Source: Bacteroidota bacterium (GTDB lineage: Bacteria > Bacteroidota > Bacteroidia > Chitinophagales > Chitinophagaceae). Taken from it: a stretch of DNA of 59,980 nt. Numbering within the stretch: the stretch's first letter is position 1; each line of letters begins with the position of its first letter. This document shows positions 1-59,980 of the stretch, piece by piece. The stretch covers positions 1 through 59,980 of the forward strand of contig JABDBX010000002.1 in NCBI GenBank assembly GCA_013288445.1. Reading direction: 5' to 3'. The notes under the pieces were generated by a model. That model had not been told where the DNA came from. It ran no database searches and was given only the letters and a program-made list of their open reading frames with translations. The position numbers and the translations under genes are program-made.

Positions 1-47
1 CGTTCCTCGCAGTGACGCGAGTTGAGTTAAGGAACAACTTGATTTGC

Positions 48-1706
48 TTACAGATTCGTTATCGTTTTCCCTTTCGGGTATTTTACGGTATAACCGAATC
101 CCGCAGTTTTCATTTCATTCGGGTTTACCGATAATGTCCATTGCAGCATACCGGTGGTTTCATTGTAGGTAGCGCCATCCCTGTCTATGTCTTCAATCGC
201 TATATCCTTGTCATTGCTCACCGGCAACTGGTCTTGTATAATCAGGTTAATGTTCTCTTTGCGCGTATTGCGGATGCTGATGCTGTAGGCAAATGTTTCG
301 CTCACATTTGTGCCTATCATTTTTACGCTTCTCAGCTTGGTATCGCGCACCCTTTTTACCACTATCTTTTTATCCCTGCCAAGCGATAGCGTCATTGTAT
401 CTTTCAGGTTGCGCACGTCTATGGTTCCCTGGCCCACATAAGTGCCTTCGTAAAAGATATTGCTTTGGCCGGGTAGCAGGTTCAGGTCTTCCCAGTTTGT
501 CACCTGCGCCTGCAGGAATACGTCTTTGTCCAGCTTAGGCACGGCATAGTAGCGGTAGGTTGCTGGCAGCTCGTACTTCTTTATGGCCACGAGGTGCTGC
601 TGCCCGTCGGTCGGGATAGTATAAGGCAAGTCAATGTCGAAAGACGTATTGATGCCGGCATTGTCCACGGCTACATAGTTGTTAATAGAAGTTTCATTGG
701 CATTGTCAAGGTTCCTCGCGCTACTATACGCTCCACCGCGAAAAGGTCTCATGTCCTCACTGTTATCAACAAGTGGCTTTTTATAAGCCCTTACTTCTAC
801 GCTTTTCGCAGCATTGACGAAATCCTGCCCGGAAGCAGGTGGCACATAAAACGCCAGGTACCAGGGGTTAAGATTCGGGGCCTGCGCGCCTTCATTAGGG
901 TTGCCGGTGGAGAGCGTCAGCTTCACACCATTCCAGTTCACGCCACTACTCTGGTGGATGTTGGCCTTGTAGAATAGTTTTATGGGGCTGCTGGCATTCT
1001 CGGCCATAATATCATAGGTTGGCGACCAACCTGCGCCTGCGGTAACATAATTGACGTTTATAGCCGCTGTGGTGGCTTCCTTTGCATAGAATTTTACTAA
1101 TAACTGGCCTCCCGGCAGGAGGTCTTTTTTCTGTTCTTCATCAAGCTGGCTGTTCAGGTGTGCAAGGAGGTCTTCCATTTTTTTCACTGTGCGGTCCAGT
1201 TGGTTTTTCTGGTTCAGGTAGCCTTCCATTTTGGCATTTATTAGATCCAGCATTTTGGTTAGTTCTGCCACATTCAGCCCGGTATTTTCGCCGCTCACTT
1301 TCCTGTTGGCTTGCAAAACCGTTATCTCTTCAAGGATCGCGGTTACTTTGTTGTTCAGTTCATTGCGGCGCTCGGCCACGTTTTCTATGCTGTCTTTCAG
1401 CTCTTTTGCACGAGGAGTGACCGTTGCGGGTGCCAGGTAGTTGGTCTGGAAAGTTGCCGCCTCTACCACTACTCCCCCAGATGCCGAGATGCTGAGGCTT
1501 TGCTTATTGATATCGCTGGCCACATTCGTGAACAGCACTTCGGTTTCCCCTTTCGCCAATGAAACGCTGGCAGTGCTAACCAGTTCAGCCCCGGTGAGGA
1601 ATACGGTCGCTTCGTCAATGTTCAGCGTATGCTTTGTTTGTGCGTTAGATTGTACGGCAAAACTAAAAAGGAAAACCGCTGCGAATGAATAGTGTGCGTA
1701 TTTCAT
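48..1706 (-). CDS. DUF4139 / mucoidy inhibitor MuiA-like secreted protein
   Basis: The 552-residue protein opens with a signal peptide (hydrophobic run to about residue 21, then SNAQ). A DUF4140-like N-terminal beta domain (about 25-95) is followed by a long charged coiled coil (about 100-200) and a C-terminal DUF4139 domain (about 210-550) that includes the phrase GAGWSPTYDI. This architecture defines the MuiA-like family, which is periplasmic or surface-exposed and has no proven biochemical role. The start follows from the signal peptide. A TACCTTTC sequence about 30 nt upstream on the minus strand is one base from the phylum -7 box. Nothing downstream is visible in the window, so any operon partner would lie off its left edge. 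The family call is firm; the function is unknown. Confidence 0.9.
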   Translation of the reverse strand: MKYAHYSFAAVFLFSFAVQSNAQTKHTLNIDEATVFLTGAELVSTASVSLAKGETEVLFTNVASDINKQSLSISASGGVVVEAATFQTNYLAPATVTPRAKELKDSIENVAERRNELNNKVTAILEEITVLQANRKVSGENTGLNVAELTKMLDLINAKMEGYLNQKNQLDRTVKKMEDLLAHLNSQLDEEQKKDLLPGGQLLVKFYAKEATTAAINVNYVTAGAGWSPTYDIMAENASSPIKLFYKANIHQSSGVNWNGVKLTLSTGNPNEGAQAPNLNPWYLAFYVPPASGQDFVNAAKSVEVRAYKKPLVDNSEDMRPFRGGAYSSARNLDNANETSINNYVAVDNAGINTSFDIDLPYTIPTDGQQHLVAIKKYELPATYRYYAVPKLDKDVFLQAQVTNWEDLNLLPGQSNIFYEGTYVGQGTIDVRNLKDTMTLSLGRDKKIVVKRVRDTKLRSVKMIGTNVSETFAYSISIRNTRKENINLIIQDQLPVSNDKDIAIEDIDRDGATYNETTGMLQWTLSVNPNEMKTAGFGYTVKYPKGKTITNL

Positions 1707-1855
1707 AAACGATGATTTATAAAAAAGATATAGAAAGGTAGGGATTCCATAAAGGCTGGTGTGTTAATGTGGTAGCATTAACATTATTTTATAGGATGTG
1801 CGCTAAACAGAGTACTATAAAATGGAGAGAAAGAAACCAAAGAACACAAACTTAA

Positions 1856-1916
1856 ACCACGAAGGACACAAAGTGAGCTTTGTGAACTTTGTGAATTTCT
1901 TTGTGACCTTAGTGGT
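1856..1916. repeat. ACCAC...GTGGT palindromic intergenic repeat, copy 1
   Basis: An imperfect inverted repeat begins ACCACGAAGGACACAAAG and closes with CTTTGTGACCTTAGTGGT. A second, more perfect copy lies at 48071-48154, and a single right arm lies at about 32007-32052. All three are intergenic and end in a run of A. It is likely a dispersed hairpin that could act as a transcription end signal. Confidence 0.7.
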
Positions 1917-1966
1917 AAAAAATGTGGTACTGGAATAATTTCAAATCTGTACTTGAAAATATTCCG

Positions 1967-1974
1967 TACCTTTA
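1967..1974 (+). promoter_or_regulatory. -7 promoter box of the RES/Xre operon
   Basis: TACCTTTA differs by one base from the Bacteroidota -7 box TAnnTTTG and lies 16 nt before the ATG at 1991. This favours 1991 over the in-frame upstream ATG at 1922, which lies before the promoter. A well-spaced -33 TTG is not obvious. Confidence 0.45.
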
Positions 1975-1990
1975 TATCAAATTCATTCGT

Positions 1991-2425
1991 ATGAATACAA
2001 CGATAAGCCAGCAGGGCGGGGTGGTAAAAAAGAAGTTCAAGCTGTATGCTGGGAGAAATAACCTGAGTTTATTTATCACTGCGAGGAAGGGTGTGAAATC
2101 AGGATTGTTTTATGACCTTGCGGAAGTGATGCAAATGTCTGAGAAGAACCTGGCAGAGATCATTCATGTATCTCCGCGAACAATGAGTAACTACAAGGAG
2201 CATAAAAAATCGCTGGACCCCGTGCAGAGCGAACATTTGCTGAGGCTGGTGGCACTATACGAGAAAGGGGAAGAACTGTTCGGCAACCTGGATGAATTTA
2301 ACTACTGGCTGCAAAAGCCGTTTTGGAACGACAAGGAGAAACCCATAGACTGGCTAGTGACCCCCGGGGGGATAGATCTTATTATAAATGAATTGACCAT
2401 GCTTGCATACGGGGACGCTGTTTAG
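1991..2425 (+). CDS. Xre/MbcA/ParS-type antitoxin of a RES toxin module
   Basis: This 144-residue protein (from the ATG at 1991) has an N-terminal helix-turn-helix-like region (SEKNLAEIIHVSPRTMSNY). Its C-terminal region resembles the MbcA/ParS toxin-binding domain: helix around EKGEELFGNLDEFNYWL, then KPIDWLVTPGGIDLIINEL. These features define the Xre antitoxins of type II RES-Xre systems, which neutralise the toxin and repress their own operon. The RES gene starts at the base after its stop codon, the usual arrangement. An ATG at 1922 would add 23 residues but lies upstream of the probable promoter. The family call is strong. Confidence 0.88.
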   Translation: MNTTISQQGGVVKKKFKLYAGRNNLSLFITARKGVKSGLFYDLAEVMQMSEKNLAEIIHVSPRTMSNYKEHKKSLDPVQSEHLLRLVALYEKGEELFGNLDEFNYWLQKPFWNDKEKPIDWLVTPGGIDLIINELTMLAYGDAV

Positions 2426-2896
2426 ATGCTGGTATATAAGATAGGCCATAAGAATTATGTGAACACGCTTTCGGCATCTGGTGCTGCGGGTAGATGGGCT
2501 TCTGTGGGAAAAATGGTCATTTACTGCGCCGAATCTATTCCGCTTGCTTTTTTGGAGAACATGGTAAGAAGGCAAGGTGTAGGTTTTAACCATGACTACA
2601 AGACGGTAATCATTGAGCTGCCGGACGATCTTGGTATTCAGGTCGTTTCAAGCCAGGAGTTGACGGAAGGATGGCGGGCGCTCAAAGCATATTCCATTTG
2701 CCAGCAAACGGGGGATAAATGGTACAATGAAATGAAATTCCCCGTTTTGAAAGTGCCATCGGCGGTATTGCCATCATCAAATAATTATGTCATCAATAGC
2801 CTGCACCCCGATTTCAGGCGGGTAAAAATAGTAAGCATAAACGATTTGATCCCGGATGAACGAATTGAGCAAATCCTGAAAAAAAACAGGCGGTAA
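2426..2896 (+). CDS. RES domain toxin
   Basis: This 156-residue RES domain protein has the conserved residues in family order: Arg23 (AAGRWA), Tyr33, Glu44 (LAFLEN) and Ser112 (KVPSAVLP), followed by NSLHPDF at 124-130. Characterised RES toxins (MbcT, ParT, PP_2434 type) are ADP-ribosyltransferase-fold enzymes that degrade NAD+ or modify a host enzyme and stop growth when free of the antitoxin. The ATG directly follows the antitoxin stop, which implies translational coupling. All signature residues are present, so it is probably active. Confidence 0.9.
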   Translation: MLVYKIGHKNYVNTLSASGAAGRWASVGKMVIYCAESIPLAFLENMVRRQGVGFNHDYKTVIIELPDDLGIQVVSSQELTEGWRALKAYSICQQTGDKWYNEMKFPVLKVPSAVLPSSNNYVINSLHPDFRRVKIVSINDLIPDERIEQILKKNRR

Positions 2897-2982
2897 ATGT
2901 TACAGTCGTCTCAATAACACTACCTATTTATACGCGGCGCTATATAGTTTCATGCAGTGTTGAAAATGAGGGAAGCCCTGGA

Positions 2983-3131
2983 AGGCAATGTCGTTAAGTT
3001 AAGCAAAAAATCGCACTGGAAGATGCTGAAGGCATCAAACGTTTATAGAAAACCCAATACAAAATGAGTAACGATGCCGAAGGTATCGCACCTGCTTTGT
3101 GCGGATATCCCTTAACTTAATGACATTGCCT
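2983..3131. repeat. 149-bp element with 21-bp inverted ends (AATGTC family)
   Basis: The left end (2983-3003, beginning AGGCAATGTCGTTAAG) and right end (3111-3131) are inverted copies with one mismatch. Inside, 3022-3088 carries the GATGCTGAAGGCATC...GATGCCGAAGGTATC repeat, also found at 15612-15680. Related ends, AATGTC next to TTAA, occur at 6251, 9327, 15968 and 20922. No gene lies in 2897-3265. Confidence 0.65.
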
Positions 3132-3146
3132 GGACGGGCGTGATCC

Positions 3147-3182
3147 AATAGCGATGGGCATCGCCCATCGAACTCGCGCAGA
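3147..3182. repeat. Short dispersed repeat AATAGCGATGGGCATCGCCC, copy 1
   Basis: The core GCGATGGGCATCGCCCATC holds the palindrome GATGGGCATCGCCCATC. A second copy with the same flank (AACTTGCGCAGGA versus AACTCGCGCAGAA) is at 9248-9283. The function is unknown. Confidence 0.6.
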
Positions 3183-3212
3183 ATATTTATGGAATTCCAC
3201 CCGTTTTGCATC

Positions 3213-3247
3213 TTGTTGATTGGAGAAAGAAGATAATCCTAAATTTG
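3213..3247 (+). promoter_or_regulatory. Promoter of the 81-aa membrane protein
   Basis: TTG (3216-3218, with an alternative at 3213-3215) is followed after 21 nt by TAAATTTG (3240-3247), a full match to the phylum consensus. The start codon lies 18 nt downstream. Confidence 0.65.
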
Positions 3248-3265
3248 CACACCAAATAGAAATTA

Positions 3266-3511
3266 ATGAGTTACGAAGAAAGTAAAGAAAGAAGAAGGGC
3301 GAACCTGGGTTTTCGCACGGTTATGGATTTAGGGATGGGTATTTTTTATACAGTTATAGGTTTGTTCCTGGTGTATTTTAAGGCGTTTGGAACCATGCCC
3401 GTACCTACCTGGATAGCCTATCTTCTGGGAGGGATGATGGCTATTGGTGGATTATTTCGTTTTTACAGGGGTGTACAGGCTATTTTGCAGTCGAGAAAGG
3501 AACGGGGTTGA
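3266..3511 (+). CDS. Small two-helix membrane protein
   Basis: The 81-residue product has a charged N-terminus (SYEESKERRRANLGF), then two hydrophobic segments (about residues 22-43 and 49-63), and a basic tail (RGVQAILQSRKERG). It is expected to sit in the inner membrane with both ends in the cytoplasm. A consensus promoter at 3213-3247 gives a leader of about 15 nt and supports expression. The next gene starts 125 nt downstream. I do not recognise a named family; similar short two-helix proteins occur in related genomes. Confidence 0.75.
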   Translation: MSYEESKERRRANLGFRTVMDLGMGIFYTVIGLFLVYFKAFGTMPVPTWIAYLLGGMMAIGGLFRFYRGVQAILQSRKERG

Positions 3512-3636
3512 TTTTTATGTTCCAAATTAAGTATAGAAATATTAAGAGGTGCGTATATCTGCAGCCTGTTAAATTATTGTTACAACAGATATAAGCGGGC
3601 TCATTCTTTAAATTAATAAGTAAAATTGCGCTTTTT

Positions 3637-4539
3637 ATGCGTTTCCTCAATAATCTGCTTTTCATACTGTCGGCCAGTTTTGTCTTTTTCTCTTGCGAGG
3701 ATAAGCCCATGCACGAGGATACTCTTGCAAAAGGGACGATAGATATATCGGCCGATGAAGCCTACCAACCGGTAATAGAAGAGCAGAAAAAAGTGTTCGA
3801 CAGCAGCTACCCCGATGCGCATATAAACATTCACTACAAGCCGGAAGCAGAGTGCTTTAAAGATTACTTCGACAATAAGGCCCGTATAATATTGGTGACC
3901 CGCGAGCTTACAAAAGCTGAAAAAGACCTGTGTACACAGAAGAAGATTTTCCCATCGTCTGAGGCGCTTGCATCAGATGGCATTGCTGTTATTGTAAACA
4001 ATGACGCCCAGGATACTTTATTGGATATGGATGCGCTCACGGGCATACTCACCGGGGTGTATAAAAAGAAATACACCGTCGTGTTCGATAACCAACTGTC
4101 CAGTACAGTAAGGTATATAAGTGACTCTATTCTAAAAGGTGCAAAGTTGGGCAGCAATGTATTTGCCGCGAAAGATAATAGCCAGGTGATAGACTATGTG
4201 TCAAAAAATCCGGCAGCTATGGGCTTTGTGGGTATGAATTATGTGTATGCCAATGAAGATACATCGCGGGCGGGTACGTTCATTAATACAGTGAAGGTAG
4301 TGGCTATGCAGAATGACAAGGACAGGCAGTTTTACAAGCCTTACCAGGCGTATATTGCACTGAAGTCTTACCCGCTTACCCGCAAGTTGTATTATGTGAA
4401 TGCAGAAAGCTATCACGGGCTGGGCACGGGATTCGCTAATTTCCTGGGGAGCCACAGGGGGCAGTTAGTGTTTCTTCATGCACACTTTTTTCCGTTGAAA
4501 GAACAAATAACAATAAGAGAAGCAGCAATAAACCAATAA
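3637..4539 (+). CDS. PstS-like phosphate-binding lipoprotein
   Basis: This 300-residue protein has a lipoprotein signal peptide: hydrophobic core, then SFVFFSC with the lipidated Cys at 20. The body fits the PstS-like periplasmic binding fold, with a GTIDISADEAYQPVIEEQ opening, an ARIILVTRELT strand, the DGIAVIVN hinge, an NPAAMGFVGMNYV segment, and a late PLTRKLYYV motif. PstS proteins bind phosphate for an ABC importer, but no pstCAB genes are nearby, so transport may not be the role. Its partner is the TPR protein that starts 30 nt downstream, probably in the same transcript. A family call is safe; the ligand is inferred. Confidence 0.82.
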   Translation: MRFLNNLLFILSASFVFFSCEDKPMHEDTLAKGTIDISADEAYQPVIEEQKKVFDSSYPDAHINIHYKPEAECFKDYFDNKARIILVTRELTKAEKDLCTQKKIFPSSEALASDGIAVIVNNDAQDTLLDMDALTGILTGVYKKKYTVVFDNQLSSTVRYISDSILKGAKLGSNVFAAKDNSQVIDYVSKNPAAMGFVGMNYVYANEDTSRAGTFINTVKVVAMQNDKDRQFYKPYQAYIALKSYPLTRKLYYVNAESYHGLGTGFANFLGSHRGQLVFLHAHFFPLKEQITIREAAINQ

Positions 4540-4569
4540 TTATTTAACAGCAAATTTGAGAACAGTACC

Positions 4570-6204
4570 ATGACGTATAATAAGAGCAGAATGATGATAA
4601 TAATGGCGGTAGCTTGTTTTACTATCCGGGCAGCCGCACAGTCGCCATTAGACAATGGGATAAAAATGTACAAGTACAATAAATTCCAGAGTGCGCAGAC
4701 CATACTTGCACCGCTTGCCGCTACAGATGCCCAGGCAAATTTTTACCTGGGGCTTTCCTACCTGGGACAGGGGAATACAGCAACGGCCGCCACAACATTT
4801 GCAAAATACCCTGATGATCCTGCAAATATCTCTGGTACGGCAAGGGTGGCCTTTGCCCAAAAGGATGCAACCAAGGGGATGCAAATAGCAAAAGACCTTG
4901 CGGCAAAATCAAAAAAGAAAGAATGGATACAGGAGCGCTATGCGGCCGATGCTATTGCTTACAGCACCGGTGGCGACTACCAGCAGGCAATAACCTGGTA
5001 CAAGGATGTACTTACCAAAACCGATGATGCCGATGTGCACATAGCCCTGGGCGATTGCTACAGGAAGGTGACCGGCGGTGGCGGCGAGGCCATGAATAAC
5101 TATGAGCATGTAACCGAAAAAGACCCAAAGAATTCGCTTGCTTTTTCCCACATCGGCGATCTTTGGTATGAGGCTATAAACTACCCAAGCGCATTAGATA
5201 ATTATGCCAAAGCAAAGGATGCCGACAGCACTAACCCGCTGCCCTACAAATCGCTTGCCGATGCCTATGCCCGCTCTGGTAAGTACCAGGCCGCATTGCA
5301 GAACATGAAGAAGTTCATGCAGCTTTCTGATAATACCCTGGCCGACAAAATAGAATACGCGGGCATACAGTACCAGGCAAAGAGCTATTGCGACGCTTCT
5401 AAATATGCACAGGACCTGCTGGGAAATAGCCAACTGTCGCCAGATCAAAAAATTACTATAACCGGCATACTCGGGTTCTCACTGGCAGAGTGCGGTGATT
5501 CCATACATGCAATGCAGGTATTACATTCTTATTTTGCTATACAAAACCCATCGAAAATATTGCCTGAGGCATATATCCAACTGGGAAAATTGTACATGAA
5601 GACCGGCCAGCTTGATTCTGCAGGTTATTTTTATGGAAAGGGTATAGAAGGCGACACTGCACAAAACAAGGCAGATATTTACCGCCAGATAGCTGAGGCG
5701 TTCCGGTTGAAAAAAGATTGGTGCAAAGCCGCAGACTGGTATGGCAACATCATTAAGGCCAATCCAAATACGCAGGCGCTGGATTATTATTACAAGGGCT
5801 ATACGCACTATTATTGCCGCACCTATGACCTCGCTGTAAATGATTTTGTGGATTTCGAGAATAAGTACCCACACCAGCCATCGGCTATATACTGGCACGC
5901 AAAGGGGCTGGCTGCTATAGATTCTGACGCAACCACCGGCGGGGCATCAGCTACGTTTATTAAGTGGATAGATACCGTTGGCCAGGATTATTATAAACAG
6001 GATGCTACCAAGAAAAGCAACATGAAAACGGCATACGAATATTTGCTTGCGGCCAGCTTCAATAAGAAAGAAAAGGAGAACATCAAATTGTATGAAGATA
6101 AGCTTCGGGAAATAGATCCGGCTGATGCTACATTAAAGCAAATAGAGGATGCGGAGAAAGCAGAAAATGCACCTAAAAAACCCGCTCCTAAAGCGAAGAA
6201 ATAA
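4570..6204 (+). CDS. Secreted tetratricopeptide-repeat protein
   Basis: The 544-residue protein has a signal peptide ending near RAAAQS, then repeated 34-residue helical pairs typical of TPRs, for example AQANFYLGLSYLGQGN, ADVHIALGDCYRKV, NPLPYKSLADAYARSGKYQAA and PEAYIQLGKLYMKTGQLDSA. It ends in a Lys/Ala/Pro-rich tail. TPR solenoids are protein-binding scaffolds. The location should be periplasmic or outer-membrane associated. It lies 30 nt after the PstS-like lipoprotein and is followed by a strong terminator, so the two form a small operon. The binding partner cannot be read from sequence. Confidence 0.87.
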   Translation: MTYNKSRMMIIMAVACFTIRAAAQSPLDNGIKMYKYNKFQSAQTILAPLAATDAQANFYLGLSYLGQGNTATAATTFAKYPDDPANISGTARVAFAQKDATKGMQIAKDLAAKSKKKEWIQERYAADAIAYSTGGDYQQAITWYKDVLTKTDDADVHIALGDCYRKVTGGGGEAMNNYEHVTEKDPKNSLAFSHIGDLWYEAINYPSALDNYAKAKDADSTNPLPYKSLADAYARSGKYQAALQNMKKFMQLSDNTLADKIEYAGIQYQAKSYCDASKYAQDLLGNSQLSPDQKITITGILGFSLAECGDSIHAMQVLHSYFAIQNPSKILPEAYIQLGKLYMKTGQLDSAGYFYGKGIEGDTAQNKADIYRQIAEAFRLKKDWCKAADWYGNIIKANPNTQALDYYYKGYTHYYCRTYDLAVNDFVDFENKYPHQPSAIYWHAKGLAAIDSDATTGGASATFIKWIDTVGQDYYKQDATKKSNMKTAYEYLLAASFNKKEKENIKLYEDKLREIDPADATLKQIEDAEKAENAPKKPAPKAKK

Positions 6205-6211
6205 TTATTGC

Positions 6212-6240
6212 AAAAGCTGCTGTAACAAGCAGCTTTTTTT
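6212..6240 (+). terminator. Intrinsic terminator after the TPR gene
   Basis: AAAGCTGCT and AGCAGCTTT form a 9-bp stem with a 6-nt loop, and the T-run continues to 6240. It lies 8 nt past the stop codon. Confidence 0.85.
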
Positions 6241-6250
6241 ATGCCTTGGG

Positions 6251-6323
6251 AGGCAATGTCATTAACTCAAGGAAGTCTGTAGGACTTCAATTTGAATAGC
6301 CGCCGGTGAAACCGGCGGAAATG
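6251..6323. repeat. GCCGCCGGTGAAACCGGCGG repeat, short copy
   Basis: It begins AGGCAATGTCATTAA, then carries the GGAAGTC...GGACTTC hairpin, TTTGAATAGCC, and the palindrome CCGCCGGTGAAACCGGCGG. It is a truncated relative of the longer copies at 15968-16100 and 20922-21062. Confidence 0.65.
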
Positions 6324-6361
6324 TTTTCAGCGTATTTTTACGCATCATTAAACTGACGTTT

Positions 6362-6901
6362 ATGGAAAATCACATGGAACATTTAAAGTACCCTATAGGC
6401 CGTTACCAGAAGCCTGAAGGGGCCACCCCCCAGCTACAGAAAGAGTGGATAGGCGTATTGCAGGCGCTGCCTTCGTGGATGGACATCTGCATTGAGAACC
6501 TTGACGAACACCAGTTACACACGCCCTACAGGGAGGGCGGATGGACGATACAGCAGGTGGTACACCATGTGGCCGACAGTCACTTGAATGCCTACATAAG
6601 GCTGAAACTGGCGCTTACTGAAGATAACCCCACTGTAAAGCCCTATGATGAAAATGCCTGGGCCCAACTGGTTGACACTAAAGTGGTGCCGGTAAATATT
6701 TCTGTGACCATGCTACATGCCATGCATCACCGTATGGTGGCCTTATTACAGCATATGCCGCCATCTGACTGGGAGCGAACCTACTACCATCCCGAACACC
6801 AGCGGGACTTCCCGGTATGGGAGATGGTGGCGATGTATGCCTGGCATAGCCGGCACCATACGGAACATATAAGGCAGTTACGGGAGCGTATGGGGTGGTA
6901 A
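6362..6901 (+). CDS. DinB/YfiT-type metal-dependent protein (bacillithiol transferase-like)
   Basis: The 179-residue protein matches the YfiT/BstA group of the DinB fold, a four-helix bundle with a metal site formed by His residues. The family motifs are visible: YREGGWTIQQVVHHVADSH (about 57-75) and the C-terminal WHSRHHTEHIRQLRERMGW. In Bacillus, BstA moves bacillithiol onto electrophiles; in Bacteroidota the thiol and substrate are not established. A second in-frame ATG at 6374 (MEHLKYP) is an equally good start. The preceding intergenic region holds only a dispersed repeat. The family is secure; the activity is inferred. Confidence 0.85.
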   Translation: MENHMEHLKYPIGRYQKPEGATPQLQKEWIGVLQALPSWMDICIENLDEHQLHTPYREGGWTIQQVVHHVADSHLNAYIRLKLALTEDNPTVKPYDENAWAQLVDTKVVPVNISVTMLHAMHHRMVALLQHMPPSDWERTYYHPEHQRDFPVWEMVAMYAWHSRHHTEHIRQLRERMGW

Positions 6902-6985
6902 GTGGGCATTATTAATGGGCTTAGTCTTATAAAGTCAGGGAATTTTCGGAAATTCCGTATTATCTTTAATTTCTAAATCACCACT

Positions 6986-7453
6986 ATGCAGCCATACCTC
7001 ATCTACTTTCACAGTATCCTTCGCTATTTTATCCTGCTTTTTGCTGTAGTTGTTTCTATTCAAAGCCTGGTGGGCATGATGGGCAGGAAGCCCTTTAAGA
7101 AAAGCAATAAAATGACGGCGTTGGCGCTGCTTATTTTTTGCGACCTGCAATTGCTCTTTGGGCTGTGTTTGTATTACTTCAATGTCATTGCCACCGGTAT
7201 GTTGTCGGGCGAAGGTTTGATGAAAGACCCGGGCAGGCGCTTTTGGGCTGTGGAGCATAGTGTGGGTATGATCATCGCTATTGTTTTGGTGCATATGGGC
7301 TATGCCACCGCCAAGAAAAACATTGATGCCGACCGGAAGCATAAACGGATATTCTGGTATGTGTTTATCGCATTGGTCATATTCTTCGCCATGATCCCGT
7401 GGGAAGGAAAGCAGGTAGTAGGCCGCCCTAATATTCCTACATTGCACACATAG
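6986..7453 (+). CDS. Four-helix inner-membrane protein of unknown function
   Basis: This 155-residue protein has four hydrophobic segments (about 10-30, 46-66, 88-108 and 121-139) separated by short charged loops (GRKPFKKSNK, KKNIDADRKHKR). The His residues at 8 and 84 recall the small cytochrome-b-like membrane proteins annotated in this phylum, but a haem site is not demonstrated. TATCTTTA at 6961-6968 is a possible -7 box. The stop codon directly abuts the ATG of the acyltransferase gene, so the two are translationally coupled and a link with membrane lipids is possible. Confidence 0.75.
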   Translation: MQPYLIYFHSILRYFILLFAVVVSIQSLVGMMGRKPFKKSNKMTALALLIFCDLQLLFGLCLYYFNVIATGMLSGEGLMKDPGRRFWAVEHSVGMIIAIVLVHMGYATAKKNIDADRKHKRIFWYVFIALVIFFAMIPWEGKQVVGRPNIPTLHT

Positions 7454-8194
7454 ATGCCCAGGAAGATACTACAGCCATTTTACACAGCCTATGTGATCAT
7501 TACATTCGCTATAAGTATCCTTAGTGCGTTCCCTTTTTTCCTGATCATCAGCATAGGCAACAATGTAGCCGCCCGCAAGATGATCTATGGTATCATCAGG
7601 TACTGGAGTGTAGTCTGGCTTTGGGCAATAGGTATGCCCGTACGGATCATTGGCCCGAGGCCGCCAAAACAGCGGTACATCGTTGTGGCCAACCATATTT
7701 CGTACTTAGACACGCTCATTATTTTCCCCGCCATACCCGGTTATTTCAGGGCGCTTGGCAAAAAGGAAATATCACGGATACCAATAGTCGGTTTTATTTA
7801 TAAGCAAATAGTGATCATGGTGGACCGTAGCAGCGTTCACAGCAGAACAAGGAGTATGCGGCTCATGTGGCGGGTTTTGCATAAAGAAGGGAACATCATC
7901 ATTTTCCCGGAAGGCACTTTCAATGAAACCACAAGTACACTGAAGGAATTTTACGATGGTGCGTTCCGCCTGGCTATTAATACCCAAACGCCAATATTGC
8001 CAATGGTATTCCCCGATACGGTGGACCGGTGGCACTATAGCGGCTGGTGGAAACTATGGCCGGGAAAGAATAGGGTTGTGTACCTCGAACCAGTACCTGT
8101 GGCTGGGCTTAAAATGGCCGATTTACCCATGCTGAAACAACAGGTATATGCAGTTATGGAAGCCGGTCTATTGAAATACAAACCAGGGTTGTAA
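7454..8194 (+). CDS. plsC: 1-acyl-sn-glycerol-3-phosphate acyltransferase
   Basis: The 246-residue protein carries the PlsC signature: the catalytic HxxxxD motif at His81-Asp86 (ANHISYLDTL) and the substrate-binding block FPEGTF at 151-156. Two hydrophobic N-terminal stretches (about 10-36 and 48-62) anchor it to the inner membrane. The family adds the second acyl chain to lysophosphatidic acid in phospholipid synthesis, though some members act on other lipids such as ornithine lipids. The ATG follows the stop of the upstream four-helix membrane protein with no gap. The enzyme class is firm; the exact acceptor is the family default. Confidence 0.9.
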   Translation: MPRKILQPFYTAYVIITFAISILSAFPFFLIISIGNNVAARKMIYGIIRYWSVVWLWAIGMPVRIIGPRPPKQRYIVVANHISYLDTLIIFPAIPGYFRALGKKEISRIPIVGFIYKQIVIMVDRSSVHSRTRSMRLMWRVLHKEGNIIIFPEGTFNETTSTLKEFYDGAFRLAINTQTPILPMVFPDTVDRWHYSGWWKLWPGKNRVVYLEPVPVAGLKMADLPMLKQQVYAVMEAGLLKYKPGL

Positions 8195-8361
8195 TGGGCG
8201 GAAATCAACCGGAAATTATTCCGAATGATATGGGAAGTATTTAATTTTTTAATTAAACTTGCAAAAATTGGGATTTAATTATAAAAAATTCAGCGAAAGT
8301 CATATTTTTATCGCTGGACAGTCTATTTTCGTAAATTAACTAACTTGAATAAAAGGTTTAT

Positions 8362-9078
8362 ATGCAAAAAGGAATTTTAAAAGGCGCTTCGAAACTGGCG
8401 GCGGTAATGTGTCTTGTTTCCAGTATCAACTCTTATGGCCAGGATATTGTGAAGGTAAGAAACCAGAATTTCACTTCTTATTTTTCTAAAACACAGCATA
8501 TACCCGTTTTGGTGGTTTATTCGCTTACCCCTGACCTCTTTAATTGCATAAAAATGAAGGGTGAAGCAGGCATAAGACTGCAAACCGACCCACAGTTGCC
8601 AGATGCAACGTCACTAAGGGATGACTATAATAATTCTCTTTTTGACAATGCACAAATGATGGCCCCTGAAGAAAATACCTGCGACAGGGACGCTTATACA
8701 GAGAGCTATTACTTTACCAACGTTATGCCAATGCCTAAAGACCTGTACAAGGAACTTTGGGAAAAACTGCACGACAAGGAAATACTGAAAGCAAAGAAGT
8801 TTAAGAAAGTAAAAGTGTTTGCAGGCACGGTGGGCCGCAACTGGGTAATAGGCAGGGACAATAACGTTATTGTACCGGAATGGTGCTGGAAGGTGATCTA
8901 TATTCCAAGCACAGATGAGTACCTGTGCTACCAGTTCCACAATATTGAACCATATACACCCGGCGATAAGCTGGCAAACCACAAGGTGGACATAAACACT
9001 ATAGAATCATTGGCCGGAGTGCATTTCGTTAATGGTGTTATATCGGCGCCATACGTTACAGCCACTCCGAATAATTAA
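8362..9078 (+). CDS. Secreted NUC-fold (DNA/RNA non-specific endonuclease-like) protein lacking the catalytic His
   Basis: The 238-residue protein has a signal peptide (cut near NSYGQ) and a NUC-like core: VVYSLTP near 52, then the region equivalent to DRGH(x)APA...(Y)LSN(x)xPQ. Here that block reads DNAQMMAPE (95-103) and YYFTNVMPM (116-124). The metal-binding Asn is kept at 120, 22 residues after position 98 as in active relatives, but the general-base His is Gln98 and the Arg is Asn96. Later, VKVFAGTVG and VIVPEWCWKVIY also fit the fold. It is probably not an ordinary nuclease. It stands alone, with its own terminator. Confidence 0.7.
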   Translation: MQKGILKGASKLAAVMCLVSSINSYGQDIVKVRNQNFTSYFSKTQHIPVLVVYSLTPDLFNCIKMKGEAGIRLQTDPQLPDATSLRDDYNNSLFDNAQMMAPEENTCDRDAYTESYYFTNVMPMPKDLYKELWEKLHDKEILKAKKFKKVKVFAGTVGRNWVIGRDNNVIVPEWCWKVIYIPSTDEYLCYQFHNIEPYTPGDKLANHKVDINTIESLAGVHFVNGVISAPYVTATPNN

Positions 9079-9098
9079 TCTTTTTGAAATAATTTATG

Positions 9099-9143
9099 AT
9101 GTGGCAGGCAGCAACCATTTGGTTGTGATCTGCCACATTTTTT
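9099..9143 (+). terminator. Intrinsic terminator after the NUC-like gene
   Basis: ATGTGGCAG (9099-9107) pairs with CTGCCACAT (9130-9138), with an inner CAACC/GGTTG stem, followed by six T. Confidence 0.85.
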
Positions 9144-9247
9144 CAATTAGCCATACCGGCGGTAGCCCCGGTCTTTAGGTGGCTGGATCTACAAGTATTC
9201 TTTTGCAACATGGACTGCCTCATCTGGAAACCGAAAGGGCGAAATCT

Positions 9248-9283
9248 AATAGCGATGGGCATCGCCCATCAAACTTGCGCAGG
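9248..9283. repeat. Short dispersed repeat AATAGCGATGGGCATCGCCC, copy 2
   Basis: This is the partner of 3147-3182 and shares the palindromic core and the 3' flank AACTTGCGCAGGA. It lies between a terminator and another inverted-end element. Confidence 0.6.
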
Positions 9284-9326
9284 ACACGACGCTCCATACC
9301 AAATGCAAGAAAATATGCCGAGCAAA

Positions 9327-9497
9327 GCAATCATTAACTTAACGAAAAGTGGAGTAGAATGATGAAGTTGATGGCATATTCCGGCGCATTCCCCCCTGCG
9401 CGAAGGCGTTGTGCGCCGGCGAAGGGGAAAAGGGGGATGTCTGTCACTCGCGTGGTAAAGAGGCAATATCCCAACTTGAGCTTAACGTAATGATTGC
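9327..9497. repeat. Inverted-end element GCAATCATTAACTTAACG
   Basis: GCAATCATTAACTTAACG (9327-9344) and CTTAACGTAATGATTGC (9481-9497) are near-exact inverted copies. The centre is GC-rich with AAGGCGTTGTGCGCCGGCG. The ends resemble those at 2983-3131. It ends 18 nt before the DUF1015 stop codon. Confidence 0.55.
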
Positions 9498-9515
9498 CCT
9501 TTAGGGGTTGGAGGT

Positions 9516-10757
9516 TTAGATCATATACACCACAAGCCCGTCGCGCAGCTTAGGTTCAAACCAGGTGCTTTTGGGTGGCATTACGTTGCCGCTGTCTGCA
9601 ATAGCAAATAACTGCATTATGGTTACCGGGTACAATGAAAAAGCAACTGCAGCTTCCTTAGTATCCACTTTTTTCTGCAATGCACCCATTCCCCTTATGC
9701 CGCCTACAAAGTCTATCCGCTTATCTGTTCTCGGGTCTTTAATGCCCAGCAATTTGTCCAATACATTGTTCTGCAAAATGGTCACATCCAGCACACCTAT
9801 AGGGTCATCAGAAAAGGTGCCTGGCTTTGCCACCAGCCTATACCAGGCATCGCCCAGGTACATACCAAATTCATGTGCCTGCCTGGGCTTATACGGTTCA
9901 CCACCTACCCTCTGTATTTCAAACTCTTTTTCCAGCGCCTGTATAAATTCTTCCGGTATCATGCCATTCAGGTCTTTGGCCACCCGGTTGTAGTCCATTA
10001 TCTGTAGCTGGCTGGCCGGGAAAATACAGGTCACAAAGTAATTAAACGATTCATCCCCATCCACCGAATAGCCATTATCGCGCATCTCCTTGCAAACCTT
10101 AGCCGCCGATGCCGCCCTGTGGTGGCCGTCTGCTATATATGTGCAAGGCACATCTTGTGCAAAATTGTGGGTTATGGCCGCTACCTTAGGGTATTCGTCT
10201 ATTACCCAGAAAATGTGCCGTATGCCATCGTGCGCCACAAAATCATAGGCTGGTTTGTGGGCTGCTTTCCATTCGTCAATGATGTGCTGCACACTGTCAC
10301 AATCGTGGTAGGCAAGAAACACTATCCCGGTTTGCGCGCCTGTAGCGGTGATATGGTTTATGCGGTCCAGCTCCTTTTCAGGCCGTGTAAATTCGTGTTT
10401 CTTTACTATACCGTTGTTATAATCGTCAATAGACGACCCGCATACCAGGCCGGTCTGCGAGCGGCCATCCATCACCAGCTCATAAATGTAGTAGCATGGG
10501 TCGGGGTCCTGCACAAGTACCTTATCCTCTACCATAGCCTCCAGGTTCTCGTCTGCCTTATCATACACCTGCTGGCTATGCACATCCACGCCTTCCGGCA
10601 GGTCTATCTCAGAGCGGGTCACATGGTAAAAATTATATGGGTCTTTCTTAAATTCCCTTGCCTCGGCTACGCTTACCACATCGTAGGGTAAGGTAGCCAC
10701 CTGTTCTGCAAATTCTTTTTTTGGCCGCAGGCCCTTGAATGGAGTGATCTTTGCCAT
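9516..10757 (-). CDS. DUF1015 family protein
   Basis: The 413-residue protein matches DUF1015 along its full length. It starts MAKITPFKGLRP with the ATLPYDVVS segment, and contains RPEKELDRINHITATGAQTG (127-146), YIADGHHRAASA (about 213-224), the NYFVTCIFPASQLQIMDYNR strand, and a late GIRGMGAL block. No enzymatic activity has been settled for the family. In many Bacteroidota it is the distal gene of a serC-serA-DUF1015 cluster. Here serC lies about 2.9 kb upstream on the same strand, with a foreign-looking secreted gene between them and no serA. The family call is firm. Confidence 0.88.
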   Translation of the reverse strand: MAKITPFKGLRPKKEFAEQVATLPYDVVSVAEAREFKKDPYNFYHVTRSEIDLPEGVDVHSQQVYDKADENLEAMVEDKVLVQDPDPCYYIYELVMDGRSQTGLVCGSSIDDYNNGIVKKHEFTRPEKELDRINHITATGAQTGIVFLAYHDCDSVQHIIDEWKAAHKPAYDFVAHDGIRHIFWVIDEYPKVAAITHNFAQDVPCTYIADGHHRAASAAKVCKEMRDNGYSVDGDESFNYFVTCIFPASQLQIMDYNRVAKDLNGMIPEEFIQALEKEFEIQRVGGEPYKPRQAHEFGMYLGDAWYRLVAKPGTFSDDPIGVLDVTILQNNVLDKLLGIKDPRTDKRIDFVGGIRGMGALQKKVDTKEAAVAFSLYPVTIMQLFAIADSGNVMPPKSTWFEPKLRDGLVVYMI

Positions 10758-10947
10758 AATTCCGATATCCCGGCACCCGGGATTGTATTATCCAGATTAA
10801 TAAATGCTTCGAGTGGCTAAATTATGATTTTAGGGAATGATGACGAAATAAATGCCGCCATTTAGTGGTATTTGTTTGGGCGCATTTAAAATTTTCGCAT
10901 AGCGAAAATTTTAATTCCCCCTTTGTGCGAGTGCCTGTGTAGAGCCG

Positions 10948-11038
10948 AAGGGGGGTTAGGGGGATGTTGTTCGCTCGCTCCGTGGGATTTCGCGCTGGTC
11001 ACGCGCGCTTAACTAATTGACGCGAAGATTTGAAAAGC
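10948..11038. repeat. Repeat shared upstream of two secreted-protein genes, copy 1
   Basis: The stretch GGGGGGTTAGGGGGATGTT...CGCGCTTAACTAATTGACGCGAAGATTTGAAA recurs in shorter form at 21062-21138, in both cases on the same strand upstream of a large secreted-protein gene. It contains several CGCGC-type palindromes. It may be part of a dispersed repeat rather than a promoter. Confidence 0.5.
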
Positions 11039-11050
11039 ACCACTGTACCC

Positions 11051-11289
11051 CAGGGCAAACGCATTAAAATTGATAAACCCGAAGGGTTGATATTATTATA
11101 GCAAATGGACAAAAAAACGCCGATAAACCCCGAAGGGGGTGATATTATTTGCTAATGCATGACGAAATAATATCACCCCTTCGGGGTTTTGCACAGGTTA
11201 GAAATATTATCCTATAATAATATCAACCCTTCGGGTTTACTGTAACAACTGAGTCAGTTGAATACCGGCATTTTAATGCGTTTGCCCTG
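11051..11289. mobile_element. Nested palindromic element E1 with 10-bp flanking direct repeat
   Basis: The ends CAGGGCAAACGC and GCGTTTGCCCTG are exact inverted copies. Within lie a 27-bp perfect inverted repeat (11075-11101 with 11212-11238, core CCCGAAGGG) and a nested 25-bp pair (11125-11150 with 11165-11189, core CCCCGAAGGGG). The sequence CACTGTACCC occurs directly before (11041-11050) and after (11290-11299) the element and looks like a target-site duplication. No ORF is inside. Confidence 0.7.
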
Positions 11290-11352
11290 CACTGTACCCA
11301 GTTTAATGGCTGCGTGTCAATAATTCTTTATAACTTCATTAAAATTACACTT

Positions 11353-13320
11353 ATGAAATCATTATTCGCTTTGATCTCCAAAAGAGTGGGCAATTTTTTA
11401 GTGTTTATTTTTTTATGCGCTTACCCACGCATAACACTTGCCCAGATCATTAACACTATTGCCGGCAGTGTTGCCGGTGTGCAAGGCTATTCGGGCGATG
11501 GCGGCCCGGCAACGGCAGCCCTGCTTTCGACAACTATCCAAATAGCGCTGGATGGGCATGGGAATATATTTTTTTCGGACAACTATAACGATATTATCCG
11601 TAAAATAGATGCATGTGGTATTATAACTACAGTAGCAGGCACACCCCTGGCGGGTGGGACTGGCGGCGATGGATCGGCGGCAACCGCTGCCTTGCTTGGC
11701 AGCCCCGGGGGTGTGGCCGTTGACGGTATCGGTAATATGTATATAAGTAACGATGCATACAGAATAAGAAAGGTAAGCGCCCTGGGCATTATTACCACGA
11801 TAGCTGGGAATGGTGTTGCGGGCTTTTCGGGCGATGGTGGCCCGGCAACTGCTGCCTTGGTGGGTAGGCTGGGATACATCACTGTTGACAGGATAGGGAA
11901 TGTCTATTTTTGTGACCAGGGTACTCCGCCAACTTTTAGTGGGCAGCGCATCCGAAAAATAGACACTGCAGGCATCATCACCACTTATGCGGGCACTGGA
12001 TCGCACGGGTTTGGCGGCGATGGGGGGCCTGCCACGGCTGCGATTTTAAATGATCCTACTGATATTTCTTTCGATGCATATGGCAATGGTTACATTACTG
12101 ATGGGTTAAATTACCGTATCAGGAAGGTGGATACGGCCGGTATTATTATTACAGTGGCGGGCACCGGAACCTCCGGTTTTTACGGCGATGGTATGGCGGC
12201 TACCGTTGCCCAGTTGCGGCCATCGGAAGCATCGGTGGATGATTCGGGAAATATTTTGATAAGCGATGCCGGGAACGGCAGGCTGCGCAGGGTAAATACA
12301 GCGGGCATCATCACCACTATTGCTGGCAATGGCACCTATGTATATAGTGGGGATGGCGGCCCGGCAACCGCAGCAGGTTTCACAGACCCAATAAGGGATG
12401 CCGTGACCGATAAATTTGGAAACATCTTCGTTTCGGATGAAACAGGCGGCAGGATACGGATGATCGGCGCCTTTCATGCCCCTCTTTTTGTGGGAGATAC
12501 TACCGGTGGACTCCACCTGAATGCGTGCGGTACCAATGTCATGGACATTAATGCACTGCTCGCAGTTATTGATTCAGACTACGGCCAAACCGAGACCTGG
12601 GGCATGCTTACCCCGCCTGCACATGGCGCCGTAACCGGCACCTATAGCGCCACCACGCTTGGTGTTTTATTAACGCCCACCGGGTTTTATTATACGGCCG
12701 CAGTGGGCTATACCGGAACAGATTCATTCCGTATGCAGGTAACAGATTGCCGGGGCCAGTCGGGTACTGCCACCATTTTTGTTACTGTAAATCCGTTGCC
12801 AAATGCCGGCAGTATTGCTGGTACCGACCACGTATGCCCCGGTAGTAGCGTAACGCTCACAGATACTACTGCAGGAGGTGCATGGAGCAGCAGTAATACC
12901 GCTATATCTACGGTAGGTACCGCTGGTGTCGCAATTGGTGGTGCATCGGGCCTGGATACTGTGCTATATACCGTTATCGCTGCAACCACAGGCTGTAGTG
13001 CCAGCGCGCTGTTCCCGCTTACGGTGCTGCCACACTCGGCGTGCAATGAAGGGACAGGCAATGTGGCAATGCGGCAATACGGCGATGTGACTGTGTGGCC
13101 TAACCCAAACGATGGTTCGTTTACGCTTTCTTTACCAGACATCGCTAATGAGGAAGCCCGAGTAACCATCATCAATGTAGCTGGAGAAAAAGTAATGGAG
13201 TTTACTGTACAAACCATCACGCTGACGCCTGTAAAAATGACATTGCCAATAGGGGTCTATACTATATATGCTATAGCTCCGGGCAAAACCTGGAAAAGTG
13301 AGGTAGTAGTAGATCATTAG
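11353..13320 (+). CDS. NHL-repeat secreted protein with Ig-like domains and T9SS type A sorting domain
   Basis: This 655-residue protein begins MKSLFALISKR with a signal peptide ending near ITLAQ. Residues about 30-380 hold NHL-type beta-propeller blades with the recurring phrases GYSGDGGPATAA and IITTIAGNG. A cadherin/Ig-like stretch follows (about 390-480, TDSFRMQVTD), then a second Ig-like module (about 485-570, VCPGSSVTLTD). It ends in a type A sorting domain (VWPNPNDGSFTLSLP ... PIGVYTIY). It should be exported by Sec and T9SS to the cell surface, for binding or adhesion. An in-frame ATG at 11314 is less likely. The gene sits between two palindromic elements in the DUF1015-serC interval. 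Confidence 0.88.
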   Translation: MKSLFALISKRVGNFLVFIFLCAYPRITLAQIINTIAGSVAGVQGYSGDGGPATAALLSTTIQIALDGHGNIFFSDNYNDIIRKIDACGIITTVAGTPLAGGTGGDGSAATAALLGSPGGVAVDGIGNMYISNDAYRIRKVSALGIITTIAGNGVAGFSGDGGPATAALVGRLGYITVDRIGNVYFCDQGTPPTFSGQRIRKIDTAGIITTYAGTGSHGFGGDGGPATAAILNDPTDISFDAYGNGYITDGLNYRIRKVDTAGIIITVAGTGTSGFYGDGMAATVAQLRPSEASVDDSGNILISDAGNGRLRRVNTAGIITTIAGNGTYVYSGDGGPATAAGFTDPIRDAVTDKFGNIFVSDETGGRIRMIGAFHAPLFVGDTTGGLHLNACGTNVMDINALLAVIDSDYGQTETWGMLTPPAHGAVTGTYSATTLGVLLTPTGFYYTAAVGYTGTDSFRMQVTDCRGQSGTATIFVTVNPLPNAGSIAGTDHVCPGSSVTLTDTTAGGAWSSSNTAISTVGTAGVAIGGASGLDTVLYTVIAATTGCSASALFPLTVLPHSACNEGTGNVAMRQYGDVTVWPNPNDGSFTLSLPDIANEEARVTIINVAGEKVMEFTVQTITLTPVKMTLPIGVYTIYAIAPGKTWKSEVVVDH

Positions 13321-13330
13321 GTGTTCCTCG

Positions 13331-13563
13331 GGGCAAACGCATTAAAATGCCAATATTCAATTGATTTAGTATCTATTGTAAACCCGAAGGGTTGGCATTA
13401 TTATAGAACAATATATCAAGTCACGAAAGAACCCTGAAAGGGTGGCATTATCCGCTCACGCATAGAAAAATAATGTCACCCTTTCAGGGTTTATCGGCGT
13501 TTTTAATTCGTCAGCTATAATAATATCACCCCTTCGGGTTTATCAATTTTAATTCGTTTGCCC
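13331..13563. repeat. Nested palindromic element E2
   Basis: The ends GGGCAAACGCATTAAAAT and ATTTTAATTCGTTTGCCC are inverted copies. Inside are paired CCCGAAGGG / CCCTTCGGG arms and an inner CCCTGAAAGGGTG / CACCCTTTCAGGG pair. It is the same family as E1 (11051-11289) and lies 10 nt after the stop codon of the NHL gene, so the gene is bracketed by the two. No clear target-site duplication is seen. Confidence 0.7.
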
Positions 13564-13599
13564 TATGGAGCTCCTGAACCCATTCGTTCTTTCCAAAAT

Positions 13600-13637
13600 A
13601 AAAAAGCCGGGTTCCGATATTCGGAAGACCCGGTTTT
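13600..13637 (-). terminator. Terminator of serC
   Basis: Read on the minus strand, ACCGGGTCTTCCG pairs across AATA with CGGAACCCGG, and CTTTTTTA follows. It lies about 30 nt past the serC stop. Confidence 0.8.
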
Positions 13638-13665
13638 AATTTTTGTTGTAGTTCAATATATAAGG

Positions 13666-14733
13666 CTACCCCTTAAATCCCGTCATCAGCTCCACCAGCC
13701 GCTCCACAGACTCCAATGGCACCGCGTTATATATCGATGCCCGGAATCCGCCAACAGAACGATGGCCTTTTATCCCCGTAATATCCCTATCCTCGCAAAG
13801 TGCAAGGAACAATTTTTCCAGTTCCGGTGTATTGGCGGTAAAGCACACATTCATTAAGCTACGATGGGCTTTTTCCTTTACATGCGCCGTAAATACACTG
13901 CTGCTGTCTATGGCGTCATAGAGCAGTTTTGCCTTTTGTTTGTTTTCCGCTTCAATAGTGTCTATCCCACGCTCCTTTATCCAGCGCAGCATCAGCAGGG
14001 AAACGTAAACACCAAAGACATTACTCGTATTTAGTATGGAATCTTCCTTTACCTGTGCTTTGTAGCTAAGCATGGGCGGCATTTCTCTTGCCACATGCTT
14101 CAGCATATCCTTATGGATAACAGCCAGCCCTACTCCCGCAACGCCTAAGTTTTTCTGTGCAGCAGCGTAAAACATGCTGTACTTGCTATAGTCATGCTTT
14201 TGCGAAAATATATCGCTGCTCATGTCAGCTATCAGCGGCGCCTTGCTCTTGGGTATGGTATGCCATTGTGTGCCGGCTATTGTATTGTTGGTGGTAAAAT
14301 GAACATACGCCAGTCCTTTGGGTTGTGTAGCAGGCCATACAGGCAGGTGGCTGTAGTTATCATCCTTAGACGATGCAAGAGCCACCGCGTTTCCATAACT
14401 GGTAGCATATACAAGCGCCTCATTGGCCCAGTGCCCGCTGTCTATGTATCCGGCAGTGCCCCCTTCGGGCAAAAAATTCATGGGTATCATACAGAACTGC
14501 ATTCTCCCGCCGCCATGCAGCCATAGCACCTCATATTCGGCACCTATACCGCAAAGCTCGCGTATCAGCCCCTTGCTCTCTTCAATAATATCCAGGAAAT
14601 CTTTACTACGGTGTGGAAGCTCCAGTATAGATAGCCCCGTATTATTATATTTCCTTACTGCCTTCGATGCTTCATGGAGCACTTCGGGCGGCAGTTCTGA
14701 TGGCCCCGCGTTAAAGTTGATCTTTCTTTGCAT
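13666..14733 (-). CDS. serC: Phosphoserine aminotransferase
   Basis: The 355-residue protein is a standard-length SerC. It starts with NFNAGPSELPPEVL, has SILELPHRSKDF for the phosphate and PLP region, ADMSSDIFS, and the PLP-binding Lys in AAAQKNLGVAG. It closes with GHRSVGGFRASIYNAV, which positions the substrate. It is a fold-type I PLP enzyme that converts 3-phosphohydroxypyruvate and glutamate to phosphoserine in serine synthesis, and it can also serve vitamin B6 synthesis. The start codon overlaps the end of the DUF502 gene by 23 nt, so they are co-transcribed. No serA follows, unlike the common gene order of the phylum. Confidence 0.95.
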   Translation of the reverse strand: MQRKINFNAGPSELPPEVLHEASKAVRKYNNTGLSILELPHRSKDFLDIIEESKGLIRELCGIGAEYEVLWLHGGGRMQFCMIPMNFLPEGGTAGYIDSGHWANEALVYATSYGNAVALASSKDDNYSHLPVWPATQPKGLAYVHFTTNNTIAGTQWHTIPKSKAPLIADMSSDIFSQKHDYSKYSMFYAAAQKNLGVAGVGLAVIHKDMLKHVAREMPPMLSYKAQVKEDSILNTSNVFGVYVSLLMLRWIKERGIDTIEAENKQKAKLLYDAIDSSSVFTAHVKEKAHRSLMNVCFTANTPELEKLFLALCEDRDITGIKGHRSVGGFRASIYNAVPLESVERLVELMTGFKG

Positions 14734-15310
14734 TGTTTGCTTCGTCTTCTACTATAGTGATACCGCCGCTTACCGCGAATTTCATCGCCTCTCCGGCTGT
14801 CATTTCCTTTACGGGTTTTACATTTTTACTTTCCGTCACAATTACCCAACCCGATATCGCATAAGCATGTGGCATATATACCGCCACCTTCTTTTCCAGC
14901 CCGAAGTTGGTCATATCGCGCTGTGTCATAAATCCTATCCGCCAAATTTCCGGGTTTATATTCACACACACCCACACAGGTTTGTTAAATCGCTTTTTGT
15001 CGCCTACAAACGACTTGATTACATCCCGTACCGATGAGTATATATACTTAACTCCAGGGGTATGCTCCATCAGGTACGCAAACGAGTCGAACAACCACTT
15101 ACCTATAAAGAACCTCGTACCCAGGTAGCCTACCACCGTCACCACCGATATAATGATAGCAAAACCCACACCCCTCCACCGGATAAAAGGCAGCAGGTTG
15201 TCAACCCCGGTGAATACACTATACAGTACATAACCGGTTATGGCAATGGGGCTTAATAATAAAAGACCTTGTAAAAAAGACCTTATTAATACGGCTGCTA
15301 TACGGCGCAT
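14711..15310 (-). CDS. DUF502 family membrane protein
   Basis: The 199-residue protein has two N-terminal hydrophobic segments (about 8-30 and 47-66), followed by the DUF502 core: HTPGVKYIYSSVRDVIKSF, then IWRIGFMTQ and VYMPHAYAISGWVIVTES. DUF502 proteins are inner-membrane proteins of unsettled function in bacteria and plants. The last 23 nt overlap serC, which implies coupled translation. The C-terminus (EDEANNAKKDQL) is charged and unstructured. Upstream, a hairpin element (15413-15569) begins about 100 nt before the start codon and may contain or separate promoter signals. Confidence 0.85.
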   Translation of the reverse strand: MRRIAAVLIRSFLQGLLLLSPIAITGYVLYSVFTGVDNLLPFIRWRGVGFAIIISVVTVVGYLGTRFFIGKWLFDSFAYLMEHTPGVKYIYSSVRDVIKSFVGDKKRFNKPVWVCVNINPEIWRIGFMTQRDMTNFGLEKKVAVYMPHAYAISGWVIVTESKNVKPVKEMTAGEAMKFAVSGGITIVEDEANNAKKDQL

Positions 15311-15412
15311 GACCCAAAGGTACGAAAAACCTACTCATCACCCGACAAAATACGCTGTATATTTTAAATTTTTGCATTAAAATAAATATTATAAATACTT
15401 CATTCAAGATTA

Positions 15413-15569
15413 GTGACGTTGATGAAATAAATGCCCCTATATGGCGAAGTTATTTTTCCTTTTTTCGAGGCGTAAAATCTGCGAATAGTGGGCTATTTAA
15501 AGACTTTTACAACGAAGAAAAAATGGAAAAGAACAAGCCAGATGGTGGCATTTATTTTATCATCGTCAC
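15413..15569. mobile_element. Hairpin MITE family H, copy 1 (157 bp)
   Basis: The ends are GTGACG and CGTCAC, and TTA is duplicated on both sides (15410-15412 and 15570-15572). The whole element is an imperfect palindrome centred at 15491 (GCGAATAG-TGGG-CTATTT). It aligns with copies at 17802-17959, 39941-40097 and 52660-52816, the last two in inverse orientation. No coding capacity is seen. A 3-bp TWA target duplication fits IS5/IS1031-like or PIF-like transposition. Confidence 0.85.
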
Positions 15570-15611
15570 TTAATCATAAATGCCGGATCCTCGGGATAAT
15601 TGCACTCCGAG

Positions 15612-15680
15612 GATGCTGAAGGCATCAAACGTTTATAGGAAAATTAATACAAAATAAGTACCGATGCCAAAGGTATCGAA
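15612..15680. repeat. GATGCTGAAGGCATC repeat, copy 2
   Basis: It matches 3022-3088: GATGCTGAAGGCATC, AAACGTTTATAG, AATACAAAAT, then GATGCC(A/G)AAGGTATCG. Each GATGC...GCATC half is a small hairpin. Confidence 0.65.
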
Positions 15681-15779
15681 CTACGTTTGTTTGGTAAATC
15701 TCACAAATAATAGCTCAGGTCTTCATGTCAAAGTCATTTATACTTCTCGCCGCATAAGTTTGTGCAATGATAAACGGGC

Positions 15780-15967
15780 AAGCCCGATAGGGCTTAAATG
15801 ATGAATAGCCACCGGTGAAACCGGTGGGAAAATAGATGTGATTATTGAACCCCGGCGGGGTTCAACTGATATAACCCTGAAAACTACGGGTTTCACCCGG
15901 AGCTATTCACATTAAAGCCTTCCAGGCTTTTTAATTCAGTGCACATTTTTAATCCGGCGTATAGTAT
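15780..15967. repeat. Cluster of short palindromes
   Basis: A gene-free stretch with a series of hairpin units: GCCACCGGTGAAACCGGTGG, TTGAACCCCGGCGGGGTTCA, and AAAGCCTTCCAGGCTTT. They resemble REP/BIME-like repeats of the region. No ORF or promoter was recognised. Confidence 0.5.
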
Positions 15968-16100
15968 AGTTAAGGAAGTCCAGAGGACTTCAATTTGAAT
16001 AGCCGCCGGGAAAGCCGGCGGGAAATGTTGACAAGCGCCAACCCCGCAGGGGTTGAATGTGGCTTTGAGTGTGCTATTGTTGTTTAACTAAACGACATTG
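15968..16100. repeat. AATGTC-end repeat, long copy A
   Basis: It aligns with 20922-21062 over its full length: the GGAAGTCC...GGACTTC hairpin, TTTGAATAGCCGCCGG...CCGGCGG, CCAACCCCGCAGGGGTTG, and the closing TTAACTAAACGACATTG. The ends are degenerate inverted repeats. Confidence 0.7.
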
Positions 16101-16195
16101 GCCTTCAGGTCGGGGACAGCCGGAATGTTGTCATGGCTTAGCCCAGAGTTCACAATATGGGCGTCCGGATAACTCATTATTCTGCCCCCTTCAAT

Positions 16196-16203
16196 TATAT
16201 TTG
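16196..16203 (+). promoter_or_regulatory. -7 box before the PagL-like gene
   Basis: TATATTTG is a perfect match to TAnnTTTG and lies 4 nt before GTG 16208. The same spacing is seen at folD (47133-47140 and ATG 47145). It argues against the upstream in-frame ATG at 16157. Confidence 0.6.
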
Positions 16204-16207
16204 CCCA

Positions 16208-17359
16208 GTGAGAAACCTGGGATTTAATTTTTTATTATCCATCTGCTTAATGGCATGTGTCGTCCTTCCTTGTTCGGCCCAGGACGCAACGCAGGATACC
16301 ACCCCGCCCTGGTCAGGTTTTGGGATGGAAGCAAACCTAATATTGGGCAAAGTGTACAAACACGAACCAAAATTCACGCTGCCCATCCCAGCCTTAACAA
16401 CAGGCCTCGACATAGACCTCGTAACGCACACCTACGGAAAGAAAGAATGGCAGCAACGCCGGCACTATCCCACCATCGGCATCGCATTTGCATACATCAA
16501 CTACGGTATTGATTCCATATATGGTCGTTGTTTTGGCTTGTACCCCAATATCATTTTGCCGATAGTCAGCGGCAAGAAATTAGAATGGACCATCAGGATG
16601 GGCGATGGCATAGGCTACGTAACCAGGCGCTACCAGCGCACATCCCCGGTTGACACCATAAACGTAGCCATAGGTAGCCACATCAACGACTTTGCTATGG
16701 TCATGACCGATCTCCAGTATCACATAAACCCTCATTGGGACGTACAAACTGGCGTTAACATCACCCACATTTCAGATGCATCTTTCCACAAGCCAAACCT
16801 CGGCATAAACATGGTTGGGGCCCACCTGGGTATCCGTTATTCCCCGGTAAGTTCCCAGCCTATGCATATCGTGCGCAAACTTACGCCGCTCAAAAACAGG
16901 TGGCTCGTTCAGGGGCGTTTCAGCATGGCCTATATCTCCAGCTACACGCATGGTGGGCCGCTTTACCCGGTTTACATCGCTTCCGGCTATGTGAGCAGGC
17001 GCTGGTGGAGCAAGAACAAGGTATTTGCCGGGCTCGACTATGCCTACTACCAGAGCATCTACGCCTACCTCCGCAATAACGGCCTCGACCCCGGTCGCGA
17101 AGCCGCCAATTCCTACAAAACCGCCGTATTTGCTGGCAACGAGTTTTTATTGGGCCGCATAAGTGTTGTATTACAGGTCGGGTACTACCTGCAACAATCT
17201 GCCATAAAAATAGAACCCGTTTATGAAAAAATTGGCGGCCACTATTACTTCGTCCAGAAAGAGCATGGCATACTAAAAGAATGCTTCCTCTCCGCCATGC
17301 TGAAGACCCACGAAACCGTAGCCGAATTCGGAGAATTAGGCATTGGTTTTGGGTTTTAG
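16208..17359 (+). CDS. PagL-like acyloxyacyl hydrolase (lipid A deacylase)
   Basis: From GTG 16208 the product has 383 residues: a signal peptide (RNLGFNFLLSICLMACVV, cut near CSAQ) followed by alternating beta strands of an outer-membrane barrel. The THISDASFHKPNLGIN block matches the PagL motif HxSNAGxxxPNxG, with the catalytic His-x-Ser pair intact and Asp in place of the Asn. PagL removes the 3-O-acyl chain of lipid A. In Bacteroidota such proteins are longer than the pseudomonad enzyme (about 170 residues), as here. The start is chosen from the signal peptide and the -7 box. An ATG at 16157 would add 17 residues upstream. Confidence 0.78.
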   Translation: MRNLGFNFLLSICLMACVVLPCSAQDATQDTTPPWSGFGMEANLILGKVYKHEPKFTLPIPALTTGLDIDLVTHTYGKKEWQQRRHYPTIGIAFAYINYGIDSIYGRCFGLYPNIILPIVSGKKLEWTIRMGDGIGYVTRRYQRTSPVDTINVAIGSHINDFAMVMTDLQYHINPHWDVQTGVNITHISDASFHKPNLGINMVGAHLGIRYSPVSSQPMHIVRKLTPLKNRWLVQGRFSMAYISSYTHGGPLYPVYIASGYVSRRWWSKNKVFAGLDYAYYQSIYAYLRNNGLDPGREAANSYKTAVFAGNEFLLGRISVVLQVGYYLQQSAIKIEPVYEKIGGHYYFVQKEHGILKECFLSAMLKTHETVAEFGELGIGFGF

Positions 17360-17374
17360 TTTTCTTTTGCCAAT

Positions 17375-17402
17375 TTGAAAATGCGAAAAAATCGTACCTT
17401 TG
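17375..17402 (+). promoter_or_regulatory. Promoter of the zeta-toxin cassette
   Basis: TTG (17375-17377), 17 nt, then TACCTTTG (17395-17402), a consensus match, 24 nt before the ATG at 17427. Confidence 0.6.
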
Positions 17403-17426
17403 ATAGGTTGGTAATCTACAATCCTA

Positions 17427-17687
17427 ATGCAAACAGGTACTGTAAAAGAAATTGAAAAGAGAGGCAATGATGCCGTGAAACGGCTTAGGGAATCTAAGCA
17501 CTCTAAAGGATTGCCTTTTATGATTAATTCCAAAAACCTTCCGGGTAACGAATGCTACCTTGAATACCCGGACGGACGCATCATGTTGGTGACTCTAAAG
17601 TCACCTCGCGATCGTGACTTTACGGTCATTCGCGAGTTGTCCTCTCCTGAAAAAAATAATATCATTAAGAGGTTTTCAGTGTCCTGA
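17427..17687 (+). CDS. Small partner (probable antitoxin) of the zeta-type kinase
   Basis: This 86-residue basic protein has an N-terminal charged helix (VKEIEKRGNDAVKRLRESKH) and a short beta-rich body (GLPFMIN, NECYLEYPDGRIMLVTL, RDFTVIREL). It is cytoplasmic, with no signal peptide. Its stop codon lies 1 nt before the ATG of the zeta-type gene and a consensus promoter lies upstream, so the two form one cassette. The position and size suggest the antitoxin. I do not recognise a named family and this role is inferred from context. Its toxin partner is now interrupted. Confidence 0.7.
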   Translation: MQTGTVKEIEKRGNDAVKRLRESKHSKGLPFMINSKNLPGNECYLEYPDGRIMLVTLKSPRDRDFTVIRELSSPEKNNIIKRFSVS

Positions 17688-17688
17688 G

Positions 17689-18488
17689 ATGCCGGAACTA
17701 TTCATTATTACGGGTTCAAATGGTGCGGGCAAATCTACTATTGGACCAAATTATCTTCCGCTCCATATCAAAAATAGCTGTTCGGTTTTTGACGGTGATA
17801 AGGAACGTTGACAAAATAAAGTACACCATATTGCGAAGTTATTTTTCTTTTTTACTAGGCGTAAAAATCTGCGAATAGTGAACTATTTAAAGACTTTTAC
17901 AACGAAGAAAAAATGGAAAAGAACAAGTAAGATGGTGTACTTTATTTTGTCATCGTTCCTAAGCTGTTTATTGAGAAAAGAAATGAGTTATGGCAAACTA
18001 TTCAAGCGCCAAAAGAAGTGAACAAATTAGCATTGGAATTTACTGTAAAAACTTTTGAAGAGCAGTTAGGCGATGCATTGGCCAAAAGAGCTAATTATGT
18101 TTACGAGGGACATTTTACAAATGATAGTACATGGGATACTCCTGTAAAGTTCAAAGCAAATGGATATGAAGTAACCCTGATTTTCTTTGGATTGGAAAGT
18201 CCTGATGCTTCCCAGGTAAGAGTTGTTGAACGTGCAAAAGAAGGGGGGCATTGGGTTGATCGTCGCACAATTGAAGATAACTTTTATGGTAATCTGCAGA
18301 AATTGGAGCAGCACCTGGATGCCGTAAATAATATACAAATAATTGATACAACAGGTGAGCACATTCTTTTAGCAAATTTTATCAATGGTAACGTGCGTTC
18401 AGCCGCTTCATCAAATAAACTACCGTCCTGGTTTATCACTTACTTGCCAACCTTAGTCAGAGCAATAGATAATTTTCACTTAAAATAA
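17689..18488 (+). pseudogene. Zeta-toxin/P-loop kinase gene interrupted by hairpin element H
   Basis: The reading frame starts MPELFIITGSNGAGKST (Walker A, residues 9-17) and reaches VFDGDK, where the element at 17802-17959 introduces a stop (GAA CGT TGA). After the element the frame resumes as KLFIEKRNELW and runs to 18488, including YVYEGHFTND (zeta-like catalytic region), EVTLIFFGLES and VVERAKEGGHWVDRRTIEDN. Removing the 158-bp element and one TAA copy leaves 639 nt, a 212-residue protein in frame, the normal size for zeta-like kinases. An internal GTG at 18018 could start a C-terminal fragment without the P-loop. The gene is inactive as it stands. Confidence 0.88.
17802..17959. mobile_element. 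Hairpin MITE family H, copy 2 (158 bp), inside the zeta-toxin gene
   Basis: The ends are GGAACG and CGTTCC, with TAA duplicated at 17799-17801 and 17960-17962. Its arms differ from copy 1 but still match each other (AAAGTACACCAT with ATGGTGTACTTT). Exact removal restores the host reading frame. Confidence 0.9.
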
Positions 18489-18614
18489 CAATGCAATCAT
18501 ATTTAATCTCTCGCTTATCGGGAGTGCGCCAATAGTGTTTTGACCACACTCATATTTTTATCCCCATTTGTGGATTTCTACTTGTTTTTTAATATAATTA
18601 TCGCCGCATTTTTG

Positions 18615-18645
18615 TTGTTTAAATGCTATTTTTTCGTTACTTTTG
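18615..18645 (+). promoter_or_regulatory. gyrB promoter
   Basis: TTG (18615-18617), 20 nt, then TACTTTTG (18638-18645), ideal for the phylum. It gives a leader of about 95 nt that contains an 8-bp hairpin (AAAACTCA with TGAGTTTT, about 18654-18678). Confidence 0.7.
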
Positions 18646-18725
18646 TAAGGTTAAAAACTCAATTTAATAATGAGTTTTCGCTATGCACCTGAGCTAGCGT
18701 TTTAACATTTTCCTCTAAGCAATAA

Positions 18726-20723
<1,998 letters not shown>

Positions 20724-20746
20724 TATTACTCTGGTTTAATATTTAG

Positions 20747-20780
20747 GGCTCATAGACCGGTTGGTTTATGAGCCTTTTTG
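20747..20780 (+). terminator. gyrB terminator
   Basis: GGCTCATA (20747-20754) pairs with TATGAGCC (20767-20774) and is followed by TTTTTG. Confidence 0.85.
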
Positions 20781-20921
20781 TTTTCAGCCACTTCAGCCGT
20801 TGCAGGCCTAAAAATGAACCCCAATCAAAATTGTCAAATAGTTGAATCGAAGCTGACTTTTCGTGATGGTAATTCCCCCTTGCGGGCAAGCCTTGTGCGT
20901 TATTGAAGGGGGGTAGCGGGA

Positions 20922-21062
20922 ACGTCATTTAGTTAAGGAAGTCCGGAGGACTTCAATTTGAATAGCCGCCGGTGAAACCGGCGGAGAATGTTGACAAACG
21001 CCAACCCCGCAGGGGTTGAATGTGTCTTTGATAGTGCCATAGTTGCTTAAATAAACGACATT
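20922..21062. repeat. AATGTC-end repeat, long copy B
   Basis: It is the full-length partner of 15968-16100. It begins AACGTCATTTAGTTAAGG and ends CTTAAATAAACGACATT, degenerate inverted ends, with the GCCGCCGGTGAAACCGGCGG and CCCCGCAGGGG palindromes inside. Confidence 0.7.
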
Positions 21063-21192
21063 GGGGTTAGGGGATGTTCGCTCGGCACTGACAGCGCAGG
21101 TCACTCGCGCTAACTATTTAACGCGAAGATTTGAAATGTACCTATATAAATCATCAACTTATTTGGTAGCTTTACTTAAAATATGAATTATA

Positions 21193-23697
21193 ATGCGCAC
21201 TATAACCCTTCTTTCCGCATTTTTGTTCGGCGTGATATCCGTGTCGGCACAGCCGATACCTGGTACGGCTCCCGAAAATATCTATTCCATAAAAAAACAG
21301 TTTCTGGAGTCGGTGGTGCATAACCCGGTGGACAAAAATGAAACGGGCGATGACAATGACCTGGAACGTTTTAACCGCTGGTTTTATCTTGCCGAGCCAC
21401 GTTGTTATCCGTCTGGCAATCTTCCCCGGCCCGATGTACTGATAAGAGCCTATGACCAAATAAAACCTAAGTCTGGCGCCACACAGCGGCTTACCAGTGT
21501 ATCGGGCTGGCAATCTCTTGGCCCGGTAAATGTGCCGCCGGGGTATAACGGCATCGGCAGGGTAAACTGTGTGGTTTTGGATCCGCTGGACACAAATACA
21601 CTCTATGTGGGCACGGCCTGCGGTGGTGTGTGGGTCAGTCACAACGGGGGCGCTACATGGACATCCAACAGTGATAATTTCCCATCGCTCAGCGTGGCCG
21701 ATATCGCAGTAAATCCCCGTCACACGGATACGCTTTATGCAGCTACCGGCGATGGTAACGGCGATGAGTATCTGGCTGGCGGGGCGTTGCATTATGAAGA
21801 TATCTTCTGGGGCGGTTTGTATTCTGCCGGGGTTATGAAAAGCACTGATGGCGGTAGCACCTGGCATACTACCGGGCTTAGCTACCTCCAGTCCGACCGC
21901 GATATTATTCAGCGGCTGCTCATTGAGCCGAATAACCCGAATATCCTGATTGCCTCCTCGCGCAACGGTACCTACCGCACGACCGATGCCGGCGCCACAT
22001 GGACGCTCGTGGACTCGGGGCATGTGTATGCAATGGAATTTCACCCCCTTCAGCCCGACACGATCTATGCCATTAATAATGCCGACCTGAAAGTATCTTA
22101 TAATGCCGGCCAAACCTGGGCCGTGCAGTGTCCGGCATTAATTACAGTGGGCTACAGCGCTGCAATTGCTGTTTCTGCTGTTTCGCCCAAAAATATATGG
22201 CTTTGGAGTGAGGGCAGCTTAGTGGTGTCGCACGACGAGGGGCATACCTTTACATTTCTCACGCCACCAAGCCCGGTTTCCAGCAATGAATTCTATGGCA
22301 CCGTTCTTGGCGTATCTCCCGCCGATTCGCAATTTCTCTTCGCATCCGGGCTGAACATGGGCATGTCGCCCGATGGCAGCACTAACTGGTATGTGCTCGA
22401 CTCTTTGGGAATTGTGCACGTGGATCACCATTGTGTCACCTTCAACCCAATAAACCCATCCACCTTTTATGTAGGAAACGATGGCGGTATTTTCGTTACG
22501 CACGATGGCGGCAATTCGTGGACCAACATAAGTAATGGCCTGGTGATATCGCAGGTGTACCGCATGAGCTCATCGCGGCAAAACCCCTATGTGATGCTTG
22601 CGGGGCTGCAGGACAACGAAACCTTTTATAACGATGGCACACACTGGCTCACGTCGAATGCGCCGCTCGGCGATGGTATGGCCTGCGCTATTTTTTCGGG
22701 CGATGATCATATACAACTGGCATCAACGCAGCAGGGCAATATTTTTATCTCGTACGACCGGGGCGCCACATTTACAAGGGTTACATTCGGGGGCGGCTAC
22801 TGGACGGCCCCCCTGGCGTTTAGCCCCGTGAGCGCAGATACGGTGTACTATGGTATGCCCGGCATTTTTGCTTCTTACACCGGTGGCGGCTCCTTTATTA
22901 ATCTCACCCCATCCTTTCCGTTCCACTACGGCGCTATTTCACTGGCAGTGGCGCCTGCATTCCCCAATGTGATCTATGCCGCAGATTATGAAACCATATT
23001 AAGGACGTTTGACGGGGGCGCAACCTGGTCAGACGTTACCGGCAACCTCGTGCCCGACTCACTGGCTATAACCCACATCGCGATCGACTATAAAAACCCA
23101 TTGCTTGTCTATGTAACTACGTCGGGATATAAAACGGGCAAGAAAGTTTTCGTGAGTACCACAGGTGGCACAAACTGGAACAATATCAGCTACAATATGC
23201 CAAATTTGCCAGCCAACGTTGTTGCCGCAGACAGCAGCACTCCGGGCGCTCTTTTTGTGGGCACAGACATCGGCGTATATTATACCGACTCTGCCCATGC
23301 CGGAACATGGTCTATATATAATACAGGCCTGCCAAATGTAATGGTTGATGATATTGACATCAACTATACCAATTATAAAGTGAGGGCCGCGACCTATGGC
23401 CGCGGAATATGGGAATGCGATCTGGTGCATCCATTGCCGAAGCCCGTCGGCGTTGCGAACATAAGCATACCAAGGGTGCAGCTATACCCCAATCCTACCG
23501 CGCATAGCTGGAAACTAACCTTCGCAAACGACAAGCCCAATGATTATAACATCCTTGTCTCAGATGCCACAGGAAAAGTAGTGCATACCCAACGGAACCA
23601 GGACGTAATAAACGCCGAAAACTTACCGCCAGGTGTTTATGACATTGAAGTGCTATCAGGCACAACACACCTGGCGCTGAAAGCGATCCGGGAGTAG
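21193..23697 (+). CDS. VPS10/BNR-type beta-propeller secreted protein with T9SS type A sorting domain
   Basis: The 834-residue protein has a signal peptide (MRTITLLSAFLFGVISVSAQ), a 90-residue N-terminal region, and then many sialidase/VPS10-like blades from about 95 to 740. These carry Asp-box phrases such as SHNGGATWTSN, STDGGSTWHTT, RTTDAGATWTLV and THDGGNSWTN. The C-terminal sorting domain begins VQLYPNPTAHSWKLTF. It should be exported by Sec and T9SS to the surface. Asp-box propellers in this phylum bind or hydrolyse glycans, but no sialidase active-site residues stand out, so an enzymatic role is not claimed. TAGCTTTA at 21167-21174 is a possible -7 box. Confidence 0.88.
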   Translation: MRTITLLSAFLFGVISVSAQPIPGTAPENIYSIKKQFLESVVHNPVDKNETGDDNDLERFNRWFYLAEPRCYPSGNLPRPDVLIRAYDQIKPKSGATQRLTSVSGWQSLGPVNVPPGYNGIGRVNCVVLDPLDTNTLYVGTACGGVWVSHNGGATWTSNSDNFPSLSVADIAVNPRHTDTLYAATGDGNGDEYLAGGALHYEDIFWGGLYSAGVMKSTDGGSTWHTTGLSYLQSDRDIIQRLLIEPNNPNILIASSRNGTYRTTDAGATWTLVDSGHVYAMEFHPLQPDTIYAINNADLKVSYNAGQTWAVQCPALITVGYSAAIAVSAVSPKNIWLWSEGSLVVSHDEGHTFTFLTPPSPVSSNEFYGTVLGVSPADSQFLFASGLNMGMSPDGSTNWYVLDSLGIVHVDHHCVTFNPINPSTFYVGNDGGIFVTHDGGNSWTNISNGLVISQVYRMSSSRQNPYVMLAGLQDNETFYNDGTHWLTSNAPLGDGMACAIFSGDDHIQLASTQQGNIFISYDRGATFTRVTFGGGYWTAPLAFSPVSADTVYYGMPGIFASYTGGGSFINLTPSFPFHYGAISLAVAPAFPNVIYAADYETILRTFDGGATWSDVTGNLVPDSLAITHIAIDYKNPLLVYVTTSGYKTGKKVFVSTTGGTNWNNISYNMPNLPANVVAADSSTPGALFVGTDIGVYYTDSAHAGTWSIYNTGLPNVMVDDIDINYTNYKVRAATYGRGIWECDLVHPLPKPVGVANISIPRVQLYPNPTAHSWKLTFANDKPNDYNILVSDATGKVVHTQRNQDVINAENLPPGVYDIEVLSGTTHLALKAIRE

Positions 23698-23801
23698 TCG
23701 CGGGATCGTAGACAGTTTGGTTTGTGAGCCATTTCCCGCCGTTGCAGGTCTTATCTTCTGACCTGCAATTCTCGTACAGGGCACTCATCCCACAACCTAT
23801 A

Positions 23802-23945
23802 TCCTCCTTCGCCGAAAAGGCTACGGCGGACGAAGAAAAAAATAATTGTGGATATCTTCGCATTATCCAATCCTTGCTATGATATGCCTGTATGGCATTG
23901 CAGCCTACAGTCATTTTTTGGGTGACCCCATTGGTGACCCCATTT
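23802..23945. repeat. Left arm of a 143-bp inverted repeat pair
   Basis: It is homologous, in inverse orientation, to 32115-32257. Shared blocks are TCCTCC(T/C)TCGC(C/T)GAAAA, GCTACGGCGGAC, TTGTGGATA, GCTATGATA and an exact run from TTTTTGGGTGACCCC through the second GGTGACCCCATT. The last part is itself a tandem GGTGACCCCATT doublet. No other feature lies in 23698-24121. The arms enclose about 8.2 kb. Confidence 0.75.
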
Positions 23946-24121
23946 GTAGATAAGGCTTTCTTGAAAAGCACATAACATATTACATGAATTGAGTGGATTT
24001 CTCCTTGCATATAACAGCAAAAAGAGTGCCGAACATCGCGCGACAGTAAACAAAATACGGTAATGATATATTTGAATGTACCGACAAAATGACATTATAT
24101 CCACAGGCTGTACAGCGCGAA

Positions 24122-24286
24122 TTATGGGCGTTTGGCAGTCTTAGCTGGAGCGTTGGGATTAGGCCGGGAAAGTAGTACGCCTATCATTTCTGATATAGGC
24201 TGTTGCCCTGCTTCGTACTTTTCGACCAGTTCCCGGTCTGTTAACATGACCCGCTTTTCTTTCCTTATGGTGGTCTTTTTGGACAT
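24122..24286 (-). CDS. Small basic protein, 54 residues, unknown function
   Basis: The frame opens MSKKTTIRKEKRVMLTDREL and continues with EKYEAGQQPISEMIGVLL before a Pro/Lys-rich tail ending AKTAKRP. It has no signal peptide or membrane segment. Although short, it has an excellent promoter: TTG at 24318-24320, 19 nt, then TAAATTTG, and the ATG only 4 nt further, the same near-leaderless layout as folD. It lies just inside the left arm of the 143-bp inverted repeat pair and is divergent from the 348-residue gene. I do not recognise a family. Confidence 0.6.
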   Translation of the reverse strand: MSKKTTIRKEKRVMLTDRELVEKYEAGQQPISEMIGVLLSRPNPNAPAKTAKRP

Positions 24287-24290
24287 AATC

Positions 24291-24320
24291 CAAATTTACA
24301 ACACTTTACCGTATTTGCAA
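24291..24320 (-). promoter_or_regulatory. Promoter of the 54-aa gene
   Basis: On the minus strand, TTG (24320-24318), 19 nt, then TAAATTTG (24298-24291), a full consensus match, 4 nt from the start codon. Confidence 0.65.
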
Positions 24321-24347
24321 CTGATATAAATTAGTATTGGCTTTTTA

Positions 24348-24376
24348 TTACATTTAGAACGCCAAACTAAATGTAA
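24348..24376. repeat. Palindromic repeat A at the start of the 348-aa gene
   Basis: TTACATTTA and TAAATGTAA flank a loop that includes GCCAAAC. The final A is the first base of the ATG. A near-identical copy in the same orientation is at 25498-25525, and a half copy in inverse orientation is at 25429-25451. It could be an operator or an element end. Confidence 0.6.
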
Positions 24377-25422
24377 TGACAAAGCAAGAAAAGAAGGATG
24401 CCATTTTAAAATGGTTATCATTAAGTCAGTATCCCAATTCATACCAAAATATTGAATTTATTCATGATCACTTAAAAAAGAAATATTCAGAATTAAATTA
24501 CGCTGCATGGAAAGCGGATTTAGAGGACTTAATTTCAGAAATGCTAAGCGGCCCGATGCCTTACATAGAAAAAGGACAACACAAAATATACGCACCCGTT
24601 AAAGTGGGTACTGTCATTGTTCCTACACCAATACAAGGAACACACTATCGTGCTACTTTGGATGGAGATGCATACGTAAGGGATTTACCCGATTTGAATG
24701 ACGAAATGCATAGGGATTATGTTGTCGAATTTATAAATTCAGTTCTTAAATTCATGCCATTATATGGGCCTTTTGAAGAAGAAACTTTCTTAGCGTTACA
24801 AATTCATAAATCTGCTGATTTGGTAAAAATGGCAGTAGAGTATGACGATACACTACTTGCTAAAGCCTTTGTTTTTATGCAGGATTATGGATATATGATA
24901 TACAGAAGCGATATTCAATTTAACAACAAAAATAATACTCGCAAGCTATACCAAGAATTAACCCTAAAAGGTCGCAGATTAAAGGAAATGGGCTCCATTC
25001 AAGCATATAAAAAGTGGGAAAAACAAGAATATGACAAAGTTAAGCGAACCGAAAAGGAAAATGAAATTATAAGGTTGGCAAGCATTAATAACGCCGAATG
25101 GCAGCTAAAGCTAAACCCCCTAATTGAAAAATCAAACGATTCCACCATTACAACAAATACAAATATTAAGGAAACAAACATCGTTCTCAAAAAGGTATTT
25201 AGGTGGACATTGGGTGTTGCTATAGCAGGGTTGTTATTGTCCGGTATTAATACTTTGCGAGAAATTCATAAAGACACATTATCATCACAATTACAAAAAG
25301 CAGACTCAATACAACAAGTAAGCAATTCTGAAATTTTGAAATTAAAAGGTTTTGAAAATCAGTATCATAAAATAGTCGATTCTTTAAAGATCGCTTTGGA
25401 TTCCGCGCTTCATAAGCCATAA
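24376..25422 (+). CDS. Membrane-anchored protein of unknown function
   Basis: The 348-residue protein is AT-rich in codon use compared with its neighbours. Residues about 1-75 look like a small helical or winged-helix domain (KKDAILKWLSLSQYP, YAAWKADLEDLISEML). Residues about 115-220 hold a second helical domain ending YQELTLKGRRLKEMGSIQAY, a phrase common in uncharacterised Bacteroidota proteins. Then come a charged linker, one membrane helix (about 276-295, WTLGVAIAGLLLSGI), and a C-terminal coiled coil (about 300-345). The start lies in palindrome A and a terminator follows. It converges on a transposase gene and may be element cargo. No function is assigned. Confidence 0.7.
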   Translation: MTKQEKKDAILKWLSLSQYPNSYQNIEFIHDHLKKKYSELNYAAWKADLEDLISEMLSGPMPYIEKGQHKIYAPVKVGTVIVPTPIQGTHYRATLDGDAYVRDLPDLNDEMHRDYVVEFINSVLKFMPLYGPFEEETFLALQIHKSADLVKMAVEYDDTLLAKAFVFMQDYGYMIYRSDIQFNNKNNTRKLYQELTLKGRRLKEMGSIQAYKKWEKQEYDKVKRTEKENEIIRLASINNAEWQLKLNPLIEKSNDSTITTNTNIKETNIVLKKVFRWTLGVAIAGLLLSGINTLREIHKDTLSSQLQKADSIQQVSNSEILKLKGFENQYHKIVDSLKIALDSALHKP

Positions 25423-25472
25423 AAAGGGCTTACATTATTATTGGTTTGGCTATACAAATATACAAAAAAGTT

Positions 25473-25500
25473 ACGGCACTCAATATTGAGTGCCGTTTTA
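25473..25500. terminator. Bidirectional terminator between the 348-aa gene and the transposase
   Basis: ACGGCACTCAATATTGAGTGCCGT is a perfect 24-nt palindrome (25473-25496), preceded by AAAAAAGTT and followed by TTTTA. It sits between two convergent genes and serves both strands. Confidence 0.8.
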
Positions 25501-25525
25501 CATTTAATCGCCAAACCAAATGTAA
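25498..25525. repeat. Palindromic repeat C beside the transposase stop codon
   Basis: TTACATTT and AAATGTAA surround a loop with GCCAAACC, in the same orientation as repeat A (24348-24376). It ends 1 nt before the transposase stop codon. Confidence 0.6.
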
Positions 25526-25526
25526 G

Positions 25527-26501
25527 CTACTTTGCTATTAAGGTATTGTACTCCAATTTCACACCACCAGTTTTTACGAGTGCCATATCAAACCTCATTT
25601 TGTCGGTTACCTTACGGCTGTTATATCTAAAGGCGCTTTCATTGCAATACGCTTGCATGTGCTTAGGGCTTACAAAGTGATAAATGCCCATTACCATACG
25701 GTCAAATAAGCTAAATACGCCCTCTACAGTATTGGTATGAATGTGACCCCTTACATACTCTTCTTTCTCATGGTCAACAACACCGTGGAAAGCAAATTCC
25801 TTGCCTACCTTCTTATAGTTGTTCGCGCTATCGGTCATTAATACGCTTGCAGTATCTACGTTCTCTTTTAGTTGTACGGTTTCTACTTCGTGCTTTTCTA
25901 CAACGTCCATACGTACCCGGCCCGAACGCTCAACATAAGCAGCCACTACGGTTTTGTTACCAAGACCAGAACCACCACGCTTAGGGTTGAATGTGTCCAT
26001 ACGCTTCTTTGTATGCATATTCTTGGCCTTTCCGCCCACCAGCGTAGTATCTGCTTCAACTATAACTCCTTCGCCACCTAATAGGCTGTTATCGGTATCG
26101 CTGAAAGCCAAACGCAACCTATGGAGCATGAACCAAGCCGTTTTTTGTGTTACGTCCAAATCCCTTGCAAGCTGGTGGCTGCTTATCCCTTTTTTATGTG
26201 CTGAAAATATATAGGTTGCAATAAACCATTTACGCAATGAGATAGGCGAACCTTCAAACATAGTACCGAGGGTAACGGTAAAACGTTCCTTGCAAGCCTT
26301 GCATTTATACATGCCCTTAAATTCACCCTTTACATTCAACTTGTAATGGTTTGCATCAGCCACACCGCAATGTGGGCAAACAGGTACGCCATTCCAACGC
26401 TTCATTTCTAAATACTCCCTACATGCTGCATCTGTAGGTAAGGCGGTCATCATTGCAGCAAAAGATTTAAATTCTGTGTTCATTCTCTTTGTTTGTGACA
26501 C
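25527..26501 (-). CDS. IS1595-family (ISXO2-like) transposase
   Basis: The 324-residue protein starts with a substrate-binding zinc ribbon (CPHCG at about 38-42 and CKAC at about 62-65), followed by FTVTLGTMFEGSPISLRKW. The ISXO2-like DDE-type domain then shows EADTTLVGGK (first acid), LMTDSANNYKKV (second acid) and HTNTVEGVFSLFDR, where the IS1595 family uses Asn in a DDNK/H-like triad. The frame is complete and the enzyme may be active. Clear terminal inverted repeats or target duplications could not be fixed, so the element limits are left open. The AT-rich composition matches its neighbours on both sides. Confidence 0.9.
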   Translation of the reverse strand: MSQTKRMNTEFKSFAAMMTALPTDAACREYLEMKRWNGVPVCPHCGVADANHYKLNVKGEFKGMYKCKACKERFTVTLGTMFEGSPISLRKWFIATYIFSAHKKGISSHQLARDLDVTQKTAWFMLHRLRLAFSDTDNSLLGGEGVIVEADTTLVGGKAKNMHTKKRMDTFNPKRGGSGLGNKTVVAAYVERSGRVRMDVVEKHEVETVQLKENVDTASVLMTDSANNYKKVGKEFAFHGVVDHEKEEYVRGHIHTNTVEGVFSLFDRMVMGIYHFVSPKHMQAYCNESAFRYNSRKVTDKMRFDMALVKTGGVKLEYNTLIAK

Positions 26502-26617
26502 AAAGATATAATCTTATTTTGGTACAACCAAGTATCTTAACAAATATGTTTTAAAATATTTATTCTAATTAATTTTGGTACAATGTACTATATCATTACC
26601 CAAAATACTCACATTTT

Positions 26618-27124
26618 TTACCGTATTGCACATGTAAAATGAACTTTTAATTTTTCTATAAGTTGAAAATCATTTAGCCATTTAATTTTCATGTTATCAC
26701 AAACATTGGGGATTTTAATTCGATTAGTGTTCAGTGCTGTGACCTTTTCTTCTTTTGTAACGACACAAGCTTTTTCCTTCATGGCATGAGCAATCACCCA
26801 TGGGTCTGCCAAAGAACGCTGCTTTGTATTGTCAACTAAATATTGGTGTGATGGATCTGCGGCAAACATCTCTTTTAAAAAAAACGTAACTCTTTCATCA
26901 ATAGCGTGAATTGGAATATTGCTGGACTTTAACCAAGTTGATAAATCATCTTCTGTTCTGACAATCTCCTCATATACATGTTGGGGAAGAAAAATCACTC
27001 CGTTAATACCCAATTCATTCAGCAAAGTCCAATAATCCGGACAAAATCTTGGGGAATAATATTTCTGCCAAGCTTGTATAAGGACATTGGCATCTAAACA
27101 ATATTTCTGTTGCGCTGTGCTCAT
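26618..27124 (-). CDS. PIN domain protein (DUF4411 family), probable toxin
   Basis: The 168-residue protein fits the DUF4411 branch of the PIN fold. The first acidic residue lies in YCLDANVLIQAW (Asp10), followed by an ILPxxVxxEI-like segment (LPQHVYEEIVR, with Glu near 64), and the third acidic site in SLADPWVIAHAM (Asp near 127), before CVVTKEEK. PIN domains are Mg-dependent ribonucleases and often toxins. The ATG overlaps the last 4 nt of the HTH-ImmA/IrrE gene (ATGA-type overlap), so the two are translated together. This is a pairing long proposed as a toxin-antitoxin arrangement. All acidic residues appear intact. Confidence 0.85.
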   Translation of the reverse strand: MSTAQQKYCLDANVLIQAWQKYYSPRFCPDYWTLLNELGINGVIFLPQHVYEEIVRTEDDLSTWLKSSNIPIHAIDERVTFFLKEMFAADPSHQYLVDNTKQRSLADPWVIAHAMKEKACVVTKEEKVTALNTNRIKIPNVCDNMKIKWLNDFQLIEKLKVHFTCAIR

Positions 27125-28293
27125 CTGTATAGGAGTGCCTCAAATTTTGAAAACTTGTTAACTTGCGTATTAAGAAGATAACTTGCTTGGGTCGGTTCTA
27201 TGTACCCACCTCTAAAAGCATCAATTACAATTTGAGTAAACAACCGACTGTTTTTATTTAGCCTTATCAAGTATGGGTTAGGCCCACCCTCTTTTTCCTT
27301 CTGCCGAGCTTTCTTTTCTTCCTCTCTTTTAAGAAAAGCCTGAAAATCCATATCTGCATCCTGTTTTAATTTCCGATATACTTCCGCAGAAATGAGTTTC
27401 AAATTAAGCGCCCTAACCAAAAAGGCATAAGAGCTGACACCCATTTTTTTTGATATTTTAAAAACTTCAGCGCTACTGGTAAATATTTTGCCATCTATAC
27501 CATTCATTATTCCTGCCGGCATTAATGCATTTGCTGCAACCTCATTACAAAAAAGCTCCACAGGATCAAATTTGCCTTTCCCGTGTAAATCAGGTTCAAT
27601 TTCACTAGAGATCCCTGAAGCAGCAATCCATATATGCGCCAATTCATGGGCGATTGTAAATAACTGAGGAGCATTCCAATCATCTGAGTTTACAAAAACA
27701 AATGGCGCATATACATCTGCAATGGCAAACCCCTGTATTTCATCACTATCCAAAAGTAGCCGGGAATGTATAAAACTGGTTCTAGAAATAAATATCCCCT
27801 TTGATTCAGCCTTATTTATCCATTCTATTATTGGATTATCAGACGAATAGTTCAACGGGTTAATATCAAGAAATGTCAATAAATCATTGGCTACTGTTAT
27901 GGGATGGTCTTTTAAGGAGAATTTTCCCACAAAGGGTAATGTTTGTTGATTGTTATCTTTGTAAACATCGCTTATCCAAGCTTGCTTCTGTTGAATTTCC
28001 CGTATAATAAAAATTGAGGCAGTCCCAAGTTGCTTGGCGGTTTTTCTTCGATAATCTTGCAAAGGTTGAAAATCACGTGGAATTTCTGGCAGGAAAAAAA
28101 GTGAAAATGGTCTGCGGTAAGCCTTAGCTAGTGTCTCTGCTTGCCTGATTGTTGGTAAGCTCAGTCCTTCCTCCCACTCTATAAGTTTTTCATTAGCTAC
28201 ATGAACTTTCGCAGCAGCAACTTCAATAGTCATCCTAGAAGATTCTCTTCCCCACTTAAGAACTTTAGGAGTTATGTATGCTTTATCTGCCAT
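27121..28293 (-). CDS. Xre HTH + ImmA/IrrE metallopeptidase domain protein
   Basis: The 390-residue protein has an N-terminal Xre HTH (about 5-55, RMTIEVAAAKVHVANEKLIEW) with the family link LPTIRQAETLAKAYRRPFS. It is followed by an ImmA/IrrE (COG2856) zinc peptidase domain with the HExxH motif in FTIAHELAHIW (about 213-223) and the downstream acidic residue in FCNEVAANALMP. ImmA-type proteins cleave repressors; when fused to an HTH they often serve as antitoxin-like regulators. The downstream PIN gene overlaps by 4 nt, so this is likely its antitoxin or regulator. AT-rich composition sets the pair apart from the flanking genes. Confidence 0.88.
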   Translation of the reverse strand: MADKAYITPKVLKWGRESSRMTIEVAAAKVHVANEKLIEWEEGLSLPTIRQAETLAKAYRRPFSLFFLPEIPRDFQPLQDYRRKTAKQLGTASIFIIREIQQKQAWISDVYKDNNQQTLPFVGKFSLKDHPITVANDLLTFLDINPLNYSSDNPIIEWINKAESKGIFISRTSFIHSRLLLDSDEIQGFAIADVYAPFVFVNSDDWNAPQLFTIAHELAHIWIAASGISSEIEPDLHGKGKFDPVELFCNEVAANALMPAGIMNGIDGKIFTSSAEVFKISKKMGVSSYAFLVRALNLKLISAEVYRKLKQDADMDFQAFLKREEEKKARQKEKEGGPNPYLIRLNKNSRLFTQIVIDAFRGGYIEPTQASYLLNTQVNKFSKFEALLYR

Positions 28294-28403
28294 TCACTCG
28301 CAAGTTAGTCAGAAAATAATATTTCTTCCTCGTAAAGGCAGAAATACAATATTCACACCGATTTTGGTCCTTTAGACCTCGTTACTTATCTTCCCAATAC
28401 ATT

Positions 28404-29756
28404 TCAGCGATGATCCACCGTAAAACGCTCCACCATCGGTATCTCATCCGTTCCGAGCCAAATGATATAATTGCCGGCTGGCTCTCTTGTTCCATCCCAT
28501 GTATATTCGTAATGCCCGGGCTTTAAAGGGCCGTGCATTATGGGGTAGGTTTTTCGCCCGTCAATGTTCACTACTTCCAGCACGGTATTAGTCTGGTGCG
28601 CGTTAATGTCGAACGCGATACTCACTATCCCGGAAGCGGGGTTCGGTACTACCGGGTAAAGTTTATGAAGAAATTCGGGAGCTGTGGGGTTGTTCACTTT
28701 TGTGGGAGGGTCGCTACTGCCATACTTATATACCGTATTAGCTGAAACGTAAAATGTGCTGTCTATGAGAAAGAACCGGTCACACTCCTCGTTTATATTC
28801 AGGGTATCCCATGTAATACCGCCATCATTGGTTTCAAACATGCCATTGTAGTAGCCGCCCAGCCAGCCCTTTTGCCTGTTCAGGAACCCTATGCCCTGCG
28901 TACCCCATCCAGTTGTCCATGCGTTTACAGTGCCTGCGCCATGTATCTGCCACGTATTGCCGCCATCTGTTGACCGTATCATGGCTACCGTGTCTCTATA
29001 TATCGGCTCAATAGAACCTACAGCAAATTCCGAATCTACAAACTGTAATTTCCAGATCCTGCCGCCTATGGTGGTATCCGAAAATACCTTTGTCCATGTG
29101 TTGCCCCCATCAAGAGTGCGCAAGACCACACTTTCAAGCCCGCTGCTTCCGGTATAATTGCGACATCCCGAAACAAAGCCTTTATTTTCCGATAGGAACA
29201 CAATATCGACAAGCCCGGTGACCAGGGTAGTATCGAGATATGTCACACCCCACGAAACACCAGCGTCAAGGCTTTTGTAAAAGTGGGCTTGCGTGCCACC
29301 CCAATAACCCACTCCGTAAAAAATATTACCCACATGGCTAAGCCCGCAGATCAATCCTGAGTACACACTGGTGTCGCGTATACTGGTTGAAATATCATCC
29401 CAGGTCTCACCCCGGTCGGCACTACGGAATACTTGCCCCGTCAATGTCCCGGCTATGCCTGTTTGCCCGTCTGCCGAAAACTCCACGCTTCTGAAGTAGG
29501 CACTCGGCGATACCGCTTTCTTCAGTGTCCAGTGTTCTGCCCCGTCATAGGTTTTAAAGATCATTCCATAAGAAGATACAAGTACGCCAGTATCGTGGCT
29601 TATGAAGAATATATCGTCATACCGGCCGGCAGTCGGCATCATGGGTATCAACCCGAAATTGAGCGGGGTGTACCAATGCGCCCCTTGGGCCAGCAACAGC
29701 GTAACAGGCGCCGATACTAACAGCAGAAGGAAGAATAGCGTAGCTCTGATGCGCAT
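28404..29756 (-). CDS. BNR/photosynthesis-factor-like propeller protein with C-terminal sorting domain
   Basis: From ATG 29756 the product has 450 residues: a signal peptide (MRIRATLFFLLLLVSAPVTL), then propeller blades with Asp-box-like phrases (KTYDGAEHWTL, RSADRGETWDD, KSLDAGVSWG, RTLDGGNTWTK, RSTDGGNTWQI, ETNDGGITWDT). It ends in a FlgD-like/T9SS type A sorting domain (LYPVVPNPASGIVSIAF ... EPAGNYIIWL). It should be a secreted or surface protein of YCF48/BNR type. The ATG lies inside the last bases of the next upstream gene (stop region 29767), so the two are likely co-transcribed. An ATG at 29777 would add seven residues. Confidence 0.86.
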   Translation of the reverse strand: MRIRATLFFLLLLVSAPVTLLLAQGAHWYTPLNFGLIPMMPTAGRYDDIFFISHDTGVLVSSYGMIFKTYDGAEHWTLKKAVSPSAYFRSVEFSADGQTGIAGTLTGQVFRSADRGETWDDISTSIRDTSVYSGLICGLSHVGNIFYGVGYWGGTQAHFYKSLDAGVSWGVTYLDTTLVTGLVDIVFLSENKGFVSGCRNYTGSSGLESVVLRTLDGGNTWTKVFSDTTIGGRIWKLQFVDSEFAVGSIEPIYRDTVAMIRSTDGGNTWQIHGAGTVNAWTTGWGTQGIGFLNRQKGWLGGYYNGMFETNDGGITWDTLNINEECDRFFLIDSTFYVSANTVYKYGSSDPPTKVNNPTAPEFLHKLYPVVPNPASGIVSIAFDINAHQTNTVLEVVNIDGRKTYPIMHGPLKPGHYEYTWDGTREPAGNYIIWLGTDEIPMVERFTVDHR

Positions 29757-29766
29757 AGTATAGACT

Positions 29767-31869
29767 TTAGTAAACAATCAGTTTTTGGTTTTCGCTCATT
29801 GTGCCTGTAATTACATGCACCAGGTATAAGCCTTTCGCACTTAGCACAGCTTCTGGAATTTCCACGTCGGCATAATTCCCGTTTGCCGTGTAGGTTGTTT
29901 TATAGACGACTTTACCGGTAACGTCCGTAACAATTACGGTCGCAACTTGCCCAGGCATGTTATCCCTTATGGTCACTAAGGCGCTACCCTGGGTGGGATT
30001 GGGATATAATGCTACATGCTGCCCGTTCGCAACCATATTGGCAAGACTTTCCGGGTTGCTGTTGAAGTTGAAATGGTCTAAATAAAAGTTATTACCTGTA
30101 CTCATACCGGTAGAATCTGCGCCGGGGTGGTATCGGAAACGGAAAATGGTATATGCTTTACGTGCTGCCGGCGGCAGGCTTATGGAATGTGCCCCCCAGT
30201 CGCTGGCGCCAGATGGTGTATAAGGGCCTGCCACAGTACCCTTGTTCAATAACTGGTCTTTAGAGAGTGTCTTGAGCGTAACAAACGAACTGGCATCGTT
30301 CACGGAGTAGGATATCTCTAAGCTGTCATTCATAAACTTTGCTTTCGGCGTAAGCGTGGCGCCAGACGACATAAAATTGAGAAAGCAGGGGCCGGAAAAT
30401 CCGCTCAGGTCGAAGCCAGGGGTAAAAACATCATCAAAATCGCCTTCAGGGCCGCCACTCATATTCACAGGGAAGGGGCGGGCATCATAGCCTGCATACA
30501 TAAGGCAGCTATTGTCATAGTACCCTGCATTGCCTTGCTGCCACTGAAAATTATTACTATAGTAGTTGAACATCGGCCAGTTAGCCATAGCTGTGCTGTC
30601 GCCAAACTCCTGCACATAGCCCGTTGCCGGTGTGGGTATGGAATCGGCTATGTAAAGTGCATGATCGTTGGTAAGCATAGTAGTGCCCGTATTATTGCCC
30701 GTTGCGGCAAGCGATACCGTTACCCAGCCCGGTTCATGAAATTTATTAGACACAGAATTGGCAATGCTTGTTGCTGTAGTTGCATCGTTAGAGAACGTCC
30801 ATGCAACGCCGGTAATGGTATCATTCCAGCTATAATTACGAAACACGGTAGGCTGGCCCTGGCAGAAAAAACGGCAAAGCTGGTTAGCTGAATTCGTTAT
30901 ATTGAAATCAGCGACCGGCGGTAGATCCGGTACCGGATTACCCATTCCCGTAACAGTGTAATTGTGAGGAGTCACGAGGCTGTCTCGGTTACCAATGTCG
31001 ATCTGCAATATATACTGCATATACAGACCCTGCCCATAAGTAAACATAAGCGCACATACATCATTATTTATCATTATGTTTTGATTGTTTTGTGTATCGC
31101 AGATTGTGTCATAAACGGCACCGCAAGAAACATATCCTCCGGCGCATGGAGGTGTGTCTGGTATACCGTCCGCATCAATACATGAAGAGCCACATGGAAA
31201 TGGCAAGTTTAAATAAATTGCAAAATGGCGTTCATAACGGCTAGGTGTGGGCAATGTGTATGGATAGTAAGCTAACATTAGGCCATCGTAGTATGGATAA
31301 TATGCTGCGAATGCCGGACTATAGGCAATGCAGCCATAGCCACCCGATATATTGCCTACCACCCATAGGTTCAGATATCGTTCCTGTGGCCATTGGTTCA
31401 CTTTTGCCTGTTCATAGTTATTATAAGTGAGGTATGAGAATATGTGTTCGATACCCTTAGTGGGGCTGCCATCCGGGGCTATGGTTGCCAGTTTGAAAGC
31501 AATTTGTGTGCTTGCAGCAATAGGTTTGTACTTGTCTATAATATTTGCCGTATCTGCATTCCTTTTCAGGAAATACGTCGTTATCGTATCTATTAGCTTC
31601 ACGTAAACTGAATCCGGAAGCAACTCAGGCCCATAATTGTGTACAACATGAATTATCACAGGTATGGTATATAGCACGCTGCTGCCTCCAGTTGTCCGTT
31701 CTACATGCTGCCAGTCTATTTTGTCAAGCTGCTGTTTCACACGTGCCGTCAATTGTTGCCGGGTAAAGTCGGCGCCGGGGAACAATGGCTCCTGCTCATA
31801 ACTGTTCTGCCCCATAGCCAGGTGGGCCGTTATAACGCAGGAAAGAATTAGCACAATATGCTTCATCAT
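29767..31869 (-). CDS. M43-like (pappalysin family) secreted protein with PKD and T9SS domains; zinc site lost
   Basis: The 700-residue protein has a signal peptide (cut near LAMGQ), an M43-like region (about 60-300: VIIHVVHNYG, YLNLWVVGNISGGYG, then DADGIPDTPPC), a PKD-like module (about 320-410, AWTFSNDATT), a long beta domain, and a type A sorting domain (VALYPNPTQGSALVTI). Active M43 enzymes have HExxHxxGxxH just before DGxxDTP. Here the aligned residues are Tyr212-Glu213...Phe216...Leu222, so all three zinc His are missing, and the Met-turn is MINN rather than MDY. It is probably a non-catalytic surface protein, and likely an operon partner of the downstream BNR protein. Confidence 0.82.
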   Translation of the reverse strand: MMKHIVLILSCVITAHLAMGQNSYEQEPLFPGADFTRQQLTARVKQQLDKIDWQHVERTTGGSSVLYTIPVIIHVVHNYGPELLPDSVYVKLIDTITTYFLKRNADTANIIDKYKPIAASTQIAFKLATIAPDGSPTKGIEHIFSYLTYNNYEQAKVNQWPQERYLNLWVVGNISGGYGCIAYSPAFAAYYPYYDGLMLAYYPYTLPTPSRYERHFAIYLNLPFPCGSSCIDADGIPDTPPCAGGYVSCGAVYDTICDTQNNQNIMINNDVCALMFTYGQGLYMQYILQIDIGNRDSLVTPHNYTVTGMGNPVPDLPPVADFNITNSANQLCRFFCQGQPTVFRNYSWNDTITGVAWTFSNDATTATSIANSVSNKFHEPGWVTVSLAATGNNTGTTMLTNDHALYIADSIPTPATGYVQEFGDSTAMANWPMFNYYSNNFQWQQGNAGYYDNSCLMYAGYDARPFPVNMSGGPEGDFDDVFTPGFDLSGFSGPCFLNFMSSGATLTPKAKFMNDSLEISYSVNDASSFVTLKTLSKDQLLNKGTVAGPYTPSGASDWGAHSISLPPAARKAYTIFRFRYHPGADSTGMSTGNNFYLDHFNFNSNPESLANMVANGQHVALYPNPTQGSALVTIRDNMPGQVATVIVTDVTGKVVYKTTYTANGNYADVEIPEAVLSAKGLYLVHVITGTMSENQKLIVY

Positions 31870-32114
31870 TTATTATGACGTATTTGAGGTATAGAATCTT
31901 GGGTAAATAGACTGAAAAGGTACAATTTATAAAAGACCTCGCCTCAAAATGTGAATATCTCACCCCCAGCCACACCATAACCGGCACAAATTTTGCGAGG
32001 AAGGAGTGTAGGCTTTGTGATCTTTGTGTCTCCTTTGTGACCCTTGTGGTAAAAAAGTGCTCACCCCCGTTGTCCGCCTTAGCTATTTTCAGCAACGGCG
32101 GAACACACCCCCAA

Positions 32115-32257
32115 AATGGGGTCACCAATGGGGTCACCCAAAAACCGAGCAACCGCTACAATAGCCTACAGGATTATCATAGCACAGACAGGATAATACT
32201 TAGTTATCCACAAAACATTTTTTCTTGGTCCGCCGTAGCTTTTTCAGCGGAGGAGGA
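32115..32257. repeat. Right arm of the 143-bp inverted repeat pair
   Basis: It is inverted relative to 23802-23945. It starts with the doublet AATGGGGTCACC and ends in TCAGCGGAGGAGGA. It contains TTATCCACA, a DnaA-box-like 9-mer, whose partner in the left arm is degenerate. Just upstream (about 32007-32052) is a single arm of the CTTTGTG...TGTGGT repeat. Confidence 0.75.
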
Positions 32258-32330
32258 TCAGTGGGGCAGGTTAGGTAAAGTGACACATTTAAACCATGGA
32301 AACTGACCCCTTTAAGTTCTAAAATAAACT

Positions 32331-32338
32331 TATATTTG
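32331..32338 (+). promoter_or_regulatory. -7 box before the duplicated-leader gene
   Basis: TATATTTG is a perfect TAnnTTTG match, 6 nt before ATG 32345. That is the spacing seen at other near-leaderless starts in this window. No convincing -33 TTG was found. Confidence 0.5.
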
Positions 32339-32356
32339 CAGAGCATGTTACTTACT

Positions 32357-32378
32357 TTAGACATACATTAGACATACA
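32357..32378. repeat. 11-bp tandem duplication (TTAGACATACA twice)
   Basis: Two exact copies lie side by side, 12 nt after ATG 32345. With both copies, the frame from that ATG stops after eight codons (ATA CAT TAG). With one copy it runs into the 131-residue frame ending at 32832. Confidence 0.9.
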
Positions 32379-32436
32379 AAAGAAGGCGGCGCCAATAATC
32401 AGGCAAACTGGCAATCAGGGCAACTCAAATAGTCTT

Positions 32437-32832
32437 GTGACGTCGCAGGGCCTTAACGAAGACCTTGCAGACCTTATTTTATCAGTCGAAGGGTTCGACA
32501 ATCATATTTTTGCTTTAAGCAAAGCTGCGATCAAAGACCTGAAGGATCAGACGGATAAGATCATTACCGCTTTTGTGGAAATTGACGAGAAGATAACTGC
32601 AATCAGCAAGAATCAGGAGATCGTAGAGCGGTTCAAATATGCGCTAAAGACGCTGTTTAAATTAAAATCGTTATTGCACATAGCATATACAAGGGACGTT
32701 ACAGTTAAAAAGACTCCGGATGACATGAAAGCAGGTATATCTGCTGTTTCCAGAGCTTCCATACTTCATAGCCTTTCCAAACACCCTAACGAAACGCGTT
32801 CCGCGCAAACGCCAAGGGCTTTGAGCAATTAA
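32437..32832 (+). CDS. Short helical protein, unknown; probably the 3' part of a gene broken by an 11-bp duplication
   Basis: The intact frame from GTG 32437 gives 131 residues, mostly helical and charged (LNEDLADLILSVEGFDNHIF, KAAIKDLKDQTDKIITAFVE, EIVERFKYALKTLFKLKSLL), with a disordered tail. Read in the same frame, the sequence is open back to 32323 without an ATG. ATG 32345, placed 6 nt after a perfect -7 box, would give a 158-residue protein if the duplicated TTAGACATACA were single. The GTG start has no promoter or leader of its own. I recognise no family. It may be a pseudogene, a phase-variable gene, or a sequencing artefact. Confidence 0.6.
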   Translation: MTSQGLNEDLADLILSVEGFDNHIFALSKAAIKDLKDQTDKIITAFVEIDEKITAISKNQEIVERFKYALKTLFKLKSLLHIAYTRDVTVKKTPDDMKAGISAVSRASILHSLSKHPNETRSAQTPRALSN

Positions 32833-32857
32833 GTCATTGAGCTATTCAGCCATTAAA

Positions 32858-34726
32858 TTACTTCACACTCAGCCGTCCCGGCTCGTTTACTACCGGTAGT
32901 TCTATGTAGGTGGCGTATTGCTTGCTGCGGTATATCTCCTGTGTCGATTTTATGAAGTCTTTTTCTGTGGCAAGGAATATGTTGGGTACAAACTTTTGCG
33001 GGTTGCGGTCGAATACGGGGAACCAGGAGCTTTGTATCTGCACCATTATGCGGTGCCCTTTTTTGAACACATGGTTCACCTCGTGCAGCCCTATCTTGTA
33101 CTCCTCCACCTTGCCAGATGGTATGGGCTGCGGGGTGGTAAATCCCTGCCGGAACCGGCCCCTGAAGATATCTTCGGCTATCATCAGTTCGCTCTGGCTC
33201 ATGTCGGGCTTCTTTTTGTACAGGTCGGGATACACGTCTATGAGCTTCACCACCCAGTCGGCGTCAGAGCCGGTGATGCTGGCAAACAAGTGGGCCACCA
33301 CATCGCCGGTTATCGTCAGGTCGGCGTCCAGCGTGTCCGACTTATAGGTGAGTACATCGGGCCGGTGGTCCACAAACCGCTGGTCTTCCGATAGCCATCG
33401 GTCCCAGTCAGAGCTATCAGAGTAGGTCACCTCTATCGGCCTCACCCTATATACAATGGGGTTTGCCGGGTCGCTTACATAGCTGTCAAACCCGTTATCA
33501 TCGGGCGTTGGTTTGCGAAAGGATAGCTTTTTGTGCTCTTCCAGGTACAGCCTTTCCGGCTTTACCGACTTATCGGGCCATGTGGCATAGGTTTTCCATA
33601 CGTTAGACCCGGTTTGGAAGCAAGTTGCTTCCGGGAATTTTCCATCGCCTACGCCCTTCAGCCAGTAGTCGAACCACGCCTTCTGGATCTCCCTGAAGTC
33701 ATCAGCCGTATTCCGTTCCATCTTGTAGTCGCTTATAGAGTTAGCCGCCGAGTCCGACCATTGGCCATGGCTCCATGGGCCCAGCACCAGGTAATTATAA
33801 TTGCGCTTATCGTACTTCTCCATTTTGGCATACAGGGCTTCCGGGCCGTTCATGTTCTCCTGGTCCCAGTAGCCGCCTACATGCAGGATGGGCACATGCG
33901 GCGTGTCTGAGTAGTTTACAGGCGCCTTATCACGCCAGTATTTATCATAGTTCGGGTGCACTAAGAAGTCGTTCCAGGTAGGTATCTGGCGGTGGAAATA
34001 CTTCTTGTTTACATTCGCCAGCGACCCCAGGTTCAGGTAAAAATCATACAGGTCATACATCGGGAAGGGAAAGGAAGTATCGCCCTTTATCGCTTCCTCG
34101 CCATAAGAGTATTCAAACGCAAAGGATAGCCGGAACGCGCCATTATGAAAAAAATCATCGCCTAAGAAAAAGTCGCCCACCGTGCCCTGTGGCGATACCG
34201 CCTTTAGCGCGGGGTGTGGCTTTATAGCGCTTATCAGCGCCAGTTCACCAGGATACGAGATACCCAGTTGGCCTACCTTGCCATTATTATTGGTGTTTTT
34301 CAGCAGCCAGTCTATGAGGTCGTAGGTGTCAGATGCTTCGTCTATCACCCGTGGGTCCGTTTTATTAAAGGCGCCCTCCATTATAAATTCACCTTCGCTT
34401 TTCTGCTTGCCCCTTATGTTCTGGTAAACAAATATGTACCCCTCGGCAGCCAGGTTCTTTACATAGCTATCCTTGTCGGGGCTCAGCACCCCTATGTTCC
34501 AGTCTATGTATGGCGACCGCATCAGCAATATAGGCAGCGGGGTAGTAATGCCATCGGGTGTATATATGCGTGTGAATAGCCTTGTCCCATCCCGCGTGGG
34601 TACCATTATTTCTTTCTTAGTGTAGTGAATAGCCGCTGCCTGCTGCGCAAAAGAAGTATTCTGCAATAAAATGATCAATAAAAGTGCCGTTGCCGGTAAC
34701 AAGATAAAAAAACGGTAATGCTTCAT
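32858..34726 (-). CDS. CocE/NonD-family alpha/beta hydrolase (S15-like)
   Basis: From ATG 34726 the product has 622 residues: a signal peptide (MKHYRFFILLPATALLLIIL, cut near SFAQQ) and a CocE/NonD catalytic domain. It shows VPTRDGTRLFTRIYTP, the oxyanion region PYIDWN, the nucleophile elbow GQLGISYPG (Ser), the Asp-bearing HVGGYWD and the His-bearing LGPWSHGQW. The C-terminal jelly-roll domain includes DADWVVKLIDVYPD and KGHRIMVQIQSSWFP. The family cleaves acyl esters, cephalosporin or glutaryl amides, or X-Pro peptides; the substrate here is unknown. It should be periplasmic. An upstream in-frame ATG at 34804 would hide the signal peptide. Confidence 0.9.
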   Translation of the reverse strand: MKHYRFFILLPATALLLIILLQNTSFAQQAAAIHYTKKEIMVPTRDGTRLFTRIYTPDGITTPLPILLMRSPYIDWNIGVLSPDKDSYVKNLAAEGYIFVYQNIRGKQKSEGEFIMEGAFNKTDPRVIDEASDTYDLIDWLLKNTNNNGKVGQLGISYPGELALISAIKPHPALKAVSPQGTVGDFFLGDDFFHNGAFRLSFAFEYSYGEEAIKGDTSFPFPMYDLYDFYLNLGSLANVNKKYFHRQIPTWNDFLVHPNYDKYWRDKAPVNYSDTPHVPILHVGGYWDQENMNGPEALYAKMEKYDKRNYNYLVLGPWSHGQWSDSAANSISDYKMERNTADDFREIQKAWFDYWLKGVGDGKFPEATCFQTGSNVWKTYATWPDKSVKPERLYLEEHKKLSFRKPTPDDNGFDSYVSDPANPIVYRVRPIEVTYSDSSDWDRWLSEDQRFVDHRPDVLTYKSDTLDADLTITGDVVAHLFASITGSDADWVVKLIDVYPDLYKKKPDMSQSELMIAEDIFRGRFRQGFTTPQPIPSGKVEEYKIGLHEVNHVFKKGHRIMVQIQSSWFPVFDRNPQKFVPNIFLATEKDFIKSTQEIYRSKQYATYIELPVVNEPGRLSVK

Positions 34727-34898
34727 AAGGATAGCAAAATAAGTAAAGTTATTCTTATGTTGGCGGGATTTTTTTGGCCAGTTCACATATGGTTGCCGCG
34801 CCACCTACGGCCCGGGTCGGGCAGCGGGCTGGTTATAGTTATGAGCTTTAGTGCCGGTACTGTGCCGCTGTCATTGACGTTTAGGCATATAAGTAAAG

Positions 34899-34934
34899 CA
34901 GCAGGGCGTAGAAAATTTTACGCCCTGCTGTTTT
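34899..34934. terminator. Terminator between the zinc-ribbon and hydrolase genes
   Basis: CAGCAGGGCGTA (34899-34910) pairs perfectly with TACGCCCTGCTG (34919-34930) across GAAAATTT. Flanking GTAAAG and TTTTAC extend the palindrome. It most likely ends the minus-strand Nif3/zinc-ribbon transcript. Confidence 0.75.
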
Positions 34935-34942
34935 ACTATTTA

Positions 34943-34997
34943 GGAACGATGACAAAATAAGTTTGGCAAGTTGCCGGAGTTATTTTGTCATCGTTCC
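34943..34997. mobile_element. Miniature hairpin element of family H (55 bp)
   Basis: GGAACGATGACAAAATAA and its perfect 18-bp inverse form the arms, and TTA is duplicated at 34940-34942 and 34998-35000. The inner GTTTGGCAA and TTGCCGGAG pair if two G-U pairs are allowed, so the whole element folds back on itself. The ends are those of copy 2 (17802-17959). Confidence 0.8.
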
Positions 34998-35028
34998 TTA
35001 CCTGCCGTGAGGCATTTGGTTTTATGTT

Positions 35029-35787
35029 TTATCCCTTGATGTTCACCTTGTCGTTAAGGTCGGCATCAACGAGTATGCGGCCACAATGTTCGCATACGAT
35101 GATCTTTTTGTGCTGGCGAATTTCGCTCTGGCGCTGTGGAGGGATAACGTTGAAGCAACCACCGCATGAATCGCGAAGGATCGGCACTACTGCAAGGCCG
35201 TTGCGGTAGCTGGAACGGATGCGCTCGTAAGCCGAAAGCAAACGTGGGTCAACCTTTTCCTTAGCTTCCTGCGACTTTTTCAGCAGCACTTTTTCTTCCT
35301 TTTCTGTATCGGCAGATATTTTTTCCAGTTCCTGGCGTTTTATAGCAAGGGCTTCTTCTACTGCTGCAATTTTTTCTTCAGTTTTCAGGCGTGCATTGGT
35401 ACGGTCTTTCTGCTCATAAGTAGCATCTTTTATGTGCTTCTCATTAAGCCTCACCTCGAGTTCCTGCATCTCCATTTCTTTGTTGATGGCCTCAAACTCA
35501 CGGTTGTTCTTGACGTTGTCCTGCTGTTTTTCGTATTTTTTTATCAGGGCCTGCGCATCTTTCTTTGCGTTGCTCTTTGTTTCTATGAAGGTATTGATGC
35601 TGTTGATCTCTGCGTCAGTATTATTAACGCGGGTCTGCAACCCTTCGATCTCGTCTTCAAGGTCCTTAACTTCCATTGGCAATTCGCCCTTCATGGTTTT
35701 GATCTCGTCTATCTTAGAATCGATCTTTTGTAACGCAAGGACGGCGGTGAGCTTTTCCTCAACCGAAAAGTCTTTTACTGTGGCCAT
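35029..35787 (-). CDS. Coiled-coil C4 zinc-ribbon protein (CT398-like)
   Basis: From ATG 35787 the product has 252 residues. Residues about 15-180 form a continuous coiled coil rich in Glu and Lys. The C-terminal C4 zinc ribbon (zf-RING_7) uses CGGCF near 202 and CEHCGR near 230. The family includes Chlamydia CT398, which interacts with sigma-54 and secretion proteins, but no common function is established. The ATG overlaps the Nif3 stop (TAATG), so the two are coupled. This Nif3/zinc-ribbon pair is a recurrent neighbour set in bacteria. Cytoplasmic. Confidence 0.88.
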   Translation of the reverse strand: MATVKDFSVEEKLTAVLALQKIDSKIDEIKTMKGELPMEVKDLEDEIEGLQTRVNNTDAEINSINTFIETKSNAKKDAQALIKKYEKQQDNVKNNREFEAINKEMEMQELEVRLNEKHIKDATYEQKDRTNARLKTEEKIAAVEEALAIKRQELEKISADTEKEEKVLLKKSQEAKEKVDPRLLSAYERIRSSYRNGLAVVPILRDSCGGCFNVIPPQRQSEIRQHKKIIVCEHCGRILVDADLNDKVNIKG

Positions 35788-36887
35788 TAGCAAAAATATT
35801 TTACTGGATTGGTATTCAATTTTGATAAAAGGATTGCAAATGTAGGGAATTTTTTCTTAAGTATTTCCTCAAATATTTCAGACGTGAATTGCTCGCTTTC
35901 GTAATGGCCTATATCAGCTATGATAATTTTTCCTTCTGCATCGAAGAATTGGTGGTATTTATAGTCGGCGGTGATAAATATATCTGCCCCCGCCTGTATG
36001 GCATCTTTGAGCAGGAAGCTCCCTGCGCCACCGCATAGGGCCACTTTCTTTATTGGCTTATTAAGGAATGCAGTGTGACGGATGCAATCTGCTTTCATTT
36101 TGTCTTTAAGAAATTCCATGAAGTAGTCTTCTATCACCGGGTTTTGGGTATAACCGATCATACCAGCCCCTATGTGCTGGTTGGCGTTGGGCAGCGGAAT
36201 AAGCTCGTATGCCACCTCTTCATAAGGGTGCGCAGCTCGCAATGCCGCCATTACAGCGCCCTCTATATGCTTTTCTACAATTACTTCTATTTTCACCTCT
36301 TCCACCCATTCCCGCTTGCCTCCGGCCTCGCCAATTGCCGGGTTAGCGCCCTCCTGCGGCCGGAAGGAGCCAGTGCCGGTAGTATTGAAGCTGCACTCGC
36401 GGTACTTGCTGATGTGGCCTGCACCGGCCGCAAACAGGGCCTCACGTAATTTTTCGGCAGCGCTGAGCGGAGCATAAGTGTATAGTTTACTCAGGGTATT
36501 GCCCTTGGGCGATAGGATGGAAATATCCCTTAGCTGTAGCTTTTCAGCAATTTTGGCATTGACGCCGGTGTGCATATTGTCCAGGTTGGTATGGGCTGCA
36601 TAAATGCTTATGTCGTGTTTTATTGCCTTCCGAATCACCCGCTCCACATAGTTGCGCCCCGATATTCTTTTCAGTCCGAAAAAAATAAGGGGGTGATGGG
36701 AAACGATCATATTGCAACCACGCTGAATGGCCTCTTCCAATACAGCTTCCGTAACGTCCAGCGATATTAATACCCCTGTCACCTCATCTTCCGGGTTACC
36801 CACCTGCAGCCCGCAGTTGTCGTAGCTTTCCTGGTATATGGGCGGGGCTACTTTTTCTATTGTTTGTATGATGTGTTTTACCTGCAT
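35787..36887 (-). CDS. Nif3-like dinuclear metal-centre protein
   Basis: The 366-residue protein belongs to the NIF3/YbgI/YqfO family in its long form, with an inserted PII-like central domain (about 125-235, TYAPLSAAEKLREALFAAGAG and HPYEEVAYELIPL). Metal ligands are visible in VSHHPLIFFG (His 64-65), AAHTNLDN (Asp) and the C-terminal DIGHYESEQF (His and Glu). It forms hexameric toroids with two metals per subunit. It is often annotated as GTP cyclohydrolase I type 2, but the physiological reaction is unclear. It is first in a two-gene operon with the zinc-ribbon protein. Confidence 0.93.
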   Translation of the reverse strand: MQVKHIIQTIEKVAPPIYQESYDNCGLQVGNPEDEVTGVLISLDVTEAVLEEAIQRGCNMIVSHHPLIFFGLKRISGRNYVERVIRKAIKHDISIYAAHTNLDNMHTGVNAKIAEKLQLRDISILSPKGNTLSKLYTYAPLSAAEKLREALFAAGAGHISKYRECSFNTTGTGSFRPQEGANPAIGEAGGKREWVEEVKIEVIVEKHIEGAVMAALRAAHPYEEVAYELIPLPNANQHIGAGMIGYTQNPVIEDYFMEFLKDKMKADCIRHTAFLNKPIKKVALCGGAGSFLLKDAIQAGADIFITADYKYHQFFDAEGKIIIADIGHYESEQFTSEIFEEILKKKFPTFAILLSKLNTNPVKYFC

Positions 36888-37046
36888 AATCGTTGTAAAT
36901 ATGCAAAGCTATAGTATTGCGCCTAGTTCATAGTTCGATTTTCTAACAACCGGGAAGAAAAGGACCGAGGTCTGACCGCAAGCATTATCATTAATTAACA
37001 CAATTTTATTTTTTCTATCGCTAATATTGCATCCTGTTTTGTACCC

Positions 37047-37421
37047 ATGCCGCATGTAAAGCAATATATCGTTCAGTTTTTAGGCATTTTCCTGCTTATA
37101 TGCGGGTATTTGCTTAGCGATGAGCCTGATAGCCTGTCTGTGATGCATTTTAACCCCAATCCCGAATCGCCTTCGGTATTTACCAAGGCAACCCGCCAGA
37201 ACTTACACGACCTTACCGTGCAAACATCGGTATCATCGCAAAATAATACCAGCCGGAAAACACATGTTCCAAAGTATGTTTCTTACGAGGGCATATTACA
37301 GTCTCCAGGTCTTTTTCATTATAACGCAATTATTCCCGTGGTGCATTCAGTCCATCTCTCTGAAAGCTACAATTATTTATTTTTCGAAGAGATAAATCCC
37401 CCACCCCCCAAGTCGTGTTGA
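37047..37421 (+). CDS. Small exported protein at the head of the metal-efflux locus
   Basis: The 124-residue protein has one N-terminal hydrophobic segment (VQFLGIFLLICGYLL, about 9-23) that could be a signal peptide or anchor. The body is polar with no clear domain, and it has a distinctive C-terminus, FFEEINPPPPKSC. Similar short exported proteins ending in a Pro-rich tail occur before CzcCBA-type genes in this phylum, so a link with metal sensing or binding is plausible, but no metal motif beyond the final Cys is visible. The outer-membrane protein gene starts 74 nt downstream on the same strand. Confidence 0.65.
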   Translation: MPHVKQYIVQFLGIFLLICGYLLSDEPDSLSVMHFNPNPESPSVFTKATRQNLHDLTVQTSVSSQNNTSRKTHVPKYVSYEGILQSPGLFHYNAIIPVVHSVHLSESYNYLFFEEINPPPPKSC

Positions 37422-37495
37422 TCTATTGGGTAGTGCCTTCGTGGTACTACTTTTTTATAACAATTTCTGACTAACATTTACTTAAACTTATTTGC

Positions 37496-38806
37496 ATGCT
37501 TCATAAAATGCTTGCAAAAAGTATATGCACACTATGTTGCATGTATTTTTTGCAATCGAATATAACATATGCCCAGGATGGCAGCCAAATGGCCGCGCCA
37601 GATACCTTGAGGCTGGATATAAAGCAGGCCGAGAAAATATTTCTAGACAATAACCTGCAATTGCTGGCGCAGCACTACAATATCCAATCGAGCCAGGCGC
37701 TCGTGGAGCAGGCCAAAAAATGGGATAACCCTGTTTTGAATACCGACCAGAACGTATATACCAACGGGCATTTCTTCCAGCATGGCACTGACGCTTCGGG
37801 CAATCCGCAAGGGGAGGTCTATGTGCAGGTGCAGCAGTTGATAAAAACCGCCGGCAAGCGCGGCAAGCAGGTGGACCTGGCAAGAACAAATGTGGCACTG
37901 GCTGAATGGCAGTTCAAAAGTGTGCTGCGCAGCCTGCGTGCCACGCTCATAAAAGACTACTATACTATAGCGCAACTACAGGGCAAAGCCCGGCTGTATA
38001 GCGAAAATATGGCGCGCCTTGCGAAGCTGATGAATGCCCAGGAACAGGAACTAAGCGCCGGCAATATTGCCAAGAAAGAATACCTGCGTGTGCAGGCACT
38101 GACTATAAGCCTGCAGCAGGATATTACCGACAATGCAAAGGATATGAATGACGCCGAAAGCGAGCTGAAAACGGTTTTGCAGGTTACCGGCAATAAATTC
38201 ATACTGCCGGCAGCGACTGATTCCGAAAGCACTGCACTGCCCACACTAAATGTGCTGCAATTAGTAGATAGCGCCAGGCATAACAATACAGACTACCAGC
38301 AGGAGGTGTACCAGTTGCAATACAACCAGCAAAACCTGCGGTTGCAAAAGGCGCTGTCGGCGCCAGACCTGACCTTTGGGCCGGAGTTTGACCAGAATGC
38401 AAACTATACGCCTAATTACTACGGCCTTTCCATTTCCCTTCCGTTGCCATTGTGGGACAGGAACCAGGGCAACATAAAATCGGCACACTTCCAGGTGAAG
38501 CAGGAAGAAGCCCTTGTGACCCAGGCGGAGCAGAAACTGCAAAATGATGTGCTGAATGCCTACCAGAAATTGCTGCTCACGGTGCAGCTTAGTTCTAAGA
38601 GCAACGCACATTTCTATAGCGAATATTACCAGCTACAGAAAAATATTGCGGAGAGCTATAATAACCGGCAGATAAGCCTGATAGAATTCCTCGACTATTT
38701 CAGCGACTACCAGGACATAAGGGAGCAGCAGCTACAGCAAATACTGAATTTGCGCCTGGCAAAAGAAGACGTTAACGATATAGTAGGAGTGGACATAATA
38801 AACTAA
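37496..38806 (+). CDS. Outer-membrane efflux protein (TolC family, CzcC/CusC-like)
   Basis: The 436-residue protein has a signal peptide (cut near NITYAQ) and two outer-membrane efflux repeats with long amphipathic helices. The first covers about 45-215 (LDIKQAEKIFLDNNLQLLAQ), the second about 235-430 (LQLVDSARHNNTDYQQEV), with PLPLWDRNQGNIKSA in the second, typical of CzcC-like proteins. It forms the trimeric exit duct of the RND pump whose adaptor begins 20 nt downstream. A second ATG four codons later (37508) is also possible. The specific metal cannot be read from this subunit. Confidence 0.9.
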   Translation: MLHKMLAKSICTLCCMYFLQSNITYAQDGSQMAAPDTLRLDIKQAEKIFLDNNLQLLAQHYNIQSSQALVEQAKKWDNPVLNTDQNVYTNGHFFQHGTDASGNPQGEVYVQVQQLIKTAGKRGKQVDLARTNVALAEWQFKSVLRSLRATLIKDYYTIAQLQGKARLYSENMARLAKLMNAQEQELSAGNIAKKEYLRVQALTISLQQDITDNAKDMNDAESELKTVLQVTGNKFILPAATDSESTALPTLNVLQLVDSARHNNTDYQQEVYQLQYNQQNLRLQKALSAPDLTFGPEFDQNANYTPNYYGLSISLPLPLWDRNQGNIKSAHFQVKQEEALVTQAEQKLQNDVLNAYQKLLLTVQLSSKSNAHFYSEYYQLQKNIAESYNNRQISLIEFLDYFSDYQDIREQQLQQILNLRLAKEDVNDIVGVDIIN

Positions 38807-38826
38807 CAATCAAAAATATTTTTATA

Positions 38827-39930
38827 ATGAGGACGAAACAAACCATATTATTTATCCTGCTGGGCATCGTGGTACTAACTACCGCATGTGAGCATAAAGA
38901 ACCGGTCGCAGAGGTTAGCAAAAAATTCATTTTGAGCGATACCATGCGCCACATGATCCAGTTAGATACGGTGCAGAACTGCAATATATCTGATGAGCTT
39001 TCGCTGAGCGGTGTAGTGGCATTTAACGATAACAATGTAGTGAAAGTTTTTCCGCGCAGTAGTGGGCAGGTAGTAGAGGCTAAGGCCTCGCTGGGCGATA
39101 AAGTAAGCAAGGGACAAGTGCTTGCCGTAATACACAGCGCAGATGTGGCCGGTAACTACAGTGACCTGAACAGCGCCAATGCCGACCTGTCTATAGCAAA
39201 ACGGCAAATGGACAATACAGAGTCGCTCTACAAAAGCGGCATCAGCAGCGAGAAGGAATACAATGAGGCAAAGCAGAACTATGAAAAAGCAGTTGCCGCA
39301 AAAAACAAAGTACAGTCGTTAATAACCATCAATGGCGGAGGTAAAACCAGTGAGGGCGGTAAATACGTGGTTACGGCGCCGATAGATGGCTATATAGTGG
39401 AGAAGAAAGTTACTGCCGGGGCATTCATCCGCCCGGATATGGGGGATAACCTTTTTACCATCTCCGACCTTAAAAATGTATGGGTGTATGCAAATGTGTA
39501 TGAGGCGGACATTTCCAAGATAAAGGAAGGCTATACTGTACAGGTGCTGCCGCTATCTTACCCGGACAAAGTCTTTTCAGGCAAAATTGATAAGATAAGC
39601 CAGGTACTGGACCCCCAGAGCAAGGCTATGAAGGTGCGCATAAACCTGGATAACAAGGATATGCTGCTGAAGCCAGATATGTTTGCCAAGGTTATGGTGA
39701 CCAACGAAGAGGGCAGCCGCGCTATCTGTGTCCCTACTGCATCTATTATACCACAAGAGGGTAAGAACTATGTGGTGGTGTACAAGAACGACAGCGACCT
39801 GAAAGTAGCGCAGGTGGAAGTGTTGAAAACGGTAGGCGCCAGAACATTTATCAGCGAAGGTGCGGCTGTAGGCGACAGGCTTATAACGAAAAACCAGATC
39901 CTCATTTTTAACCAGTTAACCGCACAGTAG
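38827..39930 (+). CDS. RND efflux adaptor lipoprotein (CzcB/CusB-like)
   Basis: The 367-residue protein has a lipoprotein signal (LLGIVVLTTAC, Cys 21). It then has the membrane-fusion architecture: a lipoyl/barrel-sandwich half (VKVFPRSSGQVVEAKASLGD), an alpha-helical hairpin (about 115-170), the second lipoyl half (VTAPIDGYIVEKKV), and a beta-barrel (VWVYANVYEADISKIKEG). It links the inner-membrane pump to the outer-membrane duct. It is translated with the duct gene (20-nt gap). A family H hairpin element begins 11 nt after its stop and separates it from the pump genes. Confidence 0.92.
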   Translation: MRTKQTILFILLGIVVLTTACEHKEPVAEVSKKFILSDTMRHMIQLDTVQNCNISDELSLSGVVAFNDNNVVKVFPRSSGQVVEAKASLGDKVSKGQVLAVIHSADVAGNYSDLNSANADLSIAKRQMDNTESLYKSGISSEKEYNEAKQNYEKAVAAKNKVQSLITINGGGKTSEGGKYVVTAPIDGYIVEKKVTAGAFIRPDMGDNLFTISDLKNVWVYANVYEADISKIKEGYTVQVLPLSYPDKVFSGKIDKISQVLDPQSKAMKVRINLDNKDMLLKPDMFAKVMVTNEEGSRAICVPTASIIPQEGKNYVVVYKNDSDLKVAQVEVLKTVGARTFISEGAAVGDRLITKNQILIFNQLTAQ

Positions 39931-39940
39931 TTCTTCTGAA

Positions 39941-40097
39941 GTGACGATGAAAAAATAAATACCACCATCTGACTTGTTCTTTTCCATTTCTGCTTCATTG
40001 CAAAAGTCCTAAAATAGCTCACTATTCGCCGATTTTGCGCCTCGCATAAAAGAAAAATAACTTCGCCATATAGTGATATTTATTTTTTCAACGTCAC
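39941..40097. mobile_element. Hairpin MITE family H, copy 3 (157 bp), in the efflux locus
   Basis: Ends GTGACG/CGTCAC; flanks GAA on the left and TAA on the right, so the target duplication is imperfect. It is inverse to copies 1 and 2. It sits between the adaptor stop (39930) and the first pump start (40248), where its hairpin could reduce read-through. The rest of 39931-40247 has no gene. Confidence 0.82.
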
Positions 40098-40247
40098 TAA
40101 TACTTTCTTGAGCCGGTATTTACCATTCCGGAATTCATCCATTTTATTAAACTGAACAATCAGTACCGGGCATTACTTGGCTGTTAACGGAGATCGTTAT
40201 GGCTATAAATTGATTGCCACCGGTATGTTGTTAAAAATCTACAGATC

Positions 40248-43200
40248 GTGAATAAGCTCATAAAGCAAATAATATACTTCTCACTGCGTCATAGATACTT
40301 TGTATTTTTTATGACTGCCATTCTTGCCGTGATCGGTTTCGTAAGTTACCGCAATACGCCAATTGAAACATTCCCGGACGTAACGAATACCCAGATCATC
40401 ATTATCACCCAATGGGCAGGCCGGAGCGCCGAAGAAATAGAGAAACTCGTAACCATTCCTCTTGAAACAGAATTAAATTCGGTACAAAGCAAAACAAGCC
40501 TGCGTACTATTTCGTGCTTTGGGCTTTCTTACATCGTCATCATTTTCGATGATGGTATCACAGACGGATTCGGCAGGCAGCAGGTGCTGAGCCGGATACT
40601 GAATGTGGACCTGCCAGATGGTGTGAAACCGGAAATAGAGCCGCCATATGGCCCAACGGACGAGATATACCGATATACCTTAACCAGCCACACCAAATCG
40701 GTGCGTGAGCTCACTACCATACAGGATTGGTTCCTGGAACGGCAATTCAAATCAGTGCCAGGTGTGGCTGATGTGAATACATTTGGCGGTGAGGAAAAAA
40801 TATTTGAGATCAGCGTGAACCCGAACCTGCTGCTGAAGTATGGCCTGACCGCTCTCGACCTGTTCAACGCCGTGAATAAAAGCAACATCAATGTTGGCGG
40901 TGATGTTATAGAGCGTAACGGCCAGGCGTTTGTGGTGCGGGGCATCGGGTTGCTCAACGACATTGACGAGATCAATAACGTGATCATCACAAACATAAAT
41001 AACGTTCCTGTTCTTGTGAAGAACGTGGCTGATGTAAGAGAGAGCTTTGCGCCGAGGCTTGGCAAAGTGAGCAGAAATGACCAACCCGATGTTGTAGAAG
41101 GTATCATCGTACAGCGTAAAGGCGAAAACCCGCGCCAGGTATTAGATCTGCTGCACAAAAAAGTGGCAGAACTGAATAAAGTCCTTGCCCGGCAAGATGT
41201 GAAGATCAGCACTTTCTATGACCGTACCACATTAATGGATTTTTGTACGGAAACAGTGATACACAACCTTATTGAAGGTATATTGTTGGTTACGGTTGTT
41301 GTGTTCCTGTTTATGGCCGAATGGCGCACTACGCTAATTGTGGCGCTTATCATTCCGTTGGCGCTGTTGTTTGCGTTCACCTGTATGCGGCTGAAAGGCA
41401 TGACCGCCAATTTGCTATCTATGGGCGCTGTGGATTTTGGTATCATTATAGATGGCGCCGTGGTGATGGTGGAGGGCATATTCGTGGCAATGGACCACAT
41501 GGCCAGGGATGTGGGTATGGAGCGATACAATAGATTGATAAAGCTGGGCGCATTTAAAAATGTGGCTGTGGACAAAGCGAAGGCTATATTTTTCTCAAAG
41601 CTGATCATCATTACCTGCTTGTTGCCCATATTCGCTTTTACTAAAGTGGAAGGAAAAATGTTCTCTCCGCTGGCCTATACACTTGGATTTGCATTGCTCG
41701 GGGCTTTGATCTACACGCTCACATTAGTTCCCGCTCTTGCCAGTATCCTCCTAAAAAAGAATGTTAGGGAAAAACACAACCCTATGGTTATAGGGTTGGA
41801 GAAATTGGTGGACAGGTCGGCAAGGTACATTTCCAGGTTCCCTAAGACAAGCGTTATCACCGCTTTCTCCATCATGCTGCTTACGTTTGCGTCCACGCAC
41901 TTCCTGGGTACCGAATTTCTGCCCAAGCTCAATGAGGGTGCGTTATGGATAACCGCGCAAATGCCCATCAGCTCTTCTCTCGGGGAGTCTTACGATGTTT
42001 CGCAGAAGATATACAGCGTGCTGAAGCAGTACCCTGAAGTGAAGGAGGTGTTGATACAGGTGGGCCGCACAAATGATGGAACCGACCCCAAAGGGTTTGC
42101 CAACGTGCAGTTTGCCGTATCCATGTACCCCAAGGGCGAATGGAAGCGCAAGATGACCATGGATGAGGTTGTGGACGACATGAACAAGAAACTGGCTGCT
42201 TTCCCCGGAGTGATCTTCAACTTTGCACAGCCCATCAGCGATAATGTAGCGGAGGCGATAGCGGGTGTTCCGGCAGAAAATGCGTTAAAAATATTTGGCC
42301 CGAACTTAGATACGCTTGAACGAAAGTCAGCGGAGGCCCGGAATATCCTTAAAGGCATAAAAGGGGTTACCGACCTTGGAGAGTTTAAAGTGGTGGGGCA
42401 ACCGGAATACCGGATAGAGCTGAACCAGCAAAAAATGGCTTTGTATGGCGTGAACGTCGCCGATGCAAATTCGATAATAGAGATGGCGCTGGGAGGAAAA
42501 GCCGCAACCATATTATATGACAATGACAGGCGCTTCGACATCCGGATTCGTTATGATAAAGATTTCAGAGACGATGACGAGAAGATAAACAATCTTATTG
42601 TGCCCTGCGGCAACGGTAACGTGGTGCCGTTGAAAAACATAGCCGATATAAAGATCATTACCGGCCCTGCCTTTGTATATAGGGATAAAAACACCCGCTA
42701 CATAGGTGTGAAGTTTAGTGTTCGCGACCGCGACCTGGGCGGAACAATTCAGGAGGCACAGAAAACCATAGAGAAAAAACTACAACTCTCTGACGATTAC
42801 TCTGTGGCATGGAATGGCGAGTTTGAAAACCAGGAACGGGCTCAGAATACATTGGCAACAGTGGTGCCAATCTGCCTGCTGATGATTTTTATTTTGCTTT
42901 TCGTAGCATTCGGAAATGTAAAAGATGCGCTTATTGTGTTGATCGATGTGCCTTTTGCATTGATAGGCGGCATTCTTGCGCTGCACATCAGGGGCATGAA
43001 TTTTAGTATTTCTGCGGGTATAGGGTTTATAGCATTGGCAGGCATTTGTGTACAGGATGGCGTCATACTTATTTCGCAGTTCAAGCATAACCTGGACATT
43101 ATGAAAATGCCCTTGAAGAAAGCTATCCATGAGGGTGTGGTATCAAGGGTGCGCCCTGTGGTGATGACGGCCATGATGGCCGCTATCGGATTATCGCCTG

Positions 43201-43385
43201 CGGCCTTTAGCACGGGTATAGGGTCGGAGTCCCAGAAACCGCTTGCGACAGTAGTTATAGGAGGGCTTATCACATCAACAATTCTTACACTGCTTATCCT
43301 GCCGGTTATCTATACAATGGTGCATAACCTTATCCATAAGCGGGAGAACAGGAAGTTGCTGAAACGTATAGGCGCTGTAAACTGA
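40248..43385 (+). CDS. Heavy-metal RND pump CzcA/CusA family, first copy
   Basis: The 1045-residue protein has the HME-RND layout: TM1 (residues 12-31), two large periplasmic loops, and twelve membrane segments. TM4 holds DFGIIIDGAVVMVE with Asp396, Asp402 and Glu409, the proton-relay pattern of CzcA-type divalent cation pumps; CusA-type copper/silver pumps lack this arrangement. It exports metal ions from periplasm or cytoplasm through the adaptor and duct encoded upstream. The start is GTG. A hairpin element lies between it and the adaptor gene, and a terminator follows its stop. It is a close paralogue of the next gene. Confidence 0.93.
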   Translation: MNKLIKQIIYFSLRHRYFVFFMTAILAVIGFVSYRNTPIETFPDVTNTQIIIITQWAGRSAEEIEKLVTIPLETELNSVQSKTSLRTISCFGLSYIVIIFDDGITDGFGRQQVLSRILNVDLPDGVKPEIEPPYGPTDEIYRYTLTSHTKSVRELTTIQDWFLERQFKSVPGVADVNTFGGEEKIFEISVNPNLLLKYGLTALDLFNAVNKSNINVGGDVIERNGQAFVVRGIGLLNDIDEINNVIITNINNVPVLVKNVADVRESFAPRLGKVSRNDQPDVVEGIIVQRKGENPRQVLDLLHKKVAELNKVLARQDVKISTFYDRTTLMDFCTETVIHNLIEGILLVTVVVFLFMAEWRTTLIVALIIPLALLFAFTCMRLKGMTANLLSMGAVDFGIIIDGAVVMVEGIFVAMDHMARDVGMERYNRLIKLGAFKNVAVDKAKAIFFSKLIIITCLLPIFAFTKVEGKMFSPLAYTLGFALLGALIYTLTLVPALASILLKKNVREKHNPMVIGLEKLVDRSARYISRFPKTSVITAFSIMLLTFASTHFLGTEFLPKLNEGALWITAQMPISSSLGESYDVSQKIYSVLKQYPEVKEVLIQVGRTNDGTDPKGFANVQFAVSMYPKGEWKRKMTMDEVVDDMNKKLAAFPGVIFNFAQPISDNVAEAIAGVPAENALKIFGPNLDTLERKSAEARNILKGIKGVTDLGEFKVVGQPEYRIELNQQKMALYGVNVADANSIIEMALGGKAATILYDNDRRFDIRIRYDKDFRDDDEKINNLIVPCGNGNVVPLKNIADIKIITGPAFVYRDKNTRYIGVKFSVRDRDLGGTIQEAQKTIEKKLQLSDDYSVAWNGEFENQERAQNTLATVVPICLLMIFILLFVAFGNVKDALIVLIDVPFALIGGILALHIRGMNFSISAGIGFIALAGICVQDGVILISQFKHNLDIMKMPLKKAIHEGVVSRVRPVVMTAMMAAIGLSPAAFSTGIGSESQKPLATVVIGGLITSTILTLLILPVIYTMVHNLIHKRENRKLLKRIGAVN

Positions 43386-43405
43386 TCTTTAGAATATTTG
43401 CGTAC

Positions 43406-43441
43406 AAAAAGCCCGCTTCTTCAACGAGGTGGGCTTTTGTT
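43406..43441 (+). terminator. Terminator between the two pump genes
   Basis: AAAAGCCCGCTTC pairs with GAGGTGGGCTTTT around TTCAAC, followed by GTTTT. It suggests that the second pump gene has its own promoter. Confidence 0.75.
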
Positions 43442-43570
43442 TTATTCAATAGGTTAATTATTTTTAACTGCACTTATATCTCTTGAAATTAGGTGTAAAT
43501 TGTGGATTCTTATTGAGCGTTGAATAGTATTCAACGTTAGTTCTGTATTGCATCACAAACCATTTAGTCC

Positions 43571-46500
43571 ATGAATAAATTCATTAAGCAAATAATATAC
43601 TTTTCGCTCCGGCACAGATATTTTGTGTTTTTTATGACGGCAATACTTGCAGTCATCGGGTATATCTGCTACCGGGACACACCGATTGAAACCTTCCCGG
43701 ACGTAACCAATACGCAGATCATTATCATTACCCAGTGGCAGGGCCGCAGTGCAGAGGAAGTGGAAAAATTCGTAACCATTCCCCTTGAAACTGCGCTGAA
43801 TTCGGTGCAAGGCAAGATAAATCTCAGGTCCACATCGTGCTTCGGCCTCTCGTATATCCGGCTGATATTTGACGACAATATTGATGATGCCTTTGCGCGC
43901 CAACAAGTGTTCACAAGAATAGGTAATGCCGACCTGCCGGATGGCATATCGCCGGAAATAGAGCCTCCATACGGGCCTACCGGGGAAATATACCGATATA
44001 CATTAGAGAGCAAGACAAAAAACATACGCGACCTGAATACGATACAGGAGTGGGTACTGGACCGGCAGTTTAAATCGGTACCCGGCGTTGCGGACGTAAA
44101 CACTTTCAGCGGCGGCGAAAAGATATACGAGATACGCGTGAACCCGAATGAGATAATGAACTACGGGCTTACGCCACTTGACGTTTATAATGCTGTATCT
44201 AAAAGCAACATAAATGTGGGTGGGGACGTGCTGGAGCAGAACGGACAGGCATTTATTATCAGGGGCATAGGACTGCTTAATGATATAAACGAGATAAAGA
44301 ACGTTATCGTGACCAAAATAAACGGCGTGCCTATTCTCGTAAAGAACATAGCAGAAGTGGCCGAAACTGAAAAGCCGCGCCTGGGCGATGTGAAGCACGA
44401 TAAGGATGAAGACGTGGTGGAAGGCATCATTGTGATGCGCAAAGGGGAGAATGCTGCGCAGGTGCTTGCAGGCATCCACGAAAAGGTGAAAGAGCTTAAT
44501 GAGAATGTGCTGCCGAAAGACGTGAAAATAGTACCCTTTTATGACCGGAGTACCCTCATGGAGTTTGCTACCCATACGGTATTGCACAACCTTTTTGAAG
44601 GTATTGTACTCGTTACGCTCATCGTCCTCATCTTTATGGCCGATTGGCGTACCACGCTTATTGTGGGCATCATTGTGCCGCTGGCGCTGCTTTTCGCGTT
44701 CATGCTCATGCGCCTCAAAGGCATGACCGCCAACTTGCTATCGATGGGGGCGGTGGACTTCGGTATCATCATAGATGGCGCCGTGGTGATGGTTGAGGGG
44801 CTTTTCGTGGCCCTCGATCATCGGGCTAAAGAGGTGGGCATGGAGCGGTTTAATAAGCTGGCAAAACTGGGGTTATTTAAAAACGTAGGCACGGAGATGG
44901 GCAAGGCGATCTTCTTCTCAAAGATCATTATTCTTACCTGCCTGATCCCCATATTTGCGTTTCAGAAAGTGGAAGGTAAAATGTTTTCGCCGCTTGCTTA
45001 TACACTCGGCTTCGCATTACTTGGCGCCCTTATCTATACCCTCACGCTCGTGCCGGCGTTATCAAGCATATTGTTGCGCAAAAACGTACGTGAAAAACAC
45101 AACCCCGTTGTTGGTTTTTTTGAGAAGTATGTGATGCAGGGGTTCCGTTGGGTTTACAAGCGGCAGCGCACCAGCCTCATAATAGCTATATCTGTGATGG
45201 CTGTTACATTCTTCTCTGCAAGGTTCTTAGGTTCGGAGTTCCTGCCTGAACTGGACGAGGGCGCTTTGTGGGTAAAAGGGCAGTTACCAATGAGCGCATC
45301 GCTGGATGAATCTAACCAGATTGCCCGGAAGATGATGACGATATTGGAACAGTTCCCCGAAGTGCAGCATACGCTGGCCCAGGTGGGGCGTACAGTTGAT
45401 GGCACCGACCCTAAAGGTTTTTTCAATATAGAAATAGCCGTGGACCTGAAGCAGAAAGACCAGTGGCCTAAGGGCGTGACCACAGAAAGCCTTATCGATG
45501 ATATGGATAAGCAGTTGAGTAAGATACCCGGTATCCTGTACAACTATTCGCAACCGATAAGGGACAATGTGGAAGAGGCAGTTGCGGGGGTTCCGGCGTC
45601 GCTGGCAGTAAAGATCTCGGGGAAAGACTTCGGTACACTGGATACCTTGGCAGATGAGGTTATGGGGCAGCTAAAAACCGTGCAGGGCGTAGAAGACCTG
45701 GGAGTGCTCAGGAACCTGGGCCAGCCGGAATTCAGGATAGAACTGGACCAGCAGAAGATGGCGCTCTATGGCGTGAGTATAGCCGATGCCAACGCAGTAA
45801 TAGAAATGGCCATTGGCGGCAAGGCAGCTACGCAGCTTTATGAGGGGGAGCGCAAATTTGATATCAGGGTGCGATACGATAAGGAATTCAGGAATACACA
45901 GGAAAAAATAGAAAACCTGATGGTGCCTACGCAAGACAATACCCGCATCCCGATAAAGGAAATTTCTGATATAAAAGTGCTTACCGGTCCGTCGTTTGTG
46001 TACCGCGACAATAATGCCCGGTATATACCGGTTAAATTCTCCATCCGTGGCCGCGACCTGGGCAGCACCATAGCCGAGGCGCAAAAAAAGGTGCAGGCAA
46101 ACGTAAAGATACCGCACGGCTATAGCATGACATGGAACGGCGAGTTTGAGAATGCGCAGCGTGCCTCAAAAACGTTATCGCAGGTGGTGCCACTATGCCT
46201 TATCGCCATTTTCCTCTTATTGTTCATTACCTACGGCAACGTCAAAGACGCGTTGCTCACCATACTGAACGTACCATTTGCATTGATAGGCGGCATACTT
46301 GCCCTGCATATTACCCGTATGAATTTCAGCATCAGTGCGGGCATTGGCTTTATAGCCTTGTTCGGGGTCTGTATCCAGAACGGGGTGATACTCATAAGTG
46401 TGTTCCGAAAAAACTTAGATGAAAAAATGACCCTGCACAAGGCTATAGAACATGGGGTGCATTCGCGTATAAGGCCGGTAGTTATGACTGCTCTTATGGC

Positions 46501-46741
46501 AGCAATAGGGCTGTTGCCTGCGGCAATAAGCACTGGCATAGGCTCTGAAACGCAAAAGCCGCTGGCAATTGTGGTGATAGGTGGACTGATAACCTCTACG
46601 ATATTGACGCTGCTCATATTGCCGGTAATCTATGCTATTGCCTATAACCTGATACATAAACGCGAAAACCGGAGGCTACTGCGGAAAATGGGCGTGATAA
46701 GCCAAAATTCTGCGGATGACCGGAATATAAGTGGAAAATAG
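43571..46741 (+). CDS. Heavy-metal RND pump CzcA/CusA family, second copy
   Basis: The 1056-residue protein is co-linear with the preceding pump, near identical at the N-terminus (KQIIYFSLRHRYFVFFMTAI in both), and carries the same Asp396-Asp402-Glu409 relay in TM4. The two diverge more in the periplasmic loops (for example EQNGQAFIIRG versus ERNGQAFVVRG), and this copy has an 11-residue longer C-terminus. Its role is cation export with the shared adaptor and duct; a shifted metal preference is possible but not shown. It has no adaptor or duct of its own nearby. A tandem gene duplication followed by divergence best explains the pair. Confidence 0.93.
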   Translation: MNKFIKQIIYFSLRHRYFVFFMTAILAVIGYICYRDTPIETFPDVTNTQIIIITQWQGRSAEEVEKFVTIPLETALNSVQGKINLRSTSCFGLSYIRLIFDDNIDDAFARQQVFTRIGNADLPDGISPEIEPPYGPTGEIYRYTLESKTKNIRDLNTIQEWVLDRQFKSVPGVADVNTFSGGEKIYEIRVNPNEIMNYGLTPLDVYNAVSKSNINVGGDVLEQNGQAFIIRGIGLLNDINEIKNVIVTKINGVPILVKNIAEVAETEKPRLGDVKHDKDEDVVEGIIVMRKGENAAQVLAGIHEKVKELNENVLPKDVKIVPFYDRSTLMEFATHTVLHNLFEGIVLVTLIVLIFMADWRTTLIVGIIVPLALLFAFMLMRLKGMTANLLSMGAVDFGIIIDGAVVMVEGLFVALDHRAKEVGMERFNKLAKLGLFKNVGTEMGKAIFFSKIIILTCLIPIFAFQKVEGKMFSPLAYTLGFALLGALIYTLTLVPALSSILLRKNVREKHNPVVGFFEKYVMQGFRWVYKRQRTSLIIAISVMAVTFFSARFLGSEFLPELDEGALWVKGQLPMSASLDESNQIARKMMTILEQFPEVQHTLAQVGRTVDGTDPKGFFNIEIAVDLKQKDQWPKGVTTESLIDDMDKQLSKIPGILYNYSQPIRDNVEEAVAGVPASLAVKISGKDFGTLDTLADEVMGQLKTVQGVEDLGVLRNLGQPEFRIELDQQKMALYGVSIADANAVIEMAIGGKAATQLYEGERKFDIRVRYDKEFRNTQEKIENLMVPTQDNTRIPIKEISDIKVLTGPSFVYRDNNARYIPVKFSIRGRDLGSTIAEAQKKVQANVKIPHGYSMTWNGEFENAQRASKTLSQVVPLCLIAIFLLLFITYGNVKDALLTILNVPFALIGGILALHITRMNFSISAGIGFIALFGVCIQNGVILISVFRKNLDEKMTLHKAIEHGVHSRIRPVVMTALMAAIGLLPAAISTGIGSETQKPLAIVVIGGLITSTILTLLILPVIYAIAYNLIHKRENRRLLRKMGVISQNSADDRNISGK

Positions 46742-46753
46742 CATATTATATTC

Positions 46754-46904
46754 TATACTGCGCAAGGGATAAATTTGTGTAGATAGCTTCGATTTAGCTC
46801 AAACACAATTTTCAGCATGTCATGGTTCGGCGGGGCTCACCATGACAGTTCTTCGATTTTTCTATTAAAATGAAAACTCACGAATTTATCCCTTGTGCAG
46901 TATA
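46754..46904. mobile_element. Inverted-end element with 26-bp terminal repeats
   Basis: TATACTGCGCAAGGGATAAA (from 46754) and its inverse ending at 46904 match at all but a few positions. The centre has the hairpin TGTCATGGT...ACCATGACA. If TA is the target, the ends are TACTGC/GCAGTA with TA on both sides, as for IS630/Tc1-type MITEs. No ORF is inside. Confidence 0.65.
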
Positions 46905-46931
46905 AATTTGCACCTCTAAAATAGGGCACAA

Positions 46932-47102
46932 ATGAACTGGACAGAGTTAAAAACTGAGGATGAATACGAAAAGGCAGTTACCCGTACTTTGGCAATTTTT
47001 CATGCCGATGAAGGAACGCCGGAGGCTACCGAACTGGCTTTATTGCTGTCTTTAGTAAAGGAGTACGAGGAAAAGCATGTGCATCTTCCCGAATTAGTAT
47101 AA
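46932..47102 (+). CDS. HigA-like N-terminal domain protein, 56 residues, without HTH
   Basis: The frame reads MNWTELKTEDEYEKAVTRTL and continues with DEGTPEATELALLLSLVKEYEEKH, which matches the N-terminal helical region of HigA-type antitoxins (usual form: DAEPGTPEGDELELL...YEEKHYPI). In those proteins an Xre HTH follows; here the frame stops at PELV, so the DNA-binding part is missing. TAAATTTG at 46903-46910 is a consensus -7 box that straddles the end of the inverted-end element. No HigB toxin is adjacent. It is a stand-alone small protein or a decayed antitoxin. Confidence 0.7.
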   Translation: MNWTELKTEDEYEKAVTRTLAIFHADEGTPEATELALLLSLVKEYEEKHVHLPELV

Positions 47103-47109
47103 AGTGGGC

Positions 47110-47140
47110 TTGACCAATTAGCCCTTTTAGGTTATATTTG
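47110..47140 (+). promoter_or_regulatory. folD promoter
   Basis: TTG (47110-47112), 20 nt, then TATATTTG (47133-47140). The ATG at 47145 lies only 4 nt after the box, so the transcript should be leaderless or nearly so. Confidence 0.75.
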
Positions 47141-47144
47141 CATT

Positions 47145-48038
47145 ATGCAACTACTTGATGGCGTATTAGTTTCTGCACACATTAAAGAGCAGATAAAACA
47201 GGAAGTAACAGAATGGCAGGCAAATGGCGGTAAAAAACCTCACCTTGCCGCTATATTGGTGGGCAATAACCCGGCAAGCGAAGCCTATGTGGGCTCTAAA
47301 GTGAAACACTGCGAAGAACTGGGCTTTGACTCTACCCTTCTCCGTTTTGAGAAAGATATAACCGAGGAATACCTGATCAGCGAAGTAGAAAGGCTGAACA
47401 ACGATGATACTATTGATGGTATCCTTGTTCAGTTGCCGTTGCCGGGCCATATATCCGGTGATTCGGTGATCAACGCCATCAGTCCAGGTAAGGATGTGGA
47501 TGGTTTCCACCCCATCTCGTTGGGCAAAATGTTGCTTGGCCAGCCTACATTTCTTCCGGCCACACCGTATGGTATCATGCTGATGCTGGAATATTATAAG
47601 ATAGATACCACAGGTATGCACTGTGTGATAATAGGCAGGAGCAATATCGTAGGCACTCCCATGACCATACTCATGAGCCGTGCTTCCAACCCGGGGAATG
47701 CTACCGTGACCATGTGCCATTCCAAAACAAAGAACCTCGCAGACATTACCCGTAGCGCAGATATTATTATTGCTGCGATTGGCCGACCTAAGTATGTGAC
47801 AGCCGATATGGTAAAACCCGGCGCTATAATCATAGACGTTGGTATAAACCGTATAGACGACGCAACTAAAAAGAGCGGCTCACGGCTTGTGGGTGATGTG
47901 GACCTTGATAATGTAGCCCCATTGTGCAGTTATATTACACCGGTACCTAAAGGTGTTGGCCTGATGACCATCTGCGGCCTGATGAAGAATACCCTGCTGG
48001 CGGCGAAGCAAAAAGCCGAAATAGGGGTTGGTAATTAG
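47145..48038 (+). CDS. folD: Bifunctional methylenetetrahydrofolate dehydrogenase/cyclohydrolase
   Basis: The 297-residue protein is full-length FolD. It has the catalytic region YVGSKVKHCEELG (Tyr and Lys), VQLPLPGHI, SPGKDVDGFHP, PATPYGIMLML, the Rossmann stretch CVIIGRSNIVGTPM, and VGDVDLDNVAP near the end. It interconverts 5,10-methylene-THF, 5,10-methenyl-THF and 10-formyl-THF for one-carbon metabolism in the cytoplasm. The consensus promoter with a 4-nt gap fixes the start. The gene stands alone and is followed by a palindromic intergenic repeat. Confidence 0.96.
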   Translation: MQLLDGVLVSAHIKEQIKQEVTEWQANGGKKPHLAAILVGNNPASEAYVGSKVKHCEELGFDSTLLRFEKDITEEYLISEVERLNNDDTIDGILVQLPLPGHISGDSVINAISPGKDVDGFHPISLGKMLLGQPTFLPATPYGIMLMLEYYKIDTTGMHCVIIGRSNIVGTPMTILMSRASNPGNATVTMCHSKTKNLADITRSADIIIAAIGRPKYVTADMVKPGAIIIDVGINRIDDATKKSGSRLVGDVDLDNVAPLCSYITPVPKGVGLMTICGLMKNTLLAAKQKAEIGVGN

Positions 48039-48070
48039 GTTTGCTCATCAGGTCAAGGGTAGTGAAAATA

Positions 48071-48154
48071 ACCACAAAGGACACGAAGTTGAACCACAAA
48101 GGACACAAAGTGAGCTTTGTGACCCTTGTGAATTTCCTTTGTGACCTTTGTGGT
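48071..48154. repeat. ACCAC...GTGGT palindromic intergenic repeat, copy 2
   Basis: ACCACAAAGG occurs twice at the left and CCTTTGTGGT at the right, with AAAGTGAGCTTT between. It follows folD and ends in AAAAAAAA. It is related to 1856-1916 and to a half copy near 32007-32052. Confidence 0.75.
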
Positions 48155-48261
48155 AAAAAAAACTGTATGTATTTAGCAGACACTGTCTGCTAAATTGGTA
48201 GATAGGACAAATCACAAAGAATTACAATTTCCACTCGTTTGAAAATACTAACATTCCCACT

Positions 48262-48876
48262 TTGAATAGTACACAACCTATCTCATACCCAGTAATGGAG
48301 CATTTTTATACGCTCCAGGGCGAGGGCTTCCATACCGGCAAAGCCGCCTATTTCATAAGGCTGGGCGGCTGTGATGTGGGCTGTGTGTGGTGCGATGTAA
48401 AAGATAGCTGGGACGCTGCGGCACACCCGCTTATGGAGGTTGGGAAAATTGCTGCTATTGCCGCAGAACACGAAGGACGGATCGCGGTGATAACCGGGGG
48501 CGAACCAGCCATGCATGACCTTACAGCCCTCTGCAATGAGCTGCATAAGGCAGGTTTCCAGGCACACATCGAAACGTCTGGCGCACACCCGCTCACCGGC
48601 GACCTGGATTGGGTAACGCTCTCCCCTAAAAAGTTTAAAGCCCCGCTTGAAGAATATATACAGATGGCCAATGAGCTGAAAATAGTAGTGTTCCACAAGT
48701 CTGACATAGCATGGGCCGAGCATTACGCAGCCCAGGTAAACCCCGACTGTAAGCTATACTTGCAACCAGAATGGAGCAAGCGGGATAGTATTACTCCAAT
48801 GTTAATAGAATATATTAAGCAACATCCAAAATGGCAATTATCTTTGCAAGCACACAAATACATTAATATTCCCTAA
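48262..48876 (+). CDS. queE: 7-carboxy-7-deazaguanine synthase
   Basis: The 204-residue radical SAM protein has the cluster motif CDVGCVWC (CX3CX2C, residues 32-39), the substrate segment FYTLQGEGFHTG, the SAM-binding ITGGEPAMHD, and LSPKKFK. QueE converts 6-carboxytetrahydropterin to 7-carboxy-7-deazaguanine in queuosine synthesis. The start is uncertain: TTG 48262 gives the usual short N-terminal extension before VMEHFYTLQGEG, while ATG 48295 would begin right at that motif. uppP begins 2 nt after the stop, so they share a transcript. No other queuosine genes are in view. Confidence 0.93.
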   Translation: MNSTQPISYPVMEHFYTLQGEGFHTGKAAYFIRLGGCDVGCVWCDVKDSWDAAAHPLMEVGKIAAIAAEHEGRIAVITGGEPAMHDLTALCNELHKAGFQAHIETSGAHPLTGDLDWVTLSPKKFKAPLEEYIQMANELKIVVFHKSDIAWAEHYAAQVNPDCKLYLQPEWSKRDSITPMLIEYIKQHPKWQLSLQAHKYINIP

Positions 48877-48878
48877 TT

Positions 48879-49775
48879 ATGACCTGGATACAATCTGTAG
48901 TAATTGCCATAGTAGAGGGGATAACGGAGTTCCTTCCAGTATCATCAACAGCCCATATTAAGTTCGTTAAAGCCATCATGCAAATGGATCCAAAGGAACC
49001 ATTCGGCAATATGTTTGATATAGTTATCCAGTTTGCCGCTATTCTGGCGGTCGTAATCTTATATTGGAAGAAGTTTGTAAATTTTAAAGAAGTCTCTTTT
49101 TATATTAAGTTAGTCATAGCAGTAATTCCGGCGTTGATATTTGGGGCGTTACTAAAAAAACATATTGAGCATATACTCGGCGACATAAAAATTATCGCAT
49201 GTGTGACGGTTGCAGGCGGTATCGTATTATTGTTTGTTGATAATTGGTTTAAGAAGCCTGTTGTTCACCAGGAAGAAGATATTACTTATCCGCAGTCATT
49301 TAAAATAGGTTGCTTCCAGGTCTTATCAATACTTTTTCCGGGCCTTAGCCGCAGCGCATCAACAATAATCGGCGGGTTGGCAACAAGATTAGACAGGAAG
49401 GTAGCCGCAGAGTTTTCATTTTTTCTTGCCATACCCACAATGGCGGCGGCTACGTTAAAGGAGTTACATGACACCTACAAAGAAACACCCGAAGTATTTC
49501 ATTCATCAAACATAGACATTTTGTTAGTGGGTTGCGGGATTTCGTTTATTATATCATTGTTGGTAGTAAAATCCTTTATTACCTACATACAGCGGCATAC
49601 ATTTCGGCTATTTGGCGTTTACCGCATTATTGCTGGTTCGGCTGTCCTTGTAATGATATACATGGGCGTAATAAAGAAAAATGAGGAAACGCCGGCAGCT
49701 GCTAAAAAAGAGGCGAGCGCAAATATCGCTCCAAAGGGGATAGCACAAACCAGCACAAAAGCATTTATGAAATAG
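48879..49775 (+). CDS. uppP: Undecaprenyl-diphosphatase
   Basis: The 298-residue polytopic membrane protein has the BacA/UppP active-site motifs: EGITEFLPVSSTAHI (about 13-27, Glu and His/Ser essential) and FPGLSRSASTIIGG (about 151-164, catalytic Ser/Arg). It removes a phosphate from undecaprenyl pyrophosphate so that the carrier lipid can be reused in peptidoglycan and O-antigen synthesis, and it gives bacitracin tolerance. It has about eight membrane segments and an Ala/Lys-rich C-terminal tail of about 35 residues that is longer than usual. It is coupled to queE with a 2-nt gap. Confidence 0.95.
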   Translation: MTWIQSVVIAIVEGITEFLPVSSTAHIKFVKAIMQMDPKEPFGNMFDIVIQFAAILAVVILYWKKFVNFKEVSFYIKLVIAVIPALIFGALLKKHIEHILGDIKIIACVTVAGGIVLLFVDNWFKKPVVHQEEDITYPQSFKIGCFQVLSILFPGLSRSASTIIGGLATRLDRKVAAEFSFFLAIPTMAAATLKELHDTYKETPEVFHSSNIDILLVGCGISFIISLLVVKSFITYIQRHTFRLFGVYRIIAGSAVLVMIYMGVIKKNEETPAAAKKEASANIAPKGIAQTSTKAFMK

Positions 49776-49818
49776 GGTACTTGTTTATGCTGCATGGGGT
49801 GTGAGTTGCGTGCGTGTT

Positions 49819-49851
49819 AGATTTGACAACTTTTAAAAAATTGTCAAATCT
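49819..49851. terminator. Bidirectional terminator between uppP and coaD
   Basis: AGATTTGACAA pairs perfectly with TTGTCAAATCT across CTTTTAAAAAA, between two convergent genes. Confidence 0.75.
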
Positions 49852-49922
49852 GGTTTCCCGTATGTTAGTTCTATAACGAACTTGTCTGCACCTTGTCAGG
49901 TATAAAAGCGATTGTCCTGCCC

Positions 49923-50381
49923 CTAAAACTTCACCTCTTCCGGCATAAACATACTTGCATTTCCACCATTGCGAATAACATCGCGAACAAGGGTGCTGGA
50001 GATGGTGGAATAGGTGGGTGAGCAGGTGAGGAATATGGTTTCTATATCTGGCGCCAGCATACGGTTCATATCGGCAATAGCTTTTTCATATTCAAAGTCG
50101 CTGATGTAGCGAATGCCCCGCAGTATGAACTGCGCACCCACGGTATGGCAGTAATCAATGGTAAGGCCGCCGTAACCCGTTACTTCAATGCGCGGTTCGT
50201 TTTTGTAGATCTCCTTTATCCAGCCGGTGCGCTGCTCTACGGTAAACATGGGCTGCTTTGAGGAATTGATACCCACGCCTATTATCAGCTTGTCGAACAG
50301 GTTTATGGCGCGCCCTATAACGTCCATGTGCCCCAGGGTTATGGGGTCGAAGGTGCCGGGGAATAAACAGATGCGTTGCAT
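49923..50381 (-). CDS. coaD: Phosphopantetheine adenylyltransferase
   Basis: The 152-residue protein has the nucleotidyltransferase motif GTFDPITLGHMDVIGRA (His18 region) and the C-terminal ISSTLVRDVIRNGG, the ISSTxxR signature. It adds AMP to 4'-phosphopantetheine in coenzyme A synthesis. The length and motifs are standard for bacterial CoaD. Its ATG shares a base with the rsmD stop codon, so it is the last gene of the DUF3822-rsmD-coaD operon, the usual rsmD-coaD pairing of bacteria. Cytoplasmic, essential in most bacteria. Confidence 0.96.
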   Translation of the reverse strand: MQRICLFPGTFDPITLGHMDVIGRAINLFDKLIIGVGINSSKQPMFTVEQRTGWIKEIYKNEPRIEVTGYGGLTIDYCHTVGAQFILRGIRYISDFEYEKAIADMNRMLAPDIETIFLTCSPTYSTISSTLVRDVIRNGGNASMFMPEEVKF

Positions 50382-50935
50382 TATTCGTTTGGTTGAGGCG
50401 GTTGTGTAAAAAATGTAAATACAGTAGTGCCGTAATTTTTCATTCGCTGGAAACAGGGGTGTTTCTGATAGTCGTTACGTGGCGTATGCTCCAGCACAAA
50501 TATGCCATTGGGTAGCAACATATTCTTTTCAAAAACGAGCAATGGTAGTTGGTCAATATTTGGTAGGGCATAAGGCGGACCAGCAAAAATAAAATCGTAC
50601 TGGTCTGTGCTTTGTTGCAGGAATTTAAACACATCACCACGGATGATGTGGAGCTTGTCGGCAATGTTTAATTCTTTCGCGGTTTTCTTTATGAAATCAA
50701 TAGTGGTTGGGTCCCGTTCTATAAGGGTAAGGTCTGCTGCGCCCCGCGAAGCCAGCTCGTAACTGATGCTGCCGGTGCCGCCAAAAATATCTAAGGTTTT
50801 AAGACCTTCAAAATCTATGGTATTGCTCAGTATGTTGAACAAACCTTCCTTAGCCACCTCGGTAGTGGGCCGTGCAGGTATCCTGGCTGGCGGACTAAAC
50901 CTTCTACCTCCGAATGTGCCCCCTACGATACGCAT
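50381..50935 (-). CDS. rsmD: 16S rRNA (guanine-N2)-methyltransferase RsmD, with altered catalytic motif
   Basis: From ATG 50935 the product has 184 residues: MRIVGGTFGGRRF with ARPTTEVAKEGLFNIL (substrate entry), LDIFGGTGSISYELASRGA (SAM-binding motif I), LIERDPTTIDF (motif II), and the motif IV region YDFIFAGPPYALP. RsmD methylates G966 of 16S rRNA using a (D/N)PP(F/Y) motif; here the acidic position is Gly119 (codon GGT, one transition from GAT). Everything else looks intact. It overlaps DUF3822 by 13 nt and coaD by 1 nt. An ATG at 50974 is in frame but would extend far into DUF3822. Confidence 0.92.
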   Translation of the reverse strand: MRIVGGTFGGRRFSPPARIPARPTTEVAKEGLFNILSNTIDFEGLKTLDIFGGTGSISYELASRGAADLTLIERDPTTIDFIKKTAKELNIADKLHIIRGDVFKFLQQSTDQYDFIFAGPPYALPNIDQLPLLVFEKNMLLPNGIFVLEHTPRNDYQKHPCFQRMKNYGTTVFTFFTQPPQPNE

Positions 50936-51762
50936 GCATATAGTTGTTGTGCCAGGTATATAGCTGCGTCCCACTTGGCGCTGATGCTTCGGCCATTGCC
51001 CGCCCGCAAGCCAGGGAAGTATTGCGAAAGCTCATTGACTACATCAAACTCAGCAGCAGTTAGCGCGTTGCAGCGCAAAGAAATTTTTGACGGGGAGATA
51101 TTGTTCTCAATACACAGTTGCCTGATCTCGTAGGCTATATCTTCGGCGCATACATAATCAAATACTTTGTGCCATAATAGCTGGCTATAATTATGTAGTG
51201 TACCACATACCTGGTCGCCGGTAATGCAGCACTGCAGGTAAAGGCTTTGCTTATTGGTGTTGCTGAACTGGTAAATGGGCATGGGCAGTACCACCGACTT
51301 CTTGAAATTGATCTTTATAAGCTCAGTAATGCTCAAGGGCATGGCCTGCACATAATTAGCCTTATCATCTTCCAGGTGGTAAGATTCTATTATGTCCTTC
51401 TTTTCAATAAAATGGATCTGCCGCATCCACTTTTTCGCCTCCGCTTCGTCATAAAGGGAATCGGGAATGATCATGTTGCGGTTGCTACAGGTAAAAACGC
51501 CCTTTACCTTTTCACGTACGGTAAGCAGCGGCTCCTGCGAAAATAGATGCTCGAAGAAATTAATATCCCATACCGGCCTGTTCTTGTTATAGCCGGTATA
51601 ATGCAGGGTCAGCAGTTCCCGCGATATGCTAAAACCCGCCACCAGTATGCCCCGCTGCACCAAAATACAGATCACAAGGCCCACACGCGAGTAAAGCCCT
51701 TCATCCTCAGACAGGTTATATACCTGCTCGTATGTATTCTTATTAATAGTAGTAGCTGCCAT
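50923..51762 (-). CDS. DUF3822 family protein
   Basis: From ATG 51762 the product has 279 residues and matches DUF3822, a Bacteroidota family with an actin-like/ASKHA-type fold predicted from strands such as GLVICILVQRGILVAGFSI and a C-terminal SQYFPGLRAGNGRSI segment. No function is known. In this phylum it regularly precedes rsmD and coaD, as here, with a 13-nt overlap. It lacks a signal peptide, so it is cytoplasmic. An ATG three codons upstream (51771) is possible. The conserved neighbourhood suggests a link to ribosome or CoA biology, but that is inference. Confidence 0.88.
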   Translation of the reverse strand: MAATTINKNTYEQVYNLSEDEGLYSRVGLVICILVQRGILVAGFSISRELLTLHYTGYNKNRPVWDINFFEHLFSQEPLLTVREKVKGVFTCSNRNMIIPDSLYDEAEAKKWMRQIHFIEKKDIIESYHLEDDKANYVQAMPLSITELIKINFKKSVVLPMPIYQFSNTNKQSLYLQCCITGDQVCGTLHNYSQLLWHKVFDYVCAEDIAYEIRQLCIENNISPSKISLRCNALTAAEFDVVNELSQYFPGLRAGNGRSISAKWDAAIYLAQQLYACVS

Positions 51763-51939
51763 TAAAGTCAATGCAATTATAGAAATGGCCTATTCCTTAT
51801 TGCTGCGTAAATGTAATAAATATTTTTTCAGTCGTTGAATAGGAGGAAGAATTAAGGTTGATCAAACACTCTGGCTTATACTTATCATATGTCAAAGTAT
51901 GTCAGAAAATAAATCATGCAGCTTTTCTTTATTTTGGCA

Positions 51940-51947
51940 TAAATTTG
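51940..51947 (+). promoter_or_regulatory. -7 box before the 153-aa gene
   Basis: TAAATTTG matches the consensus and lies 14 nt before ATG 51962. It falls inside the longer in-frame reading from ATG 51899, which makes that start unlikely. Confidence 0.5.
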
Positions 51948-51961
51948 TTGGATTATTTCAT

Positions 51962-52423
51962 ATGAAGAGCACATTAGTAAATAACCCGGTTAGTGAACGT
52001 GCAGAGTGGTTTGATAATCTCATTGCCACTTTGCGCACACATGAGCTGGCCCTTGAAACCAATACCGCCTCGCCGGAACTGGTAAGTTTTTATAAAAACT
52101 TAATGGGGAATAATATCGACGAACTACTGAAAACAAATAAAGCAATTACACAACAGCACTTTGTAAGCAAAATAATTGTTGAGTTCTTAAATTGTCTTGA
52201 AGGTATCTTACCCAATAAGCTGGCTTTTGATTTTAATGATTCCGAAGTGCTGGTTTGGGCTGAAATTGAGGACAATAATGTGCAGCAGGAAAACCTTTTA
52301 TCTCGCGCCGAATCAAAAATAAATGCGCAGTTTCATGGTTATGGTTTTGATATGGAAACAATGATCGTTGAAAGGGGTGATAATCTGCCGGTTCCCAACC
52401 ATTATAAAATACTTAAATCCTGA
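51962..52423 (+). CDS. Cytoplasmic protein paired with a truncated HEPN-like gene
   Basis: From ATG 51962 the product has 153 residues: an N-terminal helical region (ERAEWFDNLIATLRTHELAL), a middle with IDELLKTNKAITQQHFVSKI, and a strand-rich part (LAFDFNDSEVLVWAEIEDN) with FHGYGFDMETMIVERGDNL at the end. There is no signal peptide. The HEPN-like frame starts 7 nt downstream, so this is the first gene of a two-gene unit. Small proteins next to HEPN partners are often nucleotidyltransferase-type or antitoxin-like, but no such motif is visible here. Family not recognised. Confidence 0.7.
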   Translation: MKSTLVNNPVSERAEWFDNLIATLRTHELALETNTASPELVSFYKNLMGNNIDELLKTNKAITQQHFVSKIIVEFLNCLEGILPNKLAFDFNDSEVLVWAEIEDNNVQQENLLSRAESKINAQFHGYGFDMETMIVERGDNLPVPNHYKILKS

Positions 52424-52430
52424 TTTTCTT

Positions 52431-52631
52431 TTGGCAAGTTTTGAAGAGCACATTTTACAGGCAAAAAGCAACCTTGCTTTTCTTTCCTGCGTAAACCAGC
52501 AAATAAAAAATTATCCCGATTGGCAGGTTACCGTCTGTTTTTATACAGCCTTGCACCTGGCAAATGTGCATTTGAGTAAACATGGCCTGCAATATCGCAA
52601 GCATCACGATGTCAATTTTGAAAAAAGCTGA
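52431..52631 (+). pseudogene. HEPN-domain-like protein, truncated
   Basis: From TTG 52431 the frame gives 66 residues. ASFEEHILQAKSNLAFL and DWQVTVCFYTALHLANVHLS, followed by QYRKHHDV, match the first half of HEPN-type proteins of about 160-180 residues, in which the H-bearing helix continues into a second helical pair. Here the frame ends at NFEKS. An A-run (AAAAAA at 52621) precedes the stop, and 28 nt later hairpin element H copy 4 begins. A one-base deletion in the run would carry the frame to the TAA that forms the element's target site. The 3' half seems lost. Confidence 0.6.
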
Positions 52632-52659
52632 CAACCTTATGTTCTTTACTTTAAGCTAA

Positions 52660-52816
52660 GTGACGATGAAAAAATAAATACCACCATCTGACTCGTTCTT
52701 TTCCATTTCTGCTTCGTTGCAAAAGTCCTAAAATAGCTCACTATTCGCGGATTTTGCGCCTTGCATAAACGAAAAATAACTTCGCCATATAGTGGTATTT
52801 ATTTTTTCAACGTCAC
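52660..52816. mobile_element. Hairpin MITE family H, copy 4 (157 bp)
   Basis: Ends GTGACG/CGTCAC with TAA at 52657-52659 and 52817-52819. It is nearly identical to copy 3 (39941-40097), in the same orientation. It follows the truncated HEPN-like frame and precedes the acyltransferase promoter. Confidence 0.88.
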
Positions 52817-52845
52817 TAACGAACCGGTTGCCTGTTTTTCAACAA

Positions 52846-52876
52846 TTGAACTATCCTGAATTCTTGCCTACCTTTA
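52846..52876 (+). promoter_or_regulatory. Promoter of the acyltransferase gene
   Basis: TTG (52846-52848), 20 nt, then TACCTTTA (52869-52876), one base from the consensus, 13 nt before ATG 52890. Confidence 0.6.
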
Positions 52877-52889
52877 CCGCCCAGGCAAC

Positions 52890-54101
52890 ATGATCAGCAA
52901 ATTAGCTAATAAATTCAGGCGTATTACCACCAACCAGCTATATCTTCCCGAAATAGACGGAATGCGTTTTCTATCCTTGTCCCTTGTTACCTTATTCCAT
53001 ATCCGGGGATATTTTTTAGATAAAACAAGTATAAAATTTATTGATGATCCTGCCGATTACCATTGGTTGAACAAGCTGTTTGCTAATTTCGACAGGAGCG
53101 TGCCTTTGTTCTTTGCCATCAGCGGCTTCATTTTATGCACCCCTTTTGCCCATCACTACATTAATCACGGAAAGAAAATACAGCTAAAACAGTATTACGT
53201 AAGGCGGCTTACCCGGCTGGAGCCTCCATACTTTATTGTAATGACCTGCATTTTCCTGGCGCAACTGGTTATGGGGACCAACGATTTCCATACACTGTTC
53301 CCCAGCTTACTGGCCTCGCTGGTGTACTCCCACGATATTATATACCACCACACCCCATTGGTTACCGTTGTAGCCTGGACACTGGAGATAGAGATACAGT
53401 TTTATCTTATGGCCCCGTTCCTGTTCCGGATAATGGCACTACCAAGAACTGCACGCAGATGCCTGATAACATGTCTTATTATCTTCTTCGTGGTGATGCA
53501 GAACTTCTACCCACCTACGTTCTTAAGTATTTATGGCTCAGCCCAACACTTCCTTATCGGGATGCTTATAGCCGATTTTTATGTCTGCGGTTTCGCCATT
53601 GATTTTTTCAAAAAACAATGGGCGGCCATTGCGGCGCCGGTAATCCTGATCGCCATGTTCCTGATGCCCCGGTGGGAAGATAGCTTTTCAATGATCGGGC
53701 TGCTTTGTGCGCTGCTCTTTCCGTTTATGATCGGGCTGCTGTACTATATAATACTAAGGAACGAGGCAGTGAAAAAAGTGTTCAGCTACAAATTCATACC
53801 TATTATTGGCGGCATGTGCTATACCACCTATCTTATTCATTATACCGTTATATCCATGCTTGGGAGGCTAACTGTCAAGGTGCATCTTACCAATTATTAC
53901 ATCCCCAACCTATTGCTACAGTTTGTATTGCTCATAATCCCGATCATGCTTATTGCCGCTGTTTTCTACCTCTACATTGAGCGGCCGTTTATGTCTAAAA
54001 AACTGATGGATAGACTGATGAAAAAAGATAAGCACCTGGAAACCACAAATATGCAGTCGGAAACTTCTTTATCAGAAGAGCCGGAAGTGGGCCGGAATTA
54101 A
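52890..54101 (+). CDS. Acyltransferase family 3 (OafA/YrhL-like) membrane protein
   Basis: The 403-residue polytopic protein has the acyltransferase-3 opening YLPEIDGMRFLSLSLVTLFHI, where the Arg and His of R-x10-H are typical, then DRSVPLFFAISGFIL, VRRLTRLEPPYFI, and about ten membrane segments up to residue 370. It ends in a charged cytoplasmic tail. The family moves acetyl or other acyl groups from acyl-CoA to exported sugars such as O-antigen. No SGNH domain is fused. No polysaccharide genes are nearby, so the substrate is unknown. It has its own promoter. Confidence 0.9.
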   Translation: MISKLANKFRRITTNQLYLPEIDGMRFLSLSLVTLFHIRGYFLDKTSIKFIDDPADYHWLNKLFANFDRSVPLFFAISGFILCTPFAHHYINHGKKIQLKQYYVRRLTRLEPPYFIVMTCIFLAQLVMGTNDFHTLFPSLLASLVYSHDIIYHHTPLVTVVAWTLEIEIQFYLMAPFLFRIMALPRTARRCLITCLIIFFVVMQNFYPPTFLSIYGSAQHFLIGMLIADFYVCGFAIDFFKKQWAAIAAPVILIAMFLMPRWEDSFSMIGLLCALLFPFMIGLLYYIILRNEAVKKVFSYKFIPIIGGMCYTTYLIHYTVISMLGRLTVKVHLTNYYIPNLLLQFVLLIIPIMLIAAVFYLYIERPFMSKKLMDRLMKKDKHLETTNMQSETSLSEEPEVGRN

Positions 54102-54113
54102 GCATGTTTTTAA

Positions 54114-55892
<1,779 letters not shown>

Positions 55893-55933
55893 TAATAAAA
55901 AATGTCCTAATTTTAATCTATAAAACAAACTGC

Positions 55934-56161
55934 ATGGCAGTAAAGTCATTAGATACCGAAATATACAATTACCTGCCTCTTTTAGGCAAGGATGAAAAGC
56001 AGACTATTATCAGCGTAATAAAGTCTTTTTTAAAACTCCATTCCCGCACAGGCATAAGTATTGAAGAATACAATAAGGAAATTGATGAGGCTGTTGCGCG
56101 CGTAGAGGCGGGTGAATACTACACACACGAAGAAGTAGAAAAAATGGCTAAGGAATGGTAG
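55934..56161 (+). CDS. Antitoxin of a RelE/ParE module
   Basis: From ATG 55934 the product has 75 residues: MAVKSLDTEIYNYLPLLG, KQTIISVIKSFLKLH, then the acidic helix SIEEYNKEIDEAVARVEAGEYYTHEEVEKMAKEW. The tail EAGEYYTHEEVEKMAKEW is typical of antitoxins paired with RelE/ParE toxins in this phylum. The toxin gene begins 7 nt before the stop, so translation is coupled. A longer start at 55889 overlaps the pyrG end and is less likely. It is expected to bind and neutralise the toxin with its C-terminal helix and may repress the operon. Confidence 0.88.
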   Translation: MAVKSLDTEIYNYLPLLGKDEKQTIISVIKSFLKLHSRTGISIEEYNKEIDEAVARVEAGEYYTHEEVEKMAKEW

Positions 56162-56460
56162 CCGTTAAAAGGAAAATAAACTGGGATAAAGCAGCGTTAG
56201 TCGATTTTAAATCAGCGATGAATTACATCCATAAAAGCTCAGTGCAAAATGCAGAAAAAGTAAAAAAGGACATTCTGTATAAAATTGCCCAGACAGCTAC
56301 CAATCCGGAATCTGGGCGACCGGATAAGAACAAACTCAACAATACTGATAATTATCGTGCATTTGAGTTGCATCACTTTAGGATCAGCTATCTTGTAAAA
56401 GAAAAGGAAATAATAATAGCACGATTTCGTCACACGAGTATGGATGCGCAACAATATTGA
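56155..56460 (+). CDS. RelE/ParE family toxin
   Basis: The 101-residue protein has the RelE/ParE fold: INWDKAALVDFKSAMNYI helix, a second helix SVQNAEKVKKDILYKI, then the strand block GRPDKNKLNNTDNYRAFELH, HFRISYLVKEKEIIIARFRHTSMD. The basic and aromatic residues of the late strands (Arg, Tyr, Arg-His) are kept. Members block translation by mRNA cleavage (RelE) or poison gyrase (ParE); which applies cannot be decided by eye. The ATG lies inside the antitoxin gene (7-nt overlap). Confidence 0.9.
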   Translation: MVAVKRKINWDKAALVDFKSAMNYIHKSSVQNAEKVKKDILYKIAQTATNPESGRPDKNKLNNTDNYRAFELHHFRISYLVKEKEIIIARFRHTSMDAQQY

Positions 56461-56534
56461 TTTTGGGAATTGTGGCTTGGTATCTTGCTGTTAGTCCTCT
56501 TTTTCAAAACTGGACACATGGACTGCTTTAATGC

Positions 56535-56729
56535 TCATTTAAAAAGCTCGCTTGCATCTTTTAGTTTTATTTTTCCCTCTTTATGCAATTTTATTTCCCG
56601 CAAAGACTCTCGAAAATCTTCATAGAGCTCCTCCGTATTTAGTTTCTTCTGAATTTTCTCCCAATCCTTTATAGCAAGCAAAACGCCTGTTTTTTTACCT
56701 TTCGTATCAGTTAAATATTGAACGGTCAT
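56535..56729 (-). CDS. Orphan antitoxin-like protein
   Basis: The 64-residue protein starts MTVQYLTDTKGKKTGVLLAI, then KDWEKIQKKLNTEELYEDFRESL and a charged helix ending in KDASELFK. This pattern, a short beta hairpin for dimerisation and DNA contact followed by a toxin-binding helix, is that of Phd/YefM-like or related antitoxins common in Bacteroidota. No toxin frame follows within the 75 nt to the convergent RelE/ParE gene or precedes it, so it stands alone, perhaps protecting against related toxins or left from a lost module. No clear promoter. Confidence 0.7.
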   Translation of the reverse strand: MTVQYLTDTKGKKTGVLLAIKDWEKIQKKLNTEELYEDFRESLREIKLHKEGKIKLKDASELFK

Positions 56730-56819
56730 ACTGTAAATTTAAGCACTTTTTACAAAAATGGCAATATTTACAAAATAGCACTCCCTGCAATTAGTTCAGC
56801 AATACTATCAGGTTAGTCT

Positions 56820-57212
56820 TTATTTTCTGCGTTGCCGCACCACAGCAACCACATCTACCAAAATCACCCAAACATAAAAGGCAAAAATGAACCAGCCAAT
56901 ATAAAGCCCATCCGTTTCCAGATTTTCCCAAAAGGATTCCCTGGGGTTGTTCCATTTCATAAATAAGGCAAACCCTATAAAGCCAAGGATGTTGACAGAC
57001 AGCCTGAAATATCGTACCCGATTTGCGAATTTTTTATGCAGGAAAGGGGCGACAAAGAGAATGATGATGTTTATAAACGGAACCAAATACAAGGCGGAAA
57101 TTGCAGTGCCTACCCCATCAAGCCCGCCTCCCAATGGTTGCGCGCCTGCTCTCCGAATTGGACATAACAAAAATGACAGCGAGCAAAAGACTAAAAATAT
57201 TTTTCGCGTCAT
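56820..57212 (-). CDS. Small membrane protein downstream of murA
   Basis: The 130-residue protein has a signal-like first segment (IFLVFCSLSFLLCPI, cut near RAGAQ), a Gly-rich stretch (PLGGGLDGVG) and three further hydrophobic segments (about 38-58, 70-84 and 101-122). It begins 6 nt after the murA stop on the same strand, so the two are probably co-transcribed. No known domain is recognised. A role at the cell envelope is suggested only by its position. Confidence 0.7.
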   Translation of the reverse strand: MTRKIFLVFCSLSFLLCPIRRAGAQPLGGGLDGVGTAISALYLVPFINIIILFVAPFLHKKFANRVRYFRLSVNILGFIGFALFMKWNNPRESFWENLETDGLYIGWFIFAFYVWVILVDVVAVVRQRRK

Positions 57213-57218
57213 GCTTTA

Positions 57219-58532
57219 TCAGGGATTGATCCTTCTTATATCCGCGCCCAGCGCATTCAGGCGTTCGTCTATGCGCTCGTAGCCCCGGTCTATCTGGTGA
57301 ATGTTTTGGATGGTGCTTTTACCAGTGGCTGATAATGCGGCTATCAGTAGCGCAACGCCCGCACGAATATCTGGCGATACCATGTTTATGCCCCGCAGTG
57401 GCATTTGCTTATCTAAGCCTATCACCACGGCGCGGTGCGGGTCGCAAAGCACTATCTGTGCGCCCATTTCTATCAGCTTGTCCACAAAGAACAGCCTGCT
57501 TTCAAACATCTTCTGGTGTACCAGCACCGTACCCTTTGCCTGGGTAGCCAGTACCAGCACTATACTCAGCAGGTCGGGGGTGAGGCCGGGCCAGGGGTGG
57601 TCATAAACCGTGAGTATGGACCCGTCTATGAACTTCTGTATGCGGTAATGCTCTTGTGCCGGTACGTATATATCATCGCCGTTCACAGATAGCTCTATAC
57701 CCAATTGCTGAAAGGTTTCGGGAATGATGCCGAGGTGTTCTGCATCCACATTCTTTATCGTCAGTTCGCTTGCTGTCATAGCTGCGAGACCAATGAACGA
57801 ACCAACCTCGATCATATCTGCAAGCAATCTATGTTCACAGCCGCGCAGTCTTTTTACGCCTTCTATCGTTAATAAATTGGTGCTTATACCTTTAATATTC
57901 GCCCCCATGCTTATGAGCATACGGCAAAGCTGCTGTATGTACGGTTCACAAGCTGCATTATAAATAGTAGTCACCCCATCAGCGAGTGATGCCGCCATTA
58001 CGAGGTTAGCGGTGCCGGTTATAGAGGGCTCACCCATTAGTAGCTTAACTCCCTTCAACCCATTGGCCGCATCAAGGCTGAACATCTGGTTGTCTATGTC
58101 GTAAACAAAGTCAACGCCCATTTTCTCAAAACCGCGAATGTGCGTATCCAGCCTGCGGCGGCCTATTTTGTCGCCCCCCGGTTGCGGTATATATGCCTTG
58201 CGGAAACGGGCCAGCAAAGGCCCTGCAAGCATCACAGTGCCACGCAACTTGCCCGATTTTTTTTTGAAAGCATGGGTGGTGAAATAATCGGGGTCTATAT
58301 TGTTGGCCTGAAGTATAATTGTATTCGACGAGGGGCGCTCTACTGCCACACCCATTTCGTCCAGTAGTTCTATCAGTGTATTCACATCCACTATATCGGG
58401 CACATTGGTAAGCGTTACGCGCTCGTCCGTGAGCAGTGCTGCACACAGCACCTGCAGGGCCTCGTTCTTAGCTCCCTGCGGTGTGATCTCCCCGTTTAGT
58501 TGTTTGCCACCTCTTATCTCAAATGCATTCAT
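57219..58532 (-). CDS. murA: UDP-N-acetylglucosamine 1-carboxyvinyltransferase (Asp-type MurA)
   Basis: From ATG 58532 the product has 437 residues. The catalytic Lys22-Asn23 pair lies in PQGAKNEAL. The flexible loop reads PQPGGDKIGRRRLDTH, in which Asp121 replaces the catalytic Cys (Cys115 in Escherichia coli). The domain then shows EPSITGTANLVMAA and PDLLSIVLVLATQA. MurA transfers enolpyruvate from PEP to UDP-GlcNAc, the first step of peptidoglycan synthesis. Asp-type enzymes such as that of Mycobacterium remain active but are not alkylated by fosfomycin. The gene lies 86 nt downstream of DUF4290, a common pairing in this phylum. Confidence 0.95.
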   Translation of the reverse strand: MNAFEIRGGKQLNGEITPQGAKNEALQVLCAALLTDERVTLTNVPDIVDVNTLIELLDEMGVAVERPSSNTIILQANNIDPDYFTTHAFKKKSGKLRGTVMLAGPLLARFRKAYIPQPGGDKIGRRRLDTHIRGFEKMGVDFVYDIDNQMFSLDAANGLKGVKLLMGEPSITGTANLVMAASLADGVTTIYNAACEPYIQQLCRMLISMGANIKGISTNLLTIEGVKRLRGCEHRLLADMIEVGSFIGLAAMTASELTIKNVDAEHLGIIPETFQQLGIELSVNGDDIYVPAQEHYRIQKFIDGSILTVYDHPWPGLTPDLLSIVLVLATQAKGTVLVHQKMFESRLFFVDKLIEMGAQIVLCDPHRAVVIGLDKQMPLRGINMVSPDIRAGVALLIAALSATGKSTIQNIHQIDRGYERIDERLNALGADIRRINP

Positions 58533-58618
58533 AAAATACAGACCCAACGGGCTTAATCTTGTTATGACGAAGTAGCTCATTCTACCTCACCTCTCCTCCG
58601 GAGAGGACGGAAGAGGTC

Positions 58619-59347
58619 TTACTTGTTCTTATTCTTATTGAACTTCCTGTTTTTATTAAAGTTGTTGCCATAACCACCCGGGGTGCCCGCCCCATCGCGA
58701 AAGTTATTGCTACGCTGGCCGCCTTGTCCCTGGTTGTTTTTGAAATTGCGGTTATTGCTGTTATTATTATTCCGGGGCTTAAAGCCACGGTTGTTGTTAT
58801 TATTCTCCACATGAACCCGGTAGCCACCTGTTTCATACTTTAGTTGCCCGCCGGTTATTTCGGCAAGCTCATTCTTTATCATATCATCATGCACGGGCTC
58901 TTTGTGCCAGTTGGCGTAGGCCAGCTTCATATAGTAGCCAATGGCCTGTGTGAGGCCGTGGCGTTTCTCTTCATCGGTTTCGGCAAGAGTTTTGTCCAGC
59001 AGCGCAAGGATATTTTTCCCCAGGTGCCGGTGTTTTATCTTTTCCTGCGGATAAGGCAGCACTTCCGGCTTTTTGAAGATCATTTCCGGCGTAGGGCACG
59101 GATATGGCGAGTCCACATCCAGGTTGAAATCCGTCATCTGGTAGAGGTGGTCCCACAACTTATGTTTGTAGTCCTCTATGGTTTTCAGGTGCGGATTTAG
59201 CGTACCCATCAGTTCTATGATAACCTCAGCCTGTTTCAGGCGTTTTCCCCGGTCTTCTACGGTTACCAGGTATTCCACCATTTTCTGCACATTACGTCCA
59301 TATTCGGGCATGAGCATTTTGCTCCGCGTAGTATTGTATTCCATCAA
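58619..59347 (-). CDS. DUF4290 domain protein with Asn-rich tail
   Basis: The 242-residue protein carries the Bacteroidota DUF4290 domain in residues about 1-165 (YNTTRSKMLMPEYGRNVQKM, LWDHLYQMTDFNLDVDSPYP, YPQEKIKHRHLGKNI). The remaining 75 residues are a disordered tail rich in Asn, Gly, Arg and Lys (FKPRNNNNSNNRNFKNN and similar), resembling RNA-binding low-complexity tails. Function is unknown. The gene precedes murA, as in many genomes of the phylum, and is divergent from smc. Cytoplasmic. Confidence 0.9.
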   Translation of the reverse strand: MMEYNTTRSKMLMPEYGRNVQKMVEYLVTVEDRGKRLKQAEVIIELMGTLNPHLKTIEDYKHKLWDHLYQMTDFNLDVDSPYPCPTPEMIFKKPEVLPYPQEKIKHRHLGKNILALLDKTLAETDEEKRHGLTQAIGYYMKLAYANWHKEPVHDDMIKNELAEITGGQLKYETGGYRVHVENNNNNRGFKPRNNNNSNNRNFKNNQGQGGQRSNNFRDGAGTPGGYGNNFNKNRKFNKNKNK

Positions 59348-59660
59348 AATTTTAAAAAAATTGTAAGCTAAGGAAAAGATATTTTATTAAAAAGATGCTT
59401 AAAAAACCGGGCCCAGAACAGGGAGTGTCGGTAGAAGCTGCATCAAATGTAGGCAAAAATTGTATTATTGGACACATTCTCTAAATAATTTCGCCCGGAA
59501 ACAAACGACCATTTGGACACCTCCACGATAATGGTTGCCCATTAACGTTCTTCTGAATGTAATATGTTCGGTTATAATAATACCAATCAGACAGGTTTAT
59601 ATACAAAATTAAAGCAATTCGATATTTGTATTTTAATGCCAGTGCTGTGAAATTCCCCTT
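59348..59660. other. Gene-free interval between DUF4290 and smc
   Basis: No ORF above about 30 codons with a plausible start, no strong hairpin and no recognised repeat were seen here. It is AT-rich apart from GAAACCGGGCC-type sequence near 59406 and presumably contains the DUF4290/murA promoter on the minus strand. Confidence 0.5.
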
Positions 59661-59687
59661 TTGACTTTTGAATTTAAGTTATCTTTG
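59661..59687 (+). promoter_or_regulatory. smc promoter
   Basis: TTG (59661-59663), 16 nt, then TATCTTTG (59680-59687), a consensus -7 box, 23 nt before TTG 59711. The spacing is one base short of the usual range. Confidence 0.55.
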
Positions 59688-59710
59688 TCTTCCTCCTAAA
59701 TTTTTGTGTT

Positions 59711-59980
59711 TTGAAGTTAAAATCGCTGGAAATTAAAGGGTTTAAATCTTTTGCAGATAAAACCCACATCATACTGGATAACCCGATAACGGGTATAGTA
59801 GGCCCTAATGGTTGCGGCAAATCGAATATCGTGGATGCCATCCGCTGGGTTATTGGCGAGCATAAAATAAAAGCATTGCGGTCTGATAATCTTGATGACC
59901 TCATATTCAATGGTTCGCGTACCCGCACTGCCTCCGGCATGGCTGAGGTATCTCTTACTTTTGAGAATACACGCAACCTG
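59711..59980 (+). CDS. smc: Chromosome segregation protein SMC, N-terminal part
   Basis: Ninety codons are visible before the window ends. They begin LKLKSLEIKGFKSFADKT and contain the Walker A motif GPNGCGKSNIVDAIRWVIGE (about 36-55), then DDLIFNGS and AEVSLTFEN, the standard SMC head. SMC dimers with ScpA and ScpB load on DNA and organise the chromosome. The start is TTG 59711, since no ATG precedes the conserved N-terminus and the -7 box lies 23 nt upstream. The coiled coil, hinge and C-terminal head are beyond the window. Confidence 0.93.
   Translation, partial: MKLKSLEIKGFKSFADKTHIILDNPITGIVGPNGCGKSNIVDAIRWVIGEHKIKALRSDNLDDLIFNGSRTRTASGMAEVSLTFENTRNL

What the first reader, a model, noticed from the sequence alone, without database searches (positions are those of the whole stretch)
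15413..15569. Full-length hairpin MITE family (H) with TWA target duplication and covarying arms
Four copies of 157-158 bp (15413-15569, 17802-17959, 39941-40097, 52660-52816) share a core. Each is an imperfect palindrome over its whole length, and most are flanked by a 3-bp TTA or TAA duplication. The arms vary between copies but stay matched within each one: GTGACG/CGTCAC versus GGAACG/CGTTCC at the ends, and AAATGCC/GGCATTT versus AAAGTACACC/GGTGTACTTT inside. Such compensatory change suggests selection on the folded form, as RNA or cruciform, or that the transposase reads a hairpin. No transposase with matching ends is in the window.
Basis: partly seen in the sequence, partly recalled or inferred. 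Interest (0 to 1): 0.72.

Follow-up and report, generated by a model that had tools for sequence, protein, structure and literature searches.

The report
Hairpin mobile repeat with covarying arms
A short mobile DNA hairpin is scattered about a hundred times through this bacterium's genome and occurs across its genus; its two arms change letters together in the lineages that spread but decay freely once a copy has settled, which suggests that folding matters to how it spreads.

Summary
The four copies are real and at the stated places. A fifth, 55-bp version lies at 34943-34997. The window's draft genome (3.05 Mb, 65% complete) has 207 end matches against 2 for a control pattern. The element matches in 28 of 35 genomes of the genus and 12 of 195 sampled from the family.

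It makes 3-bp TTA/TAA duplications: 82 of 121 candidates against 0-3 at shifted offsets, the target rule of IS1031/IS5-type transposases. No transposase with its ends was found in 48 loci scanned.

Covariation is strong in tips, mid-arm and inner core. On a tree of 173 copies, internal branches carry 61 compensatory double changes against 80 pair-breaking ones; the 96 shortest terminal branches carry 1 against 45. The contrast survives matching by number of changes. So pairing is kept in lineages that multiply and lost in settled copies. One strand folds better in 84 of 84 related copies; the G.U-over-A.C test is only suggestive.

Best reading: a new MITE family whose spread depends on a folded single strand. 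REPINs are the nearest precedent. Fold-dependence is inferred, not shown.

The parts
15413..15569 (+). copy 1, 157 bp, tips GTGACG/CGTCAC
15410..15412 (.). TTA duplication, left of copy 1
15570..15572 (.). TTA duplication, right of copy 1
17802..17959 (+). copy 2, 158 bp (one extra base in the core), tips GGAACG/CGTTCC
17799..17801 (.). TAA duplication, left of copy 2
17960..17962 (.). TAA duplication, right of copy 2
39941..40097 (-). copy 3, between the HlyD-type and AcrB-type genes of an efflux operon; flanks GAA/TAA (duplication imperfect)
   Evidence: no copy in the matching operon stretch of six other genomes of the genus
52660..52816 (-). copy 4, 157 bp, tips GTGACG/CGTCAC
52657..52659 (.). 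TAA duplication, left of copy 4
52817..52819 (.). TAA duplication, right of copy 4
34943..34997 (.). 55-bp mini version: the two ends and a short spacer, flanked TTA/TTA

Best explanation
This is a non-autonomous mobile element (MITE) of about 157 bp that inserts at CTWAG with a 3-bp TWA duplication (shown by flank statistics). Its spread depends on the element folding, over its whole length, as one strand of RNA or single-stranded DNA (inferred). Lineages that keep multiplying therefore change both arms together, even near the outermost tips, while the core sequence stays more constant. Once inserted, a copy is no longer under that constraint and decays without compensation (supported by the tree). 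The enzyme is inferred from the target rule to be an IS5/IS1031-type DDE transposase acting in trans, now lost or not sampled. Whether the fold is read by that enzyme, is an intermediate of the move, or protects the element while it moves is not known.
For: Duplication: 82 of 121 element candidates, ends chosen without using the flanks; offsets 1-7 give 0-3; the base before is C in 47/121 and the base after is G in 47/121. Covariation in 79 aligned copies: cells with both sides changed are 120 in the tips (slid by 1-3: 2-10), 165 in the mid-arm (slid 23-51), 100 in the inner core (slid 2-20), with 0 of 500 shuffles reaching each of these counts (these shuffles do not keep relatedness, the slides do). 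30 of 46 pairs predicted by RNAalifold have double changes. Tree of 173 distinct copies: internal branches 61 doubles and 80 breaks, 96 terminal branches under 0.04 carry 1 and 45, Fisher 1.5e-8. Matched by number of events (a double counted once), branches of 6 or fewer: internal 41:32, terminal 16:72, p 6e-7 (IQ-TREE); 33:34 and 12:76, p 2e-6 (FastTree). The core (+) strand folds better than its complement in 84 of 84 copies, mean -61.1 against -45.2 kcal/mol. Three copies with tips GGGCTTGTAAGG, 7 of 12 positions unlike GGAACGTTGACG, keep core, near-complete pairing and TTA/TAA duplications.
Against: On branches with 7 or more events internal and terminal do not differ (p 0.64 and 0.12), and terminal branches of 0.04 or more carry 65 doubles against 167 breaks; I read these as changes made before insertion in unsampled lineages, which is not shown. 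G.U over A.C also exceeds 1 with partners slid out of register (pooled 1.35-1.89; single slides 0.6 to 6, two of twelve above the in-register 3.4), so the single-strand argument is weak by that test; it vanishes if only pairs with 85% or more Watson-Crick cells are used (14:10). All copies are related, so 84 of 84 is not 84 independent results. The tips could covary simply because one enzyme must bind both; position 8 in the tips never varies in A1. Hybrid copies with unlike tips exist (L391). No transcript data and no transposase.
Confidence: 0.5

Rival explanations
1. Transposase binding alone: both ends must carry the site of the same enzyme, so when the enzyme's specificity shifts both ends change. 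The hairpin is a by-product of inverted repeats.
For: TWA target rule of IS1031/IS5-type enzymes; tips fall into discrete types; the 55-bp version and 44-bp versions show that about 18-21 bp per end can be enough; position 8 in the tips never varies in A1.
Against: Covariation continues at positions 19-33 and in the inner core 42-66, far beyond an 18-bp end. Positions 19-28 vary most of all zones while staying paired. Copies with different tips live side by side in one genome.
Confidence: 0.22
2. Arm-to-arm correction: template switching or hairpin-directed repair, perhaps during transposition itself, copies one arm onto the other, so matching is mutational and not selected.
For: Template switching is proposed to create and maintain hairpins by linked changes (PMC8794818, abstract and opening read). 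Most edges with a double carry only one (56 of 74, one resolution, mirror pairs), as single-mismatch correction would give.
Against: 22 of 78 mirror positions stay mismatched in over 80% of copies, although a few of these (46, 52, 53) pair one column off in the predicted fold. On terminal branches of 3 or fewer events there is 1 double against 29 breaks, internal 25 against 20 (IQ-TREE), so correction outside transposition is rare; correction during transposition is not excluded. G.U pairs persist.
Confidence: 0.2
3. Host-level RNA function of settled copies (terminator, mRNA stabiliser, RNase III site, as for ERIC/NEMIS).
For: Copies lie mostly in intergenic gaps (6 of 76 overlap an ORF), sometimes inside operons (copy 3); strong fold; RNA roles are described for such repeats (PMC2229807, part 1 of 3 read).
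Against: Changes on short terminal branches look unconstrained: G.U:A.C 41:26 equals the slid ratio (1.58 against 1.54), and 1 double. No clear orientation preference to neighbouring genes in 71 copies: 15 ++, 25 --, 17 -+, 14 +-. No Rfam family in the window; weak matches of copy 2 are mainly miRNA hairpin models below their gathering scores.
Confidence: 0.06

Closest known systems
REPINs (PMC3116915; passages read)
   Same: Palindromic, multi-copy, extragenic; predicted ssDNA/mRNA hairpin; compensatory changes on both sides of the hairpin called common; selection argued at the level of the element.
   Different: In REPINs the outer REP ends are conserved and the spacer varies, and RAYT tyrosine transposases are linked; absence of a target duplication there is recalled. 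Here the tips and mid-arm vary more than the core, and a 3-bp TWA duplication is made.
CGTC- and GTAG-tagged REPs (PMC3733652; passages read)
   Same: Palindromic repeats, CGTC type also reported from Bacteroidetes and without a dedicated transposase; GTGACG-type tips here contain CGTC in the complement.
   Different: Those are 20-40 bp with an unpaired tag; here the tip is paired and the commonest tip (GGAACG) has no CGTC.
MITEs mobilised by IS1031/IS5-type transposases (3-bp TNA rule, PMC12016507, passage read)
   Same: TNA-type 3-bp duplication, inverted repeats, small size, no gene.
   Different: No IS with matching ends found among the loci read; tips are not one conserved sequence; covariation reaches the core.
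Tourist-like / PIF-Harbinger MITEs of eukaryotes (mPing, PMC4561436, passages read)
   Same: Insertion at TTA/TAA with 3-bp duplication.
   Different: Bacterial host; DDE_Tnp_4 matches in only 5 of 35 genomes of the genus, 1 over its cut-off; no homology shown.
ERIC/IRU, Correia/NEMIS, QMITE1 (PMC2229807, part 1 of 3 read; PMC5896051, passages)
   Same: Small palindromic repeats whose transcripts fold as long stem-loops.
   Different: Mostly 5'-TA-3' termini in the table read; other hosts; the words compensat- and covari- do not occur in the main text of PMC5896051.

Membership tests
MITE | short, multi-copy, no coding gene, terminal inverted repeats | tested here: met
MITE | target-site duplication | tested here: met
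   82 of 121 exact 3 bp, other offsets 0-3
MITE | presence/absence at orthologous sites | tested here: inconclusive
   The operon stretch of copy 3 lacks the element in G212, G216, G205, G218, G219 and G225, but the gap also differs by other sequence, so no base-exact empty site.
IS5/IS1031-mobilised element | 3-bp TNA duplication | tested here: met
IS5/IS1031-mobilised element | full-length IS with the same ends in the genome or genus | tested here: inconclusive
   None of 48 transposase loci has matching ends on both sides. In the genus 33 of 46 PF01609 places were read; genomes are drafts.
REPIN / tagged REP | conserved GTAG or CGTC tag, unpaired, at the outer end | tested here: not met
   tips GGAACG, GTGACG, GTGATG, GGGCTT, all paired
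REPIN | RAYT (Y1) transposase in the genome | not tested
REPIN | compensatory changes in the hairpin | tested here: met
Known Rfam RNA family | match at gathering score | tested here: not met
   0 in the window
ERIC | 127-bp consensus | not tested
   size differs (127-bp RU-1 seen in an abstract); the ERIC sequence was not compared

The most novel reading that the evidence does not exclude
A duplication-making (DDE-like) element whose ends are recognised largely by their pairing and not by their sequence: it moves as, or through, a folded single strand of fixed polarity, so its tips can be rewritten at many positions (GGAACGTTGACG to GTGATGTTGATT to GGGCTTGTAAGG) as long as they stay complementary.
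Probability: 0.17. Interest if true: 0.85.

Novelty: new variant of a known kind. Interest (0 to 1): 0.58.

Why it matters
Hairpin repeats are common in bacteria, and whether their fold matters to the element, to the host or to nobody is usually left open. Here nearly 200 copies of one family let the question be split by branch: compensation appears in multiplying lineages and is nearly absent on the shortest terminal branches, which points to the element's own spread. It also poses a concrete question: how an element with an IS5-like target rule tolerates so much change at its tips.

Tried and rejected
Autonomous partner: DDE_Tnp_1 in the own genome (3 places) and in the genus (46 places; 31 held as loci, 2 more read through), DDE_Tnp_1_2 (3), DDE_Tnp_4 (5) and DDE_Tnp_1 in eight genomes outside the genus (9). 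A uniform scan of these 48 loci with six end types and up to 3 mismatches found no locus with both ends; L062, L210 and L211 have one (earlier scans). L210's end belongs to a rearranged repeat copy beside a DDE_Tnp_1 gene. Four long 'end pairs' (L087, L101, L131, L172) are a full copy plus a second end-like sequence; the ORFs of L101 and L131 between them do not look like transposases by eye, and no family search was run on them.

Solo ends (TWA + 18 bp without partner) were followed into 20 longer stretches: no partner that would close a coding-size element was recognised; the ORFs there were not searched.

Strand-specific fold from G.U over A.C: at first it looked decisive (26:2 on internal branches of 84 copies). 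Slid-partner controls showed a background excess, so it was downgraded to suggestive.

Register: paired mirror positions, which is one column off for 41-54; searches use the RNAalifold register. The 0.04 branch cut was set before counting and not varied; one search shows that the next bin (0.04-0.08) already has 21 doubles against 58 breaks.

Plasmid and phage collections: no match to the element. The 28 viral-contig hits of the bare end pattern were not followed, except that an end scan over all held loci included them; about that many are expected by chance (my estimate).

Copies not used: one search took the 84 copies and added others from the 199 (length 145-185, score over 90), dropping many-gap and duplicate rows, to 173. 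Alignment A1 holds 77 of the 84 copies plus window copies 2 and 3; I left out seven (L159, L179, L157, L167, L176, L064, L027) without a test. In one search the ends were refined partly with the flanks, so its duplication count (126 of 199) is biased and not used. Some of the 121 candidates are alternative end pairings of one element. An earlier count said the GGGCTT tips differ at 12 of 12 positions; that was wrong, it is 7 of 12.

Full report
What is there. The four copies are present as described. They are 157, 158, 157 and 157 bp, two in each orientation of an asymmetric core. Copies 1, 2 and 4 have exact TTA or TAA duplications; copy 3 has GAA/TAA. A 55-bp version with the same ends and TTA/TTA lies at 34943-34997. 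Copies 1 and 2 fold with z near -10.

Where it lives. The window is one contig of a 3.05-Mb draft genome, 65% complete. In the own genome the end pattern (up to 1 mismatch) has 207 hits, the reversed control 2. The element matches in 28 of 35 genomes of the genus at E up to 0.01 and in 12 of 195 sampled genomes of the family, in 7 of 101 genera, at E up to 1e-4; the weakest of these are short partial matches. Plasmid and phage collections gave nothing.

Mobility. With ends chosen by pattern only, 82 of 121 element candidates carry an exact 3-bp direct duplication (46 TTA, 30 TAA); offsets 1-7 give 0-3. C precedes and G follows more often than other bases (47 of 121 each). PMC12016507 (passage read) states that IS1031-group elements prefer TNA and make 3-bp repeats. 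PMC4561436 (passages read) gives the TTA/TAA rule for the eukaryotic mPing. The efflux operon that holds copy 3 has no copy in the matching stretch of six other genomes of the genus; in G212, G216 and G205 only 42, 41 and 21 bases separate the two matched parts. This shows absence between species, but not a base-exact empty site. Two insertions are shared by two genomes of another genus (L423/L428, L426/L427, judged by flanks); L427 has a decayed right tip facing an intact left tip.

Covariation. On 79 copies (77 of 84 selected ones plus window copies 2 and 3), RNAalifold predicts 46 pairs, 30 of them with double changes. Cells with both sides changed, in register against partners slid by 1-3: tips 120 against 2-10, mid-arm 165 against 23-51, inner core 100 against 2-20, with 0 of 500 shuffles reaching each observed count. 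The inner core lies beyond any 18-bp terminal repeat. At the same time 22 of 78 mirror positions are mismatched in over 80% of copies; a few of these (46, 52, 53) pair one column off in the predicted fold. The arms are therefore not just copies of each other. The most variable zone is 19-28 and its partner 130-139 (entropy 1.14 and 0.91 bits, against 0.45-0.66 elsewhere).

When the pairing is kept. On an IQ-TREE tree of 173 distinct copies with parsimony states, 171 internal branches carry 61 double Watson-Crick changes and 80 pair-breaking single changes. The 96 terminal branches shorter than 0.04 carry 1 and 45 (Fisher 1.5e-8); the 77 longer terminal branches carry 65 and 167. Because a double lengthens its branch, I also matched branches by number of events, counting a double once. 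With 6 or fewer events: internal 41:32, terminal 16:72, p 6e-7; on a FastTree tree 33:34 and 12:76, p 2e-6. With 3 or fewer: internal 25:20, terminal 1:29 (IQ-TREE). With 7 or more events there is no difference (p 0.64 and 0.12). On mirror pairs the two trees gave 49 and 50 internal doubles, slid partners 0-3. The reading is that paired arms are a property of lineages that multiply, that settled copies drift, and that long terminal branches mix both histories; this last step is inferred.

Which strand. The core (+) strand folds better than its complement in 84 of 84 copies (mean -61.1 against -45.2 kcal/mol with RNA parameters; 83 of 84 with DNA parameters). On internal branches Watson-Crick pairs change to G.U 51 times and to A.C 15 times, while slid partners give 1.59:1 pooled (Fisher 0.014), with single slides from 0.6 to 6 and two of twelve above the in-register 3.4. 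On short terminal branches the ratio is 1.58, equal to the slid 1.54. On mirror pairs with FastTree the internal excess is weaker (p 0.04 against pooled slides, 0.17 against the mean slide), and it disappears when only pairs of at least 85% Watson-Crick cells are used. I treat it as suggestive of a single strand of fixed polarity. In unpaired columns, changes that would make G.U are not commoner per site than those that would make A.C, so a simple strand-biased mutation pressure is not supported.

Tips. End pairs include GGAACG (97 of 199), GTGACG (21), GTGATG (6), GCAACG (1) and ATGACG (1), with GTGAAG also seen, and three copies of one genome with GGGCTTGTAAGG, which differ from GGAACGTTGACG at 7 of 12 positions. 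These three keep the core and TTA, TTA and TAA duplications; in two of them the right tip reads GGGCATG, one mismatch to the left. Hybrids with unlike tips exist (L391).

Partner enzyme. DDE_Tnp_1, DDE_Tnp_1_2 and DDE_Tnp_4 hits in the genus, and DDE_Tnp_1 hits in eight genomes outside it, gave 48 loci, none with the ends on both sides; 13 of 46 DDE_Tnp_1 places in the genus were not read. G209, 99% complete with 33 matches to the element, has no hit to any of the three families. The enzyme may be lost, unsampled or of another family.

Context. Of 76 copies with enough flank, 6 overlap an ORF. In 71 with a neighbour on each side, gene orientations relative to the core show no clear preference (15 ++, 25 --, 17 -+, 14 +-). 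Genes were simple ORFs of at least 100 aa. This argues against a host function that needs one RNA strand.

Literature seen. PMC3116915 (passages): REPINs, compensatory changes common, hairpin in ssDNA or mRNA, putative transposition intermediate. PMC3733652 (passages): GTAG- and CGTC-tagged REPs. PMC8794818 (abstract and opening): template switching as a mutational source of compensation. PMC2229807 (part 1 of 3). PMC5896051, PMC10969869, PMC4561436 and PMC12016507 (passages found by word). A search for Chitinophagaceae with miniature inverted-repeat found 0 papers; the other searches listed no title describing this family. Subscription journals are mostly not held.

Verdict. A new MITE family of known general kind, with clear evidence that arm pairing is conserved in spreading lineages and lost in settled ones. 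The mechanism (fold of one strand needed for spread) is inferred at about even odds.

Noticed in passing
window 34943-34997: 55-bp mini version made of the two ends with a short spacer, TTA/TTA; two 44-bp versions occur in G218 (L392).
   Followed up: partly
L237, L262, L236, L240, L242, L248, L250, L252, L257, L375, L376: Solo ends: TWA plus the 18-bp end (0-1 mismatch) with no partner recognised within about 1.5-5 kb; some sit next to terminator-like hairpins by eye (L383, L393).
   Followed up: partly
L057:1501-1917; L093, L106, L114, L135, L210, L389: Copies whose core holds other repeats (ACCGGTGAAACCGGT REP-like blocks, and a CATAGCTTTAGCGAAGGCATG repeat). The window itself has a similar REP-like family at 6252, 15955 and 20918.
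   Followed up: no
window 11052-11287 and 13331-13564: Pair of long inverted repeats flanking one large ORF (11314-13320), with an AAACCCCGAAGGGG palindrome at 11125-11190.
   Followed up: no
window 40248-43385 and 43571-46741: Two tandem large ORFs with about 75% DNA identity in the stretches listed; the first is an AcrB-type transporter by Pfam.
   Followed up: no
window 18018-18488: ORF with a weak zeta-toxin-like Pfam match (27 bits, cut-off 22) just right of copy 2.
   Followed up: no
L086: A copy on a contig binned as Gammaproteobacteria (CANCGR010000543.1, 3.7 kb), perhaps a mis-binned contig.
   Followed up: no
L218, L230: Two IS-like loci with ACCCAAATTTTGCAT-type ends about 1.4 kb apart and TTA on both sides; ends unlike this family's.
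   Followed up: no
L080, L091, L103, L119, L120 (bin-5616): Copies whose core lies 41-79 bases from a locus end that appears to be the contig end, so the repeat seems to break short-read assemblies.
   Followed up: no
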